A DNA stretch of 64,000 bases from Sulfurimonas sp. SAG-AH-194-L11 (lineage in GTDB: Bacteria; Campylobacterota; Campylobacteria; Campylobacterales; Sulfurimonadaceae), in contig NZ_JAEMVB010000008.1 of the NCBI RefSeq assembly GCF_029215995.1, forward strand, positions 1-64,000, given 5' to 3'. The notes beneath the pieces were generated by a model, which was not told where the DNA came from, did no database searches, and saw only the letters and a list, made by a program, of their open reading frames with translations. Below are positions 1 through 64,000 of the stretch, one piece after another (the stretch's first letter is position 1; each line of letters starts with the position of its first letter). A program made the translations under genes and the position numbers.

Positions 1-139
1 CAAGGAAAATAGTATATTTAAAAGTAATAAACGACATTTAAAAGTGTATAAAAAAGGGTTAGTTAAAAATATAAAGTCCTTAAATAAGGGCTATTTTAGT
101 GTTTTAGCACTTCCCCTATGGCTATTTGGTTTTTTATAC

Positions 140-698
140 TAATGCCAATTCTAATATCAAGTGCAATTTTTTAAAAGTAAGTTGAAAGGTAGGGTTAACT
201 GATAAACTACTAATCTATTTCAACCAAAAAATAAGAAGTAGCATAAGCGAAACAATGATTATATGGCAAGAGGTACTATTATAGACCGTGTCATGATAGA
301 TAAGAGACCAAAGATTGTAGAGAAGAAGTCTCGCATCGGAGAGAGGGAAGTAGATACTATTATTGGTAAGAACCACCATCAAGCTATAGTTACACTTGTA
401 GATAGAAATTCAAAGTTCACATTGATGAAAAAGCTTGAAGCTAAACAAGCTAGAGTAGTCACAGATACTATCGTACATTTACTCAAACCAATACAGAATT
501 ATGCACATACTATCACCAGTGATAATGGTAAAGAATTTTCATATCATGAGCAAATTGTTGAAGTTCAGAACAAGTTAAATCGTAGACCAAGAAAGATACT
601 TGCTTACAAAACTCCTGCAGAAGTTTTTTTCGATACAATTATGAAATCTTATGTAGTAGTTTAATCAGGTGTTGCATTTACTATTTGAATTGGCATTA
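140..698 (+). mobile_element. IS30-family element remnant with both ends
   Basis: The 27-bp inverted repeats at 140-166 and 672-698 match at 23 of 27 positions and bracket a broken IS30-type transposase. The whole element is about 560 bp, whereas IS30-family elements are usually around 1 kb, so roughly half has been lost. With both ends kept but no complete transposase it should be movable only in trans, if at all. It lies just outside the tRNA-Leu integrated element, in what was the downstream flank of the tRNA genes. Confidence 0.75.
263..664 (+). pseudogene. IS30-family transposase, internally deleted
   Basis: The 133 residues resemble the catalytic half of IS30 transposases. The first acidic catalytic residue (EVDTIIGK) and the second (TSDNGKEF) are visible, as is the conserved C-terminal stretch around NKLNRRPRK. 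The N-terminal helix-turn-helix domain is missing. About 40 residues that normally lie between the DNGKEF block and the NKLNRRPRK block are also absent; these carry the third catalytic acid. The protein should therefore be inactive. The reading frame is open across the deletion, so the loss was in frame. Confidence 0.8.
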
Positions 699-835
699 TC
701 AGTCTGGAAATGGAAAGTTTTTACTTAAGAAAGAGTGTCAAAATGTGTTGATGAAAATAGTGTATGGAGAGGAATCTAGTTATAGAATGATAAGTTTTGT
801 GTTTTGTAATATTATTGTTGAAATTTAAAAGTGTG

Positions 836-860
836 TGGTGCGGATGAGAGGACTTGAACC
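836..860 (-). repeat. attL: duplicated 3' end of tRNA-Leu
   Basis: The 25 bases are identical to 5098-5122. Read on the minus strand they give the T-loop, acceptor strand and CCA of tRNA-Leu(UAG). The bases on the element side (861 onward) do not resemble the rest of a tRNA, so this is a crossover scar and not a gene. Confidence 0.85.
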
Positions 861-967
861 AAAAATCATAAGTTTCCTTTAAGTTCTTATTCTATCCAAA
901 TGCCCCTATAATAGGACTTCTTTAGTTTATATTAATTCCTTATGATGTATGATGTTTCCTATTGCTA

Positions 968-987
968 ATGTAACCCATTATGTAACC
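968..987 (+). promoter_or_regulatory. left arm-type site pair, upstream of int
   Basis: Two copies of ATGTAACC begin at 968 and 980, a 12-bp period. The same octamer pair with the same 12-bp period occurs at 5031-5050 near the other end of the element. The location just inside attL and directly upstream of the integrase suggests arm-type integrase or excisionase binding sites, or an operator controlling int. This role is inferred from position and symmetry only. Confidence 0.55.
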
Positions 988-1006
988 CATTTAAAAAGGC
1001 TCAAAT

Positions 1007-2134
1007 ATGGCTATTAAATTAAGCGACTTTGAAAAATCAACTTATAAAGCAAAAAATAGAATAATTGAAGTTCCAAATCTTTACCAAAGTATCAAAGAAG
1101 ATAAGAATAAAGGAAAAAAGTTTTTAGCACGATTTAATCACGAGGGTAAAATTTATTCTAAGATTTTAGGTTATAGCAAAAAAGATAATCTTACTCCAAG
1201 AAGTGCAAACTTATTGCTTGAAGATTATAAGAGAGATATTGAAGCAGGTTATACCTCATCAAACAAAATCAATCTTGATAAACTCTTTGAACTCTATTTT
1301 GAAAGTATGAAAGATACAAACTGGAAAAAAATCAAAGAAGCTATTTATAAAAGATACATTCAAAAACCATTAGGTAAAAAAGCAATAGAGAATATAAAGC
1401 CTATGCAAATTAAAACAATCATTAATCAGATGGATAAACAAGGGTTAAGCCCACGAACTCAAAAGAGTATCTTAGAAGTGTTAAAGCCTATGTTTAAATT
1501 TGCACTTGAAAACAAAATGATAAAAGAGATACCGACTAACTTTATAAATGTGAAAATACCAAACCAAAAGAAGATAGTCACAAATGCTACTGAACTATTT
1601 AACAAAGTATATAACGGTATTACTTCTTACTACAAAGATGAACCATTCTATCAAGCTTTATTCTTGTTTGCTTTTAGTGGTAGAAGAAAATCAGAGATAC
1701 TAAACCTTAGATGGGAAAATATTGACTTTACAAATAACTACTACTGGATAACAGATACAAAGAATGATGATAATCAAAAATATCCTTTAGCTCCAATGAT
1801 AAAGCCTTTACTCCTGAAATTCAAAGAGAACAAAGGCTTAGTGTTTCCAAGCCCTATAAATGGTGGTGTAATCACTAATGTTGATAGACAAATGAGAAAC
1901 TTAAAAAAGCATACTGGTATAGATAATCTATCACTTCATTATATGAGAAATATTTTAGTATCAATGCTATCAGAGCAAGGAGTACAAGGGGGTACACTAA
2001 GCGGTATATTAGGGCATAAGGACATAAATACGATAAATAAGTACCTTAGTATCAATCACTATAAAAGTGGTCAAGAGGGCTTAAATAAGATTAGTGATGT
2101 TTTAGATGTAGAAATAATAAAAGCTAAGGACTAA
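1007..2134 (+). CDS. int: tyrosine recombinase / phage-type integrase
   Basis: A 375-residue site-specific recombinase that would integrate and excise the element at tRNA-Leu. The N-terminal half (to about residue 180) has an arm-binding region and a SAM-like core-binding helical domain. The catalytic domain shows Arg226-227 in GRRKSE, Lys252, the H311-x-x-R314 box, His337 in GHKD and the nucleophile Tyr346 in NKYLSI. All the expected catalytic residues are present, so it looks functional. It begins 147 bp inside attL, reads toward the tRNA, and is followed after 3 bp by the next gene, with which it is probably co-transcribed. Confidence 0.92.
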   Translation: MAIKLSDFEKSTYKAKNRIIEVPNLYQSIKEDKNKGKKFLARFNHEGKIYSKILGYSKKDNLTPRSANLLLEDYKRDIEAGYTSSNKINLDKLFELYFESMKDTNWKKIKEAIYKRYIQKPLGKKAIENIKPMQIKTIINQMDKQGLSPRTQKSILEVLKPMFKFALENKMIKEIPTNFINVKIPNQKKIVTNATELFNKVYNGITSYYKDEPFYQALFLFAFSGRRKSEILNLRWENIDFTNNYYWITDTKNDDNQKYPLAPMIKPLLLKFKENKGLVFPSPINGGVITNVDRQMRNLKKHTGIDNLSLHYMRNILVSMLSEQGVQGGTLSGILGHKDINTINKYLSINHYKSGQEGLNKISDVLDVEIIKAKD

Positions 2135-2137
2135 GAG

Positions 2138-3265
2138 ATGAAAAAAAACCTATTAAGAAGTGATGATATTTATAAAGAGGTAGAAGAGTTTAAAGATTAT
2201 GAGCTAACTCAATGTATCGCTTATGAAATGGCTATAAGAAATAAAGATAATTTAGAGGAAATAGACACGATAGCAGAATATTATAAAGACAATAAAGAAG
2301 CAATAAACGAGGAATATTTGAAAAATGCTATTGAAAAAACAAAAGAATACTTAAAAGTATGTTGGTTAATAAGTAAATCAGAATTAATACCTTTTATTTC
2401 CTTAGATAGTATGTTTTATGATGAAAGTACTAATGAAGAATATTTTATAGAAAATCTATCAGTCTTTGAAGATACTAGAATTGATAAAATAATATACCAG
2501 CTAATAAGTGATATGACAGGATATGAGGATGGGAATAAAAAAAGAGGATTATCATCTGAGGAACCGAGGGTCATAGAAGATGATTTATTAGATACAAATT
2601 CTTTAGAAAAACGAACTTTTAGAAATGGGTATACGATAGAAACAATAGTAAGCGAAAGAATAGAACACGCTATCATTCCATTATCTGAAAATGAAGAATG
2701 TGATGACAATAAAGGGCTAAGTAGTGCCAATGACTGGAAAATATACTATGAGAATGGGGGAGAAAGTATACACTCATCTTATAAAATATTAGATAATTTC
2801 AAAAGACCTAAACTAAAGTGTAATCAATCAATAGAAAGAAAATATCCAAGCCTAGAAATAGACTTAACTAAACCACTAAAAGAAATACTAGCCTACATAA
2901 CACATATTAAAAATGATATTGATAATAACGACATATTAAAAGCTCCTTTAGAGATATTAGGCGAAGAGCTTAAAAAAGCAGATAATTTAATATGTGATAG
3001 TAAGGGAAAATGTTTCGATAGCAGAACTTTTTTAACTAAACAGCAAAAGTTAGCTGATATGTTTTATATTTATGATGGATTACAAGCTGGAATGACTCAA
3101 AGAAAAATTCAATCAATCGTATATAATTATTATGAAGATGAAAGAAACGACATTAATCAAACTTTAGACATAAATACATTAATAAAGTATAATAAAATAG
3201 CTAAAGAGTATATTGATAAAAAGAGGTATAGAGAGTTAATAACTGGAGTGAAAGAAGAAAGTTAA
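2138..3265 (+). CDS. unknown acidic protein of the integrated element
   Basis: A 375-residue protein I do not recognise. It starts 3 bp after the integrase stop, so the two are almost certainly co-transcribed and translationally close. The N-terminal two thirds are strongly acidic and helical with no membrane segment or signal peptide. The last 110 residues contain a QQKLADMFYIYDGLQAGMTQ-type segment followed by a basic helix around KEYIDKKRYRELITG. That resembles the C-terminal helix-turn-helix end of some plasmid and transposon proteins, so DNA binding is possible. A role in element maintenance or copy control is a guess from context only. Confidence 0.75.
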   Translation: MKKNLLRSDDIYKEVEEFKDYELTQCIAYEMAIRNKDNLEEIDTIAEYYKDNKEAINEEYLKNAIEKTKEYLKVCWLISKSELIPFISLDSMFYDESTNEEYFIENLSVFEDTRIDKIIYQLISDMTGYEDGNKKRGLSSEEPRVIEDDLLDTNSLEKRTFRNGYTIETIVSERIEHAIIPLSENEECDDNKGLSSANDWKIYYENGGESIHSSYKILDNFKRPKLKCNQSIERKYPSLEIDLTKPLKEILAYITHIKNDIDNNDILKAPLEILGEELKKADNLICDSKGKCFDSRTFLTKQQKLADMFYIYDGLQAGMTQRKIQSIVYNYYEDERNDINQTLDINTLIKYNKIAKEYIDKKRYRELITGVKEES

Positions 3266-3291
3266 AAAAGTATGAATTTCTAAGCCTTAAA

Positions 3292-3329
3292 ATTCATAGG
3301 AATACTATAATCCCTTAATTCCTATGAAT
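3292..3329. other. perfect 12-bp stem-loop after the int operon
   Basis: ATTCATAGGAAT at 3292-3303 is the exact inverse complement of 3318-3329, with a 14-base loop. It lies 27 bp past the stop of the second gene. No T-run follows, so an intrinsic terminator is doubtful. A protein-binding palindrome or a single-strand origin hairpin are alternatives, the latter because a possible replication initiator lies nearby. Confidence 0.45.
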
Positions 3330-3463
3330 AATTAACCCCTAAAAATCAGTATGAAACCCCCTATAATTGCATTAAAATATCGCTATCAATTGAATGACAC
3401 CGCAGAGTGTTTAAAGATACATAAGCATAAGTATCTCTTTTTAATTATAGAGGTAAAAACAAG

Positions 3464-3685
3464 ATGGAAATATCAAGAAATGAAGTGATAGAAGATACTT
3501 TTTATAGAGAGTGGTTAAATCCAAATGAAGTAAACAAAGAGTTTGGGTTTAGTGTTTCAACACTTGCAAAATGGAGAATGAAAAAAATACATCTTAACTA
3601 TACAAAAATAGGTAAGTATATCAAGTACAAACGAAGTGATATTATAGAGTTTCTTGAAGCTTGTAGTATTCCAAAGGTTGCTTAA
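3464..3685 (+). CDS. AlpA/excisionase-like helix-turn-helix protein
   Basis: A 73-residue protein with one MerR-like winged helix-turn-helix. The pattern LNPNEVNKEFGFSVSTLAKW, a basic helix, then a hydrophobic wing GKYIKYKRSDIIEFLEA is typical of the AlpA/excisionase (HTH_17) family. Such proteins bend DNA at att sites during excision or activate the integrase. The 11-bp tandem repeat (4971-4992) or the ATGTAACC pairs are plausible targets. It has its own upstream region of about 200 bp and is followed directly by the next small gene. Confidence 0.7.
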   Translation: MEISRNEVIEDTFYREWLNPNEVNKEFGFSVSTLAKWRMKKIHLNYTKIGKYIKYKRSDIIEFLEACSIPKVA

Positions 3686-3686
3686 T

Positions 3687-3944
3687 ATGGAAACTAAAAC
3701 AAGTCATATAATAGTAGCTTTACAAGAACTACTTAATGGAAAATCAATCACTTCAATTGATAGTATTGCTAGTAATAGAAACCAATATTTTGGAACTATA
3801 AAAAAGCAAGGAATAGAGCTTATTGAAGTATGGGAAAATAATCATTTTAATAGTGGTAAACATAAAGTAAGAAGATTAAATCAGTCCTTAGAGAATATAA
3901 AAAGAGTTGAAATTTATCTCAAAAGATTAAAAGGTAAAATATGA
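3687..3944 (+). CDS. small unknown element protein
   Basis: An 85-residue basic protein beginning at the ATG at 3687, 1 bp after the stop of the AlpA-like gene. An in-frame start at 3654 would overlap that gene and is less likely. The region SITSIDSIASNRNQYFGTIK has the spacing of a helix-turn-helix and the C-terminus is rich in Lys and Arg, so nucleic-acid binding is plausible. I cannot assign it to a family. Tight coupling to the AlpA-like gene suggests a shared regulatory role. Confidence 0.6.
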   Translation: METKTSHIIVALQELLNGKSITSIDSIASNRNQYFGTIKKQGIELIEVWENNHFNSGKHKVRRLNQSLENIKRVEIYLKRLKGKI

Positions 3945-4119
3945 ATAAAAATAGCCTTAAAGTATAAAAATATACCCCTTACCTTTAAATGTATAATAAT
4001 TCCTTACAGTTCCAAGCATTGAAACATAAAACAAGCTTAATTCCTTATAGTGAGGGGATTAAGTACATATAAAATATTAATTTAAGAACTGAACCTCTTA
4101 ATGTGGAGTAGAGAACACT

Positions 4120-4800
4120 ATGAATATCTTATCAGAACTTGAAGAGTTTATCAATGAATTTAATCAAAATAATGATGTAGATTTTGCAATAGATACTATA
4201 AGAATTGAATTCCAAAAACAATATAAAAAAGCTAAACTTGATGAGTTAGGAGAGTGGAAAAAACTACAAAAGAATTCAAACATCTTGCATAAACTCAAAA
4301 AGCGATTAAATGATGATGAGATAACAAGTGTTTATAGATTAGATACTTATGATGTTTATTTTTATAACAAAAAAGACACTTCAACAAATAGAAAATATCG
4401 AAATGCTGAAATGATTATATTTGCAATGAAGCAATACCACAAAGAGCCACCGCCAAAAGAACTTATAAACAAAATATTATCTATCCTCAAAGATGTATCA
4501 AATATTGATATTTGCTTAGATATTCCATACCGCCCAAACATAGAAGCACTTAGTAAATATTTTAAGCTCAAACAATACATAGAGCCAAAGAGCAAGAAGC
4601 CCACAGACACTTATTATATTAACAATCCTAACATCACAATGATTGAAAAAATCACTATCTATGATAAAGGCTTTAAGAACTCATTAGGTTACATAATGCA
4701 CAGGATAGAAGCTAAGATAATAATACCAAACATAAAGCTTTTAGCAATACCACTGTACGAATTAAAAGAAGTCACAAACATAGCGAGGTTATCAAAATGA
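4120..4800 (+). CDS. possible replication initiator (Rep-like)
   Basis: A 226-residue soluble protein. The middle carries VSNIDICLDIPY and, about 60 residues on, MIEKITIYDKGFKN followed by HRIEAKI. This order (a D-x-x-x-D strand, a Tyr-Asp-Lys segment, then an Arg-x-Glu strand) resembles the core of Rep_trans-type rolling-circle initiators of small plasmids and phages. The N-terminal 120 residues are helical and not recognisable. If correct, the element can replicate after excision. The likeness is by motif order only and could be wrong. It overlaps the next gene by ATGA. Confidence 0.4.
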   Translation: MNILSELEEFINEFNQNNDVDFAIDTIRIEFQKQYKKAKLDELGEWKKLQKNSNILHKLKKRLNDDEITSVYRLDTYDVYFYNKKDTSTNRKYRNAEMIIFAMKQYHKEPPPKELINKILSILKDVSNIDICLDIPYRPNIEALSKYFKLKQYIEPKSKKPTDTYYINNPNITMIEKITIYDKGFKNSLGYIMHRIEAKIIIPNIKLLAIPLYELKEVTNIARLSK

Positions 4801-4898
4801 CTAAAAAAGAAGTAGCACGAAAAATTAAAGCGATACTTGTAAAAGATAAGAATTTCAAAGATGCAAAAGTAAAGATTATCTTCAAAGATAAAGGCTAA
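4797..4898 (+). CDS. 33-residue protein coupled to the Rep-like gene
   Basis: A short reading frame starts with ATG overlapping the TGA stop of the preceding gene (ATGA), a common sign of translational coupling. The product is very basic (MTKKEVARKIKAIL...IIFKDKG). No family is recognised. The overlap and the lysine-rich composition make it more credible than a chance ORF. Confidence 0.5.
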   Translation: MTKKEVARKIKAILVKDKNFKDAKVKIIFKDKG

Positions 4899-4970
4899 AT
4901 CATATAAAGGTAATACTAAGGAAATAGACAAAACATAATCACTCTAAGCTATCTGATGATAATAATGATT

Positions 4971-4992
4971 ACGGTAAGGTTACGGTAAGGTT
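4971..4992. repeat. tandem 11-bp repeat near the right element end
   Basis: ACGGTAAGGTT occurs twice in direct succession (4971-4981, 4982-4992). It is about 105 bp inside attR and 39 bp from the right ATGTAACC pair. Spacing of one helical turn suggests cooperative binding of the AlpA-like protein or of a replication initiator. The role is inferred from position. Confidence 0.5.
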
Positions 4993-5030
4993 AGATGATT
5001 TTTATAAAAACGAGTGATTTAGAATAAGTA

Positions 5031-5050
5031 ATGTAACCTTTTATGTAACC
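5031..5050 (+). promoter_or_regulatory. right arm-type site pair
   Basis: ATGTAACC starts at 5031 and again at 5043, the same octamer, orientation and 12-bp spacing as at 968-987. It lies 47 bp inside attR. The matched pair at both termini fits recombination arm sites better than chance or a single-promoter operator. Confidence 0.55.
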
Positions 5051-5097
5051 TATGTTTTAAAAAGTCTTTGAAAGTTAATGATTAAGGGGTTTGTCGA

Positions 5098-5122
5098 TGG
5101 TGCGGATGAGAGGACTTGAACC
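5098..5122 (-). repeat. attR: 3' end of intact tRNA-Leu
   Basis: This 25-base segment is part of the complete tRNA-Leu gene and is repeated exactly at 836-860. Identity stops at 5123, inside the T-stem, which defines the right edge of the crossover region. Confidence 0.85.
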
Positions 5123-5182
5123 TCCACGCCTTGCGGCACCAGATCCTAAGTCTGGCGTGTATACCAATTTCACCACATCCGC
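5098..5182 (-). tRNA. tRNA-Leu (anticodon UAG)
   Basis: The minus strand gives acceptor GCGGATG at the 5' end pairing with CATCCGC before an A discriminator and encoded CCA. The long variable arm typical of Leu is present, and the anticodon loop in CTTAGGA reads UAG. It is the last gene of the tRNA cluster and the integration site of the element. Confidence 0.95.
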
Positions 5183-5244
5183 ATGTGATTGTCTAACAAG
5201 AGTCGAATTATATCTAATAATTCTTATTTCTACTTTAAAAGTAG

Positions 5245-5321
<77 letters not shown>

Positions 5322-5335
5322 ATATATTCTAAAGG

Positions 5336-5412
5336 TGGTGCGCCCGATAGGATTCGAACCTATAACCCTCGGAGCCGAAATCCGAAACTCTATCCAGTTG
5401 AGCCACGAACGC
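5336..5412 (-). tRNA. tRNA-Arg (anticodon UCG)
   Basis: The minus-strand cloverleaf has acceptor GCGTTCG pairing with CGGGCGC, anticodon stem TCGGA/TCCGA and loop TTTCGGC, giving UCG. CCA is encoded. An unmodified U34 would read CGA and CGG. Confidence 0.93.
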
Positions 5413-5462
5413 CACTGTATATCAGTTACTATTATTTATTAAGTTTTATATTTATTATTTTA

Positions 5463-5540
5463 TGGGGTGGGATACGGGATTCGAACCCGCGACCCCCGGC
5501 ACCACAAACCAGTGCTCTAACCAACTGAGCTAATCCCACC
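5463..5540 (-). tRNA. tRNA-His (anticodon GUG)
   Basis: The minus-strand cloverleaf has acceptor GTGGGAT pairing with ATCCCAC, a C discriminator and the extra 5' G(-1) at 5540 expected for histidine tRNA. The anticodon loop TTGTGGT reads GUG and CCA is encoded. Confidence 0.95.
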
Positions 5541-5580
5541 ATGTTAATGTCTTAAATATAAATCTTGATAATTTTAAAAG

Positions 5581-5658
5581 TGGTCGGGGTGAAAGGACTC
5601 GAACCTTCGGCCCCCTGGTCCCAAACCAGGTACTCTAACCATACTGAGCTACACCCCG
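5581..5658 (-). tRNA. tRNA-Pro (anticodon UGG)
   Basis: The minus-strand cloverleaf starts CGGGGTG and pairs with CACCCCG before ACCA. The anticodon stem CCTGG/CCAGG encloses TTTGGGA, so the anticodon is UGG. It is the first gene of the five-tRNA cluster. Confidence 0.95.
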
Positions 5659-5703
5659 ACCTATCACAAAAATCGAGCAGCTAGTGCTGATTAATGAGCC
5701 GGA

Positions 5704-5732
5704 ATTATAGTCAATAAATGATAAAATGTCAA
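5704..5732 (-). promoter_or_regulatory. consensus sigma70 promoter of the tRNA cluster
   Basis: On the minus strand TTGACA (5732-5727) is followed by exactly 17 bases and TATAAT (5709-5704), then a GC-rich start region (TCCGGC) about 40 bp before tRNA-Pro. Full -35 and -10 consensus is unusual here; most other genes in the window show only a -10. The GC-rich discriminator is typical of stringently controlled stable-RNA promoters. Confidence 0.85.
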
Positions 5733-5778
5733 GAGTATTTAGCTACAATTACTGAATTAGTATTTTACGGGGGTTATT

Positions 5779-7230
5779 TTGGGTGATTTTTTTGTCGCAG
5801 CAAACTCTTTTTTAGAGTCTGCTCTATTTTTTGACATACTCTTTGGAAGGGTCGAGGGAGTGAGTTTACCATTCTTAGTAGTTTGGCTTATTATGGGTGG
5901 AGTATACCTTACATTTGTTACAAAGTTTATCAATTTAAGAGCATTTAAACACTCATTTGACATCATAAGAGGTAGATACCGTACCAAAGATGACAAAGGT
6001 CTCATCTCACCATTTGGAGCGCTTACAACTGCTCTGAGTGCTACTGTAGGACTAGGAAACATAGCAGGTGTTGCATTAGCAGTTGCTATTGGGGGTCCAG
6101 GTGCCACTTTTTGGATGATATTTGCTGGGTTTTTAGGAATGAGTTTGAAGTTTACTGAAGTTACCCTCTCTATCCAACATAGAGTTTTTCTAAAAGATGG
6201 AACTGTTATGGGTGGTGCGATGGAGTATCTCTCAAAAGGTCTTGCAAGTAAAGGTTATCCAAGCTTTGGAAAGGTGTTAGCAGTTGTTTTTGCTTTTTTA
6301 ATGATTGGTGGGGCTATTGGTGGGGGAAATATCTTTCAAGTTTCTCAAGCCTATAGTGTAATCTCTCATGAAATTCCTTACTTCGCACACAATCCTCTCA
6401 TTTTTGGTTTTATACTAGCGGGTTTAACTGGAGCTGTCATTATTGGTGGTGTCAAAAGAATCGCTTCTATTACAGAAATGCTTGTTCCTATTATGGTCAT
6501 TATGTATATTAGTGCTTCTATTTGGATTTTAGCTGCTAACTTTGAGAGGATAGATGATGCCTTTAGACTTATCTTCTCTGAAGCCTTCACTACAAATGCT
6601 GTGTATGGTGGTACTTTAGGTGCATTGATTCAAGGTTTCCAAAGAGCAGTCTTTTCTAGTGAGGCAGGGATAGGCTCATCTCCAGTTGCACATGCTCCCG
6701 TGCTTACAAAGTATCCTGTTCGTCAAGGGATGGTAGCACTCTATGAACCCTTTATAGATACTGTTATCATCTGTACTATGACAGCTCTTGTTATCATCAT
6801 CACAGGTGTATTTGAGCCAGATGGTGCATACACTGATCTCATAGCAGCAAAAGAGGGAGCAGCACTCACAAGTGCAGCTTATGGAACAGTTATATCATGG
6901 TTTCCTACTATATTATCTATAAGTATCTTTTTGTTCGCATTTTCAACTATGATATCTTGGTCTTATTATGGGGAGCGCGCATGGGTTTATCTTTTTGGCT
7001 CAAAGTTTTCTATCATTTATAAGCTAATGTTTCTTTCTCTTTCAGTTATAGCAACTGTAGTAAGTACAGGAATCCTCGTAGACTTTAGTTTTATGCTTAT
7101 GCTCGCAATGGCTCTTCCAAACATCTTAGGGCTTCTTATCCTTAGTGGAGATGTACGAGAACAGTTAAACACTTATATGCATAAGCTCAAGAGTGGTGAG
7201 TTAGATGCGGAGGCATTACGAGATGAGTAA
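5779..7230 (+). CDS. alanine/glycine:sodium symporter (AGCS family)
   Basis: A 483-residue inner-membrane transporter that would import alanine or glycine with Na+. About ten or eleven hydrophobic segments are spread over the length. The family pattern around GGPGATFWMIFAGFLG (residues ~107-122) and the long conserved GALTTALSATVGLGNIAGVA segment just before it place it in the AGCS (AlsT/DagA) family. The start chosen is TTG at 5779, with a G-rich ribosome site (CGGGGG) about 6 bases upstream; no ATG lies nearby. It overlaps the following small gene. Confidence 0.88.
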   Translation: MGDFFVAANSFLESALFFDILFGRVEGVSLPFLVVWLIMGGVYLTFVTKFINLRAFKHSFDIIRGRYRTKDDKGLISPFGALTTALSATVGLGNIAGVALAVAIGGPGATFWMIFAGFLGMSLKFTEVTLSIQHRVFLKDGTVMGGAMEYLSKGLASKGYPSFGKVLAVVFAFLMIGGAIGGGNIFQVSQAYSVISHEIPYFAHNPLIFGFILAGLTGAVIIGGVKRIASITEMLVPIMVIMYISASIWILAANFERIDDAFRLIFSEAFTTNAVYGGTLGALIQGFQRAVFSSEAGIGSSPVAHAPVLTKYPVRQGMVALYEPFIDTVIICTMTALVIIITGVFEPDGAYTDLIAAKEGAALTSAAYGTVISWFPTILSISIFLFAFSTMISWSYYGERAWVYLFGSKFSIIYKLMFLSLSVIATVVSTGILVDFSFMLMLAMALPNILGLLILSGDVREQLNTYMHKLKSGELDAEALRDE

Positions 7231-7492
7231 AGTATCAGATGAGTGTAAAAAAATACTCTTAGAAGAAAATATTGATATTTTCTCAGAGATAGATTTTGAA
7301 GTAAATACTAAAGTACATACTCTTAGTTTTGAGTACATTATTGACACATATATGCAAGCATCAGATGAGTCGCAGCTTGTTTTTTTAGTAGCGCTTAAAA
7401 AAGCATTACAGACAGATGAAATGGGTGTGGAGAAATTTTTTGAGGGTATGGGTCAGCTACTACTGATGACCCATTTATCTACTAAGATTTAG
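7223..7492 (+). CDS. conserved hypothetical small protein
   Basis: An 89-residue acidic soluble protein starting at ATG 7223, which overlaps the symporter stop (7228-7230) and has GGAGGC 8 bases upstream. An in-frame ATG at 7205 lacks such a site. No family is recognised; it is predicted all-helical (ECKKILLEEN, LVFLVALKKALQ). Its last 11 bases overlap the 3' end of the convergent hemerythrin gene. Confidence 0.65.
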   Translation: MSKVSDECKKILLEENIDIFSEIDFEVNTKVHTLSFEYIIDTYMQASDESQLVFLVALKKALQTDEMGVEKFFEGMGQLLLMTHLSTKI

Positions 7493-7898
7493 GTGTAGCA
7501 CCACTATTTACTAAAAACATTGCCGTAACAGTGTCTAGTGTTTCTATATGGTTTATAAGCCATGGGATTAAAGATCCATCTACATAAGAAGTTATAAGAG
7601 AAAAGTCTCCCTCTCCCTCAGAAAATATTTTAGTGATATTGTTTAACTCTTTTAAAACTCTATCGTGTTCTTGTTTATGGATAGGATAGGGAGGGAAGTT
7701 ATGCTCTTGCATCATCGCCTCTTCACCACTAAAATGAGCGATAGTATGCTCAACTAACTCTTCTAAAAATATCTTTGTCGCAGCAAAGTTTTTACTTTGT
7801 GCGGCAGCAGAGAGTTGATTTATCAAAATAACATCTTCTAAATGTGTATCGTTCATGCTAGGCATTGCCACCATCGGCAGTTCTTCTTGACTTATCAT
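7482..7898 (-). CDS. bacteriohemerythrin-like protein
   Basis: A 138-residue four-helix protein with the hemerythrin di-iron ligand pattern: an early His in NDTHLED, H-x-x-x-E in HFSGEE, H-x-x-x-H in HKQEH, and a late H-x-x-x-x-D in HIETLD. Such proteins bind O2 and are used in microaerophiles for oxygen sensing, delivery or protection. The start codon overlaps the thiG stop (TAATG), so it is probably translationally coupled to thiG. The operon link between an O2-binding protein and thiazole synthase is of interest but unexplained. Confidence 0.85.
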   Translation of the reverse strand: MISQEELPMVAMPSMNDTHLEDVILINQLSAAAQSKNFAATKIFLEELVEHTIAHFSGEEAMMQEHNFPPYPIHKQEHDRVLKELNNITKIFSEGEGDFSLITSYVDGSLIPWLINHIETLDTVTAMFLVNSGATPKS

Positions 7899-8677
7899 TA
7901 GAACTGAATCATTCCGTTTACTGGGCTAGAAGCAGTAGCATAAGGCTTTTTAGGAATACGTCCAGCTAAGTAGCTCATACGACCTGCACGAACAGCATGT
8001 TTCATCGCTTCAGCCATTACCATTGGGTTTTGTGCTTGAGCGATTGCAGTGTTAGTAAGTACACCATCAGCACCTAACTCCATTGCATAAGCCGCATCCG
8101 AAGCACAACCGATTCCAGCATCAACGATGATAGGAAGATTTACAGCTTCACGAACAAAAACGATGTTGTAAGGATTTTGAATTCCAAGACCAGACCCGAT
8201 AGGAGCCGCAAGAGGCATAATAGCATGAGCACCAGCATCTTCTAAACGCTTTGCCATGATAGGGTCATCAGAAGTATAAGCCATGATAGTAAAACCATCT
8301 TTAGCAAGAACTTTACATGCTTCAATAGTCTCTAAAACATCAGGGTAAAGAGTCTTTTTAGTATCTCCGATAACTTCTAGTTTGATTAAATCAATTCCAG
8401 TCGCCTCGCGAGTTAGGCGAAAAGTAGTGATAGCCTCCTCAGCAGTTACACATCCAGCACTATTTGGAAGAAACTTTACATTTGTTCCTTTAAATGTATC
8501 TCTGAGGTTCTCTTTATCTGGGTCAGTGATGTTGAGACGTCGAACAGCAACTGTGATAAGTTCACTCCCAGAAGCAAGTGTTGCGTCTTTTGTCATCTCA
8601 AATGAGTCATATTTCCCGCTTCCAACGATTAAACGCGAACCTAGTTCATATTTTCCGATTTTTAGAATGTTATCCAT
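7898..8677 (-). CDS. thiG: thiazole synthase ThiG
   Basis: A 259-residue TIM-barrel enzyme that makes the thiazole phosphate of thiamine from deoxyxylulose phosphate, dehydroglycine and ThiS thiocarboxylate. Family landmarks: [14 protein letters not shown] near the N-terminus, [23 protein letters not shown] and the C-terminal [12 protein letters not shown]. Length is normal. No other thi genes are in the window. A Shine-Dalgarno AGGA precedes the ATG and no TPP-riboswitch sequence is visible in the short upstream region. Confidence 0.95.
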
Positions 8678-8737
8678 TGTAGTTCCTATTGTAGTATTTT
8701 ATAATTATTGATTTGTCGTTATTATAATGATTTTTTC

Positions 8738-10105
8738 TTAGAGATTGCCAATTCCTTCTATTAAATCATCAGGTGTAAGAGAAAAATCAGCCCCCGTATA
8801 ATTTTTTGCCACTTGTGTGTGCGCAAGCGAAGCCTGAATAGCAGCATCTAAAGTAGAGTACCCTTGTGCTAAAAGTGAACCTATAAGCCCCGATAAAACA
8901 TCTCCACTACCACCTTTTGCAAGGGCAGAAGTTCCATGTGGATTTACAAAAACTTTCTCTCCTTGTGCGATGATGACATTTGCACCTTTGAGTAGAAGTG
9001 TTACATTCTTATAGCTACTCACAAAAAGTTCTACATACTTAAAACGGTTTTTTTGTAACTCTTCTATAGAGATGTCAGCTAAAGAGGTAAGCTTTAACAG
9101 AGAAACAAACTCCTTAGGGTGTGGTGTTATAACAAGTGCGTCGCGTGTGAGTAGTTCAAGTATAATAGGCAGAGATAAAATGTCAGCATCAAGGATAAGT
9201 GCAAGAGTATTGTCAAAAAATATCTCTAAGTCCTCGCTACTAAAAGCATTTCCTAAGCCCATACCACAAGCGAGAGCTGTTGTGTTCTTTGGTACTTGTG
9301 TTGCACTCATTAGAGAATGGTGCAAAGAGTAGTTTATATCGTGAGTTATGAGTGTCACAAGCCCACAACCAAAACGCGATGCAGCTAAGGCACTCATGGT
9401 GCTAGCACCTCTCATCTCTCCTTGAGCGATACTGAGATGTCCAAAACTTCCTTTATGAGAATCTTTTTCTGTTCTATATGGAAGTTGTAAGTCCTCTAAG
9501 TCAAGCAGTTTATAAGGGGACTCTATCTCATACAAATCTCTATGAAGACCTAAGTCAAGTACTTTTATCTCGCCAACTACATCTTTGACACCATCAAGAA
9601 AAAGAGACTTTTTGAGGGCGCCCATAGTTAAAGTAATATCAGCTTTAAAAACAAACCCTGAGGGAACATCACAAGCGATTTTAAATGCACAAGAGTTATT
9701 CATATCTTCAAGAAGTGTTCTGAGCTCAGGTTTAAGTTCACCTTTAAAGCCCGTGCCTACAATAGCATCTACAAGGATGTCAGACTCTAAAAGTTTCTCA
9801 GACTCTTTGATATTGAGGCTTTTTACTCGTTCATATTGGAGTTTTGCCATTTGTGTAGTGGGTGTTCTTGCTAAAAAAAGTGTAACATCACAATAGAGGT
9901 GTAGTAAACGAGCGAGGGCTAAACCATCTGCACCATTGTTACCACACCCACAAACTATACTAAGAGTTGAGCCTTGTGGAAATTTCTCTTTGATATATGA
10001 AGCCATACCATTTGCTGCATGCTCCATAAGTAAGTCCTCTGTGAGTCCAAATTTAGAGTAAGAGCGTTGGTCTAAAGAGCCAACTTCATCAAAGAGATTT
10101 TGCAT
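8738..10105 (-). CDS. nnr: bifunctional NAD(P)H-hydrate epimerase/dehydratase
   Basis: This 455-residue fusion repairs hydrated NADH and NADPH. The N-terminal epimerase domain (YjeF_N, to about residue 190) shows CGCGNNGADGLALARLL. The C-terminal ADP/ATP-dependent dehydratase domain shows KGSFGHLSIAQG, VITPHPKEF and the active-site GGSGDVLSGLIGSLLAQG. It lies 1 bp after the P-loop gene (TAATATG), with thiG downstream after 60 bp. The full length and motifs indicate a working enzyme. Confidence 0.93.
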   Translation of the reverse strand: MQNLFDEVGSLDQRSYSKFGLTEDLLMEHAANGMASYIKEKFPQGSTLSIVCGCGNNGADGLALARLLHLYCDVTLFLARTPTTQMAKLQYERVKSLNIKESEKLLESDILVDAIVGTGFKGELKPELRTLLEDMNNSCAFKIACDVPSGFVFKADITLTMGALKKSLFLDGVKDVVGEIKVLDLGLHRDLYEIESPYKLLDLEDLQLPYRTEKDSHKGSFGHLSIAQGEMRGASTMSALAASRFGCGLVTLITHDINYSLHHSLMSATQVPKNTTALACGMGLGNAFSSEDLEIFFDNTLALILDADILSLPIILELLTRDALVITPHPKEFVSLLKLTSLADISIEELQKNRFKYVELFVSSYKNVTLLLKGANVIIAQGEKVFVNPHGTSALAKGGSGDVLSGLIGSLLAQGYSTLDAAIQASLAHTQVAKNYTGADFSLTPDDLIEGIGNL

Positions 10106-10106
10106 A

Positions 10107-10841
10107 TTAAGCTTCTAAAATATACTCATCTATCTTAACGATATTTGTTTTTATCGCATTAAAGAGTAGTGTTTTATGTGCTGTTCTGTACTGATAATAA
10201 AATTCATTTTTTCCTAGTGTTTTAATGACAGCAGTATTAAAGTAGTTTGTATTTGAGCAGCGTCCTAGATACAAAAATGTGAACAGCAGTTTAAGGTGCT
10301 GGTCTTCAAAAGTAGGATGCGGTTGTGCAAGAAATGTAAAACCAAACTTCTGTAGATGACTAAAGCTAAGAAGATAGCGTAAGAAGTCTTCAAACTTTGT
10401 ATAAAAACCATTGAGGTTTTCTATGTCATGGAAGAAGTAGTAGTAGTTATCAAGTAAAACATCTTGTGCAATAGTTCTTGAAAGGTGACTTTGAACATCT
10501 TTTTTATTTGAGAAATATTTAGGATCTACAGCCATATATATATGTTTTCTTTGTGCTGTTAGTTTTGCGAACTCTTCATCAAAAGCTTCACTTTCATCAA
10601 ATTTTATATAGTTAAAGTGACTATCTTTATAGCGAAGTTCTATCTCCTCTTCAAAAGAGTTGTCAAAATCAAAATAGATAGTAGGAACATCACTATCTAT
10701 TGCAAAGTTTCGTATTCTACAGGCTAGATTTGTTTTTCCTGAACCTACTTCGGCAATGATTAGAGTGTTATGTGTGAGTACTCTATCCTCAAGTATTAAT
10801 GGGTTAATTGTATTTGTATACTGTCCAATCTTATTTCTCAT
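10107..10841 (-). CDS. P-loop ATPase of unknown role
   Basis: A 244-residue soluble protein with Walker A AEVGSGKT at residues 30-37. A hydrophobic strand ending in acidic residues (VPTIYFDFD) follows, and FGFTFLAQPH later looks like a sensor strand, as in HerA/FtsK-type ATPases that handle DNA or membranes. I do not recognise a named family. It is the first gene of a minus-strand run leading into nnr, with a clear Shine-Dalgarno (AAGGAAAATT) before the ATG. Function is undetermined. Confidence 0.7.
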   Translation of the reverse strand: MRNKIGQYTNTINPLILEDRVLTHNTLIIAEVGSGKTNLACRIRNFAIDSDVPTIYFDFDNSFEEEIELRYKDSHFNYIKFDESEAFDEEFAKLTAQRKHIYMAVDPKYFSNKKDVQSHLSRTIAQDVLLDNYYYFFHDIENLNGFYTKFEDFLRYLLSFSHLQKFGFTFLAQPHPTFEDQHLKLLFTFLYLGRCSNTNYFNTAVIKTLGKNEFYYQYRTAHKTLLFNAIKTNIVKIDEYILEA

Positions 10842-10916
10842 AATTTTCCTTCTTATATCTTAGTCGTATTTTAGCACATTTTAGATACTATTTTGTACTT
10901 TAAGTTTTGGAGAACG

Positions 10917-11366
10917 ATGAACTGGTTAATTCACTTTCACCTCTTTGCAGCTATTGCATGGATTGGTGGTTCTATATTTATGTTTGTTTTAGGGCTTAGT
11001 CTTGTAGATAAACAGAAACAAAAAGAGGTCTATCCTCATATAGGACCAATATTTGGTTATTTTGAACTTGTCTCTTTAGCAGTTCTTTTGACCTCTGGTT
11101 TAGTTATGATTTCTAATAACAGCCTTTTAGATTCACTGCTATGTGGAGATACCTCACTAGTTGTAGAACTATTAGGGAAGAAGTTGATACTTGTAGGTGT
11201 GTTGGTTGTTATGACTATTATTCATATAACCATCGCATTTAGGACAAATAACAGAGAAAGAACAGCCTTAGAGAACTTTTTCTCTCGTGGCTCATCTTTA
11301 CTTATATTTTTTATCAACCTTTTTGTGCTGCATTATGCCATCATGATACGCTCTATTTTATCTTAA
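10917..11366 (+). CDS. four-helix inner-membrane protein (CopD-like)
   Basis: A 149-residue integral membrane protein with four hydrophobic segments. The first carries His-rich NWLIHFHLFAAIAWIGG, with further histidines in later helices. This resembles the CopD/DUF2269-type four-helix fold that may bind heme or copper. The chosen start (10917) has GGAG five bases upstream; an upstream in-frame start at 10893 lacks a ribosome site. A second protein of similar layout lies at 50756-51292. Function not established. Confidence 0.6.
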   Translation: MNWLIHFHLFAAIAWIGGSIFMFVLGLSLVDKQKQKEVYPHIGPIFGYFELVSLAVLLTSGLVMISNNSLLDSLLCGDTSLVVELLGKKLILVGVLVVMTIIHITIAFRTNNRERTALENFFSRGSSLLIFFINLFVLHYAIMIRSILS

Positions 11367-11375
11367 GGATTTCTC

Positions 11376-11906
11376 TTGGCTACAAAAGCAACAATTTACA
11401 AAGCAAATGTCAATATCGCAAATATGGACACTCACTACTATGCTGAACACTCTTTAGTTCTAGCACAACACCCCTCAGAAAACGACCTGCGTTTAATGGT
11501 GCGCCTCTGTGCTTTCATACTCAATGCAGATGAAAACTTAGAGTTTACAAAGGGAATTTCACAAGATGATGAACCAGATTTATGGAAAAAATCTATGGGT
11601 GCAGAGATAGAACTCTCTATCATCTTAGGGCAACCCGATGAGAAGAGAATCAAAAAAGCCTCAGGTACTTCAGATGAAGTAATCATCTACACCTATCAAG
11701 AGGGAATGGCATCTTCATGGTTTAAACAAAACGAAAAAGTGCTCAAACGTTTTAAAAATGTAAAAGTAGTTTTTCTCTCATTTTCTAGCGACATAGAAGA
11801 GATATGCAGTCGTTCTATGGAGCTTCAGTGCAACACAGATGATAGAGTACTCACAGTGATTTCGGGAGATAGTTCTATTGTTGTTGGTGTGGATGAGTGG
11901 AGATAA
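11376..11906 (+). CDS. YaeQ family protein
   Basis: A 176-residue protein matching the YaeQ family over its whole length: ATKATIYKANVNIANMDTHYY at the start, LMVRLCAFILNA, then DLWKKSMGAEIELSIILGQP and a late DDRVLTVISGDSSI. YaeQ proteins have a PD-(D/E)XK-nuclease-like fold of uncertain function. Starts with TTG at 11376, preceded by AAGGAT. It lies 9 bp after the CopD-like gene. Confidence 0.88.
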   Translation: MATKATIYKANVNIANMDTHYYAEHSLVLAQHPSENDLRLMVRLCAFILNADENLEFTKGISQDDEPDLWKKSMGAEIELSIILGQPDEKRIKKASGTSDEVIIYTYQEGMASSWFKQNEKVLKRFKNVKVVFLSFSSDIEEICSRSMELQCNTDDRVLTVISGDSSIVVGVDEWR

Positions 11907-11933
11907 CATATAGATAATACTAAGGAAATGAAG

Positions 11934-12110
11934 ATGGCACAATCAATAGAACCAAATATTGCAGACTTAGCAAATAGATGGCTAAAATCTTATGGCTTAG
12001 ACTACAAACTAGAGCAGGAATCTTTAAACTCTCAAATAGATAAAGCTCTTATCTCAGCCATTCAAAAACAAGTTATAAAAGATGTAGTTTATATACAGAC
12101 AAAAAACTAG
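11934..12110 (+). pseudogene. stub resembling the N-terminus of a DNA methylase
   Basis: A 58-residue frame starting at ATG 11934 (AAGGAA 6 bases upstream). The first 40 residues (SIEPNIADLANRWLKSYGLDY, EQESLNSQIDKAL) resemble, from memory, the first residues of large restriction-modification N6-adenine methylase proteins. After this the likeness ends and the frame closes within 18 residues. I read it as the leftover 5' end of an R-M gene retained upstream of the RhuM gene, but it could be a small independent gene. It is 10 bp from the RhuM start. Confidence 0.4.
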
Positions 12111-12120
12111 GTAAAGTATA

Positions 12121-13137
12121 ATGAATAAACTAAGTGTAAAAGACGAACTCACAGAGTTTTTACTCTATACGACTCATAAAAGTGATGTAAAAGTAGAGAT
12201 TTTTATGCACAATGAAACAGTTTGGTTACCTCAAAAGAGAATGGCTGAACTTTTTAGTGTGGATGTTTCAACTATAAATGAACATCTTAAGAACATCTAT
12301 AAAAGTCATGAGTTAGAAGAAGAGTTAACTATTGGGAAATTCCCAATAGTTCAAACTGAGGGTAAAAGAGAAGTTAAACGCGAAGTAAATGTTTATAATC
12401 TTGATGCCATTCTTTCAGTAGGCTATAGAGTAAACTCCTCTCAAGCTACACAGTTTCGTATATGGGCTACAAAGATTTTAAAAGAGTACATCATTAAAGG
12501 TTTTGTCATGGATGATGATAGGCTTAAAAATGGTCAGCACTTTGGAAAAGATTACTTTAAAGAACTACTTGAGAGAGTTCGTTCTATTCGTGCGAGTGAG
12601 AGAAGAATTTACCAGCAGATTACAGATATATTTGCAGAGTGTAGTTTTGATTATGATAAAAATGCTCAAACGACTAAAGATTTTTACACGACAGTACAAA
12701 ATAAATTTCACTTTGCCATTACAGGAAAGACTGCTGCTGAGATAGTCTATGAAAATGCAGATATAAAAAAGCCAAATATGGGTTTGACTTCTTGGAAAAA
12801 TGCACCTGATGGAAGAGTGTTGAAGTCAGATACATTTATAGCAAAAAATTATCTTAAAGAAGATGAGATTAAAAGGTTAGAGAGAACTATTGGTGCATAC
12901 TTTGACTATATTGAAAGAATTATTGAAAATCGTCAAGAGCTAAGCATGAAAGATGTCAGTGATTCAGTTAATAAATTTTTAGAATTTAATGAGTTTAGAG
13001 TTCTTGAAGGAAAAGGTACTGTTTCTCATACACAAGCTAAAGAAAAAGCCTCAAAAGAGTATGAAGAGTTTAATAAAATCCAAAAAATTGAGTCCGATTT
13101 TGATAAAGAGATGAAGAAGTTACTCGGTAAGAAGTAG
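12121..13137 (+). CDS. RhuM family protein
   Basis: A 338-residue soluble protein of the RhuM (Virulence_RhuM) family. The N-terminal DNA-binding-like part has ETVWLPQKRMAELFSVDVST and YNLDAILSVGYRVNSSQATQFR, hallmarks of the family; the C-terminal half is helical and charged. RhuM-like genes are scattered and often sit inside restriction-modification loci; their biochemical role is unknown. Here the gene is complete, preceded by a possible methylase stub and followed by the core gene kdsD, so it may be a survivor of a lost R-M locus. Confidence 0.88.
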   Translation: MNKLSVKDELTEFLLYTTHKSDVKVEIFMHNETVWLPQKRMAELFSVDVSTINEHLKNIYKSHELEEELTIGKFPIVQTEGKREVKREVNVYNLDAILSVGYRVNSSQATQFRIWATKILKEYIIKGFVMDDDRLKNGQHFGKDYFKELLERVRSIRASERRIYQQITDIFAECSFDYDKNAQTTKDFYTTVQNKFHFAITGKTAAEIVYENADIKKPNMGLTSWKNAPDGRVLKSDTFIAKNYLKEDEIKRLERTIGAYFDYIERIIENRQELSMKDVSDSVNKFLEFNEFRVLEGKGTVSHTQAKEKASKEYEEFNKIQKIESDFDKEMKKLLGKK

Positions 13138-13182
13138 ATACGAGTCATACCTACTTGAAGCACAAAACGCTATAATACATTT

Positions 13183-14145
13183 ATGAATTATAAAACAATT
13201 GCACAAGAGACTCTTAATATCGAAGCCCAGACACTTTTTAATGCAGCTACGCTTGTAGATGATGTGTTTGATAGAGCGGTTGAGATTATCTTAAAATGCA
13301 AGGGTAAACTGGTTATCACTGGTGTTGGGAAAAGTGGATTGATTGGGGCTAAAATGGCTGCAACTTTTGCTTCTACTGGAACACCAAGTTTCTTTCTTCA
13401 TCCTACCGAAGCACTTCATGGTGATCTGGGTATGATAGGTGAGGGCGATGTGGTAATAGGCATAAGTTATAGTGGTGAGAGTGAAGAATTATCTTCCATT
13501 TTACCTCATATAAAACGCTTTAATGTACCGCTCATAGGTATGACAAGAGATGAAAACTCAACTCTTGGCTCTTTTAGTGATATGGTTATAAAGATACATG
13601 TCCAAAAAGAGGCATGTCCCATAGATACAGCACCCACTTCTTCAACAACTTTAACTCTCGCACTTGGTGATGCTTTGGCAGTTTGCCTTATGAGAGCTAG
13701 AGACTTTAAAAAGAGTGATTTTGCCTCTTTTCATCCTGGTGGTGCTTTAGGTAAAAAACTTTTTATCAAAGTATCTAACTTGATGCAAACAGAAAATCTA
13801 CCACTTATCTCTAAAGATGCAAATCTCAAAGATGCGATTTTAAGCATTAGTGAGGGGCGCTTAGGTACTACTCTTATTGTAGATGCAGATGGGAAATTAC
13901 TAGGACTTTTAAGTGATGGGGATGTTAGACGCGCACTTTTAAGTGACTCTTTTTCACTTGATGATGAGGTCTTAAAGTATGCAACTCTAAGTCCTATGAC
14001 ATGTGAAGATGAAGATATACTTGCAAGTGATGCACTTGTTTTAATAGAAGAAAAAAAGATACAACTGTTGGTTGTTACTGATAAAAATAAAAACATAAAA
14101 GGCGTGCTTCATATTCATACGCTAATAGAAAAAGGAATTTCATAA
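13183..14145 (+). CDS. kdsD: arabinose-5-phosphate isomerase (KdsD/KpsF)
   Basis: A 320-residue enzyme converting ribulose 5-phosphate to arabinose 5-phosphate, the first step toward KDO of lipopolysaccharide. A SIS domain (residues ~30-165) has GVGKSGLIGAKMAATFASTG and the HGDLGMI loop. Two CBS domains follow (~200-320). A TATAAT box at 13171-13176 ends 6 bases before the ATG and no Shine-Dalgarno is present, so the mRNA is probably leaderless. The next gene starts 4 bp downstream. Confidence 0.93.
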   Translation: MNYKTIAQETLNIEAQTLFNAATLVDDVFDRAVEIILKCKGKLVITGVGKSGLIGAKMAATFASTGTPSFFLHPTEALHGDLGMIGEGDVVIGISYSGESEELSSILPHIKRFNVPLIGMTRDENSTLGSFSDMVIKIHVQKEACPIDTAPTSSTTLTLALGDALAVCLMRARDFKKSDFASFHPGGALGKKLFIKVSNLMQTENLPLISKDANLKDAILSISEGRLGTTLIVDADGKLLGLLSDGDVRRALLSDSFSLDDEVLKYATLSPMTCEDEDILASDALVLIEEKKIQLLVVTDKNKNIKGVLHIHTLIEKGIS

Positions 14146-14149
14146 TATT

Positions 14150-15040
14150 ATGATGAGATTAAACAAATTTATAGCACACTACTCGACATATTCTCGCCGT
14201 GAGGCTGATAAAGTCATTCAAGACGGTTATGTAAGAGTAAATGGTGAAATACAAGACAATCCTGCAACGCAAGTTGATGAAAAAGAGGATATCGTTTATG
14301 TAAGTGGAAAACAGATAAGTCGTCAAGAGAAGTATACGGTAATCGTTTACAACAAACCAAAGGGAGAGCTTGTAACAAAGTCAGATCCTAAGGGTCGTCG
14401 TACAATTTATGATTCACTCAGCCATGAGTTCAAACACTTTGTACCAGTTGGGCGTTTAGACTTTGCTTCTGAGGGAGTACTTCTTTTAACGGATGCTTCT
14501 CATGTTGCAACGGCTCTGATGACTTCAGACTTAGAACGCCGCTACAAGATAAAGATAAAGGGCGAGGTTACTTCTGAGATGGAGACTGCTATGCTTGAGG
14601 GTATGTACATAGAAGATGCAACTGCGGGGGGACACTCTCACTCTAAAATTACATCGATGGAATTTAAGCCATTTTTAGGCTACCAAATTCAGAAAAATGC
14701 ACATAACTACTCAACACTCAAAGTGGCTATCGCTGAGGGTAAAAATAGAGAACTTAGAAGATTTTTCGCACACTTCGATGCGGAGATTGCTGATCTTAAA
14801 CGTGTGAGTTTTGCAGAGGTTGAACTCAACAATCTGCCGACTGGAAAAACAAGATTTCTTACTCGTAGTGAGTACTCAGCACTTTTCACATTTTTAAAGT
14901 CAGAAGAAAAACTAGCACGTGAAATGGCAGGAAATAAGCCTAAAAAAGAGTTTAATGCCAAGTTTAACAAGGCTAAAGCTACTCCTAAAGCAAGAGGAGA
15001 CTCTAAGTCAAATCCAAATGGTAAGAAGAAAAAAAAGTAG
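14150..15040 (+). CDS. rluB: RsuA/RluB-type rRNA pseudouridine synthase
   Basis: A 296-residue enzyme with an N-terminal S4 RNA-binding domain (MRLNKFIAHYSTYSRREAD, residues ~2-50) and a pseudouridine synthase domain. The catalytic Asp is in PVGRLDFASEGVLLLTD. The C-terminal tail of about 35 residues is very lysine-rich (ending GKKKKK), probably for RNA binding. It is likely co-transcribed with kdsD. Assignment to RluB over RsuA or RluF is by general likeness. Its stop abuts the stop of the convergent Fur-type gene. Confidence 0.85.
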   Translation: MMRLNKFIAHYSTYSRREADKVIQDGYVRVNGEIQDNPATQVDEKEDIVYVSGKQISRQEKYTVIVYNKPKGELVTKSDPKGRRTIYDSLSHEFKHFVPVGRLDFASEGVLLLTDASHVATALMTSDLERRYKIKIKGEVTSEMETAMLEGMYIEDATAGGHSHSKITSMEFKPFLGYQIQKNAHNYSTLKVAIAEGKNRELRRFFAHFDAEIADLKRVSFAEVELNNLPTGKTRFLTRSEYSALFTFLKSEEKLAREMAGNKPKKEFNAKFNKAKATPKARGDSKSNPNGKKKKK

Positions 15041-15445
15041 TTATTTAGTTTGACACTTCTCGCATAAGCCAGATAGCACTACACAACTCTCTTCGAGTTG
15101 GTAGTTGCTTTTTTTACTCGCATCATCTATGAGTGTTTCTAAGTTTATATCTAAATCAACAAACTCGTTACACTCTTTACAAAGAAGATGAATGTGTGGT
15201 TCTTTGACTATCTCATACTTCGCTTTAAAGTTAGGTGCTTTTATCTCTGTTATAAGTTGCTTCTCTAACATTGCATTTACATTTTTATATAGAGTAGCAA
15301 GAGAGATGGAAGCAAACTGTTTTTTCATAGCTAAGAAAAGCTCTTCTACATCTACATGACCTCTTATTTTCATTAAAGAGAGTATACCCAATCGTTGAGG
15401 AGTCACTTTTAAATCGTGCTCACGTAATAATAATTCTGAATTCAT
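15041..15445 (-). CDS. perR: Fur-family regulator, probably PerR
   Basis: A 134-residue metal-dependent repressor. The winged-helix N-terminus (LKVTPQRLGILSLM...VDVEELFLAM...ISLATLYKNVNAML) is followed by the dimer/metal domain with HIHLLCKEC and a C-terminal CEKC, the structural zinc Cys pairs. Its divergent neighbour is a cytochrome c peroxidase and the shared region carries a PerR-type palindrome, so peroxide sensing is favoured over iron control. TATAAT (15457-15452) ends six bases before the ATG and no Shine-Dalgarno is visible, suggesting a leaderless transcript. Confidence 0.85.
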   Translation of the reverse strand: MNSELLLREHDLKVTPQRLGILSLMKIRGHVDVEELFLAMKKQFASISLATLYKNVNAMLEKQLITEIKAPNFKAKYEIVKEPHIHLLCKECNEFVDLDINLETLIDDASKKSNYQLEESCVVLSGLCEKCQTK

Positions 15446-15500
15446 GGTAAAATTATAGCAAGAAAGTTTTTACTGCTCTTTATGATATATTTTATTAAAG

Positions 15501-15513
15501 GATAATAATTATC
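15501..15513. promoter_or_regulatory. PerR/Fur-type operator
   Basis: GATAATAATTATC is a perfect 6-1-6 palindrome, very close to the PerR/Fur box core. It lies between the divergent perR-like and peroxidase genes, 18 bp upstream of the peroxidase -10 (TATAAT, 15532-15537), so bound repressor would cover the -35 region. Repression relieved by peroxide is the natural reading. Confidence 0.65.
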
Positions 15514-15569
15514 TTTTAAGCTAAAGAGCTATATAATTCTTTTTATAAAAATTATATATGGAGAAGATA

Positions 15570-16586
15570 ATGATTAAAACAATGATAATCACTATGGTAG
15601 GTAGTACGGTAATAATGGCAAGTTCTTTGCTAAATGAAGCAAAGGATGCAGGACTTGTAGCAATTCCCGCTGATAAGCAAGAGCTAATGAAACTTATAGA
15701 TGATAAACGCAATCCGATAACAGCACAAAAAACAGAGTTAGGTAAGATGCTTTACTTTGACCCACGTTTATCTAAGAGTGGACTGATTAGCTGTAACACT
15801 TGTCACAACCTTGCAACTGGTGGTGATGATGGTTTAGCTGCTGCTGTTGGTCATAAGTGGAGAGTTAATCCTCATCATTTAGGTTCTCCAACTGTATATA
15901 ATGCAGTTTTCTTTGATACTCAGTTTTGGGATGGTCGTGCAAAAGATTTAGAAGCACAGGCACAAGGACCAATACTCGCAGCACCTGAAATGGCAGCTAC
16001 AAAAGAGCATGTTGTAAGTACTGTAACTTCTATGCCTGAGTATGTACAAAGATTTAAAAAAGCATATGGAAAAGATGTAAAGATTACATATAAAAAAATC
16101 GCAGACACTATAGGAAACTTTGAGAGAACTCTTGTAACGCCAGCACCATTTGATGCCTACCTTAATGGTAAAGAAGATGCACTAACTAAGGCACAAAAAG
16201 CAGGACTAAAAACTTTTATAGATAAAGGTTGTGCAACTTGTCATAATGGTATAGCACTTGGTGGAACTATGAATATGCTAGGAATTATGGCAGAGTATAA
16301 GTATGCAAAAGTAGGTGACTTCAAAGGTGATGCAAACGGTATGGTAAAAGTACCAACACTTAGAAATATCACGCAAACAGCTCCATATTTTCATAATGGT
16401 CAAGTAAAAACTTTACAAGAAGCTATCGTTGAGATGGGAAGAATCCAACTTGGTGTTACTATAAATGAAAAAGATGCAGCGTCTATAGAGACTTTCTTAC
16501 ACTCACTAGAGGGAAAAAGACCTGAGATTGTTTATCCAGTGTTACCAATCAAAACAGCAAGTACACCGGCTCAAAACATAAACTAG
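15570..16586 (+). CDS. diheme cytochrome c peroxidase
   Basis: A 338-residue periplasmic enzyme that reduces H2O2 to water with electrons from c-type cytochromes. A signal peptide covers about residues 1-18. Two heme-binding motifs are visible, CNTCH at residues 75-79 and CATCH at 221-225, the spacing typical of bacterial diheme peroxidases, together with QFWDGRAKDLEAQAQGPI. The ATG at 15570 has GGAGAAG just upstream and is preferred over the in-frame ATG at 15558, which overlaps that site. Likely controlled by the adjacent PerR-type regulator. Confidence 0.93.
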   Translation: MIKTMIITMVGSTVIMASSLLNEAKDAGLVAIPADKQELMKLIDDKRNPITAQKTELGKMLYFDPRLSKSGLISCNTCHNLATGGDDGLAAAVGHKWRVNPHHLGSPTVYNAVFFDTQFWDGRAKDLEAQAQGPILAAPEMAATKEHVVSTVTSMPEYVQRFKKAYGKDVKITYKKIADTIGNFERTLVTPAPFDAYLNGKEDALTKAQKAGLKTFIDKGCATCHNGIALGGTMNMLGIMAEYKYAKVGDFKGDANGMVKVPTLRNITQTAPYFHNGQVKTLQEAIVEMGRIQLGVTINEKDAASIETFLHSLEGKRPEIVYPVLPIKTASTPAQNIN

Positions 16587-16629
16587 ATTATGTTAAAATT
16601 CCATATATTTTATATATATGGAGCTCTTA

Positions 16630-17814
16630 TTGGCTGATTTTACACAACTGCTTCGCCCAAAAAAATTTGATGAGCTTGTCGGTCAAGAACATTTAACTGC
16701 ACAGGGTGCACCTCTTCGTACCCTTTGTGAAAAGTTTGTTCTTGGGCATAGTTTTTTTTATGGTCCTGCAGGAACTGGAAAGACATCCATCGCTAGAATT
16801 ATTGCAAAAACTATGGACTTACCCTTTTATGAGTTTAATGCAACTAGCCTCAAAATAGACCAACTCCGAAAGATATTTGAACAGTATAAAAATGCCTTAC
16901 AAAAACCCCTAATATTTATCGATGAGGTTCACCGTTTAGCAAAAAACCAACAAGAAGTTCTACTGCCTGTTATGGAAAACAACTCTGTTTTAATCATTGG
17001 TGCTTCAACTGAAAACCCATTTTTCTCACTTACTTCTGCTATTCGTTCGCGTTCTATGCTATTTGAATTAAAACATATCTCAAATAGTGCCTTGGAGGAA
17101 CTTGTACAGAAAGCTTGTAGCTTGGCAGAAATATCTTTAGATAAGCAAACGAAAGAGTATTTAGTAGCTAGTTCTGGAGGTGATGCACGCGCTATGCTCA
17201 AACTACTAGAGTTTGCATCCAATCTTGACACTACTATAAATATAGATGTTTTAAAGTCTCTACGACCAAATGCACTTGCCGCTGGAAGTAGTGAAGCCGG
17301 TGTTCATTACGACCTTATATCTGCACTTATAAAGTCAGTACGTGGCAGTGATGGGGATGCTGCCATTTATTATTTAGCTCGTCTTATAGAGGGTGGAGAG
17401 AGTGCAGACTTTATAGCACGGCGTTTAGTGATACTTGCGAGTGAAGACATAGGAAATGCAAACCCACAAGCACTTACTCTTACAACTTCATGTCTGACAT
17501 CAGTAAGTAAGATAGGTTTCCCTGAAGCGAGAATCATTTTAGCACAAGCAGTTATCTATCTCTGTGGTTCTCCCAAATCAAACGCAGCATACCTAGCGAT
17601 AAATAAGGCACTAGACTCTGTAAGAGCAGGAAATATCTTAGATATTCCTCCATCATTACAGGCCAATAATGCTAAAGGCTATCTCTATCCGCATGATTTT
17701 GGTGGTTATGTCAAGCAAGAGTACTTAACAAAACCTTTAAAGTTTGTAGAGCTAAAAGATATAGGATATGAGCAAAAGATGAAGGATTGGCTGCAAAGTC
17801 TAGAGATTATTTAA
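16630..17814 (+). CDS. rarA: replication-associated recombination protein RarA
   Basis: An AAA+ ATPase (MgsA/RarA) that acts at stalled replication forks. Walker A is in FYGPAGTGKTSIARI and Walker B in PLIFIDEVHR; the sensor region GASTENPFFSL and the C-terminal tetramerisation part with AAYLAINKAL and PHDFGGYVKQEYL are typical. An ATG at 16618 is in frame, but GGAG at 16620-16623 lies 6 bases before a TTG at 16630, giving MADFTQLLRPKKFDELVGQ, which fits the family N-terminus better. I therefore choose TTG. Confidence 0.92.
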   Translation: MADFTQLLRPKKFDELVGQEHLTAQGAPLRTLCEKFVLGHSFFYGPAGTGKTSIARIIAKTMDLPFYEFNATSLKIDQLRKIFEQYKNALQKPLIFIDEVHRLAKNQQEVLLPVMENNSVLIIGASTENPFFSLTSAIRSRSMLFELKHISNSALEELVQKACSLAEISLDKQTKEYLVASSGGDARAMLKLLEFASNLDTTINIDVLKSLRPNALAAGSSEAGVHYDLISALIKSVRGSDGDAAIYYLARLIEGGESADFIARRLVILASEDIGNANPQALTLTTSCLTSVSKIGFPEARIILAQAVIYLCGSPKSNAAYLAINKALDSVRAGNILDIPPSLQANNAKGYLYPHDFGGYVKQEYLTKPLKFVELKDIGYEQKMKDWLQSLEII

Positions 17815-17921
17815 AAAGTATCATTTATCATCTATGAATTGTCGCATTTATACAACTAGCTAAATGATTTATTGTGCTACACTTTACAAAGATATAGAAT
17901 GTAGGGATATAGATAATAAAT

Positions 17922-18746
17922 ATGCAATATAATGTGATTTTACCAGATGAACAATTAAGAGGCATCATAAAACATTATGTTGTTATTCCAGATATGGCGA
18001 TACTTGATAAAGTACTCTTTTTACCAAATGCTGGGAACTTCCTGATTTTTAACAGAGGTGCTGATGTCTATGTAAAAGTACATCCTGATAGAATCTTTGA
18101 TATTCCTAAGGGATATAGCATAGGAATTAAAACAACTAAGGCCAAAAAAACATTTCTTTCTTTAAGCACACTAGATGGGACAGTTCCTCTTCCTATAATA
18201 TTAGTAGAACTATTACCCTCTGGATATCATAAACTTTTTAACCGTGATGCCTCAGCACTCAGAAGTGGATATAAAGAGATGGATGAAGATATAAAGAAAA
18301 AATATTTTGCTAAACTCTACCAAAATGAAAGTATAGAAGCAGATATAGACTATTTAAATGATTCCTTATTTAAACTGTATGATTCACATAAGCATAAACC
18401 ACTATGTTTAGATGGCGTTTTAGAGAAAATTGTAGAATTAAATTTTGAAGTTACTGTCTCTAGTTTAGCAGATGAGTTTGGCTGTACACGAAGAACATTG
18501 GAGAGACAGTTTAAAAAAGTTGTAGGAATTTCACCTAGTAGTTATATATTTATTTCAAAATTATGTAAAACTATTTTAGAGTATATTGATGAGGGAAAAT
18601 CTTTAAAAGATATGGAGTATATTTATAGTGATAATGCTCACTTAAACAAAATCTTTCAAAATGTTATAGGTTGTGTCCCAAGCAAGTTGTTTTATGATGT
18701 TGTGATAGATAAAAATATGCAAATATACCAAAGTAAAAGAGTATAA
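17922..18746 (+). CDS. AraC-type transcriptional regulator
   Basis: A 274-residue protein. The N-terminal 165 residues are a sensor-like domain I do not recognise. The C-terminal third has an AraC helix-turn-helix (VTVSSLADEFGCTRRTLERQ followed by FKKVVGISPSSYIFISKL). The second helix-turn-helix is weaker but present around KDMEYIYSDNAHLNKIFQNVIG. It is separated by 1 bp from the following diguanylate cyclase, so the two are surely one transcript and probably one signalling unit. Confidence 0.8.
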   Translation: MQYNVILPDEQLRGIIKHYVVIPDMAILDKVLFLPNAGNFLIFNRGADVYVKVHPDRIFDIPKGYSIGIKTTKAKKTFLSLSTLDGTVPLPIILVELLPSGYHKLFNRDASALRSGYKEMDEDIKKKYFAKLYQNESIEADIDYLNDSLFKLYDSHKHKPLCLDGVLEKIVELNFEVTVSSLADEFGCTRRTLERQFKKVVGISPSSYIFISKLCKTILEYIDEGKSLKDMEYIYSDNAHLNKIFQNVIGCVPSKLFYDVVIDKNMQIYQSKRV

Positions 18747-18747
18747 G

Positions 18748-19620
18748 ATGAACCAATGTGATACTTCTTTTTTTACAGAAATTATAAAAATAAGTATCAA
18801 TGAAATATATATCTTTGATAGCAAGAGTTTTAAGTTTATATTTGTAAATGATGCAGCAGCTCTAAACATGGGCTATAGCAAAGATGAATTTTTAGACTTA
18901 GAAGTTGCCACGATAAAACCAGCATATACATTCAAAGAATTTTCAAACTATATACAACCATTATTAGAGGGAAGTGTAGCATTCTTAACTTTTGAAACAC
19001 TACATCAACGAAAGGATGGTTCAGTCTATAATATCGATATCCAGCTTCAATGTATTCTCTCAAATACAAAAAAGGTATGTATAGCTGTTGGACGCGATAT
19101 TACAGATAGAGTCAAAAAACATCAAAATCTTATGGAGTTAGCTACCATAGATAGTTTAACTAAGACCTATAACCGTTATCAGATTAATGCTGAGATTGAG
19201 AATGAGATTATCCGAGTGCAAAGAACAGATAGGAGATTCTCTTTGATGATGATAGACCTAGATTATTTTAAAAAAGTTAACGATACTTTTGGTCACGATA
19301 TAGGTGATGAAGTCTTAATTGAGTTTACGAGAGTCTTAAAGAAAAGTTTACGTAAAAATGACAAGATAGGACGATGGGGTGGGGAAGAGTTTATGGTTCT
19401 TCTTGTGGAGACTTCTTTAAAAGATGCCTTGAGTGTTTCTCAAAAATTGTGTCAAGATATTGACAGATATAAGTTTAAGTCTATTGGGCATCTGACATGT
19501 AGTATAGGTGTGAGCTTATTTAAAAGAGGCGATACGAAATTTACACTGCTCAAACGGATTGATCAAGCCTTGTATCTATCTAAGAATACAGGAAGAAATA
19601 GAGTAAGTATTTTAGAGTAG
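18748..19620 (+). CDS. PAS-GGDEF diguanylate cyclase
   Basis: A 290-residue cytoplasmic enzyme making cyclic di-GMP. A PAS domain (residues ~10-120) includes FIFVNDAAALNMGYSKDEFL and ends VGRDITDRVKK. The cyclase domain starts at LATIDSLTKTYNR and has the active-site GGEEF at residues 211-215. An inhibitory-site RKND five residues before it suggests product feedback. No membrane segment. Co-transcribed with the AraC-type regulator. Confidence 0.9.
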   Translation: MNQCDTSFFTEIIKISINEIYIFDSKSFKFIFVNDAAALNMGYSKDEFLDLEVATIKPAYTFKEFSNYIQPLLEGSVAFLTFETLHQRKDGSVYNIDIQLQCILSNTKKVCIAVGRDITDRVKKHQNLMELATIDSLTKTYNRYQINAEIENEIIRVQRTDRRFSLMMIDLDYFKKVNDTFGHDIGDEVLIEFTRVLKKSLRKNDKIGRWGGEEFMVLLVETSLKDALSVSQKLCQDIDRYKFKSIGHLTCSIGVSLFKRGDTKFTLLKRIDQALYLSKNTGRNRVSILE

Positions 19621-19680
19621 TAGAAGAAATTAACCTTTTTCGTGATATATTTAGAGATAAATAATTTATAAGGTTTGATT

Positions 19681-21183
19681 ATGTCACAATCTACACGTAA
19701 TTTTGAAGTTATTATTGTTGGTGCAGGTATATCTGGTGCAGCACTTGCTTATGAGTTGGCTCGTTATACCGATGTAAAGAGTATAGGTATTTTAGAGAAG
19801 TATGAAGCTATCGCAACACTTAATTCCAAAGGTACAAGTAATTCTCAAACTATTCATGTTGGAGATATTGAGACAAACTACACCTTAGAAAAAGCAACCA
19901 TCACAAAACGAACTGCAAAGATGGTTGAGCTCTACTGTCTGCAACACAATCTTCAAAACAAAGCAATCTTTTCACATCAAAAAATGGCACTAGGGGTTGG
20001 TGAGGATGAAGTAGAATTTTTACTTGATCGTTATGAAGAATTTTCTGAACTTTTTCCTTACTTAGAAGTTTGGGATAAAAACAGACTCAAAGAACTTGAA
20101 CCTAAGGTTGTTTGGGGTGCTGATGGAAAAGAGAGACCTGAACCTATAGTGGGGATAGGGACAAGAGGACAATGGACAACAGTTGACTATGGTGTTTTAG
20201 CTGAGGATATGATAGAAAAAGCGAAGCAAGAACCTGACACTGAGGTAGAGATTTTTTTAAATACTGAAGTAAAAATAATGGAGCGTAGTACTAAACGTGG
20301 ATATAAAGTTTTTACAAATGGTAAAACTTTTTATGCTGACTTTGTTGTAGTAAATGCAGGAGCACATAGTCTCTTTTTAGCACATAAAATGGGTTTTGGA
20401 CACAACTTAGGGTGCCTACCAATAGCAGGAAGTTTTTATCTTACAAATGAGCATCTTTTAAATGGTAAAGTCTATATGATTCAAAATCCAAAACTCCCTT
20501 TTGCCGCACTTCACGGTGACCCTGATGTTTTAGTAGATGGACATACACGTTTTGGACCTACTGCACTTATGTTACCAAAACTAGAGCGTTTTAAACCCGG
20601 TACATATATGGACTTTTTCAAAACTCTTAGACTTGATATGCATATAGTAAAAGCACTATGGAAGTTACTAAAAGAGAGTGATATTCGTGCTTACATCATG
20701 AGAAATTTCCTTTTTGAAGTCCCTTATATAAACAAGATACTTTTTTTAAAGGATGCTCAAAAGATTGTCCCATCCCTTACAAAAGAGCAGTTTACTTATG
20801 CCAAAGGCTTTGGTGGAGTTCGTCCTCAAGTTATAAACAAAGATGAAGAAAAATTAATGCTTGGAGAGGCTTCTATCAACACAGGTGAGGGTATCATTTT
20901 TAATATGACTCCATCTCCTGGAGCTACGAGTTGTTTAGGAAATGCAGAGAGAGATCTACGTTTTGTGACGGCTTATTTAGGTAAAAGTTTTGATGAAGAG
21001 CGTTTTAAAGAAGAACTTACAGAGGGTGAATACTGTGTCTTACCTGAGCCTATCGAAACACAAAAAGAGAATGTAAACCGTATTCGCGAGGCAATACGTA
21101 AAACATATGAAGATTATTATGTTGACCATATAGAAGGTGAACCAAGTGAAGAGTTTTGGAATCAACCACACAGTAAAATATAG
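19681..21183 (+). CDS. mqo: malate:quinone oxidoreductase
   Basis: This roughly 500-residue peripheral membrane flavoprotein oxidises malate to oxaloacetate and passes electrons to menaquinone. The FAD-binding Rossmann motif VIIVGAGISGAALAYELAR is at the start; KGTSNSQTIHVGDIETNY and the late GFGGVRPQVINKD and MTPSPGATSCLGNAERD segments match the Campylobacterota-type Mqo. I take ATG 19681 as the start, with ATAAGG 6 bases upstream. Malic enzyme follows 19 bp later, placing both at the malate node. Confidence 0.9.
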   Translation: MSQSTRNFEVIIVGAGISGAALAYELARYTDVKSIGILEKYEAIATLNSKGTSNSQTIHVGDIETNYTLEKATITKRTAKMVELYCLQHNLQNKAIFSHQKMALGVGEDEVEFLLDRYEEFSELFPYLEVWDKNRLKELEPKVVWGADGKERPEPIVGIGTRGQWTTVDYGVLAEDMIEKAKQEPDTEVEIFLNTEVKIMERSTKRGYKVFTNGKTFYADFVVVNAGAHSLFLAHKMGFGHNLGCLPIAGSFYLTNEHLLNGKVYMIQNPKLPFAALHGDPDVLVDGHTRFGPTALMLPKLERFKPGTYMDFFKTLRLDMHIVKALWKLLKESDIRAYIMRNFLFEVPYINKILFLKDAQKIVPSLTKEQFTYAKGFGGVRPQVINKDEEKLMLGEASINTGEGIIFNMTPSPGATSCLGNAERDLRFVTAYLGKSFDEERFKEELTEGEYCVLPEPIETQKENVNRIREAIRKTYEDYYVDHIEGEPSEEFWNQPHSKI

Positions 21184-21202
21184 TTAAGCAAAGGAAAAAG
21201 AT

Positions 21203-22468
21203 ATGTCAAACAAAGCAGTTACAGATCAAGAAGCACTAGATTATCATCAGTTCCCATCTCCTGGTAAGATTTCAGTTGAAATTACAACATCGGTAATGAG
21301 TCAAAAAGACTTAAGTTTGGCATATACTCCTGGAGTTGCTGTTCCATGTTTAGCAATACAAAAAGATGCACAAAATGCATATAAGTACACAGATAAAGGT
21401 AACCTAGTAGCTGTTATTAGTAATGGTACAGCAGTTTTAGGCCTTGGAAATATAGGTGCACTTGCGAGTAAGCCTGTGATGGAAGGTAAAGGAGTCCTTT
21501 TTAAAAGCTTTTCAGGACTTGATAGTTTTGACATAGAAGTTGATACTGAGGACATAGATGAGTTTTGTAAAACAGTTGCCCTTATCTCTCCTACATTTGG
21601 TGGGATAAACCTTGAAGATATAAAAGCACCTGAGTGTTTTGAGATAGAGAGACGACTTGACGAGGAGTTAGACATTCCTGTAATGCATGATGACCAACAC
21701 GGTACTGCAGTCATCTCAACTGCAGCTATTTTAAATGCTTGTGAGATAACTGGTAAAAAAGTCCAAGAGATAAAAATAGTAGTAATCGGTGCGGGTGCAG
21801 CTGCTATTTCATGTGCGAGACTTTATCGCCATGTGGGTGTGAAAAATATTTTTATGATTGATTCAAAAGGTGTGATTCATGAGGGAAGAGATAATTTAAA
21901 TGAGTACAAAAAAGAGTTTTGTGCTCCGGATAGAACAACTAAAGAAGAGGTGTTTACAAATGCAGATGTAGCCGTAGGACTCTCTCGTCCAGGCTCATTT
22001 AGTATTGAAGATATTAAACTGATGGCATATAGCCCTATTATCTTTACTCTTGCAAATCCAACTCCAGAGATTTTTCCAGATATTACAAGAGCCGCTCGTC
22101 CAGATGCTATTATTGCAACTGGTAGAAGTGATTTTGAGAACCAAGTGAACAATGTTTTAGGCTTTCCATTTATATTTAGAGGTGCGATGGATGTTCGTGC
22201 TACTAGAGTAAACATAGAGATGAAAATAGCAGCAGCACAAGCACTTGCAGATTTAGCAAAAAAAGAGGTCCCAGAGTATGTAAATGAAATATTTGGAAAA
22301 AAACTCTCCTTTAGTAAAGAGTATATTATTCCAAAACCATTTGATAAACGCCTTGTAGTAGAGGTCTCATCAGCAGTTGCACAAGCAGCAGTTGATAGTG
22401 GAAGTTCACTCATGAAAGATTTTGATATTGAGGTGTATAAAAAAGAGTTAGCGAAGAGAATTAAGTGA
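21203..22468 (+). CDS. maeB: malic enzyme (short, phosphotransacetylase-less form)
   Basis: A 421-residue NAD(P)-dependent enzyme interconverting malate and pyruvate plus CO2. Landmarks: LAYTPGVAVPCLAIQKD, the catalytic VMHDDQHGTAVISTAAILNA region and the nucleotide-binding VVIGAGAAAISCARL. The C-terminal phosphotransacetylase-like domain of long MaeB is absent, which is normal for the short form. The gene overlaps the 3' end of mqnA by 8 bp. Together with mqo it can balance C4 acids with pyruvate. Confidence 0.93.
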   Translation: MSNKAVTDQEALDYHQFPSPGKISVEITTSVMSQKDLSLAYTPGVAVPCLAIQKDAQNAYKYTDKGNLVAVISNGTAVLGLGNIGALASKPVMEGKGVLFKSFSGLDSFDIEVDTEDIDEFCKTVALISPTFGGINLEDIKAPECFEIERRLDEELDIPVMHDDQHGTAVISTAAILNACEITGKKVQEIKIVVIGAGAAAISCARLYRHVGVKNIFMIDSKGVIHEGRDNLNEYKKEFCAPDRTTKEEVFTNADVAVGLSRPGSFSIEDIKLMAYSPIIFTLANPTPEIFPDITRAARPDAIIATGRSDFENQVNNVLGFPFIFRGAMDVRATRVNIEMKIAAAQALADLAKKEVPEYVNEIFGKKLSFSKEYIIPKPFDKRLVVEVSSAVAQAAVDSGSSLMKDFDIEVYKKELAKRIK

Positions 22469-23114
22469 GTTTTTTTGCTTCTTTATAAAAGCGAGTAAGC
22501 CCGCGTTTAGAGTGTGTATCTAGCTTGTATGAGATAAGTTTAAGATAGTTTAAAATCTCCCCTTTACTTATGTCTGTCTCAAGAGATGCTTTTTCTAAAA
22601 GATACTGAGGTATTCTTACTCTTCTTTTTAAGAACTCTTTTTCTATCTTCTTATATACTTTTTTATCTTTGTGGTAACAGAGTAGGGCAAAAACAAAGGG
22701 AAGCTTATATCTATCATACCAAAGCTTAGCTAAGTCGACATACTCATCACTTTTAAGTGCATAATGCAAGGCTTTATCACCTATAAGAACTTCACCCTTT
22801 ACATCTAAGATACTTGCAAGAACATTGGAACTCGCAGACTCTCTATCTTCTTTATTTGTTTTGGATGGGATGACTATAACACTTTTGACATCTTTTTTTG
22901 CAATTATTCCAAGTCCAACATAGTTACTTTTTTTAGCACTGATACTTGAGATAAATGCAGCATCTACTCTAAGTGAGTGAAAATCTCTGTTTATTTTTGA
23001 TGGAACACCGCGTTTATACTCCATACTTATCTTAGAAGCACTATTTTTTAAATAAGCTTTCATAAAAACATGAAATGGTAGGAGGTTAAGATACTCTATT
23101 TTGCCAAAAATCAT
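22461..23114 (-). CDS. mqnA: chorismate dehydratase MqnA (futalosine pathway)
   Basis: A 217-residue enzyme of the futalosine route to menaquinone, converting chorismate to enolpyruvyl benzoate. The N-terminal KIEYLNLLPFHVF, the RVDAAFISSISAKK segment and GDKALHYA are family features of the periplasmic-binding-protein-like MqnA/MqnD fold; length is slightly short. Menaquinone is the quinone Mqo would use. TATAAT (23126-23121) ends six bases before the ATG with no Shine-Dalgarno, suggesting a leaderless transcript. Confidence 0.85.
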   Translation of the reverse strand: MIFGKIEYLNLLPFHVFMKAYLKNSASKISMEYKRGVPSKINRDFHSLRVDAAFISSISAKKSNYVGLGIIAKKDVKSVIVIPSKTNKEDRESASSNVLASILDVKGEVLIGDKALHYALKSDEYVDLAKLWYDRYKLPFVFALLCYHKDKKVYKKIEKEFLKRRVRIPQYLLEKASLETDISKGEILNYLKLISYKLDTHSKRGLTRFYKEAKKLT

Positions 23115-23186
23115 GGAAGCATTATACTTTGATAATATTAATTTAGGTACTATTTCATTACATAAGTTAAGGAAATTAAATATAAT

Positions 23187-23600
23187 ATGAATGAAATGTA
23201 CAGTTTGGGTTTATCAATACATAGTGTGGTGGCGTTTGCTATTTTAGGGGTGATTTTTATGAATCTTTTTTTGCTCATCAGCAAGAATGATTTAAAAGAG
23301 TATAAGAGACTCCATAGTATTGTGTTGTGGCCTATTACTTTTAGTGTACTAGGTGTTACTATCTTTACAGGCATTATTATGATGGCAGCAAAACATTTAG
23401 ACTTTAGCTTTGCCAACATTATAATGATACTTATTTCTATAGTCTATATAGCTTTAGAAGTCAAACGTGTAAAATCTTTGAAGTACTTAAGCGACACAAA
23501 AGAGCATGCTTTTAATGCATATAAACCAATAGCAAGAACAATTTTACAAGTTGAATTTATACTTATACTTATGCTCTCTTTGGGAATGTGGTTGCTATGA
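23187..23600 (+). CDS. four-helix membrane protein, unknown
   Basis: A 137-residue inner-membrane protein with four hydrophobic helices (near residues 8-30, 45-68, 75-92, 118-137) and conserved-looking His in the first two helices (SIHSVV, LHSIVLW). I do not recognise a named family. Its stop overlaps the rsmE start by ATGA, so the two are translationally coupled. A TATAAT lies directly before the ATG; the usable promoter is probably upstream of the AAGGAA at 23169-23174. Confidence 0.7.
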   Translation: MNEMYSLGLSIHSVVAFAILGVIFMNLFLLISKNDLKEYKRLHSIVLWPITFSVLGVTIFTGIIMMAAKHLDFSFANIIMILISIVYIALEVKRVKSLKYLSDTKEHAFNAYKPIARTILQVEFILILMLSLGMWLL

Positions 23601-24268
23601 TATACATTTTTGATGAAAATGCAGGAGAGAGAGAACTGACTCTAAAGGGTGAGCTTCATAAGTACCTCATAAAAGTACGCCGTCACACTTTAGGGGATGT
23701 TCTGTCTTTTAGAAATAAAGACAAAGTAGATATGCTCCATACTTACAAGATTATAGCACTTGAGCCACGAGTAGCTATCTTAGAACTTATAAACTCAGAA
23801 CTACTGAGTGTTGAGCCAAGTAAAGAGTTGCATGTAGCATGGTGCATTATAGATTCAAAGTCAGTTGAAAAGGTACTTGCATCTTTATGTGAAATAGGGG
23901 TGAGTCGTATCTCGTTTATAGCTTGTGATAGAAGTCAAAAGAACTTCAAAGTCGACTTTAAACGCTATGAGCGAATTGTAGATGCCTCGATGCAACAGAG
24001 TGGAAGAACTTCATTTATGCGTTTTGATAGCTATAAAAACATCAGTGCATTTATACAAGAGTATCCTGATACGAAAGTATTTGACTTCACACAAAATATC
24101 TTAACAGATGGGAGAGACTTTAAGAGAGTACTTATAGGATGCGAGGGTGGTTTTTCAGAGGATGAAAAAACACTCTTAGAGAGTCAAGAAGTTTTTAGAC
24201 TAAACTCTAAGATGGTACTACGTTCGGAGTCTGCTGTTATGGCAGTTGCTTCAAAGATACTTCTTTAA
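23597..24268 (+). CDS. rsmE: 16S rRNA (uracil-1498-N3)-methyltransferase RsmE
   Basis: A 223-residue SPOUT methyltransferase. Landmarks are HKYLIKVRRHTLGD in the N-terminal PUA-like part, ISFIACDRSQKNF, and the SAM-knot region VLIGCEGGFSEDEKTLL with LRSESAVMAVASKI at the C-terminus. ATG 23597 overlaps the previous stop (ATGA) and is preferred over the GTG at 23588. Its last 4 bases overlap the convergent outer-membrane protein gene. Confidence 0.92.
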   Translation: MIYIFDENAGERELTLKGELHKYLIKVRRHTLGDVLSFRNKDKVDMLHTYKIIALEPRVAILELINSELLSVEPSKELHVAWCIIDSKSVEKVLASLCEIGVSRISFIACDRSQKNFKVDFKRYERIVDASMQQSGRTSFMRFDSYKNISAFIQEYPDTKVFDFTQNILTDGRDFKRVLIGCEGGFSEDEKTLLESQEVFRLNSKMVLRSESAVMAVASKILL

Positions 24269-24912
24269 AACTTATACTGAGCACCTACATAAAACATTGC
24301 ATTTATGTTCATTCGACCAATATGTATATCTTTGCCATGATTATCTGCGGTATATGAACTGTTCATAGTTAAATCTTGAACATAGGCTATCCTTAAACCT
24401 AAGCCAGCCAGTTCCACTGGTATATACTCAAGACCTAATCCAAATACAAAAGATGCACCATCTGTTAAGCCTAAATCCTGAGATGAACTAGAAGTATTAA
24501 AATATGTATACCCAAGACCAAGTTGTCCAAAAGGACGTAGCCCATTAGTAAATGTATAGCCAGTATTTACATAAACAGAATATGACTCAGGAGCATTTGT
24601 AAAAGTTCTAACACCACCAATAGACCCAGTAGCAGTATTACTAAAACTACCATAATTTCTATAAGAAGCTTCGACTGCGATAATCTTGTTAAGTTGATAA
24701 CCGCCATATAAAAGGTATGCGGTATCTGTATCGCTTAAGGTACTTGTATTATATGTTTGAGTTGAATCTTGATAGTTTCTATAACTTAGTCCAGCTCCAG
24801 CTCCTAGGTAAATTCCTTGTACCTTCTGTATGGGTACTGGATTATTATTCGCTAAGGCAAGGGTACTTAGTGCAAGTAAAATTATTGTTATATGAAGCAT
24901 ATTATTTAGCAT
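24265..24912 (-). CDS. outer-membrane beta-barrel protein
   Basis: A 215-residue protein with a signal peptide ending near ALANN (residues ~1-22), then alternating short beta strands rich in Tyr and Gly (GVYLGAG-like GIYLGAGAGLSYRNY, AVEASYRNYGSF) and a C-terminal Phe (VGAQYKF), the usual signal for barrel assembly. It resembles the small OmpA-/OmpX-like eight-stranded barrel domain. No periplasmic OmpA domain follows. AAAGGA precedes the ATG by 6 bases. Confidence 0.85.
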   Translation of the reverse strand: MLNNMLHITIILLALSTLALANNNPVPIQKVQGIYLGAGAGLSYRNYQDSTQTYNTSTLSDTDTAYLLYGGYQLNKIIAVEASYRNYGSFSNTATGSIGGVRTFTNAPESYSVYVNTGYTFTNGLRPFGQLGLGYTYFNTSSSSQDLGLTDGASFVFGLGLEYIPVELAGLGLRIAYVQDLTMNSSYTADNHGKDIHIGRMNINAMFYVGAQYKF

Positions 24913-25021
24913 ATATTGTCCTTTACTTTATTTTACTTTTTTCTTGGTTTAAAACTGATTAAATATTCTCACAGATTTTAAATTTGCTATAATTCTTTAT
25001 AAATAATAAGGAAGAATTAAT

Positions 25022-25708
25022 ATGAATACAAAAGCTTTACAAAAACTACTCCTAGTACTTCTCTTAAGTAGTACTCTCTATGGTGTTCAAAGTATCAAAG
25101 TAAATAAGACTACAAGCTATAGTACGAATGTACTTTCAAAAAAGATGAGTGTTCAAGAAAAAAAACAGAGGTTTCGTGACCTTGTAGTTCCTGCTGTAAA
25201 TAGAGTCTATGCTGATTTAGAGGCAAAATACAGAGTAGCAAAAAGAAAAATCGATAGTGGAAAAATCGATGCTCAAATAGAGCATCTCATGAAATTTTAT
25301 AGTGCTAAAAATCCACAAGACTTATTAGTGAGAATGAAGCCACATGCAAAGAGTGTAGCTATCGCTCAAGCAGCGATGGAGTCAGCTTGGGCTACTTCAA
25401 GATTTACAAGAGTTGCAAATAATCTCTTTGGTGTACATTCTATAAAAACAGATGAAGCTAGAGTAAAAGCAAATTCTGCAAGTAATGTGTATGTTACAAA
25501 GTATGAAAATATTGAAGAAGCAATACGTGACTACTACAAAATTTTAGCGACTGGTAAAATCTTTGGTGAGTTTAGGACTGAAAAAATGAGAAGTAATGAC
25601 CCATATAAGTTAGTAAAAAAATTAGATAAATACTCTGAAAAAGGTGCTGAGTATGGAAAAGAACTCGCTTCTATGATTCGTTATAATCGCTTTTATATGT
25701 TTGATTAG
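25022..25708 (+). CDS. secreted glucosaminidase (Bax-like)
   Basis: A 228-residue exported protein with a signal peptide (residues ~1-22). The C-terminal 150 residues match the glucosaminidase fold: VAIAQAAMESAWATSRF containing the catalytic-type Glu, NNLFGVHSIKTDEAR, and YENIEEAIRDYYKIL. It would cleave peptidoglycan glycan strands in the periplasm, as in the Bax family. It is preceded by a good ribosome site (AAGGAAG) and stands alone. Confidence 0.87.
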   Translation: MNTKALQKLLLVLLLSSTLYGVQSIKVNKTTSYSTNVLSKKMSVQEKKQRFRDLVVPAVNRVYADLEAKYRVAKRKIDSGKIDAQIEHLMKFYSAKNPQDLLVRMKPHAKSVAIAQAAMESAWATSRFTRVANNLFGVHSIKTDEARVKANSASNVYVTKYENIEEAIRDYYKILATGKIFGEFRTEKMRSNDPYKLVKKLDKYSEKGAEYGKELASMIRYNRFYMFD

Positions 25709-25728
25709 ATTTTTAAGTAATTTTTAGA

Positions 25729-25734
25729 TATAAT
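25729..25734 (+). promoter_or_regulatory. -10 box of rpmE
   Basis: TATAAT lies in a T-rich context typical of Campylobacterota sigma70 promoters, followed by a GC-rich start region (TTCGGC). It leaves a leader of about 75 bases before the L31 gene. I find no clear regulatory fold in that leader. Confidence 0.55.
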
Positions 25735-25815
25735 TTCGGCTCGAGAATCTGTCCCCATACGGATTTAAAAATATATAGTATTACGTACAATGACGTGATA
25801 CAAAAGGCAAAGAAA

Positions 25816-26016
25816 ATGAAGAAAAACTTACACCCAGAATTTGTAACTTGTACAGTAACTTGTGCTTGTGGAAACACTTTTGAGAACAGAGCAGCTCAAG
25901 ATACACTTAAAATAGACATCTGTAATGAGTGTCACCCATTCTTTACAGGTTCTGAGAGAATGGTAGATACAGCTGGTAGAATCGAGAAGTTTAACGCTCG
26001 TTATAACAAAAAATAG
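25816..26016 (+). CDS. rpmE: 50S ribosomal protein L31
   Basis: A 66-residue ribosomal protein of the zinc-binding (C+) type: zinc ligands Cys16, Cys18, Cys36 and Cys39 are visible in CACG and [11 protein letters not shown] choose ATG 25816 (MKKNLHPEF) with AAAGGCAAAGA upstream, not the in-frame start at 25795. It leads into rsmI 21 bp downstream. A zinc-independent paralogue is not seen in the window. Confidence 0.95.
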
Positions 26017-26037
26017 TCTTTTTTAAAGATTTAAAGC

Positions 26038-26853
26038 ATGTTGTCTCTTGTCCCAACTCCCATTGGTAACATAGGCGATATCTCACTTAGAGCTATTGAG
26101 CTTCTGAGTGAGGCTGATATACTCCTCTGCGAAGATACTCGTGTTACAAAGAAACTCATTAACATTTTAAAAACTCGTTACAACACCTCTTTTAAAGAAG
26201 ACCAAGAATTCATCTCTCTACATTCACATAATGAAAAGCATTTTATTGAAAAATTATCGCCAGATTTTTTTGACTCAAATGTTGTTTATGCAAGTGATGC
26301 TGGTATGCCTGGAGTGAGTGACCCGGGTCAAGCACTCGTTGCATATTGCCTTGCAAATGATGTAGTATTTGATGTTCTTCCTGGTACAAATGCAGTGTTG
26401 ACTGCATTTGTAGCAGCAGGATTTGGGGAGACTAAGATGCTCTTTTTAGGTTTTTTAGACCATAAGGGTGACTCAAGAAGAGCAGGTTTACAAAAAGCAC
26501 TCCATAATGGATTTACTACGGTACTGTATGAATCGCCACACCGTATAGAGAAGCTACTTTTAGAGATAAATGAAGAAGAACCTAATCGTGAACTCTTTCT
26601 TGCTAAAGAGCTGACGAAAAAATATCAGAAATATTTTCGTGGTACTGCTGCCCAAGCACTAGCACACTTTGATGGAAATTTTCGTGGAGAGTGGGTCGTG
26701 GTTTTTAGTATGGGTGAATCACAAGTTGACTCTGCTATATCGCAAAAAGATATACTCGCCCTTGACCTCCCAAAAAAAGTTCAAGCGAAGCTAATTTGCA
26801 AGATTACGGGAGAAAATAGTAAATCCTGTTATAAAAGATTGTTAGAATTATAA
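26038..26853 (+). CDS. rsmI: 16S rRNA 2'-O-methyltransferase RsmI
   Basis: A 271-residue tetrapyrrole-methylase-fold enzyme that methylates C1402 of 16S rRNA. Landmarks: LVPTPIGNIGDISLRAIELL, LLCEDTRVTKKLI, YASDAGMPGVSDPGQALV and VLPGTNAVLTAFVAAG. The gene follows rpmE after 21 bp and shares its transcript. Confidence 0.95.
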   Translation: MLSLVPTPIGNIGDISLRAIELLSEADILLCEDTRVTKKLINILKTRYNTSFKEDQEFISLHSHNEKHFIEKLSPDFFDSNVVYASDAGMPGVSDPGQALVAYCLANDVVFDVLPGTNAVLTAFVAAGFGETKMLFLGFLDHKGDSRRAGLQKALHNGFTTVLYESPHRIEKLLLEINEEEPNRELFLAKELTKKYQKYFRGTAAQALAHFDGNFRGEWVVVFSMGESQVDSAISQKDILALDLPKKVQAKLICKITGENSKSCYKRLLEL

Positions 26854-26915
26854 TAGATTTTTAAAAAACAGATATTCATCACTAAATTAACACTTTTTTT
26901 AGATAGAATACTCTC

Positions 26916-27593
26916 ATGTTAATTTATGCAAAACAACCAATATATTATTTAATAAATAAATACCCTAATAAAATCAAAACACTGTATCTAGCAAAAGAGC
27001 TAGAGAAAAAAGAGTACTCTCGTCTTATGAAAATGGATTTTGAGATTAAACGTATTCCTAATGAGGCAGCACAAAAGATGTGTAAAAATGCTTCGCATCA
27101 GGGCTTTTTAGCCGAAGTTGATGATGTGAGTCTTCAGCCTTATGATTTCTTTTTAGATAAGAAGTTTGTACTTATTCTCTCCGGCGTCACAGATGTAGGA
27201 AATATAGGAGCACTCGTTCGTAGTGCTTATGCCTTAGGAGTAGATGCTATTATCGCGTGTGGTATAAAACAGCTCCCACTGGACACTATTATGAGAACAA
27301 GTACCGGTGCTCTTTACGATATGCCATTTGCGATTGAGAACAACATCCATGATGTGCTTAACGACTTTAAAATGTCAGGATTTACTACATATGGTGCTGA
27401 TATGAGTGGCATGGATATCAGGGAGACTCGTATAGATAAGAAAAAAATATTAGTTTTAGGAAGTGAAGGTGAAGGCCTTACTTCTCGTATAGTATCAAAA
27501 CTTGACTGTGCTGTAAGTATTAAGATGAAACATGAATTTGACTCACTTAATGTAAGTGTAGCAGGAGCAATTTTAATGGATAGGATGAGATAA
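26916..27593 (+). CDS. rlmB: TrmH-family rRNA 2'-O-methyltransferase (RlmB-like)
   Basis: A 225-residue SpoU/TrmH methyltransferase, probably modifying G2251 of 23S rRNA. The N-terminal substrate-binding part is followed by the SPOUT domain with LSGVTDVGNIGALVRSAYALG, KILVLGSEGEGLTSRI and a C-terminal DSLNVSVAGAILMDRM. A TAGAAT box ends 6 bases before the ATG and no Shine-Dalgarno is seen, so translation may be leaderless. The stop overlaps the next start (TAATG). Confidence 0.87.
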   Translation: MLIYAKQPIYYLINKYPNKIKTLYLAKELEKKEYSRLMKMDFEIKRIPNEAAQKMCKNASHQGFLAEVDDVSLQPYDFFLDKKFVLILSGVTDVGNIGALVRSAYALGVDAIIACGIKQLPLDTIMRTSTGALYDMPFAIENNIHDVLNDFKMSGFTTYGADMSGMDIRETRIDKKKILVLGSEGEGLTSRIVSKLDCAVSIKMKHEFDSLNVSVAGAILMDRMR

Positions 27594-28399
27594 TGAGTGA
27601 AGAACTAACAAAGTTAAAGAGTTTGGGCCCACAGAAAATATATGAAGATACACATATCCCCGTACAACATGTAAAAGCCATTCTTGAACATAACTTTGAT
27701 AGTTTAAATAGGGTACAGTTTCTAGGCTTTGTTTCTATTTTAGAAAGAGAGTACAGTTTAGACCTCTCAATTCTTAAAGCCTCAGGTATCGCATATTATG
27801 ATGATAAAGATGCACAAAAGTTAGATGAAAATATTTTCATAGCACCACAAAAAACGAATAAATCGAGTACTTTTTATGCTATTGTTGCCATAATTATCTT
27901 TATTATTGTGATGACATACAAGATGGGTTTTTCTGGTGAAGAAGAGCAGCAAGAACAAGAAGTAAATAATACACTGATTCAAAAAGTGCAAAAAACAATT
28001 AAACCAGTTGTAGTTGAAGAACTTGTAGTAGTTGAAGAGATAAATAGTACAAGTGAATCTAATGAATCTAATGAAATCAATGAAGCTCAAACTATAGCAG
28101 AAGAAACCCCTCAAGTTGTAAAGTCATTTAAAATTGTAACTAAATCAAAAGTTTGGTTCGGCTACATAGATGTTGATACAAATAAAAAGAGACAAAAAAC
28201 TTTTAAGGGTGAAATAGATTTAGATCCTCAAAAAAGATGGTTACTCATTTTTGGACATGCTTATATCGATATGTATATAAATGGTGAACAAATTAAAATG
28301 AATTCACGAGATAAGATACGATTTTTATATGAAGATGGTAGTGTAAAAGCAATCTCCACGCAAGAGTTTAGAAAACTAAACAGAGGTCGTAAATGGTAA
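27593..28399 (+). CDS. RodZ-like single-pass membrane protein, unknown
   Basis: A 268-residue protein. The cytoplasmic first 90 residues have a helical, helix-turn-helix-like look (IPVQHVKAILEHNF...VQFLGFVSILEREY). One transmembrane helix lies at ~92-111 (STFYAIVAIIIFIIVMTY). A Glu/Val-rich, low-complexity linker follows, then a ~95-residue periplasmic beta domain (VVKSFKIVTKSKVWFGYIDV...). This order resembles RodZ, but length and sequence do not allow a firm call. It overlaps rlmB at the start and the next gene at its end, indicating one operon. Confidence 0.65.
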   Translation: MSEELTKLKSLGPQKIYEDTHIPVQHVKAILEHNFDSLNRVQFLGFVSILEREYSLDLSILKASGIAYYDDKDAQKLDENIFIAPQKTNKSSTFYAIVAIIIFIIVMTYKMGFSGEEEQQEQEVNNTLIQKVQKTIKPVVVEELVVVEEINSTSESNESNEINEAQTIAEETPQVVKSFKIVTKSKVWFGYIDVDTNKKRQKTFKGEIDLDPQKRWLLIFGHAYIDMYINGEQIKMNSRDKIRFLYEDGSVKAISTQEFRKLNRGRKW

Positions 28400-29250
28400 G
28401 GTTTTTATTAGGTTTTTTCCTAATTTTTACTCTTGTAGAAGCACAAAACATAGATATACTCGAAGAGGTACAAGTAAGTGAAAATCCACTTACTCTAAAG
28501 ATAAAAAGTTTTTTAGATGAAGAGACATATACTCAAAATAGTGATTTCATAAATGTTATTTTTGACCCAGATACAATTTTTTATGAAAATGAGAGAGTAG
28601 ACTCTGTTAAAGTTGTCCAAACACTCAAAGACAATGGACTCCTAAAACTTTTTTTTAAGCATCCTAGTGAATTAAAACTGAACTTTAAAACAAGTGGTAC
28701 CCCACTCTTTTTTGTTAAAATCATGGGCGATACACTCCGAAATATAGGTTACTATCGTTATGTGACAACGGCTTCAAATCTTGATGCCTCAGAATTTACT
28801 TGGAATATCGCACTTACCTCAGAGTATGCAACTGACCCCCTTGTCCTAGAACAAGAACTTCAAAAAAGTGGCTGTAAAATTATAGATATAGAGAGAAACT
28901 CTGCATATGAGTGGACATATGTGATAGATATGGATAAAGGCTTTTTAGATATTGAAATTTTAGATCCAAGAGAAATACATAGTTTAAAACGTTCGCAGTA
29001 TGCACACTGGCTTAATATTTCTAAAATTAAAGCCCTTTATATTTCAAGTAGTCGTCGTAATAGTTGGTATCCTTACATTTCGTATTATGATGCATCTCTG
29101 CACCTCTTAAAAGTTATAAGAGAAGATAAAATTTATCATAACATCAAGCTAAATATTCCTCAAAATGCAAAATATATGAAAGTTGCAGACCTCTATACTA
29201 TGAAAAATATTCGTGATGAACTCATACTTGAGCCAAAAGGTGCTAAGTAG
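28393..29250 (+). CDS. exported protein of unknown function
   Basis: A 285-residue protein with a signal peptide (MVRFLLGFFLIFTLVEAQ). The remainder is mixed alpha/beta, with one Cys and no recognisable catalytic motif. The start overlaps the RodZ-like gene by 7 bp, with AGAGG upstream, so the two are translationally coupled and their products may act together in the periplasm. Confidence 0.7.
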   Translation: MVRFLLGFFLIFTLVEAQNIDILEEVQVSENPLTLKIKSFLDEETYTQNSDFINVIFDPDTIFYENERVDSVKVVQTLKDNGLLKLFFKHPSELKLNFKTSGTPLFFVKIMGDTLRNIGYYRYVTTASNLDASEFTWNIALTSEYATDPLVLEQELQKSGCKIIDIERNSAYEWTYVIDMDKGFLDIEILDPREIHSLKRSQYAHWLNISKIKALYISSSRRNSWYPYISYYDASLHLLKVIREDKIYHNIKLNIPQNAKYMKVADLYTMKNIRDELILEPKGAK

Positions 29251-29326
29251 TAAAACTCTTTATTAGTTTATTCTCAATTTATTTAGATAAAATGTCAAGA
29301 ATACTAATGAATTTAGAGGGCTAAAT

Positions 29327-30562
29327 ATGTTTGATGAGATACAATTTAATAGAGTTGAGAGATTGCCTAAGTATGTATTTGCTGAAGTAAATGAAATCAA
29401 AATGGCAGAACGCCGTGCTGGTAAAGATGTTATAGATTTTTCTATGGGAAATCCTGATGGTGATACTCCTGAGCATATTCGTGCAAAACTTGTTGAGTCC
29501 GCCCAAAAAACTAAAACACATGGTTACTCTGTTTCTAAGGGTATCCCAAAACTCCTCAAAGCAATAGCAGACTGGTATGAGCGTCGTTATGACTGCATCC
29601 TTGACCCTGAGACTGAATGTGTAGCAACTATGGGAAGTAAAGAGGGCTATGCTCACTTAACATATGCTATCACAAATCCAGGTGATGTTGCCGTTGTTCC
29701 CGATCCTACTTATCCTATTCATGAGTTCTCTTTTATACTTGCTGGTGGTAATGTCGTAAAGTTTGGTATAAAGTTTGATGAGAAGTATCGCATTGATGAA
29801 GATCACTTTTTTGAGAACTTAAACCGTGTTTTTATGGAAAGTTCTCCAAAACCGAAGTATGTACTTGTAAACTTTCCACACAACCCAACAACGGCAACTG
29901 TAACTCCTGAGTTTTATGTGCGTCTTGTTGCTATGGCTAAAGAGAAAAGATTTTACATTATCTCAGATATCGCGTATGGTGACATTACTTTTGATGGTTA
30001 TGTAACGCCGTCTATCATGTCTGTACCAGGTGCAAAAGATGTAGCAGTTGAGTCATTTACTCTCTCAAAGTCTTATAACATGGCAGGGTGGCGTGTAGGT
30101 TTCTTTGTAGGAAATCCTAAACTTATAGGTGCACTTCAAAAGATTAAATCTTGGCTTGATTATGGGATGTTTACTCCGATTCAAGTTGCTGCTACTGTGG
30201 CTTTAAATGGAGATCAGCAGTGTGTTAAAGATATCACAGCGAAGTATGACCACCGCCAAGAAGTGCTCATTGAAGCATTTGAGCGTGCTGGCTGGCATAT
30301 AGAAAAAAATGAAGCAAGTATGTTTTCATGGGCTAAAATGCCAGAATGTGTTCAACATTTGGGTTCATTAGAGTTCTCAAAACGCTTACTTACAGAAGCG
30401 GGTGTTGCAGTAGCTCCAGGAATCGGCTTTGGTGAGTATGGAGAGGGATATGTTCGTATCGCTCTTATAGAAAACGATAACCGCATTCGTCAAGCAGCAA
30501 GAAATATAAAAGAGTTTTTAAAACAGTTTGAAGATTGTAAAATAGCAGAGGAAGAGAAGTAA
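29327..30562 (+). CDS. class I/II aminotransferase (AspC/AlaA/DapL-like)
   Basis: A 411-residue PLP enzyme. The pattern DFSMGNPDGDTPEHI, the cofactor region ATMGSKEGYAHLTYAI, NFPHNPTTATVTPEFY and the PLP-binding Lys in SFTLSKSYNMAGWRVGFF are those of a large aminotransferase group containing aspartate, alanine and LL-diaminopimelate aminotransferases. Overlap with homoserine dehydrogenase (TAATG) favours a role in aspartate-family amino acids. The exact substrate cannot be read from the sequence. Confidence 0.85.
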   Translation: MFDEIQFNRVERLPKYVFAEVNEIKMAERRAGKDVIDFSMGNPDGDTPEHIRAKLVESAQKTKTHGYSVSKGIPKLLKAIADWYERRYDCILDPETECVATMGSKEGYAHLTYAITNPGDVAVVPDPTYPIHEFSFILAGGNVVKFGIKFDEKYRIDEDHFFENLNRVFMESSPKPKYVLVNFPHNPTTATVTPEFYVRLVAMAKEKRFYIISDIAYGDITFDGYVTPSIMSVPGAKDVAVESFTLSKSYNMAGWRVGFFVGNPKLIGALQKIKSWLDYGMFTPIQVAATVALNGDQQCVKDITAKYDHRQEVLIEAFERAGWHIEKNEASMFSWAKMPECVQHLGSLEFSKRLLTEAGVAVAPGIGFGEYGEGYVRIALIENDNRIRQAARNIKEFLKQFEDCKIAEEEK

Positions 30563-31824
30563 TGATAAAAGTCGGAATAATTGGTGTTGGAACAGTAGGA
30601 ACTAGTGTTGCAGAGATTTTAAGAGACAATGCCGATGTAATATCTGCTCGTGCTGGTGTAGACATCGTTGTCAAGAGTGGCGTTGTTAAAAATCTAAACA
30701 AAGACAGAGGTCTTGACATAAAAATCACTGACAATGTTGATGACATCTTAAATGACAAAGAGATTGATATCGTAGTTGAACTGATGGGTGGTGTTGATGA
30801 GCCATTTGAAGTTGTCAAACGTGCACTCAACGCAGGTAAAGCTGTTGTTACTGCAAACAAAGCACTTCTAGCTTACCACCGTTATGAACTTCAAGCTATC
30901 GCAAAAGACATCGCATTTGAGTATGAAGCTTCTGTAGCAGGTGGAATTCCTATCATTACAGCACTTCGTGATGGGCTTTCTGCTAATCACATCGAGTCAA
31001 TTATGGGAATCATGAATGGTACTTGTAACTATATGATGACTAAAATGACAGATGAGGGTGTTTCTTATGATGCAATCCTCAAAGAGGCTCAAGACTTAGG
31101 TTATGCTGAAGCTGACCCATCTTTTGATGTGGGTGGTTTTGATGCCGCTCATAAGCTTCTCATACTAGCATCTATCGCCTATGGCATAGACGCTAAGCCT
31201 GAGGATATTCTCATAGAGGGAATTGACAAGGTAAGAAGTGAAGACATCGCGTTTGCTAAAGAGTTTGGTTATGCTATAAAACTTTTAGGTATCGCTAAAA
31301 AAGATGAAAATGAAGTTGAGCTTCGTGTTCATGCTTGTCTTATCAAACAAGAAGAGATGATTGCAAAGATAGATGGCGTTATGAATGCTATCTCAGTTGT
31401 TGGCGATAAAGTAGGAGAGACTCTCTACTATGGTCCTGGTGCGGGTGGAGATGCGACAGCCTCTGCTGTTGTTGCAAACATCATAGACATCGCGAGAAGT
31501 GGAAAATCAACTCCTATGCTTGGGTTTAACAGACCGATGGAGGGAAATAAACTTACTCTTAAGTCAACAGATGATATAAACTCAAAATACTACCTTCGTA
31601 TAAATGTTTCTGACCGCACTGGTGTTTTAGCTCGTGTTACAAAACTTTTTGAAGAGAATCAAATTTCAGTTGAGACAATGCTGCAACGTCCTTCAACTGC
31701 AAACTCGGCTAATCTTCTCATCTCAACACATATAGCACTTGAAAAAGATGTACAAAAGCTCATCAAAGAACTTGAAGCACAAGACTTTGTAAATGCTACA
31801 CCGGTTATGATAAGAATCGTTTAA
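30562..31824 (+). CDS. hom: homoserine dehydrogenase with ACT domain
   Basis: A 420-residue enzyme reducing aspartate semialdehyde to homoserine, the branch to threonine and methionine. The N-terminal Rossmann motif GIIGVGTVGTSVAEIL, VVTANKALLAYH, GGIPIITALRDGLS and GIMNGTCNYMMTKM are canonical. The C-terminal ACT domain (from YYLRINVSDRTGVLARV) implies feedback by threonine. Translationally coupled to the preceding aminotransferase. Confidence 0.95.
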   Translation: MIKVGIIGVGTVGTSVAEILRDNADVISARAGVDIVVKSGVVKNLNKDRGLDIKITDNVDDILNDKEIDIVVELMGGVDEPFEVVKRALNAGKAVVTANKALLAYHRYELQAIAKDIAFEYEASVAGGIPIITALRDGLSANHIESIMGIMNGTCNYMMTKMTDEGVSYDAILKEAQDLGYAEADPSFDVGGFDAAHKLLILASIAYGIDAKPEDILIEGIDKVRSEDIAFAKEFGYAIKLLGIAKKDENEVELRVHACLIKQEEMIAKIDGVMNAISVVGDKVGETLYYGPGAGGDATASAVVANIIDIARSGKSTPMLGFNRPMEGNKLTLKSTDDINSKYYLRINVSDRTGVLARVTKLFEENQISVETMLQRPSTANSANLLISTHIALEKDVQKLIKELEAQDFVNATPVMIRIV

Positions 31825-31830
31825 ACTTTT

Positions 31831-32571
31831 ATGAAAATCCTTATTACTGGAGCTAGTTCAGGTCTTGGTGCAGAGCTAGCACGTCAGTATGCAAATCTAG
31901 AAAATGAGCTAATACTCTTGGCTCGTAGAGAAGATAAACTCTACGCACTTCGTAGTGAACTTTTTCTCAAGTGCAAAAATATAGAAATTATAGTTGCAGA
32001 TGTAATAGACTTTAAACCCCTCCAAAAAAAAATACAAACAATTAGCTCTCTTGATATGCTTATACTCAATGCAGGTGTTTCACTTGGGCATTCTAGTAAC
32101 AGTGAGTATATTCCTACAATTGAAGAGTTTGAAAATCTTTACCGAGTAAATGTACTCTCAAGTCATGCTATTTTAGAGGTACTTTTACCACTTTTTAAAG
32201 CACAAGGGAGTGGCAAGATAGTTTTTATATCTTCTTTGGCTTCACTCTTTTCAATGCCTAGTTCAAAAATATACTCATCTTCTAAACGTGCTTTAAATGC
32301 CTATGCAGAGGGAATAAGATATAAGTATAATAAGTATGGAATCAAGGTTGTAAATATCTTACCGGGATTTATAAAAAGTGAACTTACAGATAAAAATGAG
32401 TTTAATATGCCCTTTTTACTTGATACAGAAGTGGGAGTGGCTAAAATCATAAATGCGATACAAAAGAATAAACGAGAGTATATTTTCCCCTTTAGATTTT
32501 ATTTAATCATTCGATTTTTAAATCTACTTCCTTTTGTTTTAAGAGAAAAAATTGTAAACTCCGTTTCTTGA
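31831..32571 (+). CDS. short-chain dehydrogenase/reductase
   Basis: A 246-residue SDR-family oxidoreductase. The cofactor motif TGASSGLGAELARQ is at the N-terminus; NAG (LILNAGVSLGH), the catalytic Ser of IVFISSLASL and Y-x-x-x-K (YSSSKRAL) are all present. Arg43-44 after the second strand suggest NADP. The C-terminus is hydrophobic and basic and may touch the membrane. The gap from hom is only 6 bp. Substrate unknown. Confidence 0.88.
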   Translation: MKILITGASSGLGAELARQYANLENELILLARREDKLYALRSELFLKCKNIEIIVADVIDFKPLQKKIQTISSLDMLILNAGVSLGHSSNSEYIPTIEEFENLYRVNVLSSHAILEVLLPLFKAQGSGKIVFISSLASLFSMPSSKIYSSSKRALNAYAEGIRYKYNKYGIKVVNILPGFIKSELTDKNEFNMPFLLDTEVGVAKIINAIQKNKREYIFPFRFYLIIRFLNLLPFVLREKIVNSVS

Positions 32572-32643
32572 GTGTGCTGAAATTTTAATACTGTTCTACT
32601 TATGGGAGTAGTTTTAAAATTTTTAATAAGTGAGATATAAATA

Positions 32644-34728
32644 ATGAACAATGAAAATATAGTAACAATCGACAGCGTTTGCGCATACTGCGGTGTAGGT
32701 TGTGATATAGCAGCACATGTAGACACAAAAGAGAACAAAATAAAGAAAATTTTCGCACATCCAGATGGAGCTACATCTGAGGGAAACCTTTGTGTAAAAG
32801 GAAAATATGGATTTGATTTTGTTGATTCTAAAGCACGCATTACTAAACCCCGTATTCGTAAAAGTTTTTTAGAAAAAAATCCTGACATTAAAGCTGCAAT
32901 AGCTGACTCACTTACAGAACTTGATGATACATGGTACGAGTCTGATGTCCAAAATGCTACAACAGCAGGTGCTATGAAGCTTAAAGATATTCAGTCTAAA
33001 TACGGTAGAAAATCTGTATGTTCACTCGGTGGTGCTAGAAGCTCTTGTGAATCTGCATACTACTTCCAAAAGTTTACTCGTTATACACTTAACTCTCCAC
33101 ATGTTGACAACTGTGCTCGCGTTTGTCACTCTCCATCACTTAAAGGTATGAGACTAACTATCGGTGAAGGTGCTGCGTCGAATCCATTTGATGACATCTA
33201 TAAGACTGAGTTTATGATAGTTATGGGCTCAAACACAACTGAAGCACACCCAATCGTTGCAAACCGTATGATAAAAGCGGCACAAGCTGGTACTGGCATC
33301 GCTTGTTTTGATGTTCGTGAGATTAAACTACATAAATTTTCAAAGTATAAGGTAGTTGCTCCTCATGAGTCTAATCTACTTGTGTTAAATATGATAGCAT
33401 ATACTATCATCACTGAAGAGTTGTATGCTCCTAGTTTTATTGAAAAAAGAACAAAAAACTGGGAACACTTTAAAGAGAATATTTTAGCTGATCCGTATGC
33501 TAATCCAGAGTTTTTCAGAGATGTTGAAGGTTTTGAGTACTTAGCAGATATGCTTCCTGAAATTGCACGTGAGTATGCAAGTAAAAAGTCTTTAATCCTT
33601 TGGGGACTAGGTATCACAGAACATGTAGATGGTTCTTATGCTGTAATGGCCATCGTTCACCTAGCACTTATGACTGGAAATATAGGTTTAGATGGAGCAG
33701 GTGTTATGCCTCTTCGTGGACAGACAAATGTTCAAGGTGTATGTGACATGGGTATGCTTCCATACTATGCACCGGACTATCAAGCTCCACGTGAGGTTGG
33801 TCTTATGACTCCGCAGTTAGTAGATGGAATGATAGACGGAACTATCAAAGGTGTGCTTAACATCGGTGAAGATTTAACACATATCCATCCAAACCTTAAC
33901 AAGATAAAAAAAGCATTTGAAAATGTAGAACTTATCTTTGTTCAAGAACTTTTTATGACAGATATCGCTCGTCGTGCGGACATTGTTGTAGGTGTTAAGT
34001 CTATCTATGAAAAAACGGGTGTCTACATAAATGCTATGAGAAAAGTTCACCTCTCAACTCCTTTAGTAAAATCAGACTTGCCAGATGACTGGGAAATCAT
34101 CAAACTTCTTGATGAGAAAATGGGTGGGGGTTATGACTTTAACTCTTCTGAAGATATTTGGGAAGATGTAAGAAAAACTGCTACAAATAGATTTAAAGGT
34201 GCTTCTTACAAGGTGCTTCGTGACAACGAAAAAGCAGGAATCTCATGGCCGATAAAAGAAGATGGAACAGGTACTCCAGTTCTGCACAGAGAAGATTTTA
34301 GAACTCAAGATGGAATCGGTGCATTTAGATATAAGGGGTATGAACTCTCAGGAATGGTAGAAGAGATTTTGAACAAAAGACTCAAAGGCTATCACCTTAC
34401 AACTGGTCGTGCAATGGCTCACTATAACAACTCTGCTCAAACTAAGTACACAGAAAAACTAGCTAAACGCTACACAGAAGACCTACTTCTAGTACATAAT
34501 GATGATGCGGCAGATTTTCCAACTGAAAAAGTTATACTCAAAACAGAGTTTGGTCAAACAAACCCACTTAGAGTAAAATTTACAGATAAGGTTCGCCCTA
34601 AAACTCTCTATACTACCTTTCACCATGAAGACTCAAAACTCAACAATGTTTTTGGTGATAAGAGTGATGTCCTTATCATGACTGCTGCGTTTAAGTCGAT
34701 TCAAGTCGAGATTATTAGCGTAGCATAA
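32644..34728 (+). CDS. formate dehydrogenase alpha subunit, Cys type, stand-alone
   Basis: A 694-residue molybdopterin oxidoreductase. An N-terminal [4Fe-4S] domain has Cys13, Cys16, Cys20 and Cys50. The active site reads NCARVCHSPS (Cys161-His162), the position held by Sec-His in E. coli FdhF. TGNIGLDGAGVMPLRGQTNVQG and the C-terminal HLTTGR domain are typical of FdhF-like enzymes. There is no Tat signal, so it should be cytoplasmic. No electron-transfer or membrane subunit is adjacent, and only a 65-residue gene follows, so partners must be elsewhere or the enzyme works alone. Nitrate reductase and other family members are less likely. Confidence 0.82.
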   Translation: MNNENIVTIDSVCAYCGVGCDIAAHVDTKENKIKKIFAHPDGATSEGNLCVKGKYGFDFVDSKARITKPRIRKSFLEKNPDIKAAIADSLTELDDTWYESDVQNATTAGAMKLKDIQSKYGRKSVCSLGGARSSCESAYYFQKFTRYTLNSPHVDNCARVCHSPSLKGMRLTIGEGAASNPFDDIYKTEFMIVMGSNTTEAHPIVANRMIKAAQAGTGIACFDVREIKLHKFSKYKVVAPHESNLLVLNMIAYTIITEELYAPSFIEKRTKNWEHFKENILADPYANPEFFRDVEGFEYLADMLPEIAREYASKKSLILWGLGITEHVDGSYAVMAIVHLALMTGNIGLDGAGVMPLRGQTNVQGVCDMGMLPYYAPDYQAPREVGLMTPQLVDGMIDGTIKGVLNIGEDLTHIHPNLNKIKKAFENVELIFVQELFMTDIARRADIVVGVKSIYEKTGVYINAMRKVHLSTPLVKSDLPDDWEIIKLLDEKMGGGYDFNSSEDIWEDVRKTATNRFKGASYKVLRDNEKAGISWPIKEDGTGTPVLHREDFRTQDGIGAFRYKGYELSGMVEEILNKRLKGYHLTTGRAMAHYNNSAQTKYTEKLAKRYTEDLLLVHNDDAADFPTEKVILKTEFGQTNPLRVKFTDKVRPKTLYTTFHHEDSKLNNVFGDKSDVLIMTAAFKSIQVEIISVA

Positions 34729-34756
34729 GAATAAATATAACAATTAGGAAATAAAA

Positions 34757-34954
34757 ATGGAACTGACAGAAGAAGCAAAACTAGACATGAAAAATGCACT
34801 TAACGGCAAGTTAAGTGATAACTTTGATGAGTTAAAAGTATTACTAGAAAATCTTAGTGCTAAAAAAGCAGTAACTACAGACCATGGTACGTTTAAACAG
34901 ATAGATAAAGCTATGGGTAAAGTACAGGTTAAAATGAATAGGCTACAAGGATAG
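34757..34954 (+). CDS. 65-residue hypothetical protein
   Basis: A small helical, charged protein (residues ELTEEAKLDMKNAL...) starting 28 bp after the formate dehydrogenase, with TAGGAAA upstream. No family is recognised. It could be a helper of the dehydrogenase or unrelated. Confidence 0.55.
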   Translation: MELTEEAKLDMKNALNGKLSDNFDELKVLLENLSAKKAVTTDHGTFKQIDKAMGKVQVKMNRLQG

Positions 34955-35007
34955 TTAAAAAAAGATAAATAAATGCTATAATATCCGAAGATAAAGGAGA
35001 TTTAATT

Positions 35008-35265
35008 ATGCAGACAATACAAATTAATAATCCAGAGATAGAAAATTTTATATCTTCAGAGTATGGCAATGATACACAAAGTCTTTTAAGAGACTTTGTA
35101 AAATTTGTAAAGCTTTCCCTTAATGATGCTTGTCCGACTCTCTCAAAAAGTGAGGCAAGTAGTAGAGTAAACATAGCGATAGCCCAAGTGAAAAACGATA
35201 CTGCTGACTTACTTTCTCAAGATATATATGATGAAGATATGAAAGAGTTTATGAAGTCTTTATAA
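35008..35265 (+). CDS. antitoxin of a ParE-type pair
   Basis: An 85-residue protein preceded by a TATAAT and a good ribosome site (AAAGGAG). I do not recognise its DNA-binding fold, but its size, position and abutting toxin gene (stop TAA at 35263-35265, next ATG at 35266) fit a toxin-antitoxin module. The pair reads straight into a truncated McrB gene. Confidence 0.65.
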   Translation: MQTIQINNPEIENFISSEYGNDTQSLLRDFVKFVKLSLNDACPTLSKSEASSRVNIAIAQVKNDTADLLSQDIYDEDMKEFMKSL

Positions 35266-35547
35266 ATGAGGATACTTAGGAAGAGAGAGTATCAACAGAC
35301 ACTTAAAGTGATTTTAAAATTCATCTCAAAAGATAGTAAAAATAGAGCTATAAACTTTAAAAATCAACTCGATAATAAAATAAACAACTTAGATAATTTC
35401 CCCTATAAATTTAAACAATCCAGACTCCATGATGATGTTAATGTAAGAGATATGACCTTTAAAGGTTACAGTATTATTTATTTTGTTGAAGAAGAAAAAG
35501 ATAGGATATCTGTTGTTGATATTTTTAAGTGGATTGATAAGGATTAG
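35266..35547 (+). CDS. RelE/ParE-superfamily toxin
   Basis: A 93-residue basic protein with the RelE/ParE layout. An N-terminal RKREYQQTLKVILKFISKDS helix pair is followed by beta strands ending in VRDMTFKGYSIIYFVEEEK and a final IKW-like strand (VVDIFKWIDKD). Members poison gyrase or cleave mRNA; which applies here cannot be told. Abuts the antitoxin upstream and is 3 bp from the mcrB remnant. Confidence 0.8.
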   Translation: MRILRKREYQQTLKVILKFISKDSKNRAINFKNQLDNKINNLDNFPYKFKQSRLHDDVNVRDMTFKGYSIIYFVEEEKDRISVVDIFKWIDKD

Positions 35548-35550
35548 AGA

Positions 35551-36195
35551 ATGCCAAAAAATGAAAATGACTTTAGACTATATTTAAAACATACACCAAC
35601 TCAACAGAGAAATAAACTCGATGAGGCAGCAATAAATGCACTCGTAAAAATTTTAAATGAAAATATAGTAAATCAGATACGTAGTGAATACCCTAATATT
35701 AATTCGATACTAGATATTGATGAATTAGATTTCTTGAATAGCTTGAAAGAAAGACTGAAAATTGGAAATAATTTACATCAATTTAATCGTAATATTGGTA
35801 ATGGTGCTCCGAGTAGAGCATTGTTTCAATATATCAATTTTTTAAAAAATGATAAAGCAATTGAGAATTTGGAAACTGAAAGCATAGAAAAAATCAATAA
35901 TCTACAGAATCAAAATACAGGATTAAACCAAATCCTCTACGGACCTCCTGGGACAGGAAAAACATATAATACTATCAATAGAGCTTTAGAAATAATAGAT
36001 GAAGAAGTCTCTGATGATAGAAGTGAAGCGAAAAAAAGATTTGAAAGTTTAAGTGAGGCTGGACAGATAGAGTTTGTAACTTTTCATCAATCTTATGGTT
36101 ATGAGGAGTTTGTTGAGGGTATAAAAGCAAATACTCTTGATGGGAGTATTTCTTATGATGTTGAGGATGGTGTTTTTAAGAAGCTAGCTTTTTAA
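35551..36195 (+). pseudogene. McrB-like restriction GTPase, truncated
   Basis: A 214-residue fragment that starts normally 3 bp after the toxin gene. The first 120 residues are a variable target-recognition-like part. Then come Walker A GPPGTGKT at 131-138 and the McrB-typical TFHQSYGYEEFVEGIKA. The frame ends just past DGVFKKL, where full McrB proteins continue with Walker B, the GTP-binding NTAD motif and about 200 more residues. No mcrC nuclease is present. The junction to the upstream region of yraN is immediate, so the rest was deleted. Confidence 0.8.
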
Positions 36196-36204
36196 AGGAG
36201 TAAC

Positions 36205-36534
36205 ATGAGCAGAGCCAAAGGAAATATAGCAGAAGATAAGGCTTGTATATATCTTTATGAAAATGGTTTTGAGATAGTAGAGCGGAACTTTTACTCGCGT
36301 TTTGGAGAGATAGATGTCATTGTTACTAAGGATAATGTCCTTCATTTCGTAGAAGTTAAAAGTGGTGCTGATTATGAACTTGCAATTCAAAATATTACTG
36401 CTTCAAAAATAAGTAAACTTATTAAAACTGCAAATGTATATATGAAAAAAAATGCCTATGATGGTGACTTTATGCTTGATGCATTGATTGTTACACCTGA
36501 AAATATAGAGTACATACCAAATATAAGCTTATAA
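36205..36534 (+). CDS. yraN: YraN family (UPF0102) nuclease-like protein
   Basis: A 109-residue protein with the YraN fold, a small PD-(D/E)XK nuclease-like domain: KGNIAEDKACIYL, NFYSRFGEIDVIV with the acidic residues, and LHFVEVK. The function is unknown, perhaps in recombination or transformation. AAAGGAG precedes the ATG. A second 3' end of the same gene lies at 37849-37917, so this copy or that one was displaced by recombination. Confidence 0.88.
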   Translation: MSRAKGNIAEDKACIYLYENGFEIVERNFYSRFGEIDVIVTKDNVLHFVEVKSGADYELAIQNITASKISKLIKTANVYMKKNAYDGDFMLDALIVTPENIEYIPNISL

Positions 36535-36602
36535 AAAAATAAATGTTAAGCTTATCTTAATTATATAAGGAATAGACTTCTAATATATGAAAGGGAGATA
36601 CA

Positions 36603-37778
36603 ATGAAAAAGTTAACTATACTGGCTTTTATGTCATTAAGTGTTTTTGTAGTCAATGCAGTAGCATTACCAGCTTTTGCAAGACAACTAGGTGTTTCATG
36701 TAGTGCTTGTCATTCACAAAATGGGTATCCTGCATTAAACAGATTTGGTAGAGAGTTTAAAGCAAGTGGATACACTATGGTGGGTTCTCAAAAGGTCATC
36801 ACGGATGATAAAAATAGCAAATTTATGTCTTTAACCGAGACACTAAATATGTCATTAATGGCTAACATGAGTTACTCTAAGTCGAGTTCAACATCTGCTA
36901 CTATTAATGTTCCAAATGAGGCTTCAGTTTTCATTGGTGGGCGTATTGCAGAGGGTGTAGGTACTTTTACTGAGATGGGGTATGATGCAGAAGCTGCAAG
37001 TTTTAGTTTAGTAAATATGCGATTACCATTTATTTATAATATTTCAGATTATACTGTAGGTGTAGTACCATATCTAACAGATGCAGATGGTCCATCCGCT
37101 AGTACAAATATGTTAAATGCAGGAAGTGTAGTAAGCTCTTTAGGAGACCTTTTTGCAGCACAAGAGTATGTACAAAATGGTGAAGTGCTTGCGGAAGGTG
37201 TTTCACTTTATATTTATAGTGATTTATGGAATGCAGCATATTCAGCATGGATTCCGGTCAATGGAAGTGCAAGTAATGTTGAGTTCGCAAATTTTGCTAG
37301 TGTTGCAGTAACACCAAGAGTAGGTTCTTGGGATGTTGATGTAGGTGCTGAGATATGGTGGGGTACTTCTCAAGTGCAAGATCCAAACAACAGTAGCTTA
37401 GTCATAAGGCGTAAGACTGATTCTTATGCCTTAAAGTTTCAGGCTAGAGGAAGTATTAGTGATGTTCCAGTTAGCTTTTTTGGAGATTATGCAAATGCAT
37501 CGAGTGCTGTAAATTCTTTGTACTCTGTTAATACTAATGATAAGTATGCTGCTAGTTTATCTAGTGAAGTGGCTGTACTTCCAAGAGTTGTCATGGTTTC
37601 TGCTGGATATCGTTTAGCAGATAATGGTGCAACAACTAACTCATCTGATAATGGCTTTTTGTTAGGTGCAAGATATTTTTACAGAGAGAATGTACAGTTT
37701 AGAATAGGTTATATGTATTTACTTGATAATACAACGGATAAACACAACATTATCGCTAGTCTTGATTTAGCTCTTTAG
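36603..37778 (+). CDS. monoheme cytochrome-porin fusion (Cyc2-like)
   Basis: A 391-residue exported protein. A signal peptide covers residues 1-21. It is followed at once by PAFARQLGV and one heme-c motif CSACH at 33-37, then PALNRFGREFKASGYTM. The remaining 330 residues are amphipathic beta strands (porin-like barrel) to the C-terminus. A heme plugged at the mouth of a barrel is the architecture of Cyc2, the outer-membrane iron oxidase. The family is broad and the substrate is unknown, so electron exchange across the outer membrane is an inference. The gene sits between the intact and broken yraN copies. Confidence 0.65.
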   Translation: MKKLTILAFMSLSVFVVNAVALPAFARQLGVSCSACHSQNGYPALNRFGREFKASGYTMVGSQKVITDDKNSKFMSLTETLNMSLMANMSYSKSSSTSATINVPNEASVFIGGRIAEGVGTFTEMGYDAEAASFSLVNMRLPFIYNISDYTVGVVPYLTDADGPSASTNMLNAGSVVSSLGDLFAAQEYVQNGEVLAEGVSLYIYSDLWNAAYSAWIPVNGSASNVEFANFASVAVTPRVGSWDVDVGAEIWWGTSQVQDPNNSSLVIRRKTDSYALKFQARGSISDVPVSFFGDYANASSAVNSLYSVNTNDKYAASLSSEVAVLPRVVMVSAGYRLADNGATTNSSDNGFLLGARYFYRENVQFRIGYMYLLDNTTDKHNIIASLDLAL

Positions 37779-37784
37779 TGATAT

Positions 37785-37827
37785 ACTTTTATAGAAGATA
37801 GTACTCTTTTATAAAAGTAATTTTTTA
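37785..37827 (+). terminator. intrinsic terminator of the cytochrome-porin gene
   Basis: ACTTTTATA (37785-37793) pairs perfectly with 37810-37818, followed by AATTTTTTA. It lies 7 bp past the stop codon. The stem is AT-rich and the loop is 16 bases, so it is modest in strength. Confidence 0.5.
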
Positions 37828-37848
37828 TGCGAGCAAAGAACTTCTCTT

Positions 37849-37917
37849 GATTTTATGATTGATGCTGTAATCGTAACACCCTTGGATATATATCGCATAG
37901 ATAATATTACACTTTAA
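37849..37917 (+). pseudogene. 3' remnant of a second yraN gene
   Basis: The 22 codons read DFMIDAVIVTPLDIYRIDNIT... and end in a stop. They match the C-terminus of the intact YraN (DFMLDALIVTPENIEYIPNISL) in register, including the position of the stop codon. The frame is open upstream only to 37795 without convincing likeness, and no start exists. DNA identity to the intact copy is limited, so this is a diverged homologue and not a recent duplication. Confidence 0.75.
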
Positions 37918-37981
37918 ACATTATTTTTGCACAAACTAGATAATATAAATAAAATTTATATACTAGGTTTACACAATACAT

Positions 37982-39679
37982 ATGAAAATTTTTCTTCTTG
38001 TTTTTCTTCTCTGTAATACACTCTTGTATGCTCTCTCAAAAGATGTCTGTTATTCTGTTCAATTAACAAGTTTTACGAAAAAGAGTAATCCAAATTTTGA
38101 TTTTGAAAAGTATAATTATCCAAATAGCTGTCAACTCATAGAATTTACACATACAAAAGCTGTACGTTGTGGTTGTTTTGAAGTATATGAAGATGTACAA
38201 AAAGAGCAAAGAAATTTAGACTCTTTGTTTAAAGGGGCAACAATTGTACATACCTATAAACATAGGTTTAAAAAAGAAGTACAAGAAGTTAAAAAAGAAA
38301 TAAAAAAAGAAAAAGTTGAAGAAAAAGAAAAAGTAAAAAAAGAAATAAAAGAAAAAGTACCAGTGCTTATAACAGAAGCTAAGGCAGTTGTAAAAAAAGA
38401 AGAAACAATTGCCCAAGAGAAACCTCTTATGATGCAAGAGGATAGATCCTCTTTTATGGATGATATCGCGCTGCAAGGACATATAGACTACACAACACAG
38501 GCTTATCTTACTCTTCCTACCGATAAACATGCCCAAAATATTACCCTCTCAGCATACTTAGAAGTCGCCTATGAAAAAGATGAACTTTCACTCAAAGCTA
38601 AGGCAAAAGCACAAGAAGATTTTTACGACCTACAAGCAGATAGGACTGAGAGAAATAATCGTTCATTTATGCGTTTAGATGAGGTTTATGCTCAGTATGA
38701 CTTTGAAAATGATCAGGTGAGTGTGGGTAAAAATATTCGTTTTTGGGGAGCACTTGAAGTTCGAAATATAACGGATGGTTTTAATCCCGATGAACTCCGA
38801 GATGACCCTTTTGACGCAGATAAACTCGGTGTTTGGAACCTCTCTTACTCCCATTATACTGATGATGGTGAGTTTTCTGCCATTATAAAATTGTATGAGC
38901 AGTCTCGAGATATGTCTGCATCCCCTTATGTTTATTACTATTTTCCAGTAAGTGTTCCTGTCTCAGCAACTGCTTCACTTCCCTTAAAGTATGAAAACAG
39001 GTTACTCACAAAAGAGGGTGATACTCGACCGAGTGTTTATTTGAAGTATAGTGCATCAACAGATACTCAGTACCCTTTAGATTATGCTGTGATCTTTGAA
39101 AATGGCTACGATTCTCAGCGTTATTACACAACGATACCCTCAGGTGACTCAAGTGCAATCATCACAAATGAGAATGCCTATATTGTAAATAAACTCTCAA
39201 CATACAACACCTTAGTTGTAGATGGTACACTTGTAAAGTTAGAGGCTGTATATGTTGATGTGGTGGATGATGCAGAGATTTCAGACTATTATCATATAGG
39301 CTTTGGTTTAGAGCATACTTTAACTCAAGTCTACGGTGAGGCTGATTTAGGGCTTATCTCTGAGTACTATTATTATGGAATTTTAGATGAGAGTAAACGC
39401 GATGATTTAGACCTCTTTGAACTATTTCAAAATGATTTATTTTTAGGTTTTCGTTATACCTTTAACCAAGGGGATGATGCAAGTATCATTGCAGGGGCTA
39501 TTTTAGATATGGAGTATGATGAAAAGGTTTATTACATAGAGTATGAAACTAGAGTTGCTGAGACTTTTAAGGTCAACTTTGATTATAGATATATCGACCC
39601 ATCTCCATCAGACCTAACAGCATTTAATCTTATGGGAAAACATGAGAGACTCAGTCTCAAACTAGGATATTACTTTTAA
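37982..39679 (+). CDS. outer-membrane barrel with K/E-rich periplasmic linker
   Basis: A 565-residue exported protein (signal peptide 1-18). Residues ~20-95 resemble a divergent SPOR-type fold (VCYSVQLTSFTKK...VRCGCFEVYEDVQKE). A Lys/Glu-rich coiled segment of about 50 residues follows, then from ~155 a porin-like barrel with GKNIRFWGALEVRNITDGFNP, reminiscent of DUF1302-type barrels, and C-terminal Phe (LKLGYYF). The stop overlaps the start of the RND transporter (TTTTAATG), implying they work together. Confidence 0.75.
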   Translation: MKIFLLVFLLCNTLLYALSKDVCYSVQLTSFTKKSNPNFDFEKYNYPNSCQLIEFTHTKAVRCGCFEVYEDVQKEQRNLDSLFKGATIVHTYKHRFKKEVQEVKKEIKKEKVEEKEKVKKEIKEKVPVLITEAKAVVKKEETIAQEKPLMMQEDRSSFMDDIALQGHIDYTTQAYLTLPTDKHAQNITLSAYLEVAYEKDELSLKAKAKAQEDFYDLQADRTERNNRSFMRLDEVYAQYDFENDQVSVGKNIRFWGALEVRNITDGFNPDELRDDPFDADKLGVWNLSYSHYTDDGEFSAIIKLYEQSRDMSASPYVYYYFPVSVPVSATASLPLKYENRLLTKEGDTRPSVYLKYSASTDTQYPLDYAVIFENGYDSQRYYTTIPSGDSSAIITNENAYIVNKLSTYNTLVVDGTLVKLEAVYVDVVDDAEISDYYHIGFGLEHTLTQVYGEADLGLISEYYYYGILDESKRDDLDLFELFQNDLFLGFRYTFNQGDDASIIAGAILDMEYDEKVYYIEYETRVAETFKVNFDYRYIDPSPSDLTAFNLMGKHERLSLKLGYYF

Positions 39680-41964
39680 TGAGAAAATTTGTAAACTTTA
39701 TAATTAGCTTTCGATGGTATATATTTATACTGATTCCTTTGATGACTCTTGCTTTTGCTTATCAGCTAAAAAATGCAGAGTTTGATGGAAAGTACAGAAT
39801 CTGGTTTGAAGAGGGCTCTCAAACACTCATCCAGTATGATAATTTTAGAGCTATTTTTGGAAATGATGATGCGATGATAATCGTCTTTAGTGATGAAAAT
39901 GGGGTGATGAATAAAAAAGCACTTGGTGTCATCGATCGTTTAACACAAAAGCTTTGGCAGACAAAGTATATCTCCCGTGTAGACTCTTTAACAAACTACC
40001 AGTATATACATACAGATAAAGAGTATCCTGATGATATAATTGTTGAGAATTTTATAGAAGAGTTAGAGACACTCACACAAGAAGACTTAGATAAGAAAAA
40101 AGAGATCGCTCTAAGAGAAGATGTTTTAGTAAACAGAATCATAAGTGCAGATGCAAAAACAACGATGATAGTAGCTCGTCTTGTACCAAAAGCAGGCGAT
40201 ATAAGAGGCTCTTCTAAAGCGATAAAGAGTGCTGTCGATACATATATATTAGCAGAAAAAGAGAGTGGATATGAGTTTCATTTAGCAGGTGGTCCTGTGG
40301 TAAATCATACTTTCACCTCTTTAGCTATACATGATGTAACAACTTTTACTCCTATGGCAATAGTTATATCTATGCTTATCTTATGGCTAATTTTTCGCCG
40401 TCCATCGGGTATGTTTTTAACCATTGCAGTTGTTATATTTACATTTACGATTGTGATGGCGTTACAGGTACTTTTTGGTTTTAAACTCAACAACTTTACA
40501 GCAAATATGCCTGTCTTTATCATAGCAATCGGGATTGCAGATGCTATGCACCTTTACTGGATTTATCTTCTTGGACGCTATGAGGGATTAGATAACATTG
40601 AAGCTATTCATGATACAGTTTCTAAAAACTTCTTACCTATATTTTTAACCTCGCTTACTACGGCGATTGGTTTTGCCTCTCTTGGGATTTCACATATTGT
40701 TCCAATTCAAACCTTAGGAATTGCAACTGCAAGTGCTGCCATCGTGGCGTTTGTACTGACTATCGTGTTTATACCGGCTGCTTTAGCAATTTTAAACATT
40801 AAAGTAAAAACAAAAGAGTTAAAAGAAAAAAAAGTAAATACTATTGCCAAAGCTTATAGCGAGTTTATCGTACGAAATGACAGGAGAATTATTCTCATTT
40901 GTGTAGTTGTTTTTGGTTTTATTGGCATAGGTTTAACGCAGCTAAAAGTAGACTCAAATGCAGTACGATATTTTACCGAGGATGTCCCTTTTAGAAAAAC
41001 TGTTAAGATTATACAGGAACGATTGACAGGGCCTATGGCATATGAAATCGTAGTAGACTCTAAAACAAAAGATGGCATAAAAGAGCCACTGTTTATGCGT
41101 AAAGTAGAGCAGTTTTGTACAGAGTTTAAAGCAAAATTTGCAGATGTTAGGCACAGCTCTTCTCTTGTAGATATTGTAAAAAAGTTTAATGAAATCTCAG
41201 ATAATAAAAAAGAGATACCAAATGATAAAAACCTTATAGCTCAGTATCTATTACTCTATTCTCTTTCTCTCCCTCAAGGTATGGAAATAAATGATAAAAT
41301 GGATATAAATGAGCAACTTTTACGTATATCTGCTTCTGTAAATGTCGTAGATACTTCAAAAGATTTAGAGATGATTGCTTGGGCACAAAGGTGGTGGGAA
41401 AATACACCTTATAGTGCACAAGTAAATGGACAAACTGTAATGTTTGCAAATATGCAAAAAGATGTAACAGATACACTTATTAGCTCGATAACTATGGCTA
41501 TAATTCTTATCTCTATTGTAATGATTTTTATTTTTAAAAACATAAAAATGATACCGATATTTATCATTCCAAATATTTTACCTATTATACTTGTTATCGG
41601 TTTTATGGGATGGATTGGTATTACTATTGATATTGGAGTTGCTATTTCTGGAGCTATTATTATGGGAATAGCAGTTGATGATACTATTCACTTTCTCATC
41701 AAGTATCAAGAAGCACGTACTAAAGGATATACACTTACAGAGTCACTTACCTATGTTATGCAGTATGCAGGGAGTGCAATTATCTTTACGACTATTGTGT
41801 TAAGCTCGGCGTTTATCGTTTTTAACTTTTCTCAGTTTATGTTAAATGCAAACTTTGGTTTAGTGACAGCCATCGCGCTCATCATCGCAGTTTTAGTGGA
41901 CTTAATCCTTCTTCCAGCAGTTTTAAGTTTTTATGACTCAGAAGATAAAAGTAGCTTAATCTAA
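39679..41964 (+). CDS. RND/MMPL-family exporter
   Basis: A 761-residue inner-membrane transporter. TM1 is at residues ~10-28, then a large periplasmic loop, five helices from ~225 (PMAIVISMLILWLIFRR), TM7 near 405, a second large loop, and five more helices from ~610. The sterol-sensing-like block with GIADAMHLYWIY (~280) and the equivalent GIAVDDTIHFLIKY (~665) carry the conserved acidic residues of the proton relay. Such proteins move lipids or hydrophobic compounds. It is coupled to the barrel gene and followed 44 bp later by an aminolipid synthase. Confidence 0.85.
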   Translation: MRKFVNFIISFRWYIFILIPLMTLAFAYQLKNAEFDGKYRIWFEEGSQTLIQYDNFRAIFGNDDAMIIVFSDENGVMNKKALGVIDRLTQKLWQTKYISRVDSLTNYQYIHTDKEYPDDIIVENFIEELETLTQEDLDKKKEIALREDVLVNRIISADAKTTMIVARLVPKAGDIRGSSKAIKSAVDTYILAEKESGYEFHLAGGPVVNHTFTSLAIHDVTTFTPMAIVISMLILWLIFRRPSGMFLTIAVVIFTFTIVMALQVLFGFKLNNFTANMPVFIIAIGIADAMHLYWIYLLGRYEGLDNIEAIHDTVSKNFLPIFLTSLTTAIGFASLGISHIVPIQTLGIATASAAIVAFVLTIVFIPAALAILNIKVKTKELKEKKVNTIAKAYSEFIVRNDRRIILICVVVFGFIGIGLTQLKVDSNAVRYFTEDVPFRKTVKIIQERLTGPMAYEIVVDSKTKDGIKEPLFMRKVEQFCTEFKAKFADVRHSSSLVDIVKKFNEISDNKKEIPNDKNLIAQYLLLYSLSLPQGMEINDKMDINEQLLRISASVNVVDTSKDLEMIAWAQRWWENTPYSAQVNGQTVMFANMQKDVTDTLISSITMAIILISIVMIFIFKNIKMIPIFIIPNILPIILVIGFMGWIGITIDIGVAISGAIIMGIAVDDTIHFLIKYQEARTKGYTLTESLTYVMQYAGSAIIFTTIVLSSAFIVFNFSQFMLNANFGLVTAIALIIAVLVDLILLPAVLSFYDSEDKSSLI

Positions 41965-42008
41965 GCAAGAGTATAATAGATTAGTTAGAATATAAATTAA
42001 GGTAATAA

Positions 42009-43763
42009 ATGTTTAGTATAGAAAAAATCATACACGAAAAAGCTCCAAAACTAGTAAAATGGACCCCAAAACTTCTACTCAGTTTTATAATAAGAAAGTT
42101 ACAAAAAATATTTCATGAAAAAGAATTTAATACATTTTATAAACGAAGTCATTATTTAAAGAATTTAGAGTTTATAGATAGCGTCTTAGAGTTTTTTAAC
42201 ATTACCTATACAGTAAAACCTAATGAGCTTAAAAATATCCCCTCAACTGGACGTGTTTTAATTATAGCCAACCATCCAACTGGAGCACCTGACTCATTCT
42301 CTCTGGTACAGCTTATAGGAAATGCACGAGAAGATAAAAAAGTTAAAATTCTTATAAATGGAATGATGAGTTTTATTACCCAAGCCGAAGGTCTGATTAT
42401 ACCTGTTGATATAGCAGGAGGGATTACAAAAGCAAGTTTAAAAGCCATCAATACAGCACTACAAAATGAAGAAGCTGTAATAATATTTCCCGCAGGTTTA
42501 GTTAATAGAATGGGAAAAGATGGACTGAAAGATATCGCTTGGAAATCAAGTTTTTTAAAACTAGCAAAACGAAATGAAGCTCCTATCTTACCCATAAGAA
42601 TTGAAGCTAGAAATTCTAATATGTTCTATTTTCTCTCTATGATTTTACCTAAAAAAATAAGTGGACTTCTCTTAGCAGATGAGTTTGCAACTGCTCAAAC
42701 AAGACGACCTTTAGAGTTTAACATAGGTAAAGTCATACCTGCTTCTTCATTTGAATCCAAAAAAATCTCTTTGGACGAATATATCCAAAAATTTTATAAA
42801 CATCTATACACGGTTGGCACAACACAAAAAGGTTTTTTAAAAACAGAGATAACGATTAGCTCTGCTAGTAACAAAATGATACTCAAACAAGAGATAAAAA
42901 AAGCACAAACACTAGGACATACAAAAGATGGAAAACTAATAGTTTTAGCAGAACCTGTAGATGCTCCATTTTTGATTCAAGAACTTGGACGTGTACGTGA
43001 GGTTGCTTTTCGTGCTATAGGCGGGGGAACAGGAGAAGCTAAAGATAATGATCAGTACGATAACTACTATAAACATCTTATTTTATGGGATGAAGAGGAT
43101 TTAGAAATAGTAGGGGCATATAGAATTGGTGAAGTAAATGACATCATCGAAAAACGTGGAATGGAGGGCTTATATACTTACAAGCTATGTGATTTTAATG
43201 AACATTTCAAAAACTATACACAAAACTCTATTGAACTAGGGCGTAGTTTTATCCAGCCAAAGTACTGGGGGTCTCGTGCACTTGATAGTCTATGGCAAGG
43301 TGTTGGTGCATATCTAGCAAATAATCCGCATATAGTATATACCTATGGAACAGTAACTATTAATGGAGATACACCTAAAAAAGCGATTTCTGCACTTGTC
43401 TACTTTTACTCACACCATTTTTCATGTACAACAGATATGATGAGTGCAAAAACACCTTACAATATGTCTTATGATGAAAAAACTGAGTTTGATGAACTCT
43501 TTAAATATAAATCGTATAAAGATGGTTTTGTAGTGCTAAAAAAACTTCTCAAAGATCTAGGAACGGTTGTACCAACACTTTTTAAACAGTATGCAGAACT
43601 ATATGATGAAGGTGCTGTTCGATTTTTTGACTTTAGTATAAATGTACACTGGAATGGAGTAGTCGAAGGTTTTATCATCGCAGACAATACAATGATGAAA
43701 GAGGCCAAACGCAAGCGTTATATCGAAAACTTTAAAATGCAAGCACAAGAGAGTGAGGGTTAA
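42009..43763 (+). CDS. olsF: OlsF-like bifunctional aminolipid (ornithine lipid) synthase
   Basis: A 584-residue two-domain acyltransferase. The N-terminal half is PlsC-like: ANHPTGAPDSF with catalytic His89 and Asp, then FPAGLVNRM. The C-terminal half is a GNAT/OlsB-like N-acyltransferase: LGRVREVAFRAIGGGTGEAKD, ELGRSFIQPKYWGSRALDSLW. This order is that of OlsF, which acylates ornithine on nitrogen and then oxygen to make a phosphorus-free membrane lipid. AAGG precedes the ATG and a TATAAT lies at 41972-41977, so it can also be made independently of the transporter. Confidence 0.82.
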   Translation: MFSIEKIIHEKAPKLVKWTPKLLLSFIIRKLQKIFHEKEFNTFYKRSHYLKNLEFIDSVLEFFNITYTVKPNELKNIPSTGRVLIIANHPTGAPDSFSLVQLIGNAREDKKVKILINGMMSFITQAEGLIIPVDIAGGITKASLKAINTALQNEEAVIIFPAGLVNRMGKDGLKDIAWKSSFLKLAKRNEAPILPIRIEARNSNMFYFLSMILPKKISGLLLADEFATAQTRRPLEFNIGKVIPASSFESKKISLDEYIQKFYKHLYTVGTTQKGFLKTEITISSASNKMILKQEIKKAQTLGHTKDGKLIVLAEPVDAPFLIQELGRVREVAFRAIGGGTGEAKDNDQYDNYYKHLILWDEEDLEIVGAYRIGEVNDIIEKRGMEGLYTYKLCDFNEHFKNYTQNSIELGRSFIQPKYWGSRALDSLWQGVGAYLANNPHIVYTYGTVTINGDTPKKAISALVYFYSHHFSCTTDMMSAKTPYNMSYDEKTEFDELFKYKSYKDGFVVLKKLLKDLGTVVPTLFKQYAELYDEGAVRFFDFSINVHWNGVVEGFIIADNTMMKEAKRKRYIENFKMQAQESEG

Positions 43764-43807
43764 ATTTTAAATGCTATAATTCTTTTATACAATTAAGAGG
43801 ATTTTTA

Positions 43808-45223
43808 ATGCAAGCAAAAATTTACTTCGGCTCTTGTGAAGCCGTGACAGATACCTTTAGTGAGAGACTCTCTCCTTTTAATGGTGAAGTAGTATCAACT
43901 GCTCCTATCTGTAGCCAAGCAGATGCAAAAAAAGCCCTCGCTATAGCACAAGATGCAAGCAAAAGTGCTAAAGCATCGACACTTGCACAGAGATGTAACT
44001 GGCTTTTAGATGTTGCTCAAAAACTAAGAGAAAACAAAGAAGATATAGCAAAAACTATAACTGATGAAGTTGGTAAACCTATCACTTTTGCTCGCGTTGA
44101 GGTTGAGCGTTGTGTTGAGACTATCACTCTATGTGCTGAGACTATGCGAACTATGCATGGTGAAACTATAAACACAGACGCGATGAATAGCGGTAAAAAA
44201 ACACTTGCATTTTTTCGTCGTGAGCCTGTCGGTGTTGTTGTTGCCATTACTCCTTTTAACTTTCCACTCAATCTTGTTGCTCATAAACTAGGACCTGCAC
44301 TTGTCGCTGGAAATACAGTAGTACTTAAACCAACGCCAGAAGCACCTTTGACTTCTTATAAATTTGCAAAGCTTTTTATAGAGAGTGAATTTGCTATAAA
44401 AGATGCACTTTCAGTTGTTTATGGGGATGCAGAAGTTGGTTCGGCTTTGATTGGTTCAGAGATTCCTCGTGTGATCTCTTTTACTGGTTCTGTTCCCGTA
44501 GGAGAAATTATCACTAAAAATTCAGGTATCAAAAAAATAGGGCTTGAACTCGGTGGCAATGCAGCGACCTTTATAGAAAAAACTGCGAACTTAGCATTAG
44601 CAGCAGAGCGTTGTGCTTTGGGTGCATTTGTAAACTCGGGTCAGGTCTGTATCTCTCTGCAGCGTATCTATGTAGAAGATGAAGTTTATGATGAGTTTGC
44701 ACAGCTTATGGCTATGGAGACAAAAAAGCTTAAAGTTGGCTCTCCTTATGATGATGATACATTTATGGGTCCACTTATAGATGATGAGGCAGCGAGTCGT
44801 GCTATGGATTGGGTTGAGTCAGCTATAGAAGAGGGTGCGATTCCTCTTCTCCCACCACACCGTGAGGGACGAATGTTTCACCCTTGTGTCATGGCAAATG
44901 TTACTGACGATATGGCCATAGTATGTGAAGAAGTTTTTGCACCCATAGTAAGTTTAGTGCGAGTAAACTCTTTTGATGATGCACTCCCTCGTATGAACAA
45001 CTCCCCTTATGGCTTACAGTTTTCAGTTTTTACAAATGATTTAAGCATTACAAACCGTGCCATAGATGAGTTAAATGCAGGTGGAATAGTTATAAACGAT
45101 ATGCCGACTTTACGTTTTGACATTCAACCTTATGGTGGTGTTAAGCTGAGTGGCGTTGGACGTGAGGGTCCGCGTTTTGCTATTGAAGAGATGACTGAGA
45201 TTAAGTCTATTGTCATCTGCTAG
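43808..45223 (+). CDS. NAD(P)-dependent aldehyde dehydrogenase
   Basis: A 471-residue member of the aldehyde dehydrogenase superfamily. ITPFNFPLNLVAHKLGPAL, the NAD site KPTPEAPLTSYKFA, FTGSVPVGE, catalytic Glu in GLELGGNAA and catalytic Cys in NSGQVCISLQRIYV are present. It resembles lactaldehyde/succinate-semialdehyde-type enzymes, but the substrate is not clear. The 3' end overlaps the DUF523 gene by 14 bp. Confidence 0.9.
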   Translation: MQAKIYFGSCEAVTDTFSERLSPFNGEVVSTAPICSQADAKKALAIAQDASKSAKASTLAQRCNWLLDVAQKLRENKEDIAKTITDEVGKPITFARVEVERCVETITLCAETMRTMHGETINTDAMNSGKKTLAFFRREPVGVVVAITPFNFPLNLVAHKLGPALVAGNTVVLKPTPEAPLTSYKFAKLFIESEFAIKDALSVVYGDAEVGSALIGSEIPRVISFTGSVPVGEIITKNSGIKKIGLELGGNAATFIEKTANLALAAERCALGAFVNSGQVCISLQRIYVEDEVYDEFAQLMAMETKKLKVGSPYDDDTFMGPLIDDEAASRAMDWVESAIEEGAIPLLPPHREGRMFHPCVMANVTDDMAIVCEEVFAPIVSLVRVNSFDDALPRMNNSPYGLQFSVFTNDLSITNRAIDELNAGGIVINDMPTLRFDIQPYGGVKLSGVGREGPRFAIEEMTEIKSIVIC

Positions 45224-45656
45224 AAAAAAAGTCATAATCTCTGCTTGTCTTTTAGGTGAGCGCTGTCGTTATGATGGAAAAACTAAAGAGGTGAATGCTG
45301 TCATAGAGGCATACAAAGAGTATGAAATCATTCCTTTTTGTCCAGAAGCACCTCTTTTTGGGACTCCTCGTGAGCGGATAAATGTCATTGAAGTTGATGG
45401 TGAAAATAGGATTATCACAGACGAAACAAACATAGATGTGACAGAGTCTTTAGAAAAAGAAATCCATCTGTTTTGCAGTAGATATCCAAAAGTAGATGCC
45501 ATCGTTCTCAAATCAAAATCTCCAAGTTGTGGTTATAAAACAACTCCTATTTTAAACAAAAATAAAGAGCTTATAAAAGTTGGTGATGGCATAGCTGCTC
45601 AAATATTTCAAAAATATTATAAAAACATTACAATACAAAACGAGCTCTCTTTTTAA
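45210..45656 (+). CDS. DUF523 family protein
   Basis: A 148-residue protein with the DUF523 hallmarks SACLLGERCRYDGK at the start, PFCPEAPLFGTPRERINV, and LKSKSPSCGY. The Cys positions suggest metal or cluster binding; the function is unknown. It starts at TTG inside the aldehyde dehydrogenase 3' end, as no better start lies near KKVIISACLLG. Convergent with the AraC-type gene downstream. Confidence 0.88.
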   Translation: MSSARKKVIISACLLGERCRYDGKTKEVNAVIEAYKEYEIIPFCPEAPLFGTPRERINVIEVDGENRIITDETNIDVTESLEKEIHLFCSRYPKVDAIVLKSKSPSCGYKTTPILNKNKELIKVGDGIAAQIFQKYYKNITIQNELSF

Positions 45657-45663
45657 TCGTCTT

Positions 45664-46536
45664 TTACTGGATAGGTAGATAAAAACTAATGTCAAATAAC
45701 TCATCTTTATCAATATGATGATGTTTTCTATAGATGGAGTAAGAGGGCTTAGTTGTTGTCTCATAGTCACTTTTTGGAAGCCACTTATGATATACCCAGT
45801 GAATAAACTTTAAAATATCCCCTCTTTTCCCTTCTATATCAAACTTTGCAAAGACACCTTTTGAGATTGTTAGCTTTGGTAGTTTCGTGTTTTGTGGAGA
45901 AATTCCCCCATCTACTACAACACAAGCGACATGTTGACACTCTAAAAGTGGTGTAATAGCAGGGTTGTCATGAAACAAAGAGACAAAAGTGTACTCTTGG
46001 ATGTCAGATGAAAATATCCATGCATTTAACTTTTGCCAAGTAGGACGAATGTTGTTCTCATAACCTTTATGACGGATATAGTAAACAGTCATCTCTGGCA
46101 TTTTTACTATCTCTGCTTGGATGCCATCAAAAGATGCAGTAGAGATACTAGCATTTGGAGAAGAACCTAAAAGCTCCTTAGAGTAACTCTCAAACCCACC
46201 TTGACGCCACTTCTTTGGAGTCATAGAAAAGCGCTCTTTAAACGCAGGTATAAAAGAGGTAAGAGAACTATATCCACATGTATTAGCGATTTCAGTTGCT
46301 GTTGAGTAGTGGTTTGTTAAAAGAAGTGTTGCTGCTTTTTGAAGTCGTATGGCTTTGATAGTTTCATAGATATTTCGACCAAAAATCTCTTTAAATATCT
46401 TGTGCATATAGAATTTATTGATTTTAAACTCCTCTGCCAACTCATCTAGGTTAATATATGTGTCAATATACTTGTAAATATAGTACATAAGGTCGTTTGC
46501 GATGTTTATTTTCTTTTCTAATGTAGAGCGTTTCAT
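45664..46536 (-). CDS. AraC regulator with GyrI-like effector domain
   Basis: A 290-residue regulator. An N-terminal AraC-type double helix-turn-helix (INLDELAEEFKINKFYMHKI, then ATEIANTCGYSSLTSFIPAF) is joined to a C-terminal GyrI/SbmC-like ligand-binding domain (from AEIVKMPEMTVYYIRHKGYE). This is the Rob/AraC-GyrI arrangement that senses small hydrophobic molecules. I use ATG 46536, not the TTG 12 bp upstream. Divergent from icd; the shared region contains palindromic AT-rich sites. Confidence 0.87.
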   Translation of the reverse strand: MKRSTLEKKINIANDLMYYIYKYIDTYINLDELAEEFKINKFYMHKIFKEIFGRNIYETIKAIRLQKAATLLLTNHYSTATEIANTCGYSSLTSFIPAFKERFSMTPKKWRQGGFESYSKELLGSSPNASISTASFDGIQAEIVKMPEMTVYYIRHKGYENNIRPTWQKLNAWIFSSDIQEYTFVSLFHDNPAITPLLECQHVACVVVDGGISPQNTKLPKLTISKGVFAKFDIEGKRGDILKFIHWVYHKWLPKSDYETTTKPSYSIYRKHHHIDKDELFDISFYLPIQ

Positions 46537-46560
46537 TAAAAATACCAACTTTGAATTGTT

Positions 46561-46577
46561 TTATTATCAAATAATAA
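46561..46577. promoter_or_regulatory. AT-rich palindrome between araC-type gene and icd
   Basis: TTATTAT-CAA-ATAATAA is a perfect 7-3-7 inverted repeat 25 bp from the regulator start codon, and a second overlapping ATAATA/TATTAT pair follows to 46588. It is 48 bp upstream of the icd -10 (TATAAT, 46625-46630). It could bind the adjacent regulator or a Fur-type protein; AT-rich palindromes also arise by chance in this genome. Confidence 0.35.
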
Positions 46578-46667
46578 TAGTTATTATATCAAAAAATCGA
46601 AAGATTTGGCATAGGGTAATCTCCTATAATTCCCCCCGAAACAAAATAATAACTTAAAGGAAATAAA

Positions 46668-48131
46668 ATGGCAAAGCAAAGAATTACAGTTGCAAAAGGT
46701 GACGGAATCGGTCCAGAGATTATGGAGGCAAGTATTAGAGTACTTGAAGCAGCAGGAGCAGATGTTGAGTGGGATTATATTGAAGTTGGTGAAAAAGTAT
46801 ACTTAAGTGGTAACACTTCAGGAATTGGTAAAGAAGCTTGGGACTCTATCAAGAAAAATAAAGTACTTTTTAAAGCACCTATTACTACACCTCAAGGTGG
46901 AGGTTATAAGAGTTTAAATGTAACTATTCGTAAGACTTTAGGACTCTACTCAAATGTACGTCCTTCACTATCGTATGCTCCATTTATACCGACAAGATAC
47001 CCAGGTATGGATGTTGTAGTTATTCGTGAGAATGAAGAAGATTTATATGCAGGAATAGAGCACCAACAAACACCTGAGGTAACACAGTGTCTTAAAATCA
47101 TTACAAGACCAGGGTGTGAGAAGATTTCTAGATATGCATTTGAATATGCTAAAGCTTTTGGTAGAAAAAGAATCACTTGTATGATTAAAGATAACATTAT
47201 GAAGTTAACTGATGGACTTTTTGTAAAAGTGTTTTACGAAATTGCTAAAGAGTATCCTGAAATTCAAGCTGATGATTGGATTATCGATATCGGTATGGCT
47301 AAACTAGTAGATGCTCCTCAAGACTTTGATATGGTACTTATGCCTAACCTTTATGGTGATGTTGCTACTGATATTTTAGGACTTATGACAGGTTCTGTTG
47401 GTATAGCTCCAGGTGCAAATGTTGGTGATGATATAGCAATGTATGAAGCGATTCATGGTTCTGCTCCAAGACATGCAGGAAAAGGTATAGCTAATCCATC
47501 TGCACTTTTACTTTCAGGTGTTATGATGATGGTAGATATTGGACAAGCAAGAATTGCTGAAAAAGTTCATAATGCATGGCTTAAAACTATCGAAGATGGA
47601 GTCGTTACTTATGACCTAGCACGTAAACTTAAAGCTGAAGGAAGAGAGTATACTGAAGTAAATACAGAGGAGTTTGCTGATGCAGTTATAGAGAGACTCG
47701 GTCAAAAACCAACAGTTTTAGCACCTAAAGTGTATGGCGATGCAGTTAAAATCAAAAAAGCTGTTCTTACAGATGTAAGAAGCCAACAGATGGATTTAAT
47801 TGGTGTTGATATCTTTACTAGAGGTGACTTCAATGATGCAAAGGTAATTGGTGATGCACTTGTTAATGCAGCACAAGAGACAGGTATGAGACTTAAAATG
47901 ATTTCTAACAGAGGATTAAAAGTTTATCCAAATGGACACCCAGAGACTTTCTTAACAGATCACTGGAGATGTAGATACTATGCTAAAAATCAAGGTGATA
48001 TTCTCAAAAATGAAGATATCACAAATATGATGAATATCATTTCTACACTTGATGGCATAGAAGTTATTAAAACTGAAAACCTTTATAAACTAGAGGGTGA
48101 ATTAGCTTACTCACTAGGTCAAGGCGAGTAA
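46668..48131 (+). CDS. icd: isocitrate dehydrogenase, long form
   Basis: A 487-residue homodimeric-type isocitrate dehydrogenase. The catalytic core matches the isocitrate/isopropylmalate family (GDGIGPEIMEASIRVL, NVTIRKTLGLYSNVRPS, VVIRENEEDLYAGIEH, IDIGMAKLVDAPQDFD). A C-terminal extension of about 140 residues after ~345 resembles the small extra domain of Thermus-type enzymes. It serves the oxidative or reductive TCA cycle. Cofactor choice (NAD or NADP) is not certain from sequence alone. Strong ribosome site AAAGGAAAT. Confidence 0.9.
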   Translation: MAKQRITVAKGDGIGPEIMEASIRVLEAAGADVEWDYIEVGEKVYLSGNTSGIGKEAWDSIKKNKVLFKAPITTPQGGGYKSLNVTIRKTLGLYSNVRPSLSYAPFIPTRYPGMDVVVIRENEEDLYAGIEHQQTPEVTQCLKIITRPGCEKISRYAFEYAKAFGRKRITCMIKDNIMKLTDGLFVKVFYEIAKEYPEIQADDWIIDIGMAKLVDAPQDFDMVLMPNLYGDVATDILGLMTGSVGIAPGANVGDDIAMYEAIHGSAPRHAGKGIANPSALLLSGVMMMVDIGQARIAEKVHNAWLKTIEDGVVTYDLARKLKAEGREYTEVNTEEFADAVIERLGQKPTVLAPKVYGDAVKIKKAVLTDVRSQQMDLIGVDIFTRGDFNDAKVIGDALVNAAQETGMRLKMISNRGLKVYPNGHPETFLTDHWRCRYYAKNQGDILKNEDITNMMNIISTLDGIEVIKTENLYKLEGELAYSLGQGE

Positions 48132-48203
48132 GAAAGATTAAATAGTCGAGATTTTTACTACATTTTAGATATAATCGCGTAATTTTATATAAGAGATGTA
48201 GCT

Positions 48204-50756
48204 ATGAATATCAGAGAAGAGTATTTAAAATTTTTCGAATCTAAACAACATAAGCGTGTCGCATCAGGGCCATTAGTGCCTGATGATGCAACACTGCTTT
48301 TTAACAATGCCGGGATGGTACCTTTTAAGTCAATTTTTACAGGTGAAATCCCAAGACCCGCTAATCCTCGTGCAACGTCTTGCCAGACATGTATTCGTGC
48401 TGGTGGAAAACACAATGACCTTGAAAATGTAGGACACACTGCACGCCACCATACTTTTTTTGAGATGATGGGTAACTTCTCTTTTGGAGACTACTTTAAA
48501 GAAGAGGCAATTGCCTATGCATGGGAATTTATTACAGAAGTTCTCAAACTTGATGTTGATAAACTTTGGGTTACGGTGCATGATAGTGATGATGAAGCAG
48601 AAAAGCTTTGGATGAAGCATATCTCTAAAGATCGAATCATGCGTTTAGGTGATGCAGATAACTTCTGGTCTATGGGAGATACAGGTCCTTGTGGTCCATG
48701 TTCTGAAATCTTTTATGATCAAGGTGCAGAAGAATTTTCTGGCCCTGAAGATTATATGGGTGGAGAGGGCGATAGATTTTTAGAAATCTGGAACCTTGTT
48801 TTCATGCAGTATGAAGTAAAGGTTGCCGGTGGGGAGAGAATCCCTCTCGCACACCCTTCTATAGATACGGGTATGGGTTTAGAGAGAGTTGTAGCTATAA
48901 AAGAGGGTAAAACTTCTAACTACGGTTCTTCACTTTTTATGCCGATGATAGAACAAGTTGAGCAACTCATAGGTAAAGAGTACGTGTATAAAACGGGTGC
49001 TTCTTACCGTGTTATCGCAGACCACATAAGAACATCTGTTTTCTTACTCTCTCAAGGTACAAACTTCTCAAATGAGGGTCGTGGTTATGTTCTTCGTCGT
49101 ATTCTTCGTCGTGCAGTTCGTCACGGTTATTTACTAGGATTTCGTGCTCCTTTTATGTTTAAAATTGTAGATACGATTGTAAATATTATGGGCTCAGAGT
49201 ATGAGTACTTAGAGGCGAAAAAAGAGGCTGTAAAAGAGCAGATACAACTTGAAGAAGCGAGGTTTTTTAAGACTATCGAGTCTGGTATAGCACTTTTTGA
49301 AAAAGAGTTAAAAAATACTCAAGATACTTTTAGTGGAGCGGTGGCATTTAAACTGTATGATACTTTTGGTTTCCCACTTGACCTTACAGAGGATATGCTA
49401 AAAGAGAAAAACCTTGGACTTGATAGTGAGAAGTTTGAAGCACTTATGTTAGAGCAACGTTCTCGTGCTAAAGCGGCTTGGAAAGGCTCAGGTGACGGTG
49501 CAACGCAGGGTGACTTTAAGATACTTTTAGAAGAGTTTGGCGAAAATACTTTTGTAGGCTATGAGTTCACACAACACTCAGGCGAAGTACAAGCACTTTT
49601 AAACGCGGAGTATAAAAGAGTAGAGAGTTTATCCTCTGGTGAGAGAGGTTGGGTTCTTTTAGATACTACTCCTTTTTATGCAGAGTCAGGTGGACAGACT
49701 GGTGATGAGGGAGAACTTGAGGGTTTCGCAAAAGTACTCGATACAAAGAAGTTTTTTGGACTCTCACTCGTAGAAGTTGCAGTGAGTAAAGCGCTTAAAG
49801 TTGGAACTGTAGTGGATGCAAAAGTTGATATGAGTCGTAACGAAATCATCAAACACCACTCTGCTACTCACCTCCTTCATGCGGTTCTCTCTGATGTTTT
49901 AGGTGAACATATATCACAAGCAGGTTCACTTAATGATGCATCGCGTTTACGTTTTGACTTCTCACATCCAAAAGCTGTGAGTGATGAAGAGCTCAAAGAG
50001 ATTGAGACTCGTGTAAACAATGAAATCATGCGTCAGATTCCTACTAAAACAGAAGTTTTAGGGATAGAAGATGCTAAAAAGTCTGGTGCAAAATCTCAGT
50101 TTGGTGAGAAGTATGGCGATGAGGTGCGTGTTGTTTCCTTTGCTGATGCGAGTATAGAGTTTTGTGGTGGTGTGCATGTAAGTAATACAGCAAATATAGG
50201 CTCGTTTATAATCACAAAAGAGTCTGGCGTCTCAGCAGGTGTTCGTCGTATAGAAGCAGTATGTGGCAATGCAGCTTATAAGTACTTTACAGAACAAAGA
50301 GCCCTACTTCAAGAGGCACAAGCAGAGGTCAAAAACTTAGATATTATCGCTGGAATCAATAGACTTAAATCCTCTGTAAATGATTTAAAAACTGAACTTA
50401 AAGATGCACAAAATGCTTCAAAAGTAGAAGTTGTAGCAAGTGAAATAAATGGTGTGACAGTAGTTGTTGAAGAGTACCCAGCAGGAGACATCAAAGAGAA
50501 GATAGATGCGCTAAAAAATGAAAATGAAAAACTCTGTGCTATGCTTTTTCAAGTTAAGGGTGAAAAAGTTCTTATCGCTTGTGGTATTAAAAATGCTGAT
50601 GCTAAAGCTGGAGATTGGATTAAAAACATTGCTCCTATTCTTGGTGGTGGTGGTGGTGGTCGTCCTGACTTCGCACAAGCAGGTGGAAAACTTCCTGCTA
50701 AACTCCCTGAGGCAAAAGAAGCCGCACTTGCTTATATAACAAAGGAACTTAACTAA
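48204..50756 (+). CDS. alaS: alanyl-tRNA synthetase
   Basis: An 850-residue class II tRNA synthetase. The N-terminal catalytic domain has [32 protein letters not shown] and [23 protein letters not shown]. The editing domain carries [12 protein letters not shown] (His-x-x-x-His) and the later [13 protein letters not shown]. The C-Ala dimerisation part ends in the glycine run [15 protein letters not shown]. The length is normal. A TATAAT lies about 30 bp upstream. Overlaps the next start by TAATG. Confidence 0.97.
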
Positions 50757-51292
50757 TGAAAGAGTTGATTTATGAAATTTTTGCAGATTATAGAACACAG
50801 ATAGTATTTTTACATGTAATCTCAGCAGTTGTCTGGGTTGGTGGTATGGTTGCTATGCGTTATGCAGCACATAACTCTTTTATGCATATAGAGTCGCCAC
50901 TTAATCGCTTAGAGAGAATCTCTCATGCCTTAAAACGACTTTTTACTATTGTGACGCCATTTGTAATTATTTTAATTATTACGGCAGTGATTATGGCGGT
51001 TGGACTTGGATTTCGTGAGGCTGCTGTTGATGCTAACTCTAATGTTATAGATGAGTATGCGATGGGACTTTACAACATGGTACATATCAAAGAGGGCATC
51101 TGGATGATTATGGCTATGAACTTAGCTCTAATGGCATTTTTTCGCTCTCAAGGGGATAAACTTTTAGACAAGGGTGATGCAAGAGGTGCAAAAGCCAAAC
51201 TTGGTCTGATAGGTAAGTATATGGTACCTTTAAACATAGTTCTTGGCGTTATAGCTATTTATATGGGTGTATTTTTGAGAAATGCATACTAG
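50756..51292 (+). CDS. four-helix membrane protein, CopD-like
   Basis: A 178-residue integral membrane protein with four hydrophobic helices. The first has FLHVISAVVWVGGMVAMRYAAH with a conserved-looking His, and another His precedes the third helix (MVHIKEGIWMIMAMN). The layout is like the protein at 10917-11366 and like CopD-type heme/copper membrane domains. It sits between alaS and maf with overlapping or abutting ends at both sides. Function unknown. Confidence 0.7.
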   Translation: MKELIYEIFADYRTQIVFLHVISAVVWVGGMVAMRYAAHNSFMHIESPLNRLERISHALKRLFTIVTPFVIILIITAVIMAVGLGFREAAVDANSNVIDEYAMGLYNMVHIKEGIWMIMAMNLALMAFFRSQGDKLLDKGDARGAKAKLGLIGKYMVPLNIVLGVIAIYMGVFLRNAY

Positions 51293-51853
51293 ATGATACG
51301 ACTCGCCTCCTCTTCACAAACTCGTGCAATGTTACTAACAAATGCAGGTGTGGTGTTTAAACAGGAGAGTGTTGACTTTGATGAAGAGAAGATAGTTGCA
51401 TCATCGGCGAAAAACTTTGTCTATCAAGCAACTTTAGGGAAGTATGAGGCAAATATTAGAGCTTTTGGCTATGATGATATGCCTCTACTTGTGGCAGATA
51501 CAGTAGTCACTTCACAAGGAAAAATCTTACGTAAAGCAAGCGATGTTGATGATGCTAGAGCTATTTTAATGGCGCAGAGCGGAAACATTACTTCTATTAT
51601 TACCTGCATGATATACCACTCAAAAGATAAAAAAATTATAGATATCTCTCAAACAGATTATTTATTTGAAGTTTTTAATAGAGATGCTTTAAATAAATAC
51701 TTAGAGAGTGGAGAGTGGAGAGGTAAGGCTGGGGCTTGTATGGTTGAGGGCTTCTGTAAAAGTTACATAAAAGAGGTTCGAGGTTTTGAGTCAACAGCTA
51801 TGGGACTCAGTGTAGAAGTTTTAAAAACATTTATGGAGAAGTCTTGTGGGTGA
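51293..51853 (+). CDS. maf: Maf-like nucleoside triphosphate pyrophosphatase
   Basis: A 186-residue house-cleaning enzyme that hydrolyses non-canonical or selected NTPs. IRLASSSQTRAMLLTNAGV at the start, the Asp in LLVADTVVTSQGKIL and YLESGEWRGKAGACMVEGF match Maf. It starts at the base after the previous stop, and the next gene overlaps it by 8 bp. Confidence 0.88.
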   Translation: MIRLASSSQTRAMLLTNAGVVFKQESVDFDEEKIVASSAKNFVYQATLGKYEANIRAFGYDDMPLLVADTVVTSQGKILRKASDVDDARAILMAQSGNITSIITCMIYHSKDKKIIDISQTDYLFEVFNRDALNKYLESGEWRGKAGACMVEGFCKSYIKEVRGFESTAMGLSVEVLKTFMEKSCG

Positions 51854-52802
51854 TCTTTTAGAGTTTAGTAATGTAATATCTATAGTTTTTGTACTCTTGA
51901 GTATTTCCTTTGCCTACATGTTTTCACGTGAATCTTTACAACAAAAGATGTACTATAAAAAGATTATAGATAGTTCGTCTAATATAGTTGTAGTACATAA
52001 TATGAAGCATGTTGTGACAGCTAATAAGACTTTTTTCCATTATTTTAAAAACTATAAAGACCTTCATGATTTTACTAGAAACCATAAGTGTATATCTGAT
52101 TTTTTTGAAGTTGAAGATGGTTTTTTAAGTCCGCCAAAAGGTGAACTCTCTTGGTTGGAATCTTTAGCACAGACTGATAACAAAAAACATAAGGTGAAAA
52201 TGAAGATAGATGAGGAGTACTTTTATTTTTTGATTTCAGCATCTCGTTTAGATAAGCAAAAAAGTATTTATGCGATAATACTCTCTGATATCACAGAACA
52301 AGAGAGTACAAAACACGAACTTATCTCTTTAAGTGTTAAAGATAAATTAACAAATATAGGTAATCGAAAATATTACGATGATATTTTACATGAACATATT
52401 ACTCTCGCACAAAGATATCCACATGAGTTTTCATTAGTCCTTTTAGATATAGACTTTTTTAAAAAGATAAATGACTCTCTAGGACATGATATTGGAGATA
52501 AAGTTCTTCGTGAATATACGAAGTTTATAGAACATCATCTTAGAGAAGTAGATATATTTTGTAGAATAGGGGGAGAAGAGTTTGTTTTAATTTTACCTCA
52601 TACTACAAAAGATAAGGCATATCTTTTAACACAAAAGTTAAGAATGCTTATACAAAATCATAAAAAGATTACGCCTATTACTATGAGTTTTGGTGTAGTA
52701 CAGTACGAAAAAGGTGATGATGCCGAGACAATTTTTAAGCGGGCAGATACAGCACTTTATAAAGCAAAAGATACAGGACGCAACAAGGTAGTTATAGCTT
52801 AG
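51846..52802 (+). CDS. membrane-anchored diguanylate cyclase
   Basis: A 318-residue protein starting at GTG within the maf 3' end. One N-terminal transmembrane helix (~7-22), a PAS-like domain (~35-145, IDSSSNIVVVHNMKHVVTAN...) and a GGDEF domain with active site GGEEF preceded by an inhibitory-site REVD. From the PAS-like region onward it closely resembles the C-terminal two thirds of the next gene, so the two are paralogues by tandem duplication. Confidence 0.9.
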   Translation: MGDLLEFSNVISIVFVLLSISFAYMFSRESLQQKMYYKKIIDSSSNIVVVHNMKHVVTANKTFFHYFKNYKDLHDFTRNHKCISDFFEVEDGFLSPPKGELSWLESLAQTDNKKHKVKMKIDEEYFYFLISASRLDKQKSIYAIILSDITEQESTKHELISLSVKDKLTNIGNRKYYDDILHEHITLAQRYPHEFSLVLLDIDFFKKINDSLGHDIGDKVLREYTKFIEHHLREVDIFCRIGGEEFVLILPHTTKDKAYLLTQKLRMLIQNHKKITPITMSFGVVQYEKGDDAETIFKRADTALYKAKDTGRNKVVIA

Positions 52803-52853
52803 GTGTAAAGCTTTAAAGAGTAGTATGATATCATTATAAATAACGGAGTGTAG

Positions 52854-54653
52854 ATGATGAAAAATTTAAAACTAGTATCTATTTTTTTACTCTTTCTTCT
52901 AGTGTTTTTGGCTGTTACATATTTGTACTTTGAGCTGCTAAAAGAGCAACAAGTCAAACTCAATAAGTTTACACTTGAAAAAGCAGCCTTAAATATAAAA
53001 AATGATTTTAAAAGTATGATACTTCTAAAGCAAAAATCTACATTGGCTATGGCGATTAGCTTAGCAAATAATAAAACAATAGTAAATGATATTGTTAATG
53101 ATAAGATAGATGATTTATATTATAAGAATTTATCTTCAGAATTAAAAAAGAGCACATTCTATCAAAATATCTGGATTCAGATACTTGATAATAAAGGTGT
53201 CTCATTATACAGAAGTTGGACAGATAAAAAGGGGGTTTCTCTTTTAGCTTTAAGACCAGAACTTCAACATGTTATTAACAATAAAGAAAATATATCTACC
53301 ATTAGTATAGATAGATATGATCTATCAATCAAGTCAATCTCCCCTATATTTCAAGATGAAAAAGTTATAGGTATAGTGGAAGTTATTTCACATTTTAATT
53401 CTATATCTAAAGTAATGAATAAATCTGGGGTGAGTTCTGTTATAGTTGTTAATGAAGAATACTCAAAACAGTTGAGTAATACTTTAACAAAAACTTTTCT
53501 TGATGGACATCATATTGCAAATTTAGATGCACCAAAAAAAGAGATGGAGTATTTATCTGCACATGGATTAGAAAATTATCTAAAAGATACTTACAGATTT
53601 GAAAACAGATACTTAATAGTATCGAGCCCAATAAAAGATCTTAATGATAAAACTATTGCTTATTCTATAATGTTTAAAAAAGAGAACTTTATCTCTAAAA
53701 CGGAAGAGGAGTTCTTACTTTTTAGATGGATGAGTAGTTTTATTATTTTATTTTTAATTTCAACTATACTTTATACTGTATGGTTATTTATGAAGATAAG
53801 AAGAGAAAGAAAATATTATAAAGATATTTTAGACTCAGTTACAAATATAGTACTTATTTTTAAAGATAGAAAACTAATAGAAGCAAATGAAACATTTTTT
53901 GAATACTTTAAAAAGTATAATACTTTAGAAGAGTTTAAATTACAAAACCGCTGTATATCTGATTTTTTTGTTGAAGATACAGATTATTTACAGATGTGGA
54001 TGGGTGACATTTTATGGTTAGAATATATTTTAACATCTAAGGAAATACATCATAAAGTGAAACTCAAGATTTTTGATAAGGTGTATATTTTTCGTATAGA
54101 GGCCTCACCTTTAAAGTATCAAAGTTCGAAAAAGCTTGTTGTTTTATCTGACATAACAAATGAAAATAAACTCTTAACACTGAGTTTAACTGATGAGTTA
54201 ACGAAAATTGGAAATAGACGCTACTTCAATCAAAAACTCAAAAGTGAAATAAGTAGGTCAAAAAGACATAAAACAGTATTTAGTTTGGTGGTTTTTGACA
54301 TAGACCATTTTAAAAAAGTGAATGATACCTATGGACATGATACGGGTGATGATGTCTTGAGAGTTTATAGTGAGTTTATTTTAGAGCAGTTAAGAGTTGA
54401 AGATGTCTTTTGCAGGACAGGAGGCGAAGAGTTTGCAATAATTTTAGCAGATACAGATGAGAAGAGTGCGAGTCTGCTAGCTGAAAAACTTCGACTAAAG
54501 ATTGAAAATTATAAAAAGATTGTTCCTATCACTATGAGTTTTGGAGTTGCAGAGTATAGACCTAAAGAGTCAAAAGAAGAGCTTTATAAGCGTGCAGATA
54601 CTGCTCTGTACAAAGCCAAAGAGAGTGGACGCAACAGGGTAGTTGTAGGGTGA
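52854..54653 (+). CDS. Cache-type sensor diguanylate cyclase
   Basis: A 599-residue membrane sensor. TM1 at ~7-27, a periplasmic sensor of about 250 residues with a dCache-like pattern (FYQNIWIQILDNKGVSLYRSW, VIGIVEVISHFNSI), TM2 at ~283-310, then a PAS-like domain (~320-440) and a GGDEF domain with GGEEF and an RVED inhibitory site. GGAG precedes the paired ATGs. It would turn an external ligand into c-di-GMP. The stop overlaps the bioF start (GTGA). Confidence 0.9.
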   Translation: MMKNLKLVSIFLLFLLVFLAVTYLYFELLKEQQVKLNKFTLEKAALNIKNDFKSMILLKQKSTLAMAISLANNKTIVNDIVNDKIDDLYYKNLSSELKKSTFYQNIWIQILDNKGVSLYRSWTDKKGVSLLALRPELQHVINNKENISTISIDRYDLSIKSISPIFQDEKVIGIVEVISHFNSISKVMNKSGVSSVIVVNEEYSKQLSNTLTKTFLDGHHIANLDAPKKEMEYLSAHGLENYLKDTYRFENRYLIVSSPIKDLNDKTIAYSIMFKKENFISKTEEEFLLFRWMSSFIILFLISTILYTVWLFMKIRRERKYYKDILDSVTNIVLIFKDRKLIEANETFFEYFKKYNTLEEFKLQNRCISDFFVEDTDYLQMWMGDILWLEYILTSKEIHHKVKLKIFDKVYIFRIEASPLKYQSSKKLVVLSDITNENKLLTLSLTDELTKIGNRRYFNQKLKSEISRSKRHKTVFSLVVFDIDHFKKVNDTYGHDTGDDVLRVYSEFILEQLRVEDVFCRTGGEEFAIILADTDEKSASLLAEKLRLKIENYKKIVPITMSFGVAEYRPKESKEELYKRADTALYKAKESGRNRVVVG

Positions 54654-55750
54654 GTCTATTTTATGAAAATGAATTAAAAGCCCTTAAAAAATCGGGTAGA
54701 TATAGAACTAGAGAAGTTATACAAGCTGATCTCAAAGATTTCGCTTCAAATGATTACCTTGGACTTTCGCATAAAAAAGAGTTGCATATGCAGACTTGTG
54801 ATGTGTTAGAGCGTTTAGATGTGCATAGCTCAAAAGCTTCAATGCTTGTAAATGGCTATCATCAAATACATAAAGATTTTGAAGATGCACTATGTAGTGC
54901 GAACTCTTTTGAAGCTGGAGTTGTTTTAGGGAGTGGGTTTAATGCCAATATAGCACTCATAGAGTCACTAGTGCGAAAAGGTGATGTACTTTTCATGGAT
55001 GAGTTGTATCATGCATCCGGTGTTTTAGCAACAAATCTCAATTCTGTAAATGTTACTTTTTTTAAACATAATGATATGGAAGAACTCTCTTTACTTTTAA
55101 AAAACTCACCAGCAAAACGGTGCATAGTTGCTGTTGAGGGTATCTACTCTATGGATGGAGATTTATGTCCAAGAGAGGTTTTTGAGATATGTGATAGTGC
55201 AGATGCAATCTTAATTGTTGATGAAGCACATAGCAGTGGTGTCGTTGGAGATAATCTTATGGGTGTATTTGATCTGTATGGAATTAGCCCAAAACCTAAT
55301 CATATTAAAATGGGAACACTAGGAAAGGCTTATGGAAGTTTTGGAGCCTTTATACTTGCTTCTAAACACATAGTAGAGTATCTTATAAATCGTGCTAAAC
55401 CTATAGTATATGCTACCTCGCTCTCTCTGTATGATACACTTTTAGCCCACAAATCACTTGAGTATATCTTAGATAATAGAGCAGAATTATCTCAAGCGAT
55501 ACGAGAACGCCAAGAGATAGTACACGATGAGTTAGGTATCAGCATAGCTGGTTTAATTGTACCTATACCTATAGGAGATAACAAAAAAGTTATAGAGATT
55601 AAAGATGAACTAAAAAGAGTGGGTTTTAGTGTAGGTGCCATACGACAACCTACTGTAGCTAGTGCTATTATCAGACTCATAGCTCGTTTGGGTCAAAGTG
55701 GGGATGAATTAAGAGCCTTGTGTCAAAATTTAGTTAAAATAAAAGTATGA
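54650..55750 (+). CDS. bioF: 8-amino-7-oxononanoate synthase-like PLP enzyme
   Basis: A 366-residue member of the alpha-oxoamine synthase family. DFASNDYLGLSHKKE, the glycine-rich LGSGFNANIALIESL, LIVDEAHSSGVVG and the PLP Lys in KMGTLGKAYGSFGAF are clear. BioF makes the first ring precursor of biotin from pimeloyl thioester and alanine; other family members are possible. It starts at GTG overlapping the stop of the sensor cyclase and ends overlapping the ABC gene (ATGA). Confidence 0.85.
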   Translation: MSLFYENELKALKKSGRYRTREVIQADLKDFASNDYLGLSHKKELHMQTCDVLERLDVHSSKASMLVNGYHQIHKDFEDALCSANSFEAGVVLGSGFNANIALIESLVRKGDVLFMDELYHASGVLATNLNSVNVTFFKHNDMEELSLLLKNSPAKRCIVAVEGIYSMDGDLCPREVFEICDSADAILIVDEAHSSGVVGDNLMGVFDLYGISPKPNHIKMGTLGKAYGSFGAFILASKHIVEYLINRAKPIVYATSLSLYDTLLAHKSLEYILDNRAELSQAIRERQEIVHDELGISIAGLIVPIPIGDNKKVIEIKDELKRVGFSVGAIRQPTVASAIIRLIARLGQSGDELRALCQNLVKIKV

Positions 55751-56436
55751 AAATAAGTAAACTAAAAATTATGATTGCTAGTGATATTTTAGTCGATATC
55801 GCCTTTGAAATAGAATCATCTTTAGCACTTGTTGGTCAAAGTGGTAGTGGAAAAAGTTTAACACTTAAAGCACTCCTCGGAATGTTACCCCATGATATGA
55901 GTTTAGAGCTTGAGTGTAGTTGTGATTTTGAGCTTATAGCTGGTAATAGTGTAGCCTTTATCCCACAAAACCCTTTTACAGCACTCTCTCCACTGACAAA
56001 AATTAATAAACAGTTTTTTGTAGAGAAGAGTAGAGTAAAAGAGCTTTTTGATAGTGTTGGCTTAAGTCATGAGCTACTGAGTAGATTTCCTCCTGAACTT
56101 TCAGGTGGACAACTCCAACGTGTAGTAATAGCAATGGCTCTGAGTAATAAACCACAACTTTTACTTCTTGATGAGCCTACAACAGCACTTGACCCTGAGA
56201 CCCGAGTAGTGATTATAAATCTTTTGAGAGAACTACAGGCAAAAGAGGGTTTTAAAATGCTTTTTGTAACACATGATATATCTTCCGCAAAAAATTTATG
56301 TCAGTATATATGTGTGATTAAAGAGGGTAAAATGGTAGAGAGTGGTGTTATGGATGCAGTTATAAATAGACCCCAAGCAGAGTATACAAAAACATTAATA
56401 GAGGCAAACTTTGCCAATAGGGAATTTAGAGTATGA
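55747..56436 (+). CDS. orphan ABC-transporter ATPase (peptide/nickel type)
   Basis: A 229-residue ATP-binding protein with Walker A GQSGSGKS, Q-loop region IPQNPFTALSPLTK, signature LSGGQLQRVVIAMAL, Walker B LLLLDEPTTALD and the switch His in FVTHD. The Q-loop style is that of DppD/NikD-type ATPases. No permease or binding protein is nearby; it is wedged between bioF and the PBP1A gene with 4-bp overlaps at both sides. The partner must be encoded elsewhere. Confidence 0.88.
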   Translation: MKISKLKIMIASDILVDIAFEIESSLALVGQSGSGKSLTLKALLGMLPHDMSLELECSCDFELIAGNSVAFIPQNPFTALSPLTKINKQFFVEKSRVKELFDSVGLSHELLSRFPPELSGGQLQRVVIAMALSNKPQLLLLDEPTTALDPETRVVIINLLRELQAKEGFKMLFVTHDISSAKNLCQYICVIKEGKMVESGVMDAVINRPQAEYTKTLIEANFANREFRV

Positions 56437-58460
56437 GAAAATATTTGAAGAAGATTTTTTTTAGTTTAGTAATCCTCGGATTTATATCGCCTTTTGTATT
56501 AGTGGCTTATTTTTTAACTGCATACGATTATGATATATCAAAACTAGTAGATTATAAACCAGACGTGACAAGTAGAATTTATGATAAAGATGGAAAAAAG
56601 ATAGCAAATATTTTTAACAAAAAACATAGATACTATGCAAGTTTTGATGAGATTCCTCCTCGAATTATTGAAGCACTTGTCGCTATAGAAGACACTACAT
56701 TTTTTGAGCATCCCGGGATAAATATAGATGCAATATTTCGTGCGGCTATAAAGGTTATACGTGCAGGAAAAGCTGTTGAGGGTGCAAGTACTATCACTCA
56801 GCAGTTAGTAAAAAATGTCCTACTCACACGAGAGAAAAAACTCTCACGTAAGATTAAAGAGGCTATATATGCCATAAAGATTGAGAGAGCTTTAAGTAAA
56901 GAGCAGATACTCGAACGCTACTTAAATGAGATATATTATGGGCATGGTTATTATGGTATAAAAACAGCAGCCGATGGTTATTTTCATAAACGTCTAGAAG
57001 ACTTAACACTTAAAGAGATGGCGATTTTAGTAGGACTTCCAAAGGCACCAAGTACATATGCACCGACAAAAAACTATGATATATCAATGGGACGTGCGAA
57101 TCGTGTCATAAAAAGAATGTATGTTTTAGGCTGGATAGATGAAAGTATGTATGAGAGTGCTTTAGTTGAAAATCCAGAAGTATTTAACACAACACTTACA
57201 CAAAACAGAGCACCATTTATAGTTGATGAAGTAGCACGTCGTTTTAGAGATATGAATATAAGTGATTTAAAAACAGGTGGCTATGAAATCTATACTACAA
57301 TAGATTTAAGGCTACAAGTAGCAGCACGCGAATCACTAAAATTTGCTTATGGAGAAGCACTCAAGCGGATTGATAAGTATAAAGAAAAAGAGCTCAAAGA
57401 ACTCGCTACATTTGAAGCACTTCAAAATCCTAGTGAAGAAGAATTCTTTGAGTTACAAGATGTAAATCTGACACAGTTAAATGGTGCTCTTGTCTCTTTA
57501 GATTCTCAAAGTGGAAATATTTTGGCACTTGTAGGGAGTATAGACTATAAGATTAGTTCTTATAATAGGGCAACACAGGGAAGACGCCAACCGGGGTCTG
57601 CATTTAAACCTTTTATCTACCAAGTCGCTATAGACTTAGGTTTTAGCGGGGCGACAGAGTTAGTGGATATAGCCAAAACATATGCCTATGAAAAAGATGG
57701 CGAAGAGATGAAGTGGCGACCGAGGAACTATGAAAAAAACTATAAAGGTTTAGTGACACTTCGTGAAGCTCTTATTCACTCAAGAAACCTTGCCACTATT
57801 AATCTTGTTAACGATATAGGATTAAATAATTTACTTAGAGAACTTAAAAAGTTTAAGATTAAACATATTCCAAGAGATTTATCTATCTCTCTTGGAACAA
57901 TGTCTATGTCACCACTAGAGTTAGCACAGGTATATACCTCTTTTTCTAACCACGGAGTACAGGTAAAAGCACACCTTATTGAGCGTATTGAGCAAAATTC
58001 TCAGATAATTTATGAGAAGCAAGATATACGTCATATCACTTCAACTCCTACTCAGTCTTATATAATGACAACTATTCTGCGTGATGTTGTACAGCGTGGT
58101 ACAGCGAGACGTGCCCGTGTTAGAGGTTTAGAACTTGCAGCAAAAACAGGAACAACTAACAAAAATATAGATGCTTGGTTAGCTGGATACTCTCCTACGA
58201 TTACAACAGTAGTATGGTTTGGAAATGATGACAACACACCTATGTATAAGCGCGAAACTGGTGGTAAAGTAGCAGGACCTGCATTTAGACTCTTTTATCA
58301 AAAAACATTAAAGCTTTATCCGCAAATTAAAAGAGAGTTTGATGTTCCTGAAGGAATTACACAAGTGCGTGTAGGGAAGAGAATGGAGTACTTTAGTGAT
58401 ATATCAAGACCACCAAGGGTAGAACAGATATCTGACCCTCAAGAAGAGTTGTTATGGTAA
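56433..58460 (+). CDS. mrcA: penicillin-binding protein 1A
   Basis: A 675-residue bifunctional peptidoglycan synthase. Membrane anchor at ~9-30. The GT51 glycosyltransferase has EDTTFFEHPGINIDAIFRA and GASTITQQLVKN. The transpeptidase has SxxK in RQPGSAFKPFIYQVA, SxN in HSRNLATINL and KTG in AAKTGTTNKNIDAWLAGYS. Length is slightly short but complete. Last gene of an overlapping run from the sensor cyclase; convergent with leuA. Confidence 0.95.
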   Translation: MRKYLKKIFFSLVILGFISPFVLVAYFLTAYDYDISKLVDYKPDVTSRIYDKDGKKIANIFNKKHRYYASFDEIPPRIIEALVAIEDTTFFEHPGINIDAIFRAAIKVIRAGKAVEGASTITQQLVKNVLLTREKKLSRKIKEAIYAIKIERALSKEQILERYLNEIYYGHGYYGIKTAADGYFHKRLEDLTLKEMAILVGLPKAPSTYAPTKNYDISMGRANRVIKRMYVLGWIDESMYESALVENPEVFNTTLTQNRAPFIVDEVARRFRDMNISDLKTGGYEIYTTIDLRLQVAARESLKFAYGEALKRIDKYKEKELKELATFEALQNPSEEEFFELQDVNLTQLNGALVSLDSQSGNILALVGSIDYKISSYNRATQGRRQPGSAFKPFIYQVAIDLGFSGATELVDIAKTYAYEKDGEEMKWRPRNYEKNYKGLVTLREALIHSRNLATINLVNDIGLNNLLRELKKFKIKHIPRDLSISLGTMSMSPLELAQVYTSFSNHGVQVKAHLIERIEQNSQIIYEKQDIRHITSTPTQSYIMTTILRDVVQRGTARRARVRGLELAAKTGTTNKNIDAWLAGYSPTITTVVWFGNDDNTPMYKRETGGKVAGPAFRLFYQKTLKLYPQIKREFDVPEGITQVRVGKRMEYFSDISRPPRVEQISDPQEELLW

Positions 58461-58464
58461 GGCT

Positions 58465-58497
58465 CTTAATAGAGGCTTAGTTAAAAGCCCTATTAAG
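58465..58497. other. long stem-loop between mrcA and leuA ends
   Basis: CTTAATAGAGGCTT (58465-58478) pairs with 58485-58497 over 13 positions with one bulged base and a 6-base loop. It covers the leuA stop codon and lies 5 bp after the mrcA stop. No T-run follows on either strand, so it is not a standard terminator, but it may block convergent transcription or protect mRNA ends. Confidence 0.45.
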
Positions 58498-60138
58498 TGC
58501 ACAAAACATCGCTTTGATAGAAGCTGTTGCTATGTCACTATCTTTACCTGCTCCAAAACAAGAAGCTTTATCTTCTGTTTGTAGTTCAATATAGGCTACA
58601 GCAGTAGCACTACTTTGTTCTCCACAAGAGTGTTCTGAGTATGAGGTGATGCTAAACTTATTCTTATAGTTTTTTATAAGAGCTTTTTTACAAGCGTCTA
58701 TTGGTCCATTTCCCTCTCCATCAGCAGTAATCTCTTCACCATTATGCTTATATGTAAGTCTACACTTTGATGTTTTATTATCAGATGTAAGCGTAAAGTC
58801 TACTAAAGAGATATGTTCTTTGACATTAAAGTATGTATCTTCAAAGATATTAAAAATCTCTTTAGAAGTCAGTACTTTGCCTTTTTCATCTGTTATCGCC
58901 TGCACAATGTTTCCTATCTCAGGATGCATAGATTTTGGCAGTTGGTACCCATACTCTTTTTCTAAGATATATGCGACACCACCCTTTCCAGATTGTGAGT
59001 TTATACGGATAACAGACTCATAAGTACGACCTACATCAGCTGGGTCTATAGGTAAGTACGGAACTTCCCATAAGGCATCATCTTTACTCTTTTGATATGC
59101 TAAACCTTTGTTTATCGCATCTTGATGGCTTCCGCTAAATGCCGTATATACTAACTCCCCAACATAAGGGTGTCTGACATGTGTATCTATCTCAGTACAT
59201 CGCTCAACTATTGCTAAAACTTCATCTATGTTTGTGAAGTCTAACTTAGAGTCTATGCCTTGTGTTGTAAGGTTAAGTGCAAGTGTAATGATATCTACAT
59301 TTCCAGTTCTCTCACCATTACTAAGAAGTGTTCCCTCAACTCTATCCGCTCCTGCAAGAAGTGCAAGCTCAGTTGCTGCTACTGAAGTTCCCCTGTCGTT
59401 ATGAGTATGTGTTGAAATTATTACATTTTCTCTATTGTTTAAATGATTTGCCATCCACTCGATCTGATCTGCATAGATGTTTGGTGTAGCCATCTCAACT
59501 GTTGCAGGTAAGTTTATAATAACTTTACGAGTCGGACTAATACCCCAACATGCAGTAACAGCATTAGATATATCAGCTGCAAACTCTAACTCAGTACCGG
59601 TAAAGCTCTCAGGTGAGTACTCTAAAAATATCTCTCCATCATGCTTTTTCTCGTACTCTTTAACAAGTTCAACACCAGCTAATGCTAAGGCAGTTATCTC
59701 CTCTTTTGTTTTGGCAAAGACAATCTTTCTTTGTGCTACAGATGTTGAGTTGTATAAATGAACAGTCGCTTTTTTAACACCCTTAAGTGCCTCAAATGTT
59801 TTAGCTATTAAGTGCTCGCGTGCTTGGACTAAGACTTGGACTGTAACATCATCAGGAATTAAATCATCATCAACAAGTCGGCGTAAAAAATCAAACTCGA
59901 CTTTTGAAGCAGAAGGAAAACCAACTTCTATTTCTTTAAATCCAATTTTAAGTAAGAGTGTAAAAAGTTCAAGTTTCTTCGTCATGTCCATAGGATTAAC
60001 AAGTGCTTGATTACCATCACGTAAATCTACACTACACCATGCTGGAGCACTGATTATTGTTTTTGTAGGCCAAACTCGGTTTGGTAACTCTATTGGAGGG
60101 TAAGCTCTATACTTACCATTAGGAATTTTTTGATTCAT
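58477..60138 (-). CDS. leuA: 2-isopropylmalate synthase
   Basis: A 553-residue enzyme starting leucine biosynthesis from acetyl-CoA and 2-ketoisovalerate. SVDLRDGNQALVNPMD in the TIM barrel, STHTHNDRGTSVAATELAL with the metal-binding His residues and AFSGSHQDAINKG match the long LeuA type; the C-terminal regulatory domain for leucine feedback is present (from ~430). I use ATG 60138 with AAGGA just upstream; an in-frame start 57 bp further up lacks a ribosome site. No leader peptide or attenuator is visible. Confidence 0.95.
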   Translation of the reverse strand: MNQKIPNGKYRAYPPIELPNRVWPTKTIISAPAWCSVDLRDGNQALVNPMDMTKKLELFTLLLKIGFKEIEVGFPSASKVEFDFLRRLVDDDLIPDDVTVQVLVQAREHLIAKTFEALKGVKKATVHLYNSTSVAQRKIVFAKTKEEITALALAGVELVKEYEKKHDGEIFLEYSPESFTGTELEFAADISNAVTACWGISPTRKVIINLPATVEMATPNIYADQIEWMANHLNNRENVIISTHTHNDRGTSVAATELALLAGADRVEGTLLSNGERTGNVDIITLALNLTTQGIDSKLDFTNIDEVLAIVERCTEIDTHVRHPYVGELVYTAFSGSHQDAINKGLAYQKSKDDALWEVPYLPIDPADVGRTYESVIRINSQSGKGGVAYILEKEYGYQLPKSMHPEIGNIVQAITDEKGKVLTSKEIFNIFEDTYFNVKEHISLVDFTLTSDNKTSKCRLTYKHNGEEITADGEGNGPIDACKKALIKNYKNKFSITSYSEHSCGEQSSATAVAYIELQTEDKASCFGAGKDSDIATASIKAMFCALNRAFN

Positions 60139-60220
60139 AATGAATCCTTTATAACTTGAAATTTTATAATAACACACTCTTACATTTGTTATCAATATGC
60201 GAATTATAGCTAATTTGTTG

Positions 60221-61174
60221 TTATAAAGGTATTTTTAGTGAGAAGCAGGCTCCATTATTTATATTTTTAACAGTGAGGGTTCCACCCATCTTTTGAGCTA
60301 TTTGTGTACTCATATATAAACCTATCCCTGTGCCTTTACCTTCTGCTTTACTTGTCACTTCTGGTTTAAAAATATCATTGATTATTTTAGATGGAACTCC
60401 ACCAGCACTATCTTGTATATCTACATAGCTATAAGCATCTTTTTGATAAAAACTAATGCTGATATGTCTCTCTTTTATATTGTTGTCGTTAAAGGCATCT
60501 TTTGCATTGTTGATTATGTTGAGTACAAGATGTTTAAACTCATTTTCATTACCATAGAGTAAAATCTCTTTATCGCTTAGTATCTCTACTGTTATGTTAT
60601 TATTTAAAAATTCATCATTTACTAAAACCATAACTGATTGTATACATCGTTTTACACCAAAATTTTCTTTTGTTTGGCTCGGTCTAAAAAAGTTTCTAAA
60701 TTCTGCTAAGGTTGTAACCATGTGTTCTATTTGACCTTGTGCATGATCTGTTAATTCATCTATATAATCTTGATTTATCAGTCCATTTTTATAATCAGTT
60801 TGTAGCATATCGGACATCATAGAGAGGGCATTGAGAGGTTGCTTCCATTGGTGTGCTACGGCATCCATCATCTCACCCATAGCAGCCATTTTAGCTTGTT
60901 GTTCATAGCGTTTTTGAGCATCTTGTGCTAATTTTAGCTGTAGTTGTATTCTCTCTTCTAAACTTTGGTTGAGTTGGTCCAGTGAAGTCTGTTTTTCGTT
61001 GTATCTATCTAAAAATATCTCTAAGAGTATATCTAAGTCTCCACGATGAGGAGAGTTAGCACTCTTTTTTACAGCATCTAGTAACTCTTCAGTATTAAGT
61101 TGAGTATATTTTCCTTTCGGATTTTCTCTTCGTTTTATTATTGAATTTTTATTTGCAAAAGGGTTATTATTCAT
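60221..61174 (-). CDS. soluble sensor histidine kinase
   Basis: A 317-residue cytoplasmic kinase. Residues ~55-105 are a coiled coil (SLDQLNQSLEERIQLQLKLA). The phospho-accepting His is in AVAHQWKQPLNALSMM. The ATPase part has NIINNAKDAF (N box), VDIQDSAGGVP and GKGTGIGLYMSTQI. No membrane or obvious sensor domain. A TATAAT at 61188-61183 lies so close that an ATG at 61180 could not be in the mRNA, so ATG 61174 is the start. No response regulator gene is adjacent. Confidence 0.88.
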   Translation of the reverse strand: MNNNPFANKNSIIKRRENPKGKYTQLNTEELLDAVKKSANSPHRGDLDILLEIFLDRYNEKQTSLDQLNQSLEERIQLQLKLAQDAQKRYEQQAKMAAMGEMMDAVAHQWKQPLNALSMMSDMLQTDYKNGLINQDYIDELTDHAQGQIEHMVTTLAEFRNFFRPSQTKENFGVKRCIQSVMVLVNDEFLNNNITVEILSDKEILLYGNENEFKHLVLNIINNAKDAFNDNNIKERHISISFYQKDAYSYVDIQDSAGGVPSKIINDIFKPEVTSKAEGKGTGIGLYMSTQIAQKMGGTLTVKNINNGACFSLKIPL

Positions 61175-61273
61175 AGTCATTTATTATAACTAAAGATTGT
61201 AAATAATATATATAGTGATAAAGTGTTGGAGAGTGTGGGGTGAGGTAAAACGAGGATAAACCTCGCTTTATAA

Positions 61274-62704
61274 TTAGCACTGGTATGTAGTTTTATACTC
61301 ATATGCAGTTGGACGACCTTCATCAGGCCATACATCACGTTCAAATCTATAGTGCTGGTAAGCACTGATAAATTCTTCAGTAAATACTGGCTTAAGGAAA
61401 TCATGATCAGTAATAAGACCTTCAACAGCTTCACGTAAAGTGTGTGGCATTTGAGGAATTCCTTTTTCACGAATCTCATCAAGAGAAAGCTCATAAAGAT
61501 CTTCATCCATTGGACCAATAGGAACATCAGCATTCTTGATACCGTCAAGTCCAGCCATCATCATTACTGCAAATGCAAGGTAAGGACAACAAGAGCTATC
61601 TGGAAAACGCATCTCTAAACGAGTAGCACCTTCGCCAGCACCGTAAGGAATACGACAAGCAGCAGAACGGTTCTTAGCAGAGTAAGTTAAGATACTTGGT
61701 GCTTCAAAACCTGGTAATAAACGCTTGTACGAGTTAGTTGTAGGGTTAGTAAACGCAGATACAGCTGCAGAGTGCTTAAAGATACCACCAGCATACTGAA
61801 GAGCCATTTCAGAAAGGTTACCGTAGTTTCCTTCTTTATAGAAAAGGTTCTTACCATCTTTCCAAAGTGATTGGTGAACATGCATACCGTTACCATTATC
61901 ACCAAACATAGGTTTTGGCATAAATGTAGCAGTTTTCCCATTAAGGTGTGCGATCATCTTTATAACATACTTATACTTTTGAACATTATCAGCAGCTGTG
62001 ATAATATCAGAATATACGATACCAATTTCGTGTTGTGCTTGTGCAACTTCGTGGTGACCAAGAACAACAGTAAGACCAACTTGCTCTAAAACTTGCATCA
62101 TTTCAGCACGGATATCTACAGCAGAGTCAGTAGGTGCAACTGGGAAGTAACCACCCTTTGTACCTGGACGGTGTCCAGTGTTATACATGTCTGGGTAAGG
62201 ATTATTTGAGTTCCACTCACCCTCTTCAGTATCTACTTTGTAACCTGACTCATTGATGTTATCAACAAAAGTTACAGAGTCAAACATGAAAAATTCGTTT
62301 TCAGGACCGAAGTATGCAGCATCAGCAACACCCGTCTCTTCTGCATGCTTAAGTGCTTTTTTCGCGATTGAACGAGGACATCTTTCATATGATTGTTCTT
62401 TGTAAATGTCATAAACATCACAAAACACGATTATAGTAGGATCAGCAGTAAATGGATCTAAGAATGCAGTACCGATATCTACTTTAAGAAGCATATCTGA
62501 CTCATTAATTGGTTGCCAAGCTTCGATAGATGAACCATCAAAAGGAAGACCATTATCTAGTTGACCAGCAGTCACAGCACTCATTCTGTAACTAATATGG
62601 TGCCATGCACCTTTAATATCTGTAAATCTAAAGTCTACAAATTGAACATCATTTTCTTCACAGAATGTAAAGAATTCTTCTACATTATTAACGAATTTAC
62701 CCAT
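61274..62704 (-). CDS. glnA: glutamine synthetase type I
   Basis: A 476-residue dodecameric ammonia-assimilating enzyme. [45 protein letters not shown] and [11 protein letters not shown] cover the active-site signatures. The Tyr of the adenylylation loop is present in [10 protein letters not shown], although that loop differs from the usual NLYDLP. AGGAG lies before the ATG. Confidence 0.96.
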
Positions 62705-62733
62705 TAAACATCTCCTGATTTTTTTCTGAGAAT

Positions 62734-62739
62734 ATTATA
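62734..62739 (-). promoter_or_regulatory. -10 box of glnA
   Basis: TATAAT on the minus strand, about 30 bases before the glnA start, in an AT-rich region. No convincing -35 or sigma54 element is seen, so expression seems sigma70-dependent. Confidence 0.55.
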
Positions 62740-62804
62740 TCGGATATTTGAACAATAAATTCTTTAAGTGTGATTAAAAAGTATGCAGATTAAAGGGAAT
62801 GTGT

Positions 62805-62972
62805 TTAAAAGAAACCTAAATCATCACCATCAAAAACTTCATTAGACTCAAATCTTACACTATGAAACATGGATTCAATTTCTAAAGTAGCATTAGAGAA
62901 AGAGGCATTAAAGTAGTAAATATTTTCAACAGATTGGTCAATAAAAATAGCTTTAATCCAGTTAAATATATT
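62805..62972 (-). pseudogene. C-terminal remnant of the neighbouring unknown gene
   Basis: About 53 codons ([10 protein letters not shown]... to FDGDDLGFF) resemble the last 50 residues of the gene at 63119: similar trp/phe helix, serine-rich middle and the acidic F-D-x-D-D-x-x-F-F end. No start codon belongs to it; the ATG at 63038 lies in antisense to a histidine kinase remnant. It is best read as the leftover end of a second, deleted paralogue. Confidence 0.55.
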
Positions 62973-63107
62973 TTTTTCGACATTACAGATAATACAGTAG
63001 GACTCTATATGTCTAAAATAATAATCCAAGAGCATCATAAGGGAAAACTAACTGTAGAAAATACTAAAGATGGTGTTTGCTTTAAAGTCAAACTTCCAAA
63101 GTTATAA
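62973..63107 (+). pseudogene. C-terminal remnant of a histidine kinase
   Basis: On the plus strand, 62973-63107 reads FFDITDN, then [34 protein letters not shown] and a stop. This is the end of a HATPase domain: part of the N/G1 region joined directly to the G2 region, with the F and G1 boxes deleted. No start or upstream domain remains. It lies between the two related minus-strand sequences. Confidence 0.7.
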
Positions 63108-63118
63108 GTTCAAGAGCA

Positions 63119-64000
63119 TTAAAAGTCAAAGATATCATCTAGGTCAAAGTTTTCTTCACAAGCAACAGGTGATATAATCTGAGAAATAGTCTCATAATCT
63201 GCTCTAATGGAGTTGTTCATAAAGTCTAGGTCTGCTCCACCTTGTATAAACAGTGTGTTTAACCATCTATCTATATTGCCTATAAAACCATAGACTAAAC
63301 TAAACTGATCTGTATCTAAAAGAAGAAACTTATCCTTATCTGTGTTTAATAAATTGAGAAAATTATTGAGAATTTCTGTCACACTTGTAATCTCATCATA
63401 ATAATGCAGTGTAAAACAGAAGAGGGAAAAAGATGAGCGAAGTTTGATAAAGTGATGCTCACTAATAGCACCTTTATGAATTTGATAACTAATCTCCTGC
63501 ATATCATCGTTGAGGCTAAGGAGCTCTTGAAGGTCATCTTGAGCCATAAAGGTATAAGGTTCTATACACTTGATTGTGGTTGCTTGAGTTACTGAATGTA
63601 TAAGCTTCTCTTCTCTACTTCTGTCTGCTACCTCTTGTTTGACTTTTTTGAGTTCATAGCCTTTTTTAAGAAGTTTAATGCTGATTTTATTTTTTTTATA
63701 GATGAATTCAGTAGATGTATTTTTTAAGTAGGCTTCAAATAGCACAGCAATTTTTTCATTCCAGAGTGTAAAGTAAAAATTTTCTTCATTCTCTTCTAAG
63801 ATAATCTCAAAAAAGTGTGCATCACTGCTAGATATGTACATAAGAGCAAAATTGTAAAAGCTTGAGACAAAGTTATGTAGTGTATCATGTGATGAATCTT
63901 GCGAGGAAGTTATATAGTCCCAAAACTGGTTTAAATCTTCTTCACTACTTATAGATATGACATGTTTAATACTAAAAATGTCTTTATTAGCATTCTCATA
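63119..64000 (-). CDS. unknown protein, 5' end beyond the window
   Basis: The minus-strand frame has no stop up to 64000, so at least 293 residues of a longer protein are seen. An internal ATG at 63841 is not needed as a start. The visible part is soluble, mixed alpha/beta, ending in an acidic tail (EENFDLDDIFDF). No family is recognised. The remnant at 62805-62972 resembles its C-terminus, and a histidine kinase fragment lies between, so it may belong to a signalling locus. Confidence 0.65.
   Translation of the reverse strand, partial: YENANKDIFSIKHVISISSEEDLNQFWDYITSSQDSSHDTLHNFVSSFYNFALMYISSSDAHFFEIILEENEENFYFTLWNEKIAVLFEAYLKNTSTEFIYKKNKISIKLLKKGYELKKVKQEVADRSREEKLIHSVTQATTIKCIEPYTFMAQDDLQELLSLNDDMQEISYQIHKGAISEHHFIKLRSSFSLFCFTLHYYDEITSVTEILNNFLNLLNTDKDKFLLLDTDQFSLVYGFIGNIDRWLNTLFIQGGADLDFMNNSIRADYETISQIISPVACEENFDLDDIFDF

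Follow-up and report, generated by a model that had tools for sequence, protein, structure and literature searches.

Where Cyc2 homologues are found, they are taken as markers of microbial iron oxidation, also in vent communities with many Campylobacterota. Cyc2 is defined by the motif AXPXFAR[Q/K][T/Y], a CXXCH heme site, a PXL motif, a length of at least 365 residues and a 16-stranded porin barrel (PMC8406198). Keffer et al. excluded any sequence lacking PXFAR[Q/K][T/Y], and the Cyc2 tree has three clusters. Published Campylobacterota Cyc2 sequences are nested within the Zetaproteobacteria, with canonical Cyc2 present in vent and redoxcline members of the phylum (PMC12442345); one plume Sulfurimonas is without Cyc2 (PMC10066037). 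In copper resistance, the multicopper oxidase PcoA/CopA and the barrel PcoB/CopB have been discussed as a porin-oxidase pair (PMC5566968), and He et al. 2017 handled Cyc2 and PcoAB as separate systems. We describe a Campylobacterota clade of Cyc2-like genes, clade A, whose recurrent link to copper-resistance genes is new.

Our analysis started from a window of 64,000 nucleotides belonging to a Sulfurimonas-type MAG (1.8 Mb, 79% complete), which carries one clade A gene (Table 1). The gene opens with ATG behind an AGGGAG ribosome-binding sequence, ends in TAG, and is the sole gene of its kind in a search of its own genome. Its first 21 residues form the hydrophobic sequence MKKLTILAFMSLSVFVVNAVA, which on inspection reads as the export signal peptide expected of Cyc2. 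Cysteine and histidine occur just twice each in the protein, and there is exactly one CXXCH, where composition would give 5e-5. The nearest relative, at 73% identity, comes from a congeneric MAG that bears the label Sulfurimonas (G084). Against its nearest relatives the gene has a dN/dS of 0.11-0.14 and is thus under purifying selection. Pfam and NCBIfam held no usable model for the protein, the single match (c_type_nonphoto) falling far below cut-off; PDB sequence searches gave no match, and scans of viral_contigs gave no relative.

Table 1. Features of the clade A gene and its flanks (window coordinates)
Feature	Position	Strand	Basis
Intact yraN (UPF0102), directly upstream of the Cyc2-like gene	36205..36534	+	
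Cyc2-like single-heme cytochrome-porin gene, clade A, 391 aa	36603..37778	+	ORF, profile, tree
Predicted signal peptide, residues 1-21	36603..36665	+	Sequence inspection; cleavage near NAVA/LPAF
Heme-plug signature ALPAFARQLGVSCSACH, residues 21-37	36663..36713	+	Alignment of relatives
CSACH heme site, residues 33-37	36699..36713	+	C33, C36 and H37 invariant in alignment
PALNRFGREFK, residues 43-53, PXL plus FGR.FK part of plug	36729..36761	+	Alignment; motif definition of PMC8406198
Barrel-like region, residues 62-391	36786..37775	+	Low-confidence AlphaFold2 strands, Foldseek matches
Decayed 3' remnant of a second yraN, DFMIDAVIVTPLDIYRIDNITL then stop, 22 codons	37849..37917	+	Local score against shuffles

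The original prediction had read a signal peptide, a CSACH motif, the PALNRFGREFK pattern and about 330 barrel-like residues from this open reading frame, and all of these are borne out. Its remark that the protein is shorter than typical Cyc2 holds against the canonical-motif relatives found here (404-508 aa), but 391 residues pass the 365-residue cut-off and are normal within clade A, where lengths run from 385 to 400 aa.

The plug is the best conserved part of the protein. It runs from A21 through L29, C33 and C36 to H37, and then from P43 through L45, G49 and R50 to K53. An alignment of 16 relatives from several subfamilies has ten invariant columns, most of them in the plug, and C33, C36 and H37 are unchanged in all 16. 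As in Cyc2/Cyt572 (PMC8406198), a signal peptide is followed by a single N-terminal CXXCH, with P.FAR before the heme and PXL..FGR.FK after it, and a barrel-like part of about 330 residues brings the whole above 365 residues, with homology to canonical-motif sequences along the entire length. The likeness breaks at one position of the signature, where the window protein has ALPAFARQL. In place of [T/Y] it carries Leu, and the other clade A members carry Met where the position is readable, so clade A proteins would be excluded under the published Cyc2 filter. The proline of PXL, moreover, stands at +6 after the heme histidine instead of the usual +4, a spacing also found in some canonical-motif sequences (L052, L060, L062). 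Clade A further differs from Cyc2/Cyt572 in forming a clade of its own and in having copper rather than cytochrome genes as neighbours. In the Sulfurovum copy of clade A (L003:288-1490) a stop codon replaces the conserved Gln of FARQ (FAR-stop-MGVSC), and this copy may be either a pseudogene or an assembly error.

Kinship with Cyc2 extends beyond the plug. A profile built from 15 canonical-motif sequences, including proteobacterial plasmid ones, matched the window protein over its full length with 88 bits. The barrel without the plug still scored 16.3 bits, compared with a best of 7.5 among 2000 shuffled barrels, and an unrelated outer-membrane protein of the window scored -1.7 bits; neither of two unrelated outer-membrane-type proteins of the window matched the profile as the barrel did. 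This whole-length match, barrel included, places the protein in the Cyc2-like cytochrome-porin superfamily and goes beyond chance resemblance. The Cyc2-type architecture and kinship originally proposed, and the whole-length profile match looked for on that account, are thus upheld by profile, tree and alignment. In the tree, clade A and its sister clade E split from all 15 canonical-motif sequences with support of 100/100, the references for Cyc2 being these 15 sequences, recognised by motif. The proposed comparison with known Cyc2 thus separates clade A from Cyc2 as defined by motif. Judged by its broken motif, its longer heme-PXL spacing and its separate clade, the window protein falls outside Cyc2 sensu stricto.

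The Campylobacterota relatives group as canonical-motif Cyc2, clade B, a tandem pair C/D, clade A and its sister E. Canonical-motif Cyc2 mostly follows the pattern FARQTGxxCxxCHTxFPEL, clade B reads FARQM..xCMSCHxQNxPKLN, and clade A reads FARQ[M/L]G[V/I][S/A]C..CH, then mostly QNG[Y/F]PALN. Clade A is carried by 9 of 228 genomes of the family and by one Sulfurovum MAG. Canonical-motif copies were also present in the Campylobacterota genomes searched here (L041, L043, L044, L060, L062, L063, L066, L068, L072); they share phylum, partly genus, and architecture with the window protein, but have about 20% identity to it and lie across the 100/100 branch. From their motif, these copies are probably those already reported (PMC12442345). 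The taxonomic surprise first seen in a Cyc2-like gene in this phylum is therefore partly known.

Two of the other groups have settings of their own. Several genomes of the genus have their clade B gene (L038, L039, L045, L048) at one conserved site, with ammonium genes of the amtB/glnK type on one side and gyrA on the other. Clades C and D form a tandem pair of two different Cyc2-like genes (L040, L042, L046, L047, L049), mostly near a divergent 100-aa single-heme cytochrome, a Tat-signal protein and an NTF2-like protein. The C/D pair forms a conserved electron-transfer locus in Sulfurimonas, and we know of no description of it.

Structural evidence for the barrel is consistent but short of proof. 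Alternating hydrophobicity in the barrel part was found in 62 windows, against a shuffle mean of 39.5, with 23 of 500 shuffles reaching 62. Two AlphaFold2 models, built from three sequences, had about 16-18 strands at low confidence (mean pLDDT 35.5 and 40.5). Their top Foldseek matches were outer-membrane barrels (among them OmpT and OmpU of Vibrio, PorB, and FadL) with TM scores of 0.3-0.45, which we take as a hint only, since the models are of low confidence. Barrel prediction, as originally suggested, thus returned strands and porin-like matches, but with pLDDT of only 35-40 and TM of at most 0.45. We also rejected the idea of a barrel that binds copper through many Met or His residues, as the Met and His content of clade A does not exceed that of the other clades.

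A copper-cassette gene (YtkA, PcoA-type oxidase, CopB, DUF302, SHOCT or Cu-ATPase) lay within 5 kb, and mostly adjacent, at 7 of 12 clade A loci: cassettes at L033, L034, L121 and L128, and partial ones at L122, L123 and L031. The same count gave none at the 17 loci of clades B, C/D and E and of Campylobacterota canonical Cyc2, with an RND match near L041, of 22% identity to CusA, left uncounted. At some loci the flank is short, as the contig ends close by. Fisher's test, treating loci as unrelated, gives p = 5e-4, which is optimistic because the linked loci share descent and represent about three independent lineages. A genome has about one HMBD copper ATPase, so that a locus would have one beside it by chance in about 0.4% of cases, taking 10 kb of a genome of about 2.3 Mb.

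In two single-contig genomes (G011, G556), the Cyc2-like gene sits inside a run of copper genes on one strand, in the order PcoA-type multicopper oxidase (TIGR01480, 785 bits), CopB, Cyc2-like, DUF302, SHOCT and HMBD copper P-type ATPase (TIGR01511, 609 bits). YtkA and DsbD-like genes lie ahead of the cassette in both, in G011 with a short stretch of other genes between. In G043 the genes downstream of the Cyc2-like gene, which lies close to the start of its contig, follow this order too; another contig has a second copper cassette, in which a 134-aa decaying Cyc2-like fragment (L128:2467-2871) stands between CopB and DUF302. In a genome of another genus (G521) the clade A gene is oriented divergently to SHOCT, Cu-ATPase and a CusA-type efflux system; the G593 gene lies ahead of a cassette-type DUF302, and the G084 gene ahead of a cassette-type YtkA gene, 158 bp apart. 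The link is frequent but not obligatory, because clade A genes also occur in genomes without an HMBD ATPase (G084, G026, G593), and G032 has a cassette without the Cyc2-like gene, carrying that gene elsewhere in the genome.

Clade A genes resemble parts of Pco/Cop operons in their place within complete or near-complete cassettes, with CopB on one side and DUF302/Cu-ATPase on the other, and the task we propose for them, metal oxidation in the envelope, would be of the same kind. To our knowledge, no heme porin is a component of Pco/Cop copper-resistance operons. In the literature we searched, no Cyc2-like gene was described from within a copper operon, an absence that proves little.

Unlike these cassette genes, the window copy is outside any such operon, with no copper-cassette gene within 5 kb; copies in G026 and Sulfurovum and one copy in G521 are likewise unlinked. 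A copper-type ATPase is present in the window genome, and no CopB was found in it at 79% completeness. The window gene stands between an intact yraN and the decayed tail of a second one, whose local score of 66-80 compares with a shuffled maximum of 42-51, so the Cyc2-like gene was probably inserted at this site. In the relatives G018 and G001, yraN comes after a formate-dehydrogenase-type gene, and the gene immediately behind yraN encodes an outer-membrane protein.

Other genes surround this site in the window. A ParE-type toxin gene (35266-35547) and a small gene upstream of it (35008-35265) are likely a toxin-antitoxin pair whose insertion separated the formate-dehydrogenase-type gene from yraN. 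A truncated McrB-like AAA protein fragment of 214 aa (35551-36195), ending just before yraN, is probably the remnant of a restriction or defence gene. Downstream, a 565-aa protein with an outer-membrane-type C-terminal part (37982-39679) has an HAE3 transporter alongside; in several relatives this pairing comes with a 249-aa gene directly upstream, which is absent from the window locus. A functional link of the Cyc2-like gene to the 565-aa protein and the HAE3 transporter was rejected, the pair occurring elsewhere without it. The same gene run includes a bifunctional ornithine lipid synthase OlsF (42009-43763; NF052615, above cut-off).

In our view copper handling by a metal-oxidising heme porin is a better explanation than Fe(II) lithotrophy, and we put at roughly 0.4 the probability that clade A proteins are outer-membrane barrels with one c-type heme plug that oxidise Cu(I) for copper tolerance. 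The protein would follow the Cyc2 design, in which the N-terminal segment with its single c-type heme forms the redox plug of an outer-membrane beta-barrel. At the barrel mouth, a reduced metal ion in solution would give one electron to the heme, and the electron would travel on through the pool of periplasmic c-type cytochromes into the respiratory chain. The window genome encodes several periplasmic c-type cytochromes and, as read from its open reading frames, what looks like a Sox cluster. For clade A the ion would most likely be Cu(I), since the neighbours are copper-resistance genes, and its conversion to the less toxic Cu(II) would be part of copper tolerance. A heme route would need no O2, unlike a multicopper oxidase, and the porin could act beside or in place of the O2-dependent enzyme when oxygen is scarce. 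The redox potential of the one neutrophile Cyc2 measured, about +208 mV (PMC8406198), would in principle be compatible with Cu(I) oxidation. The unlinked window copy may share this role, and could serve either copper or iron. Doubtful, though within the same line of thought, is a wider proposal: that clade A works as a cuprous oxidase without need of oxygen. On this view sulfur-oxidising Campylobacterota recruited a heme-plugged barrel of the Cyc2 superfamily into their copper cassettes, where the O2-dependent multicopper oxidase cannot work, and it would feed electrons from toxic Cu(I) into nitrate or microaerobic respiration.

A serious rival, possible although we lean against it, is that clade A, in spite of its divergence, works as an Fe(II) oxidase. 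As in canonical Cyc2, electrons from dissolved Fe(II) would enter at the outer membrane and supply periplasmic cytochromes, the copper linkage being incidental cassette traffic. Three diverse Cyc2 proteins, which share the architecture of clade A, oxidise Fe(II) (PMC8406198), and canonical Cyc2 occurs in vent and redoxcline Campylobacterota (PMC12442345). Periplasmic c-type cytochromes are present in the window genome. Yet every clade A member departs from the [T/Y] of the signature, the clade stands apart from canonical sequences in the tree, and its recurring neighbours are copper genes. No cytochrome c or high-potential iron-sulfur gene adjoins the window gene, whereas a c-type cytochrome gene lies just downstream in five of the six proteobacterial plasmid homologues examined. 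The incomplete signature, separate clade, lack of an adjacent cytochrome and copper neighbours leave the Fe(II) or electrode electron uptake of the original prediction without specific support.

Keffer et al. (PMC8406198) cautioned about functions other than iron oxidation, and the differing contexts of clades B and C/D within one genus, ammonium genes and gyrA for the former and a small cytochrome c and a Tat protein for the latter, suggest functional diversification. Clade A might by extension be a general outer-membrane electron conduit, or a redox porin detoxifying reactive sulfur species, nitrogen oxides or another metal, with specificity for neither copper nor iron; we consider this unlikely, as copper genes alone recur beside clade A. 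The signs of mobility and decay, namely placement between yraN and a yraN remnant, the in-frame stop in the Sulfurovum plug and the truncated second copy in G043, would fit an ordinary porin whose heme motif lacks an electron-transfer role, or a decaying horizontally acquired gene. The conservation of the plug with its invariant heme ligation residues and the low dN/dS make such an explanation very improbable.

If copper handling is indeed the role of clade A, Cyc2-like genes would be unsafe as markers of iron oxidation. The tie of clade A to copper would show the Cyc2 design serving other metals, and would call for caution with iron-oxidation assignments made from genes alone. It would also suggest that copper-stressed cells have an O2-free route for the oxidation of Cu(I).
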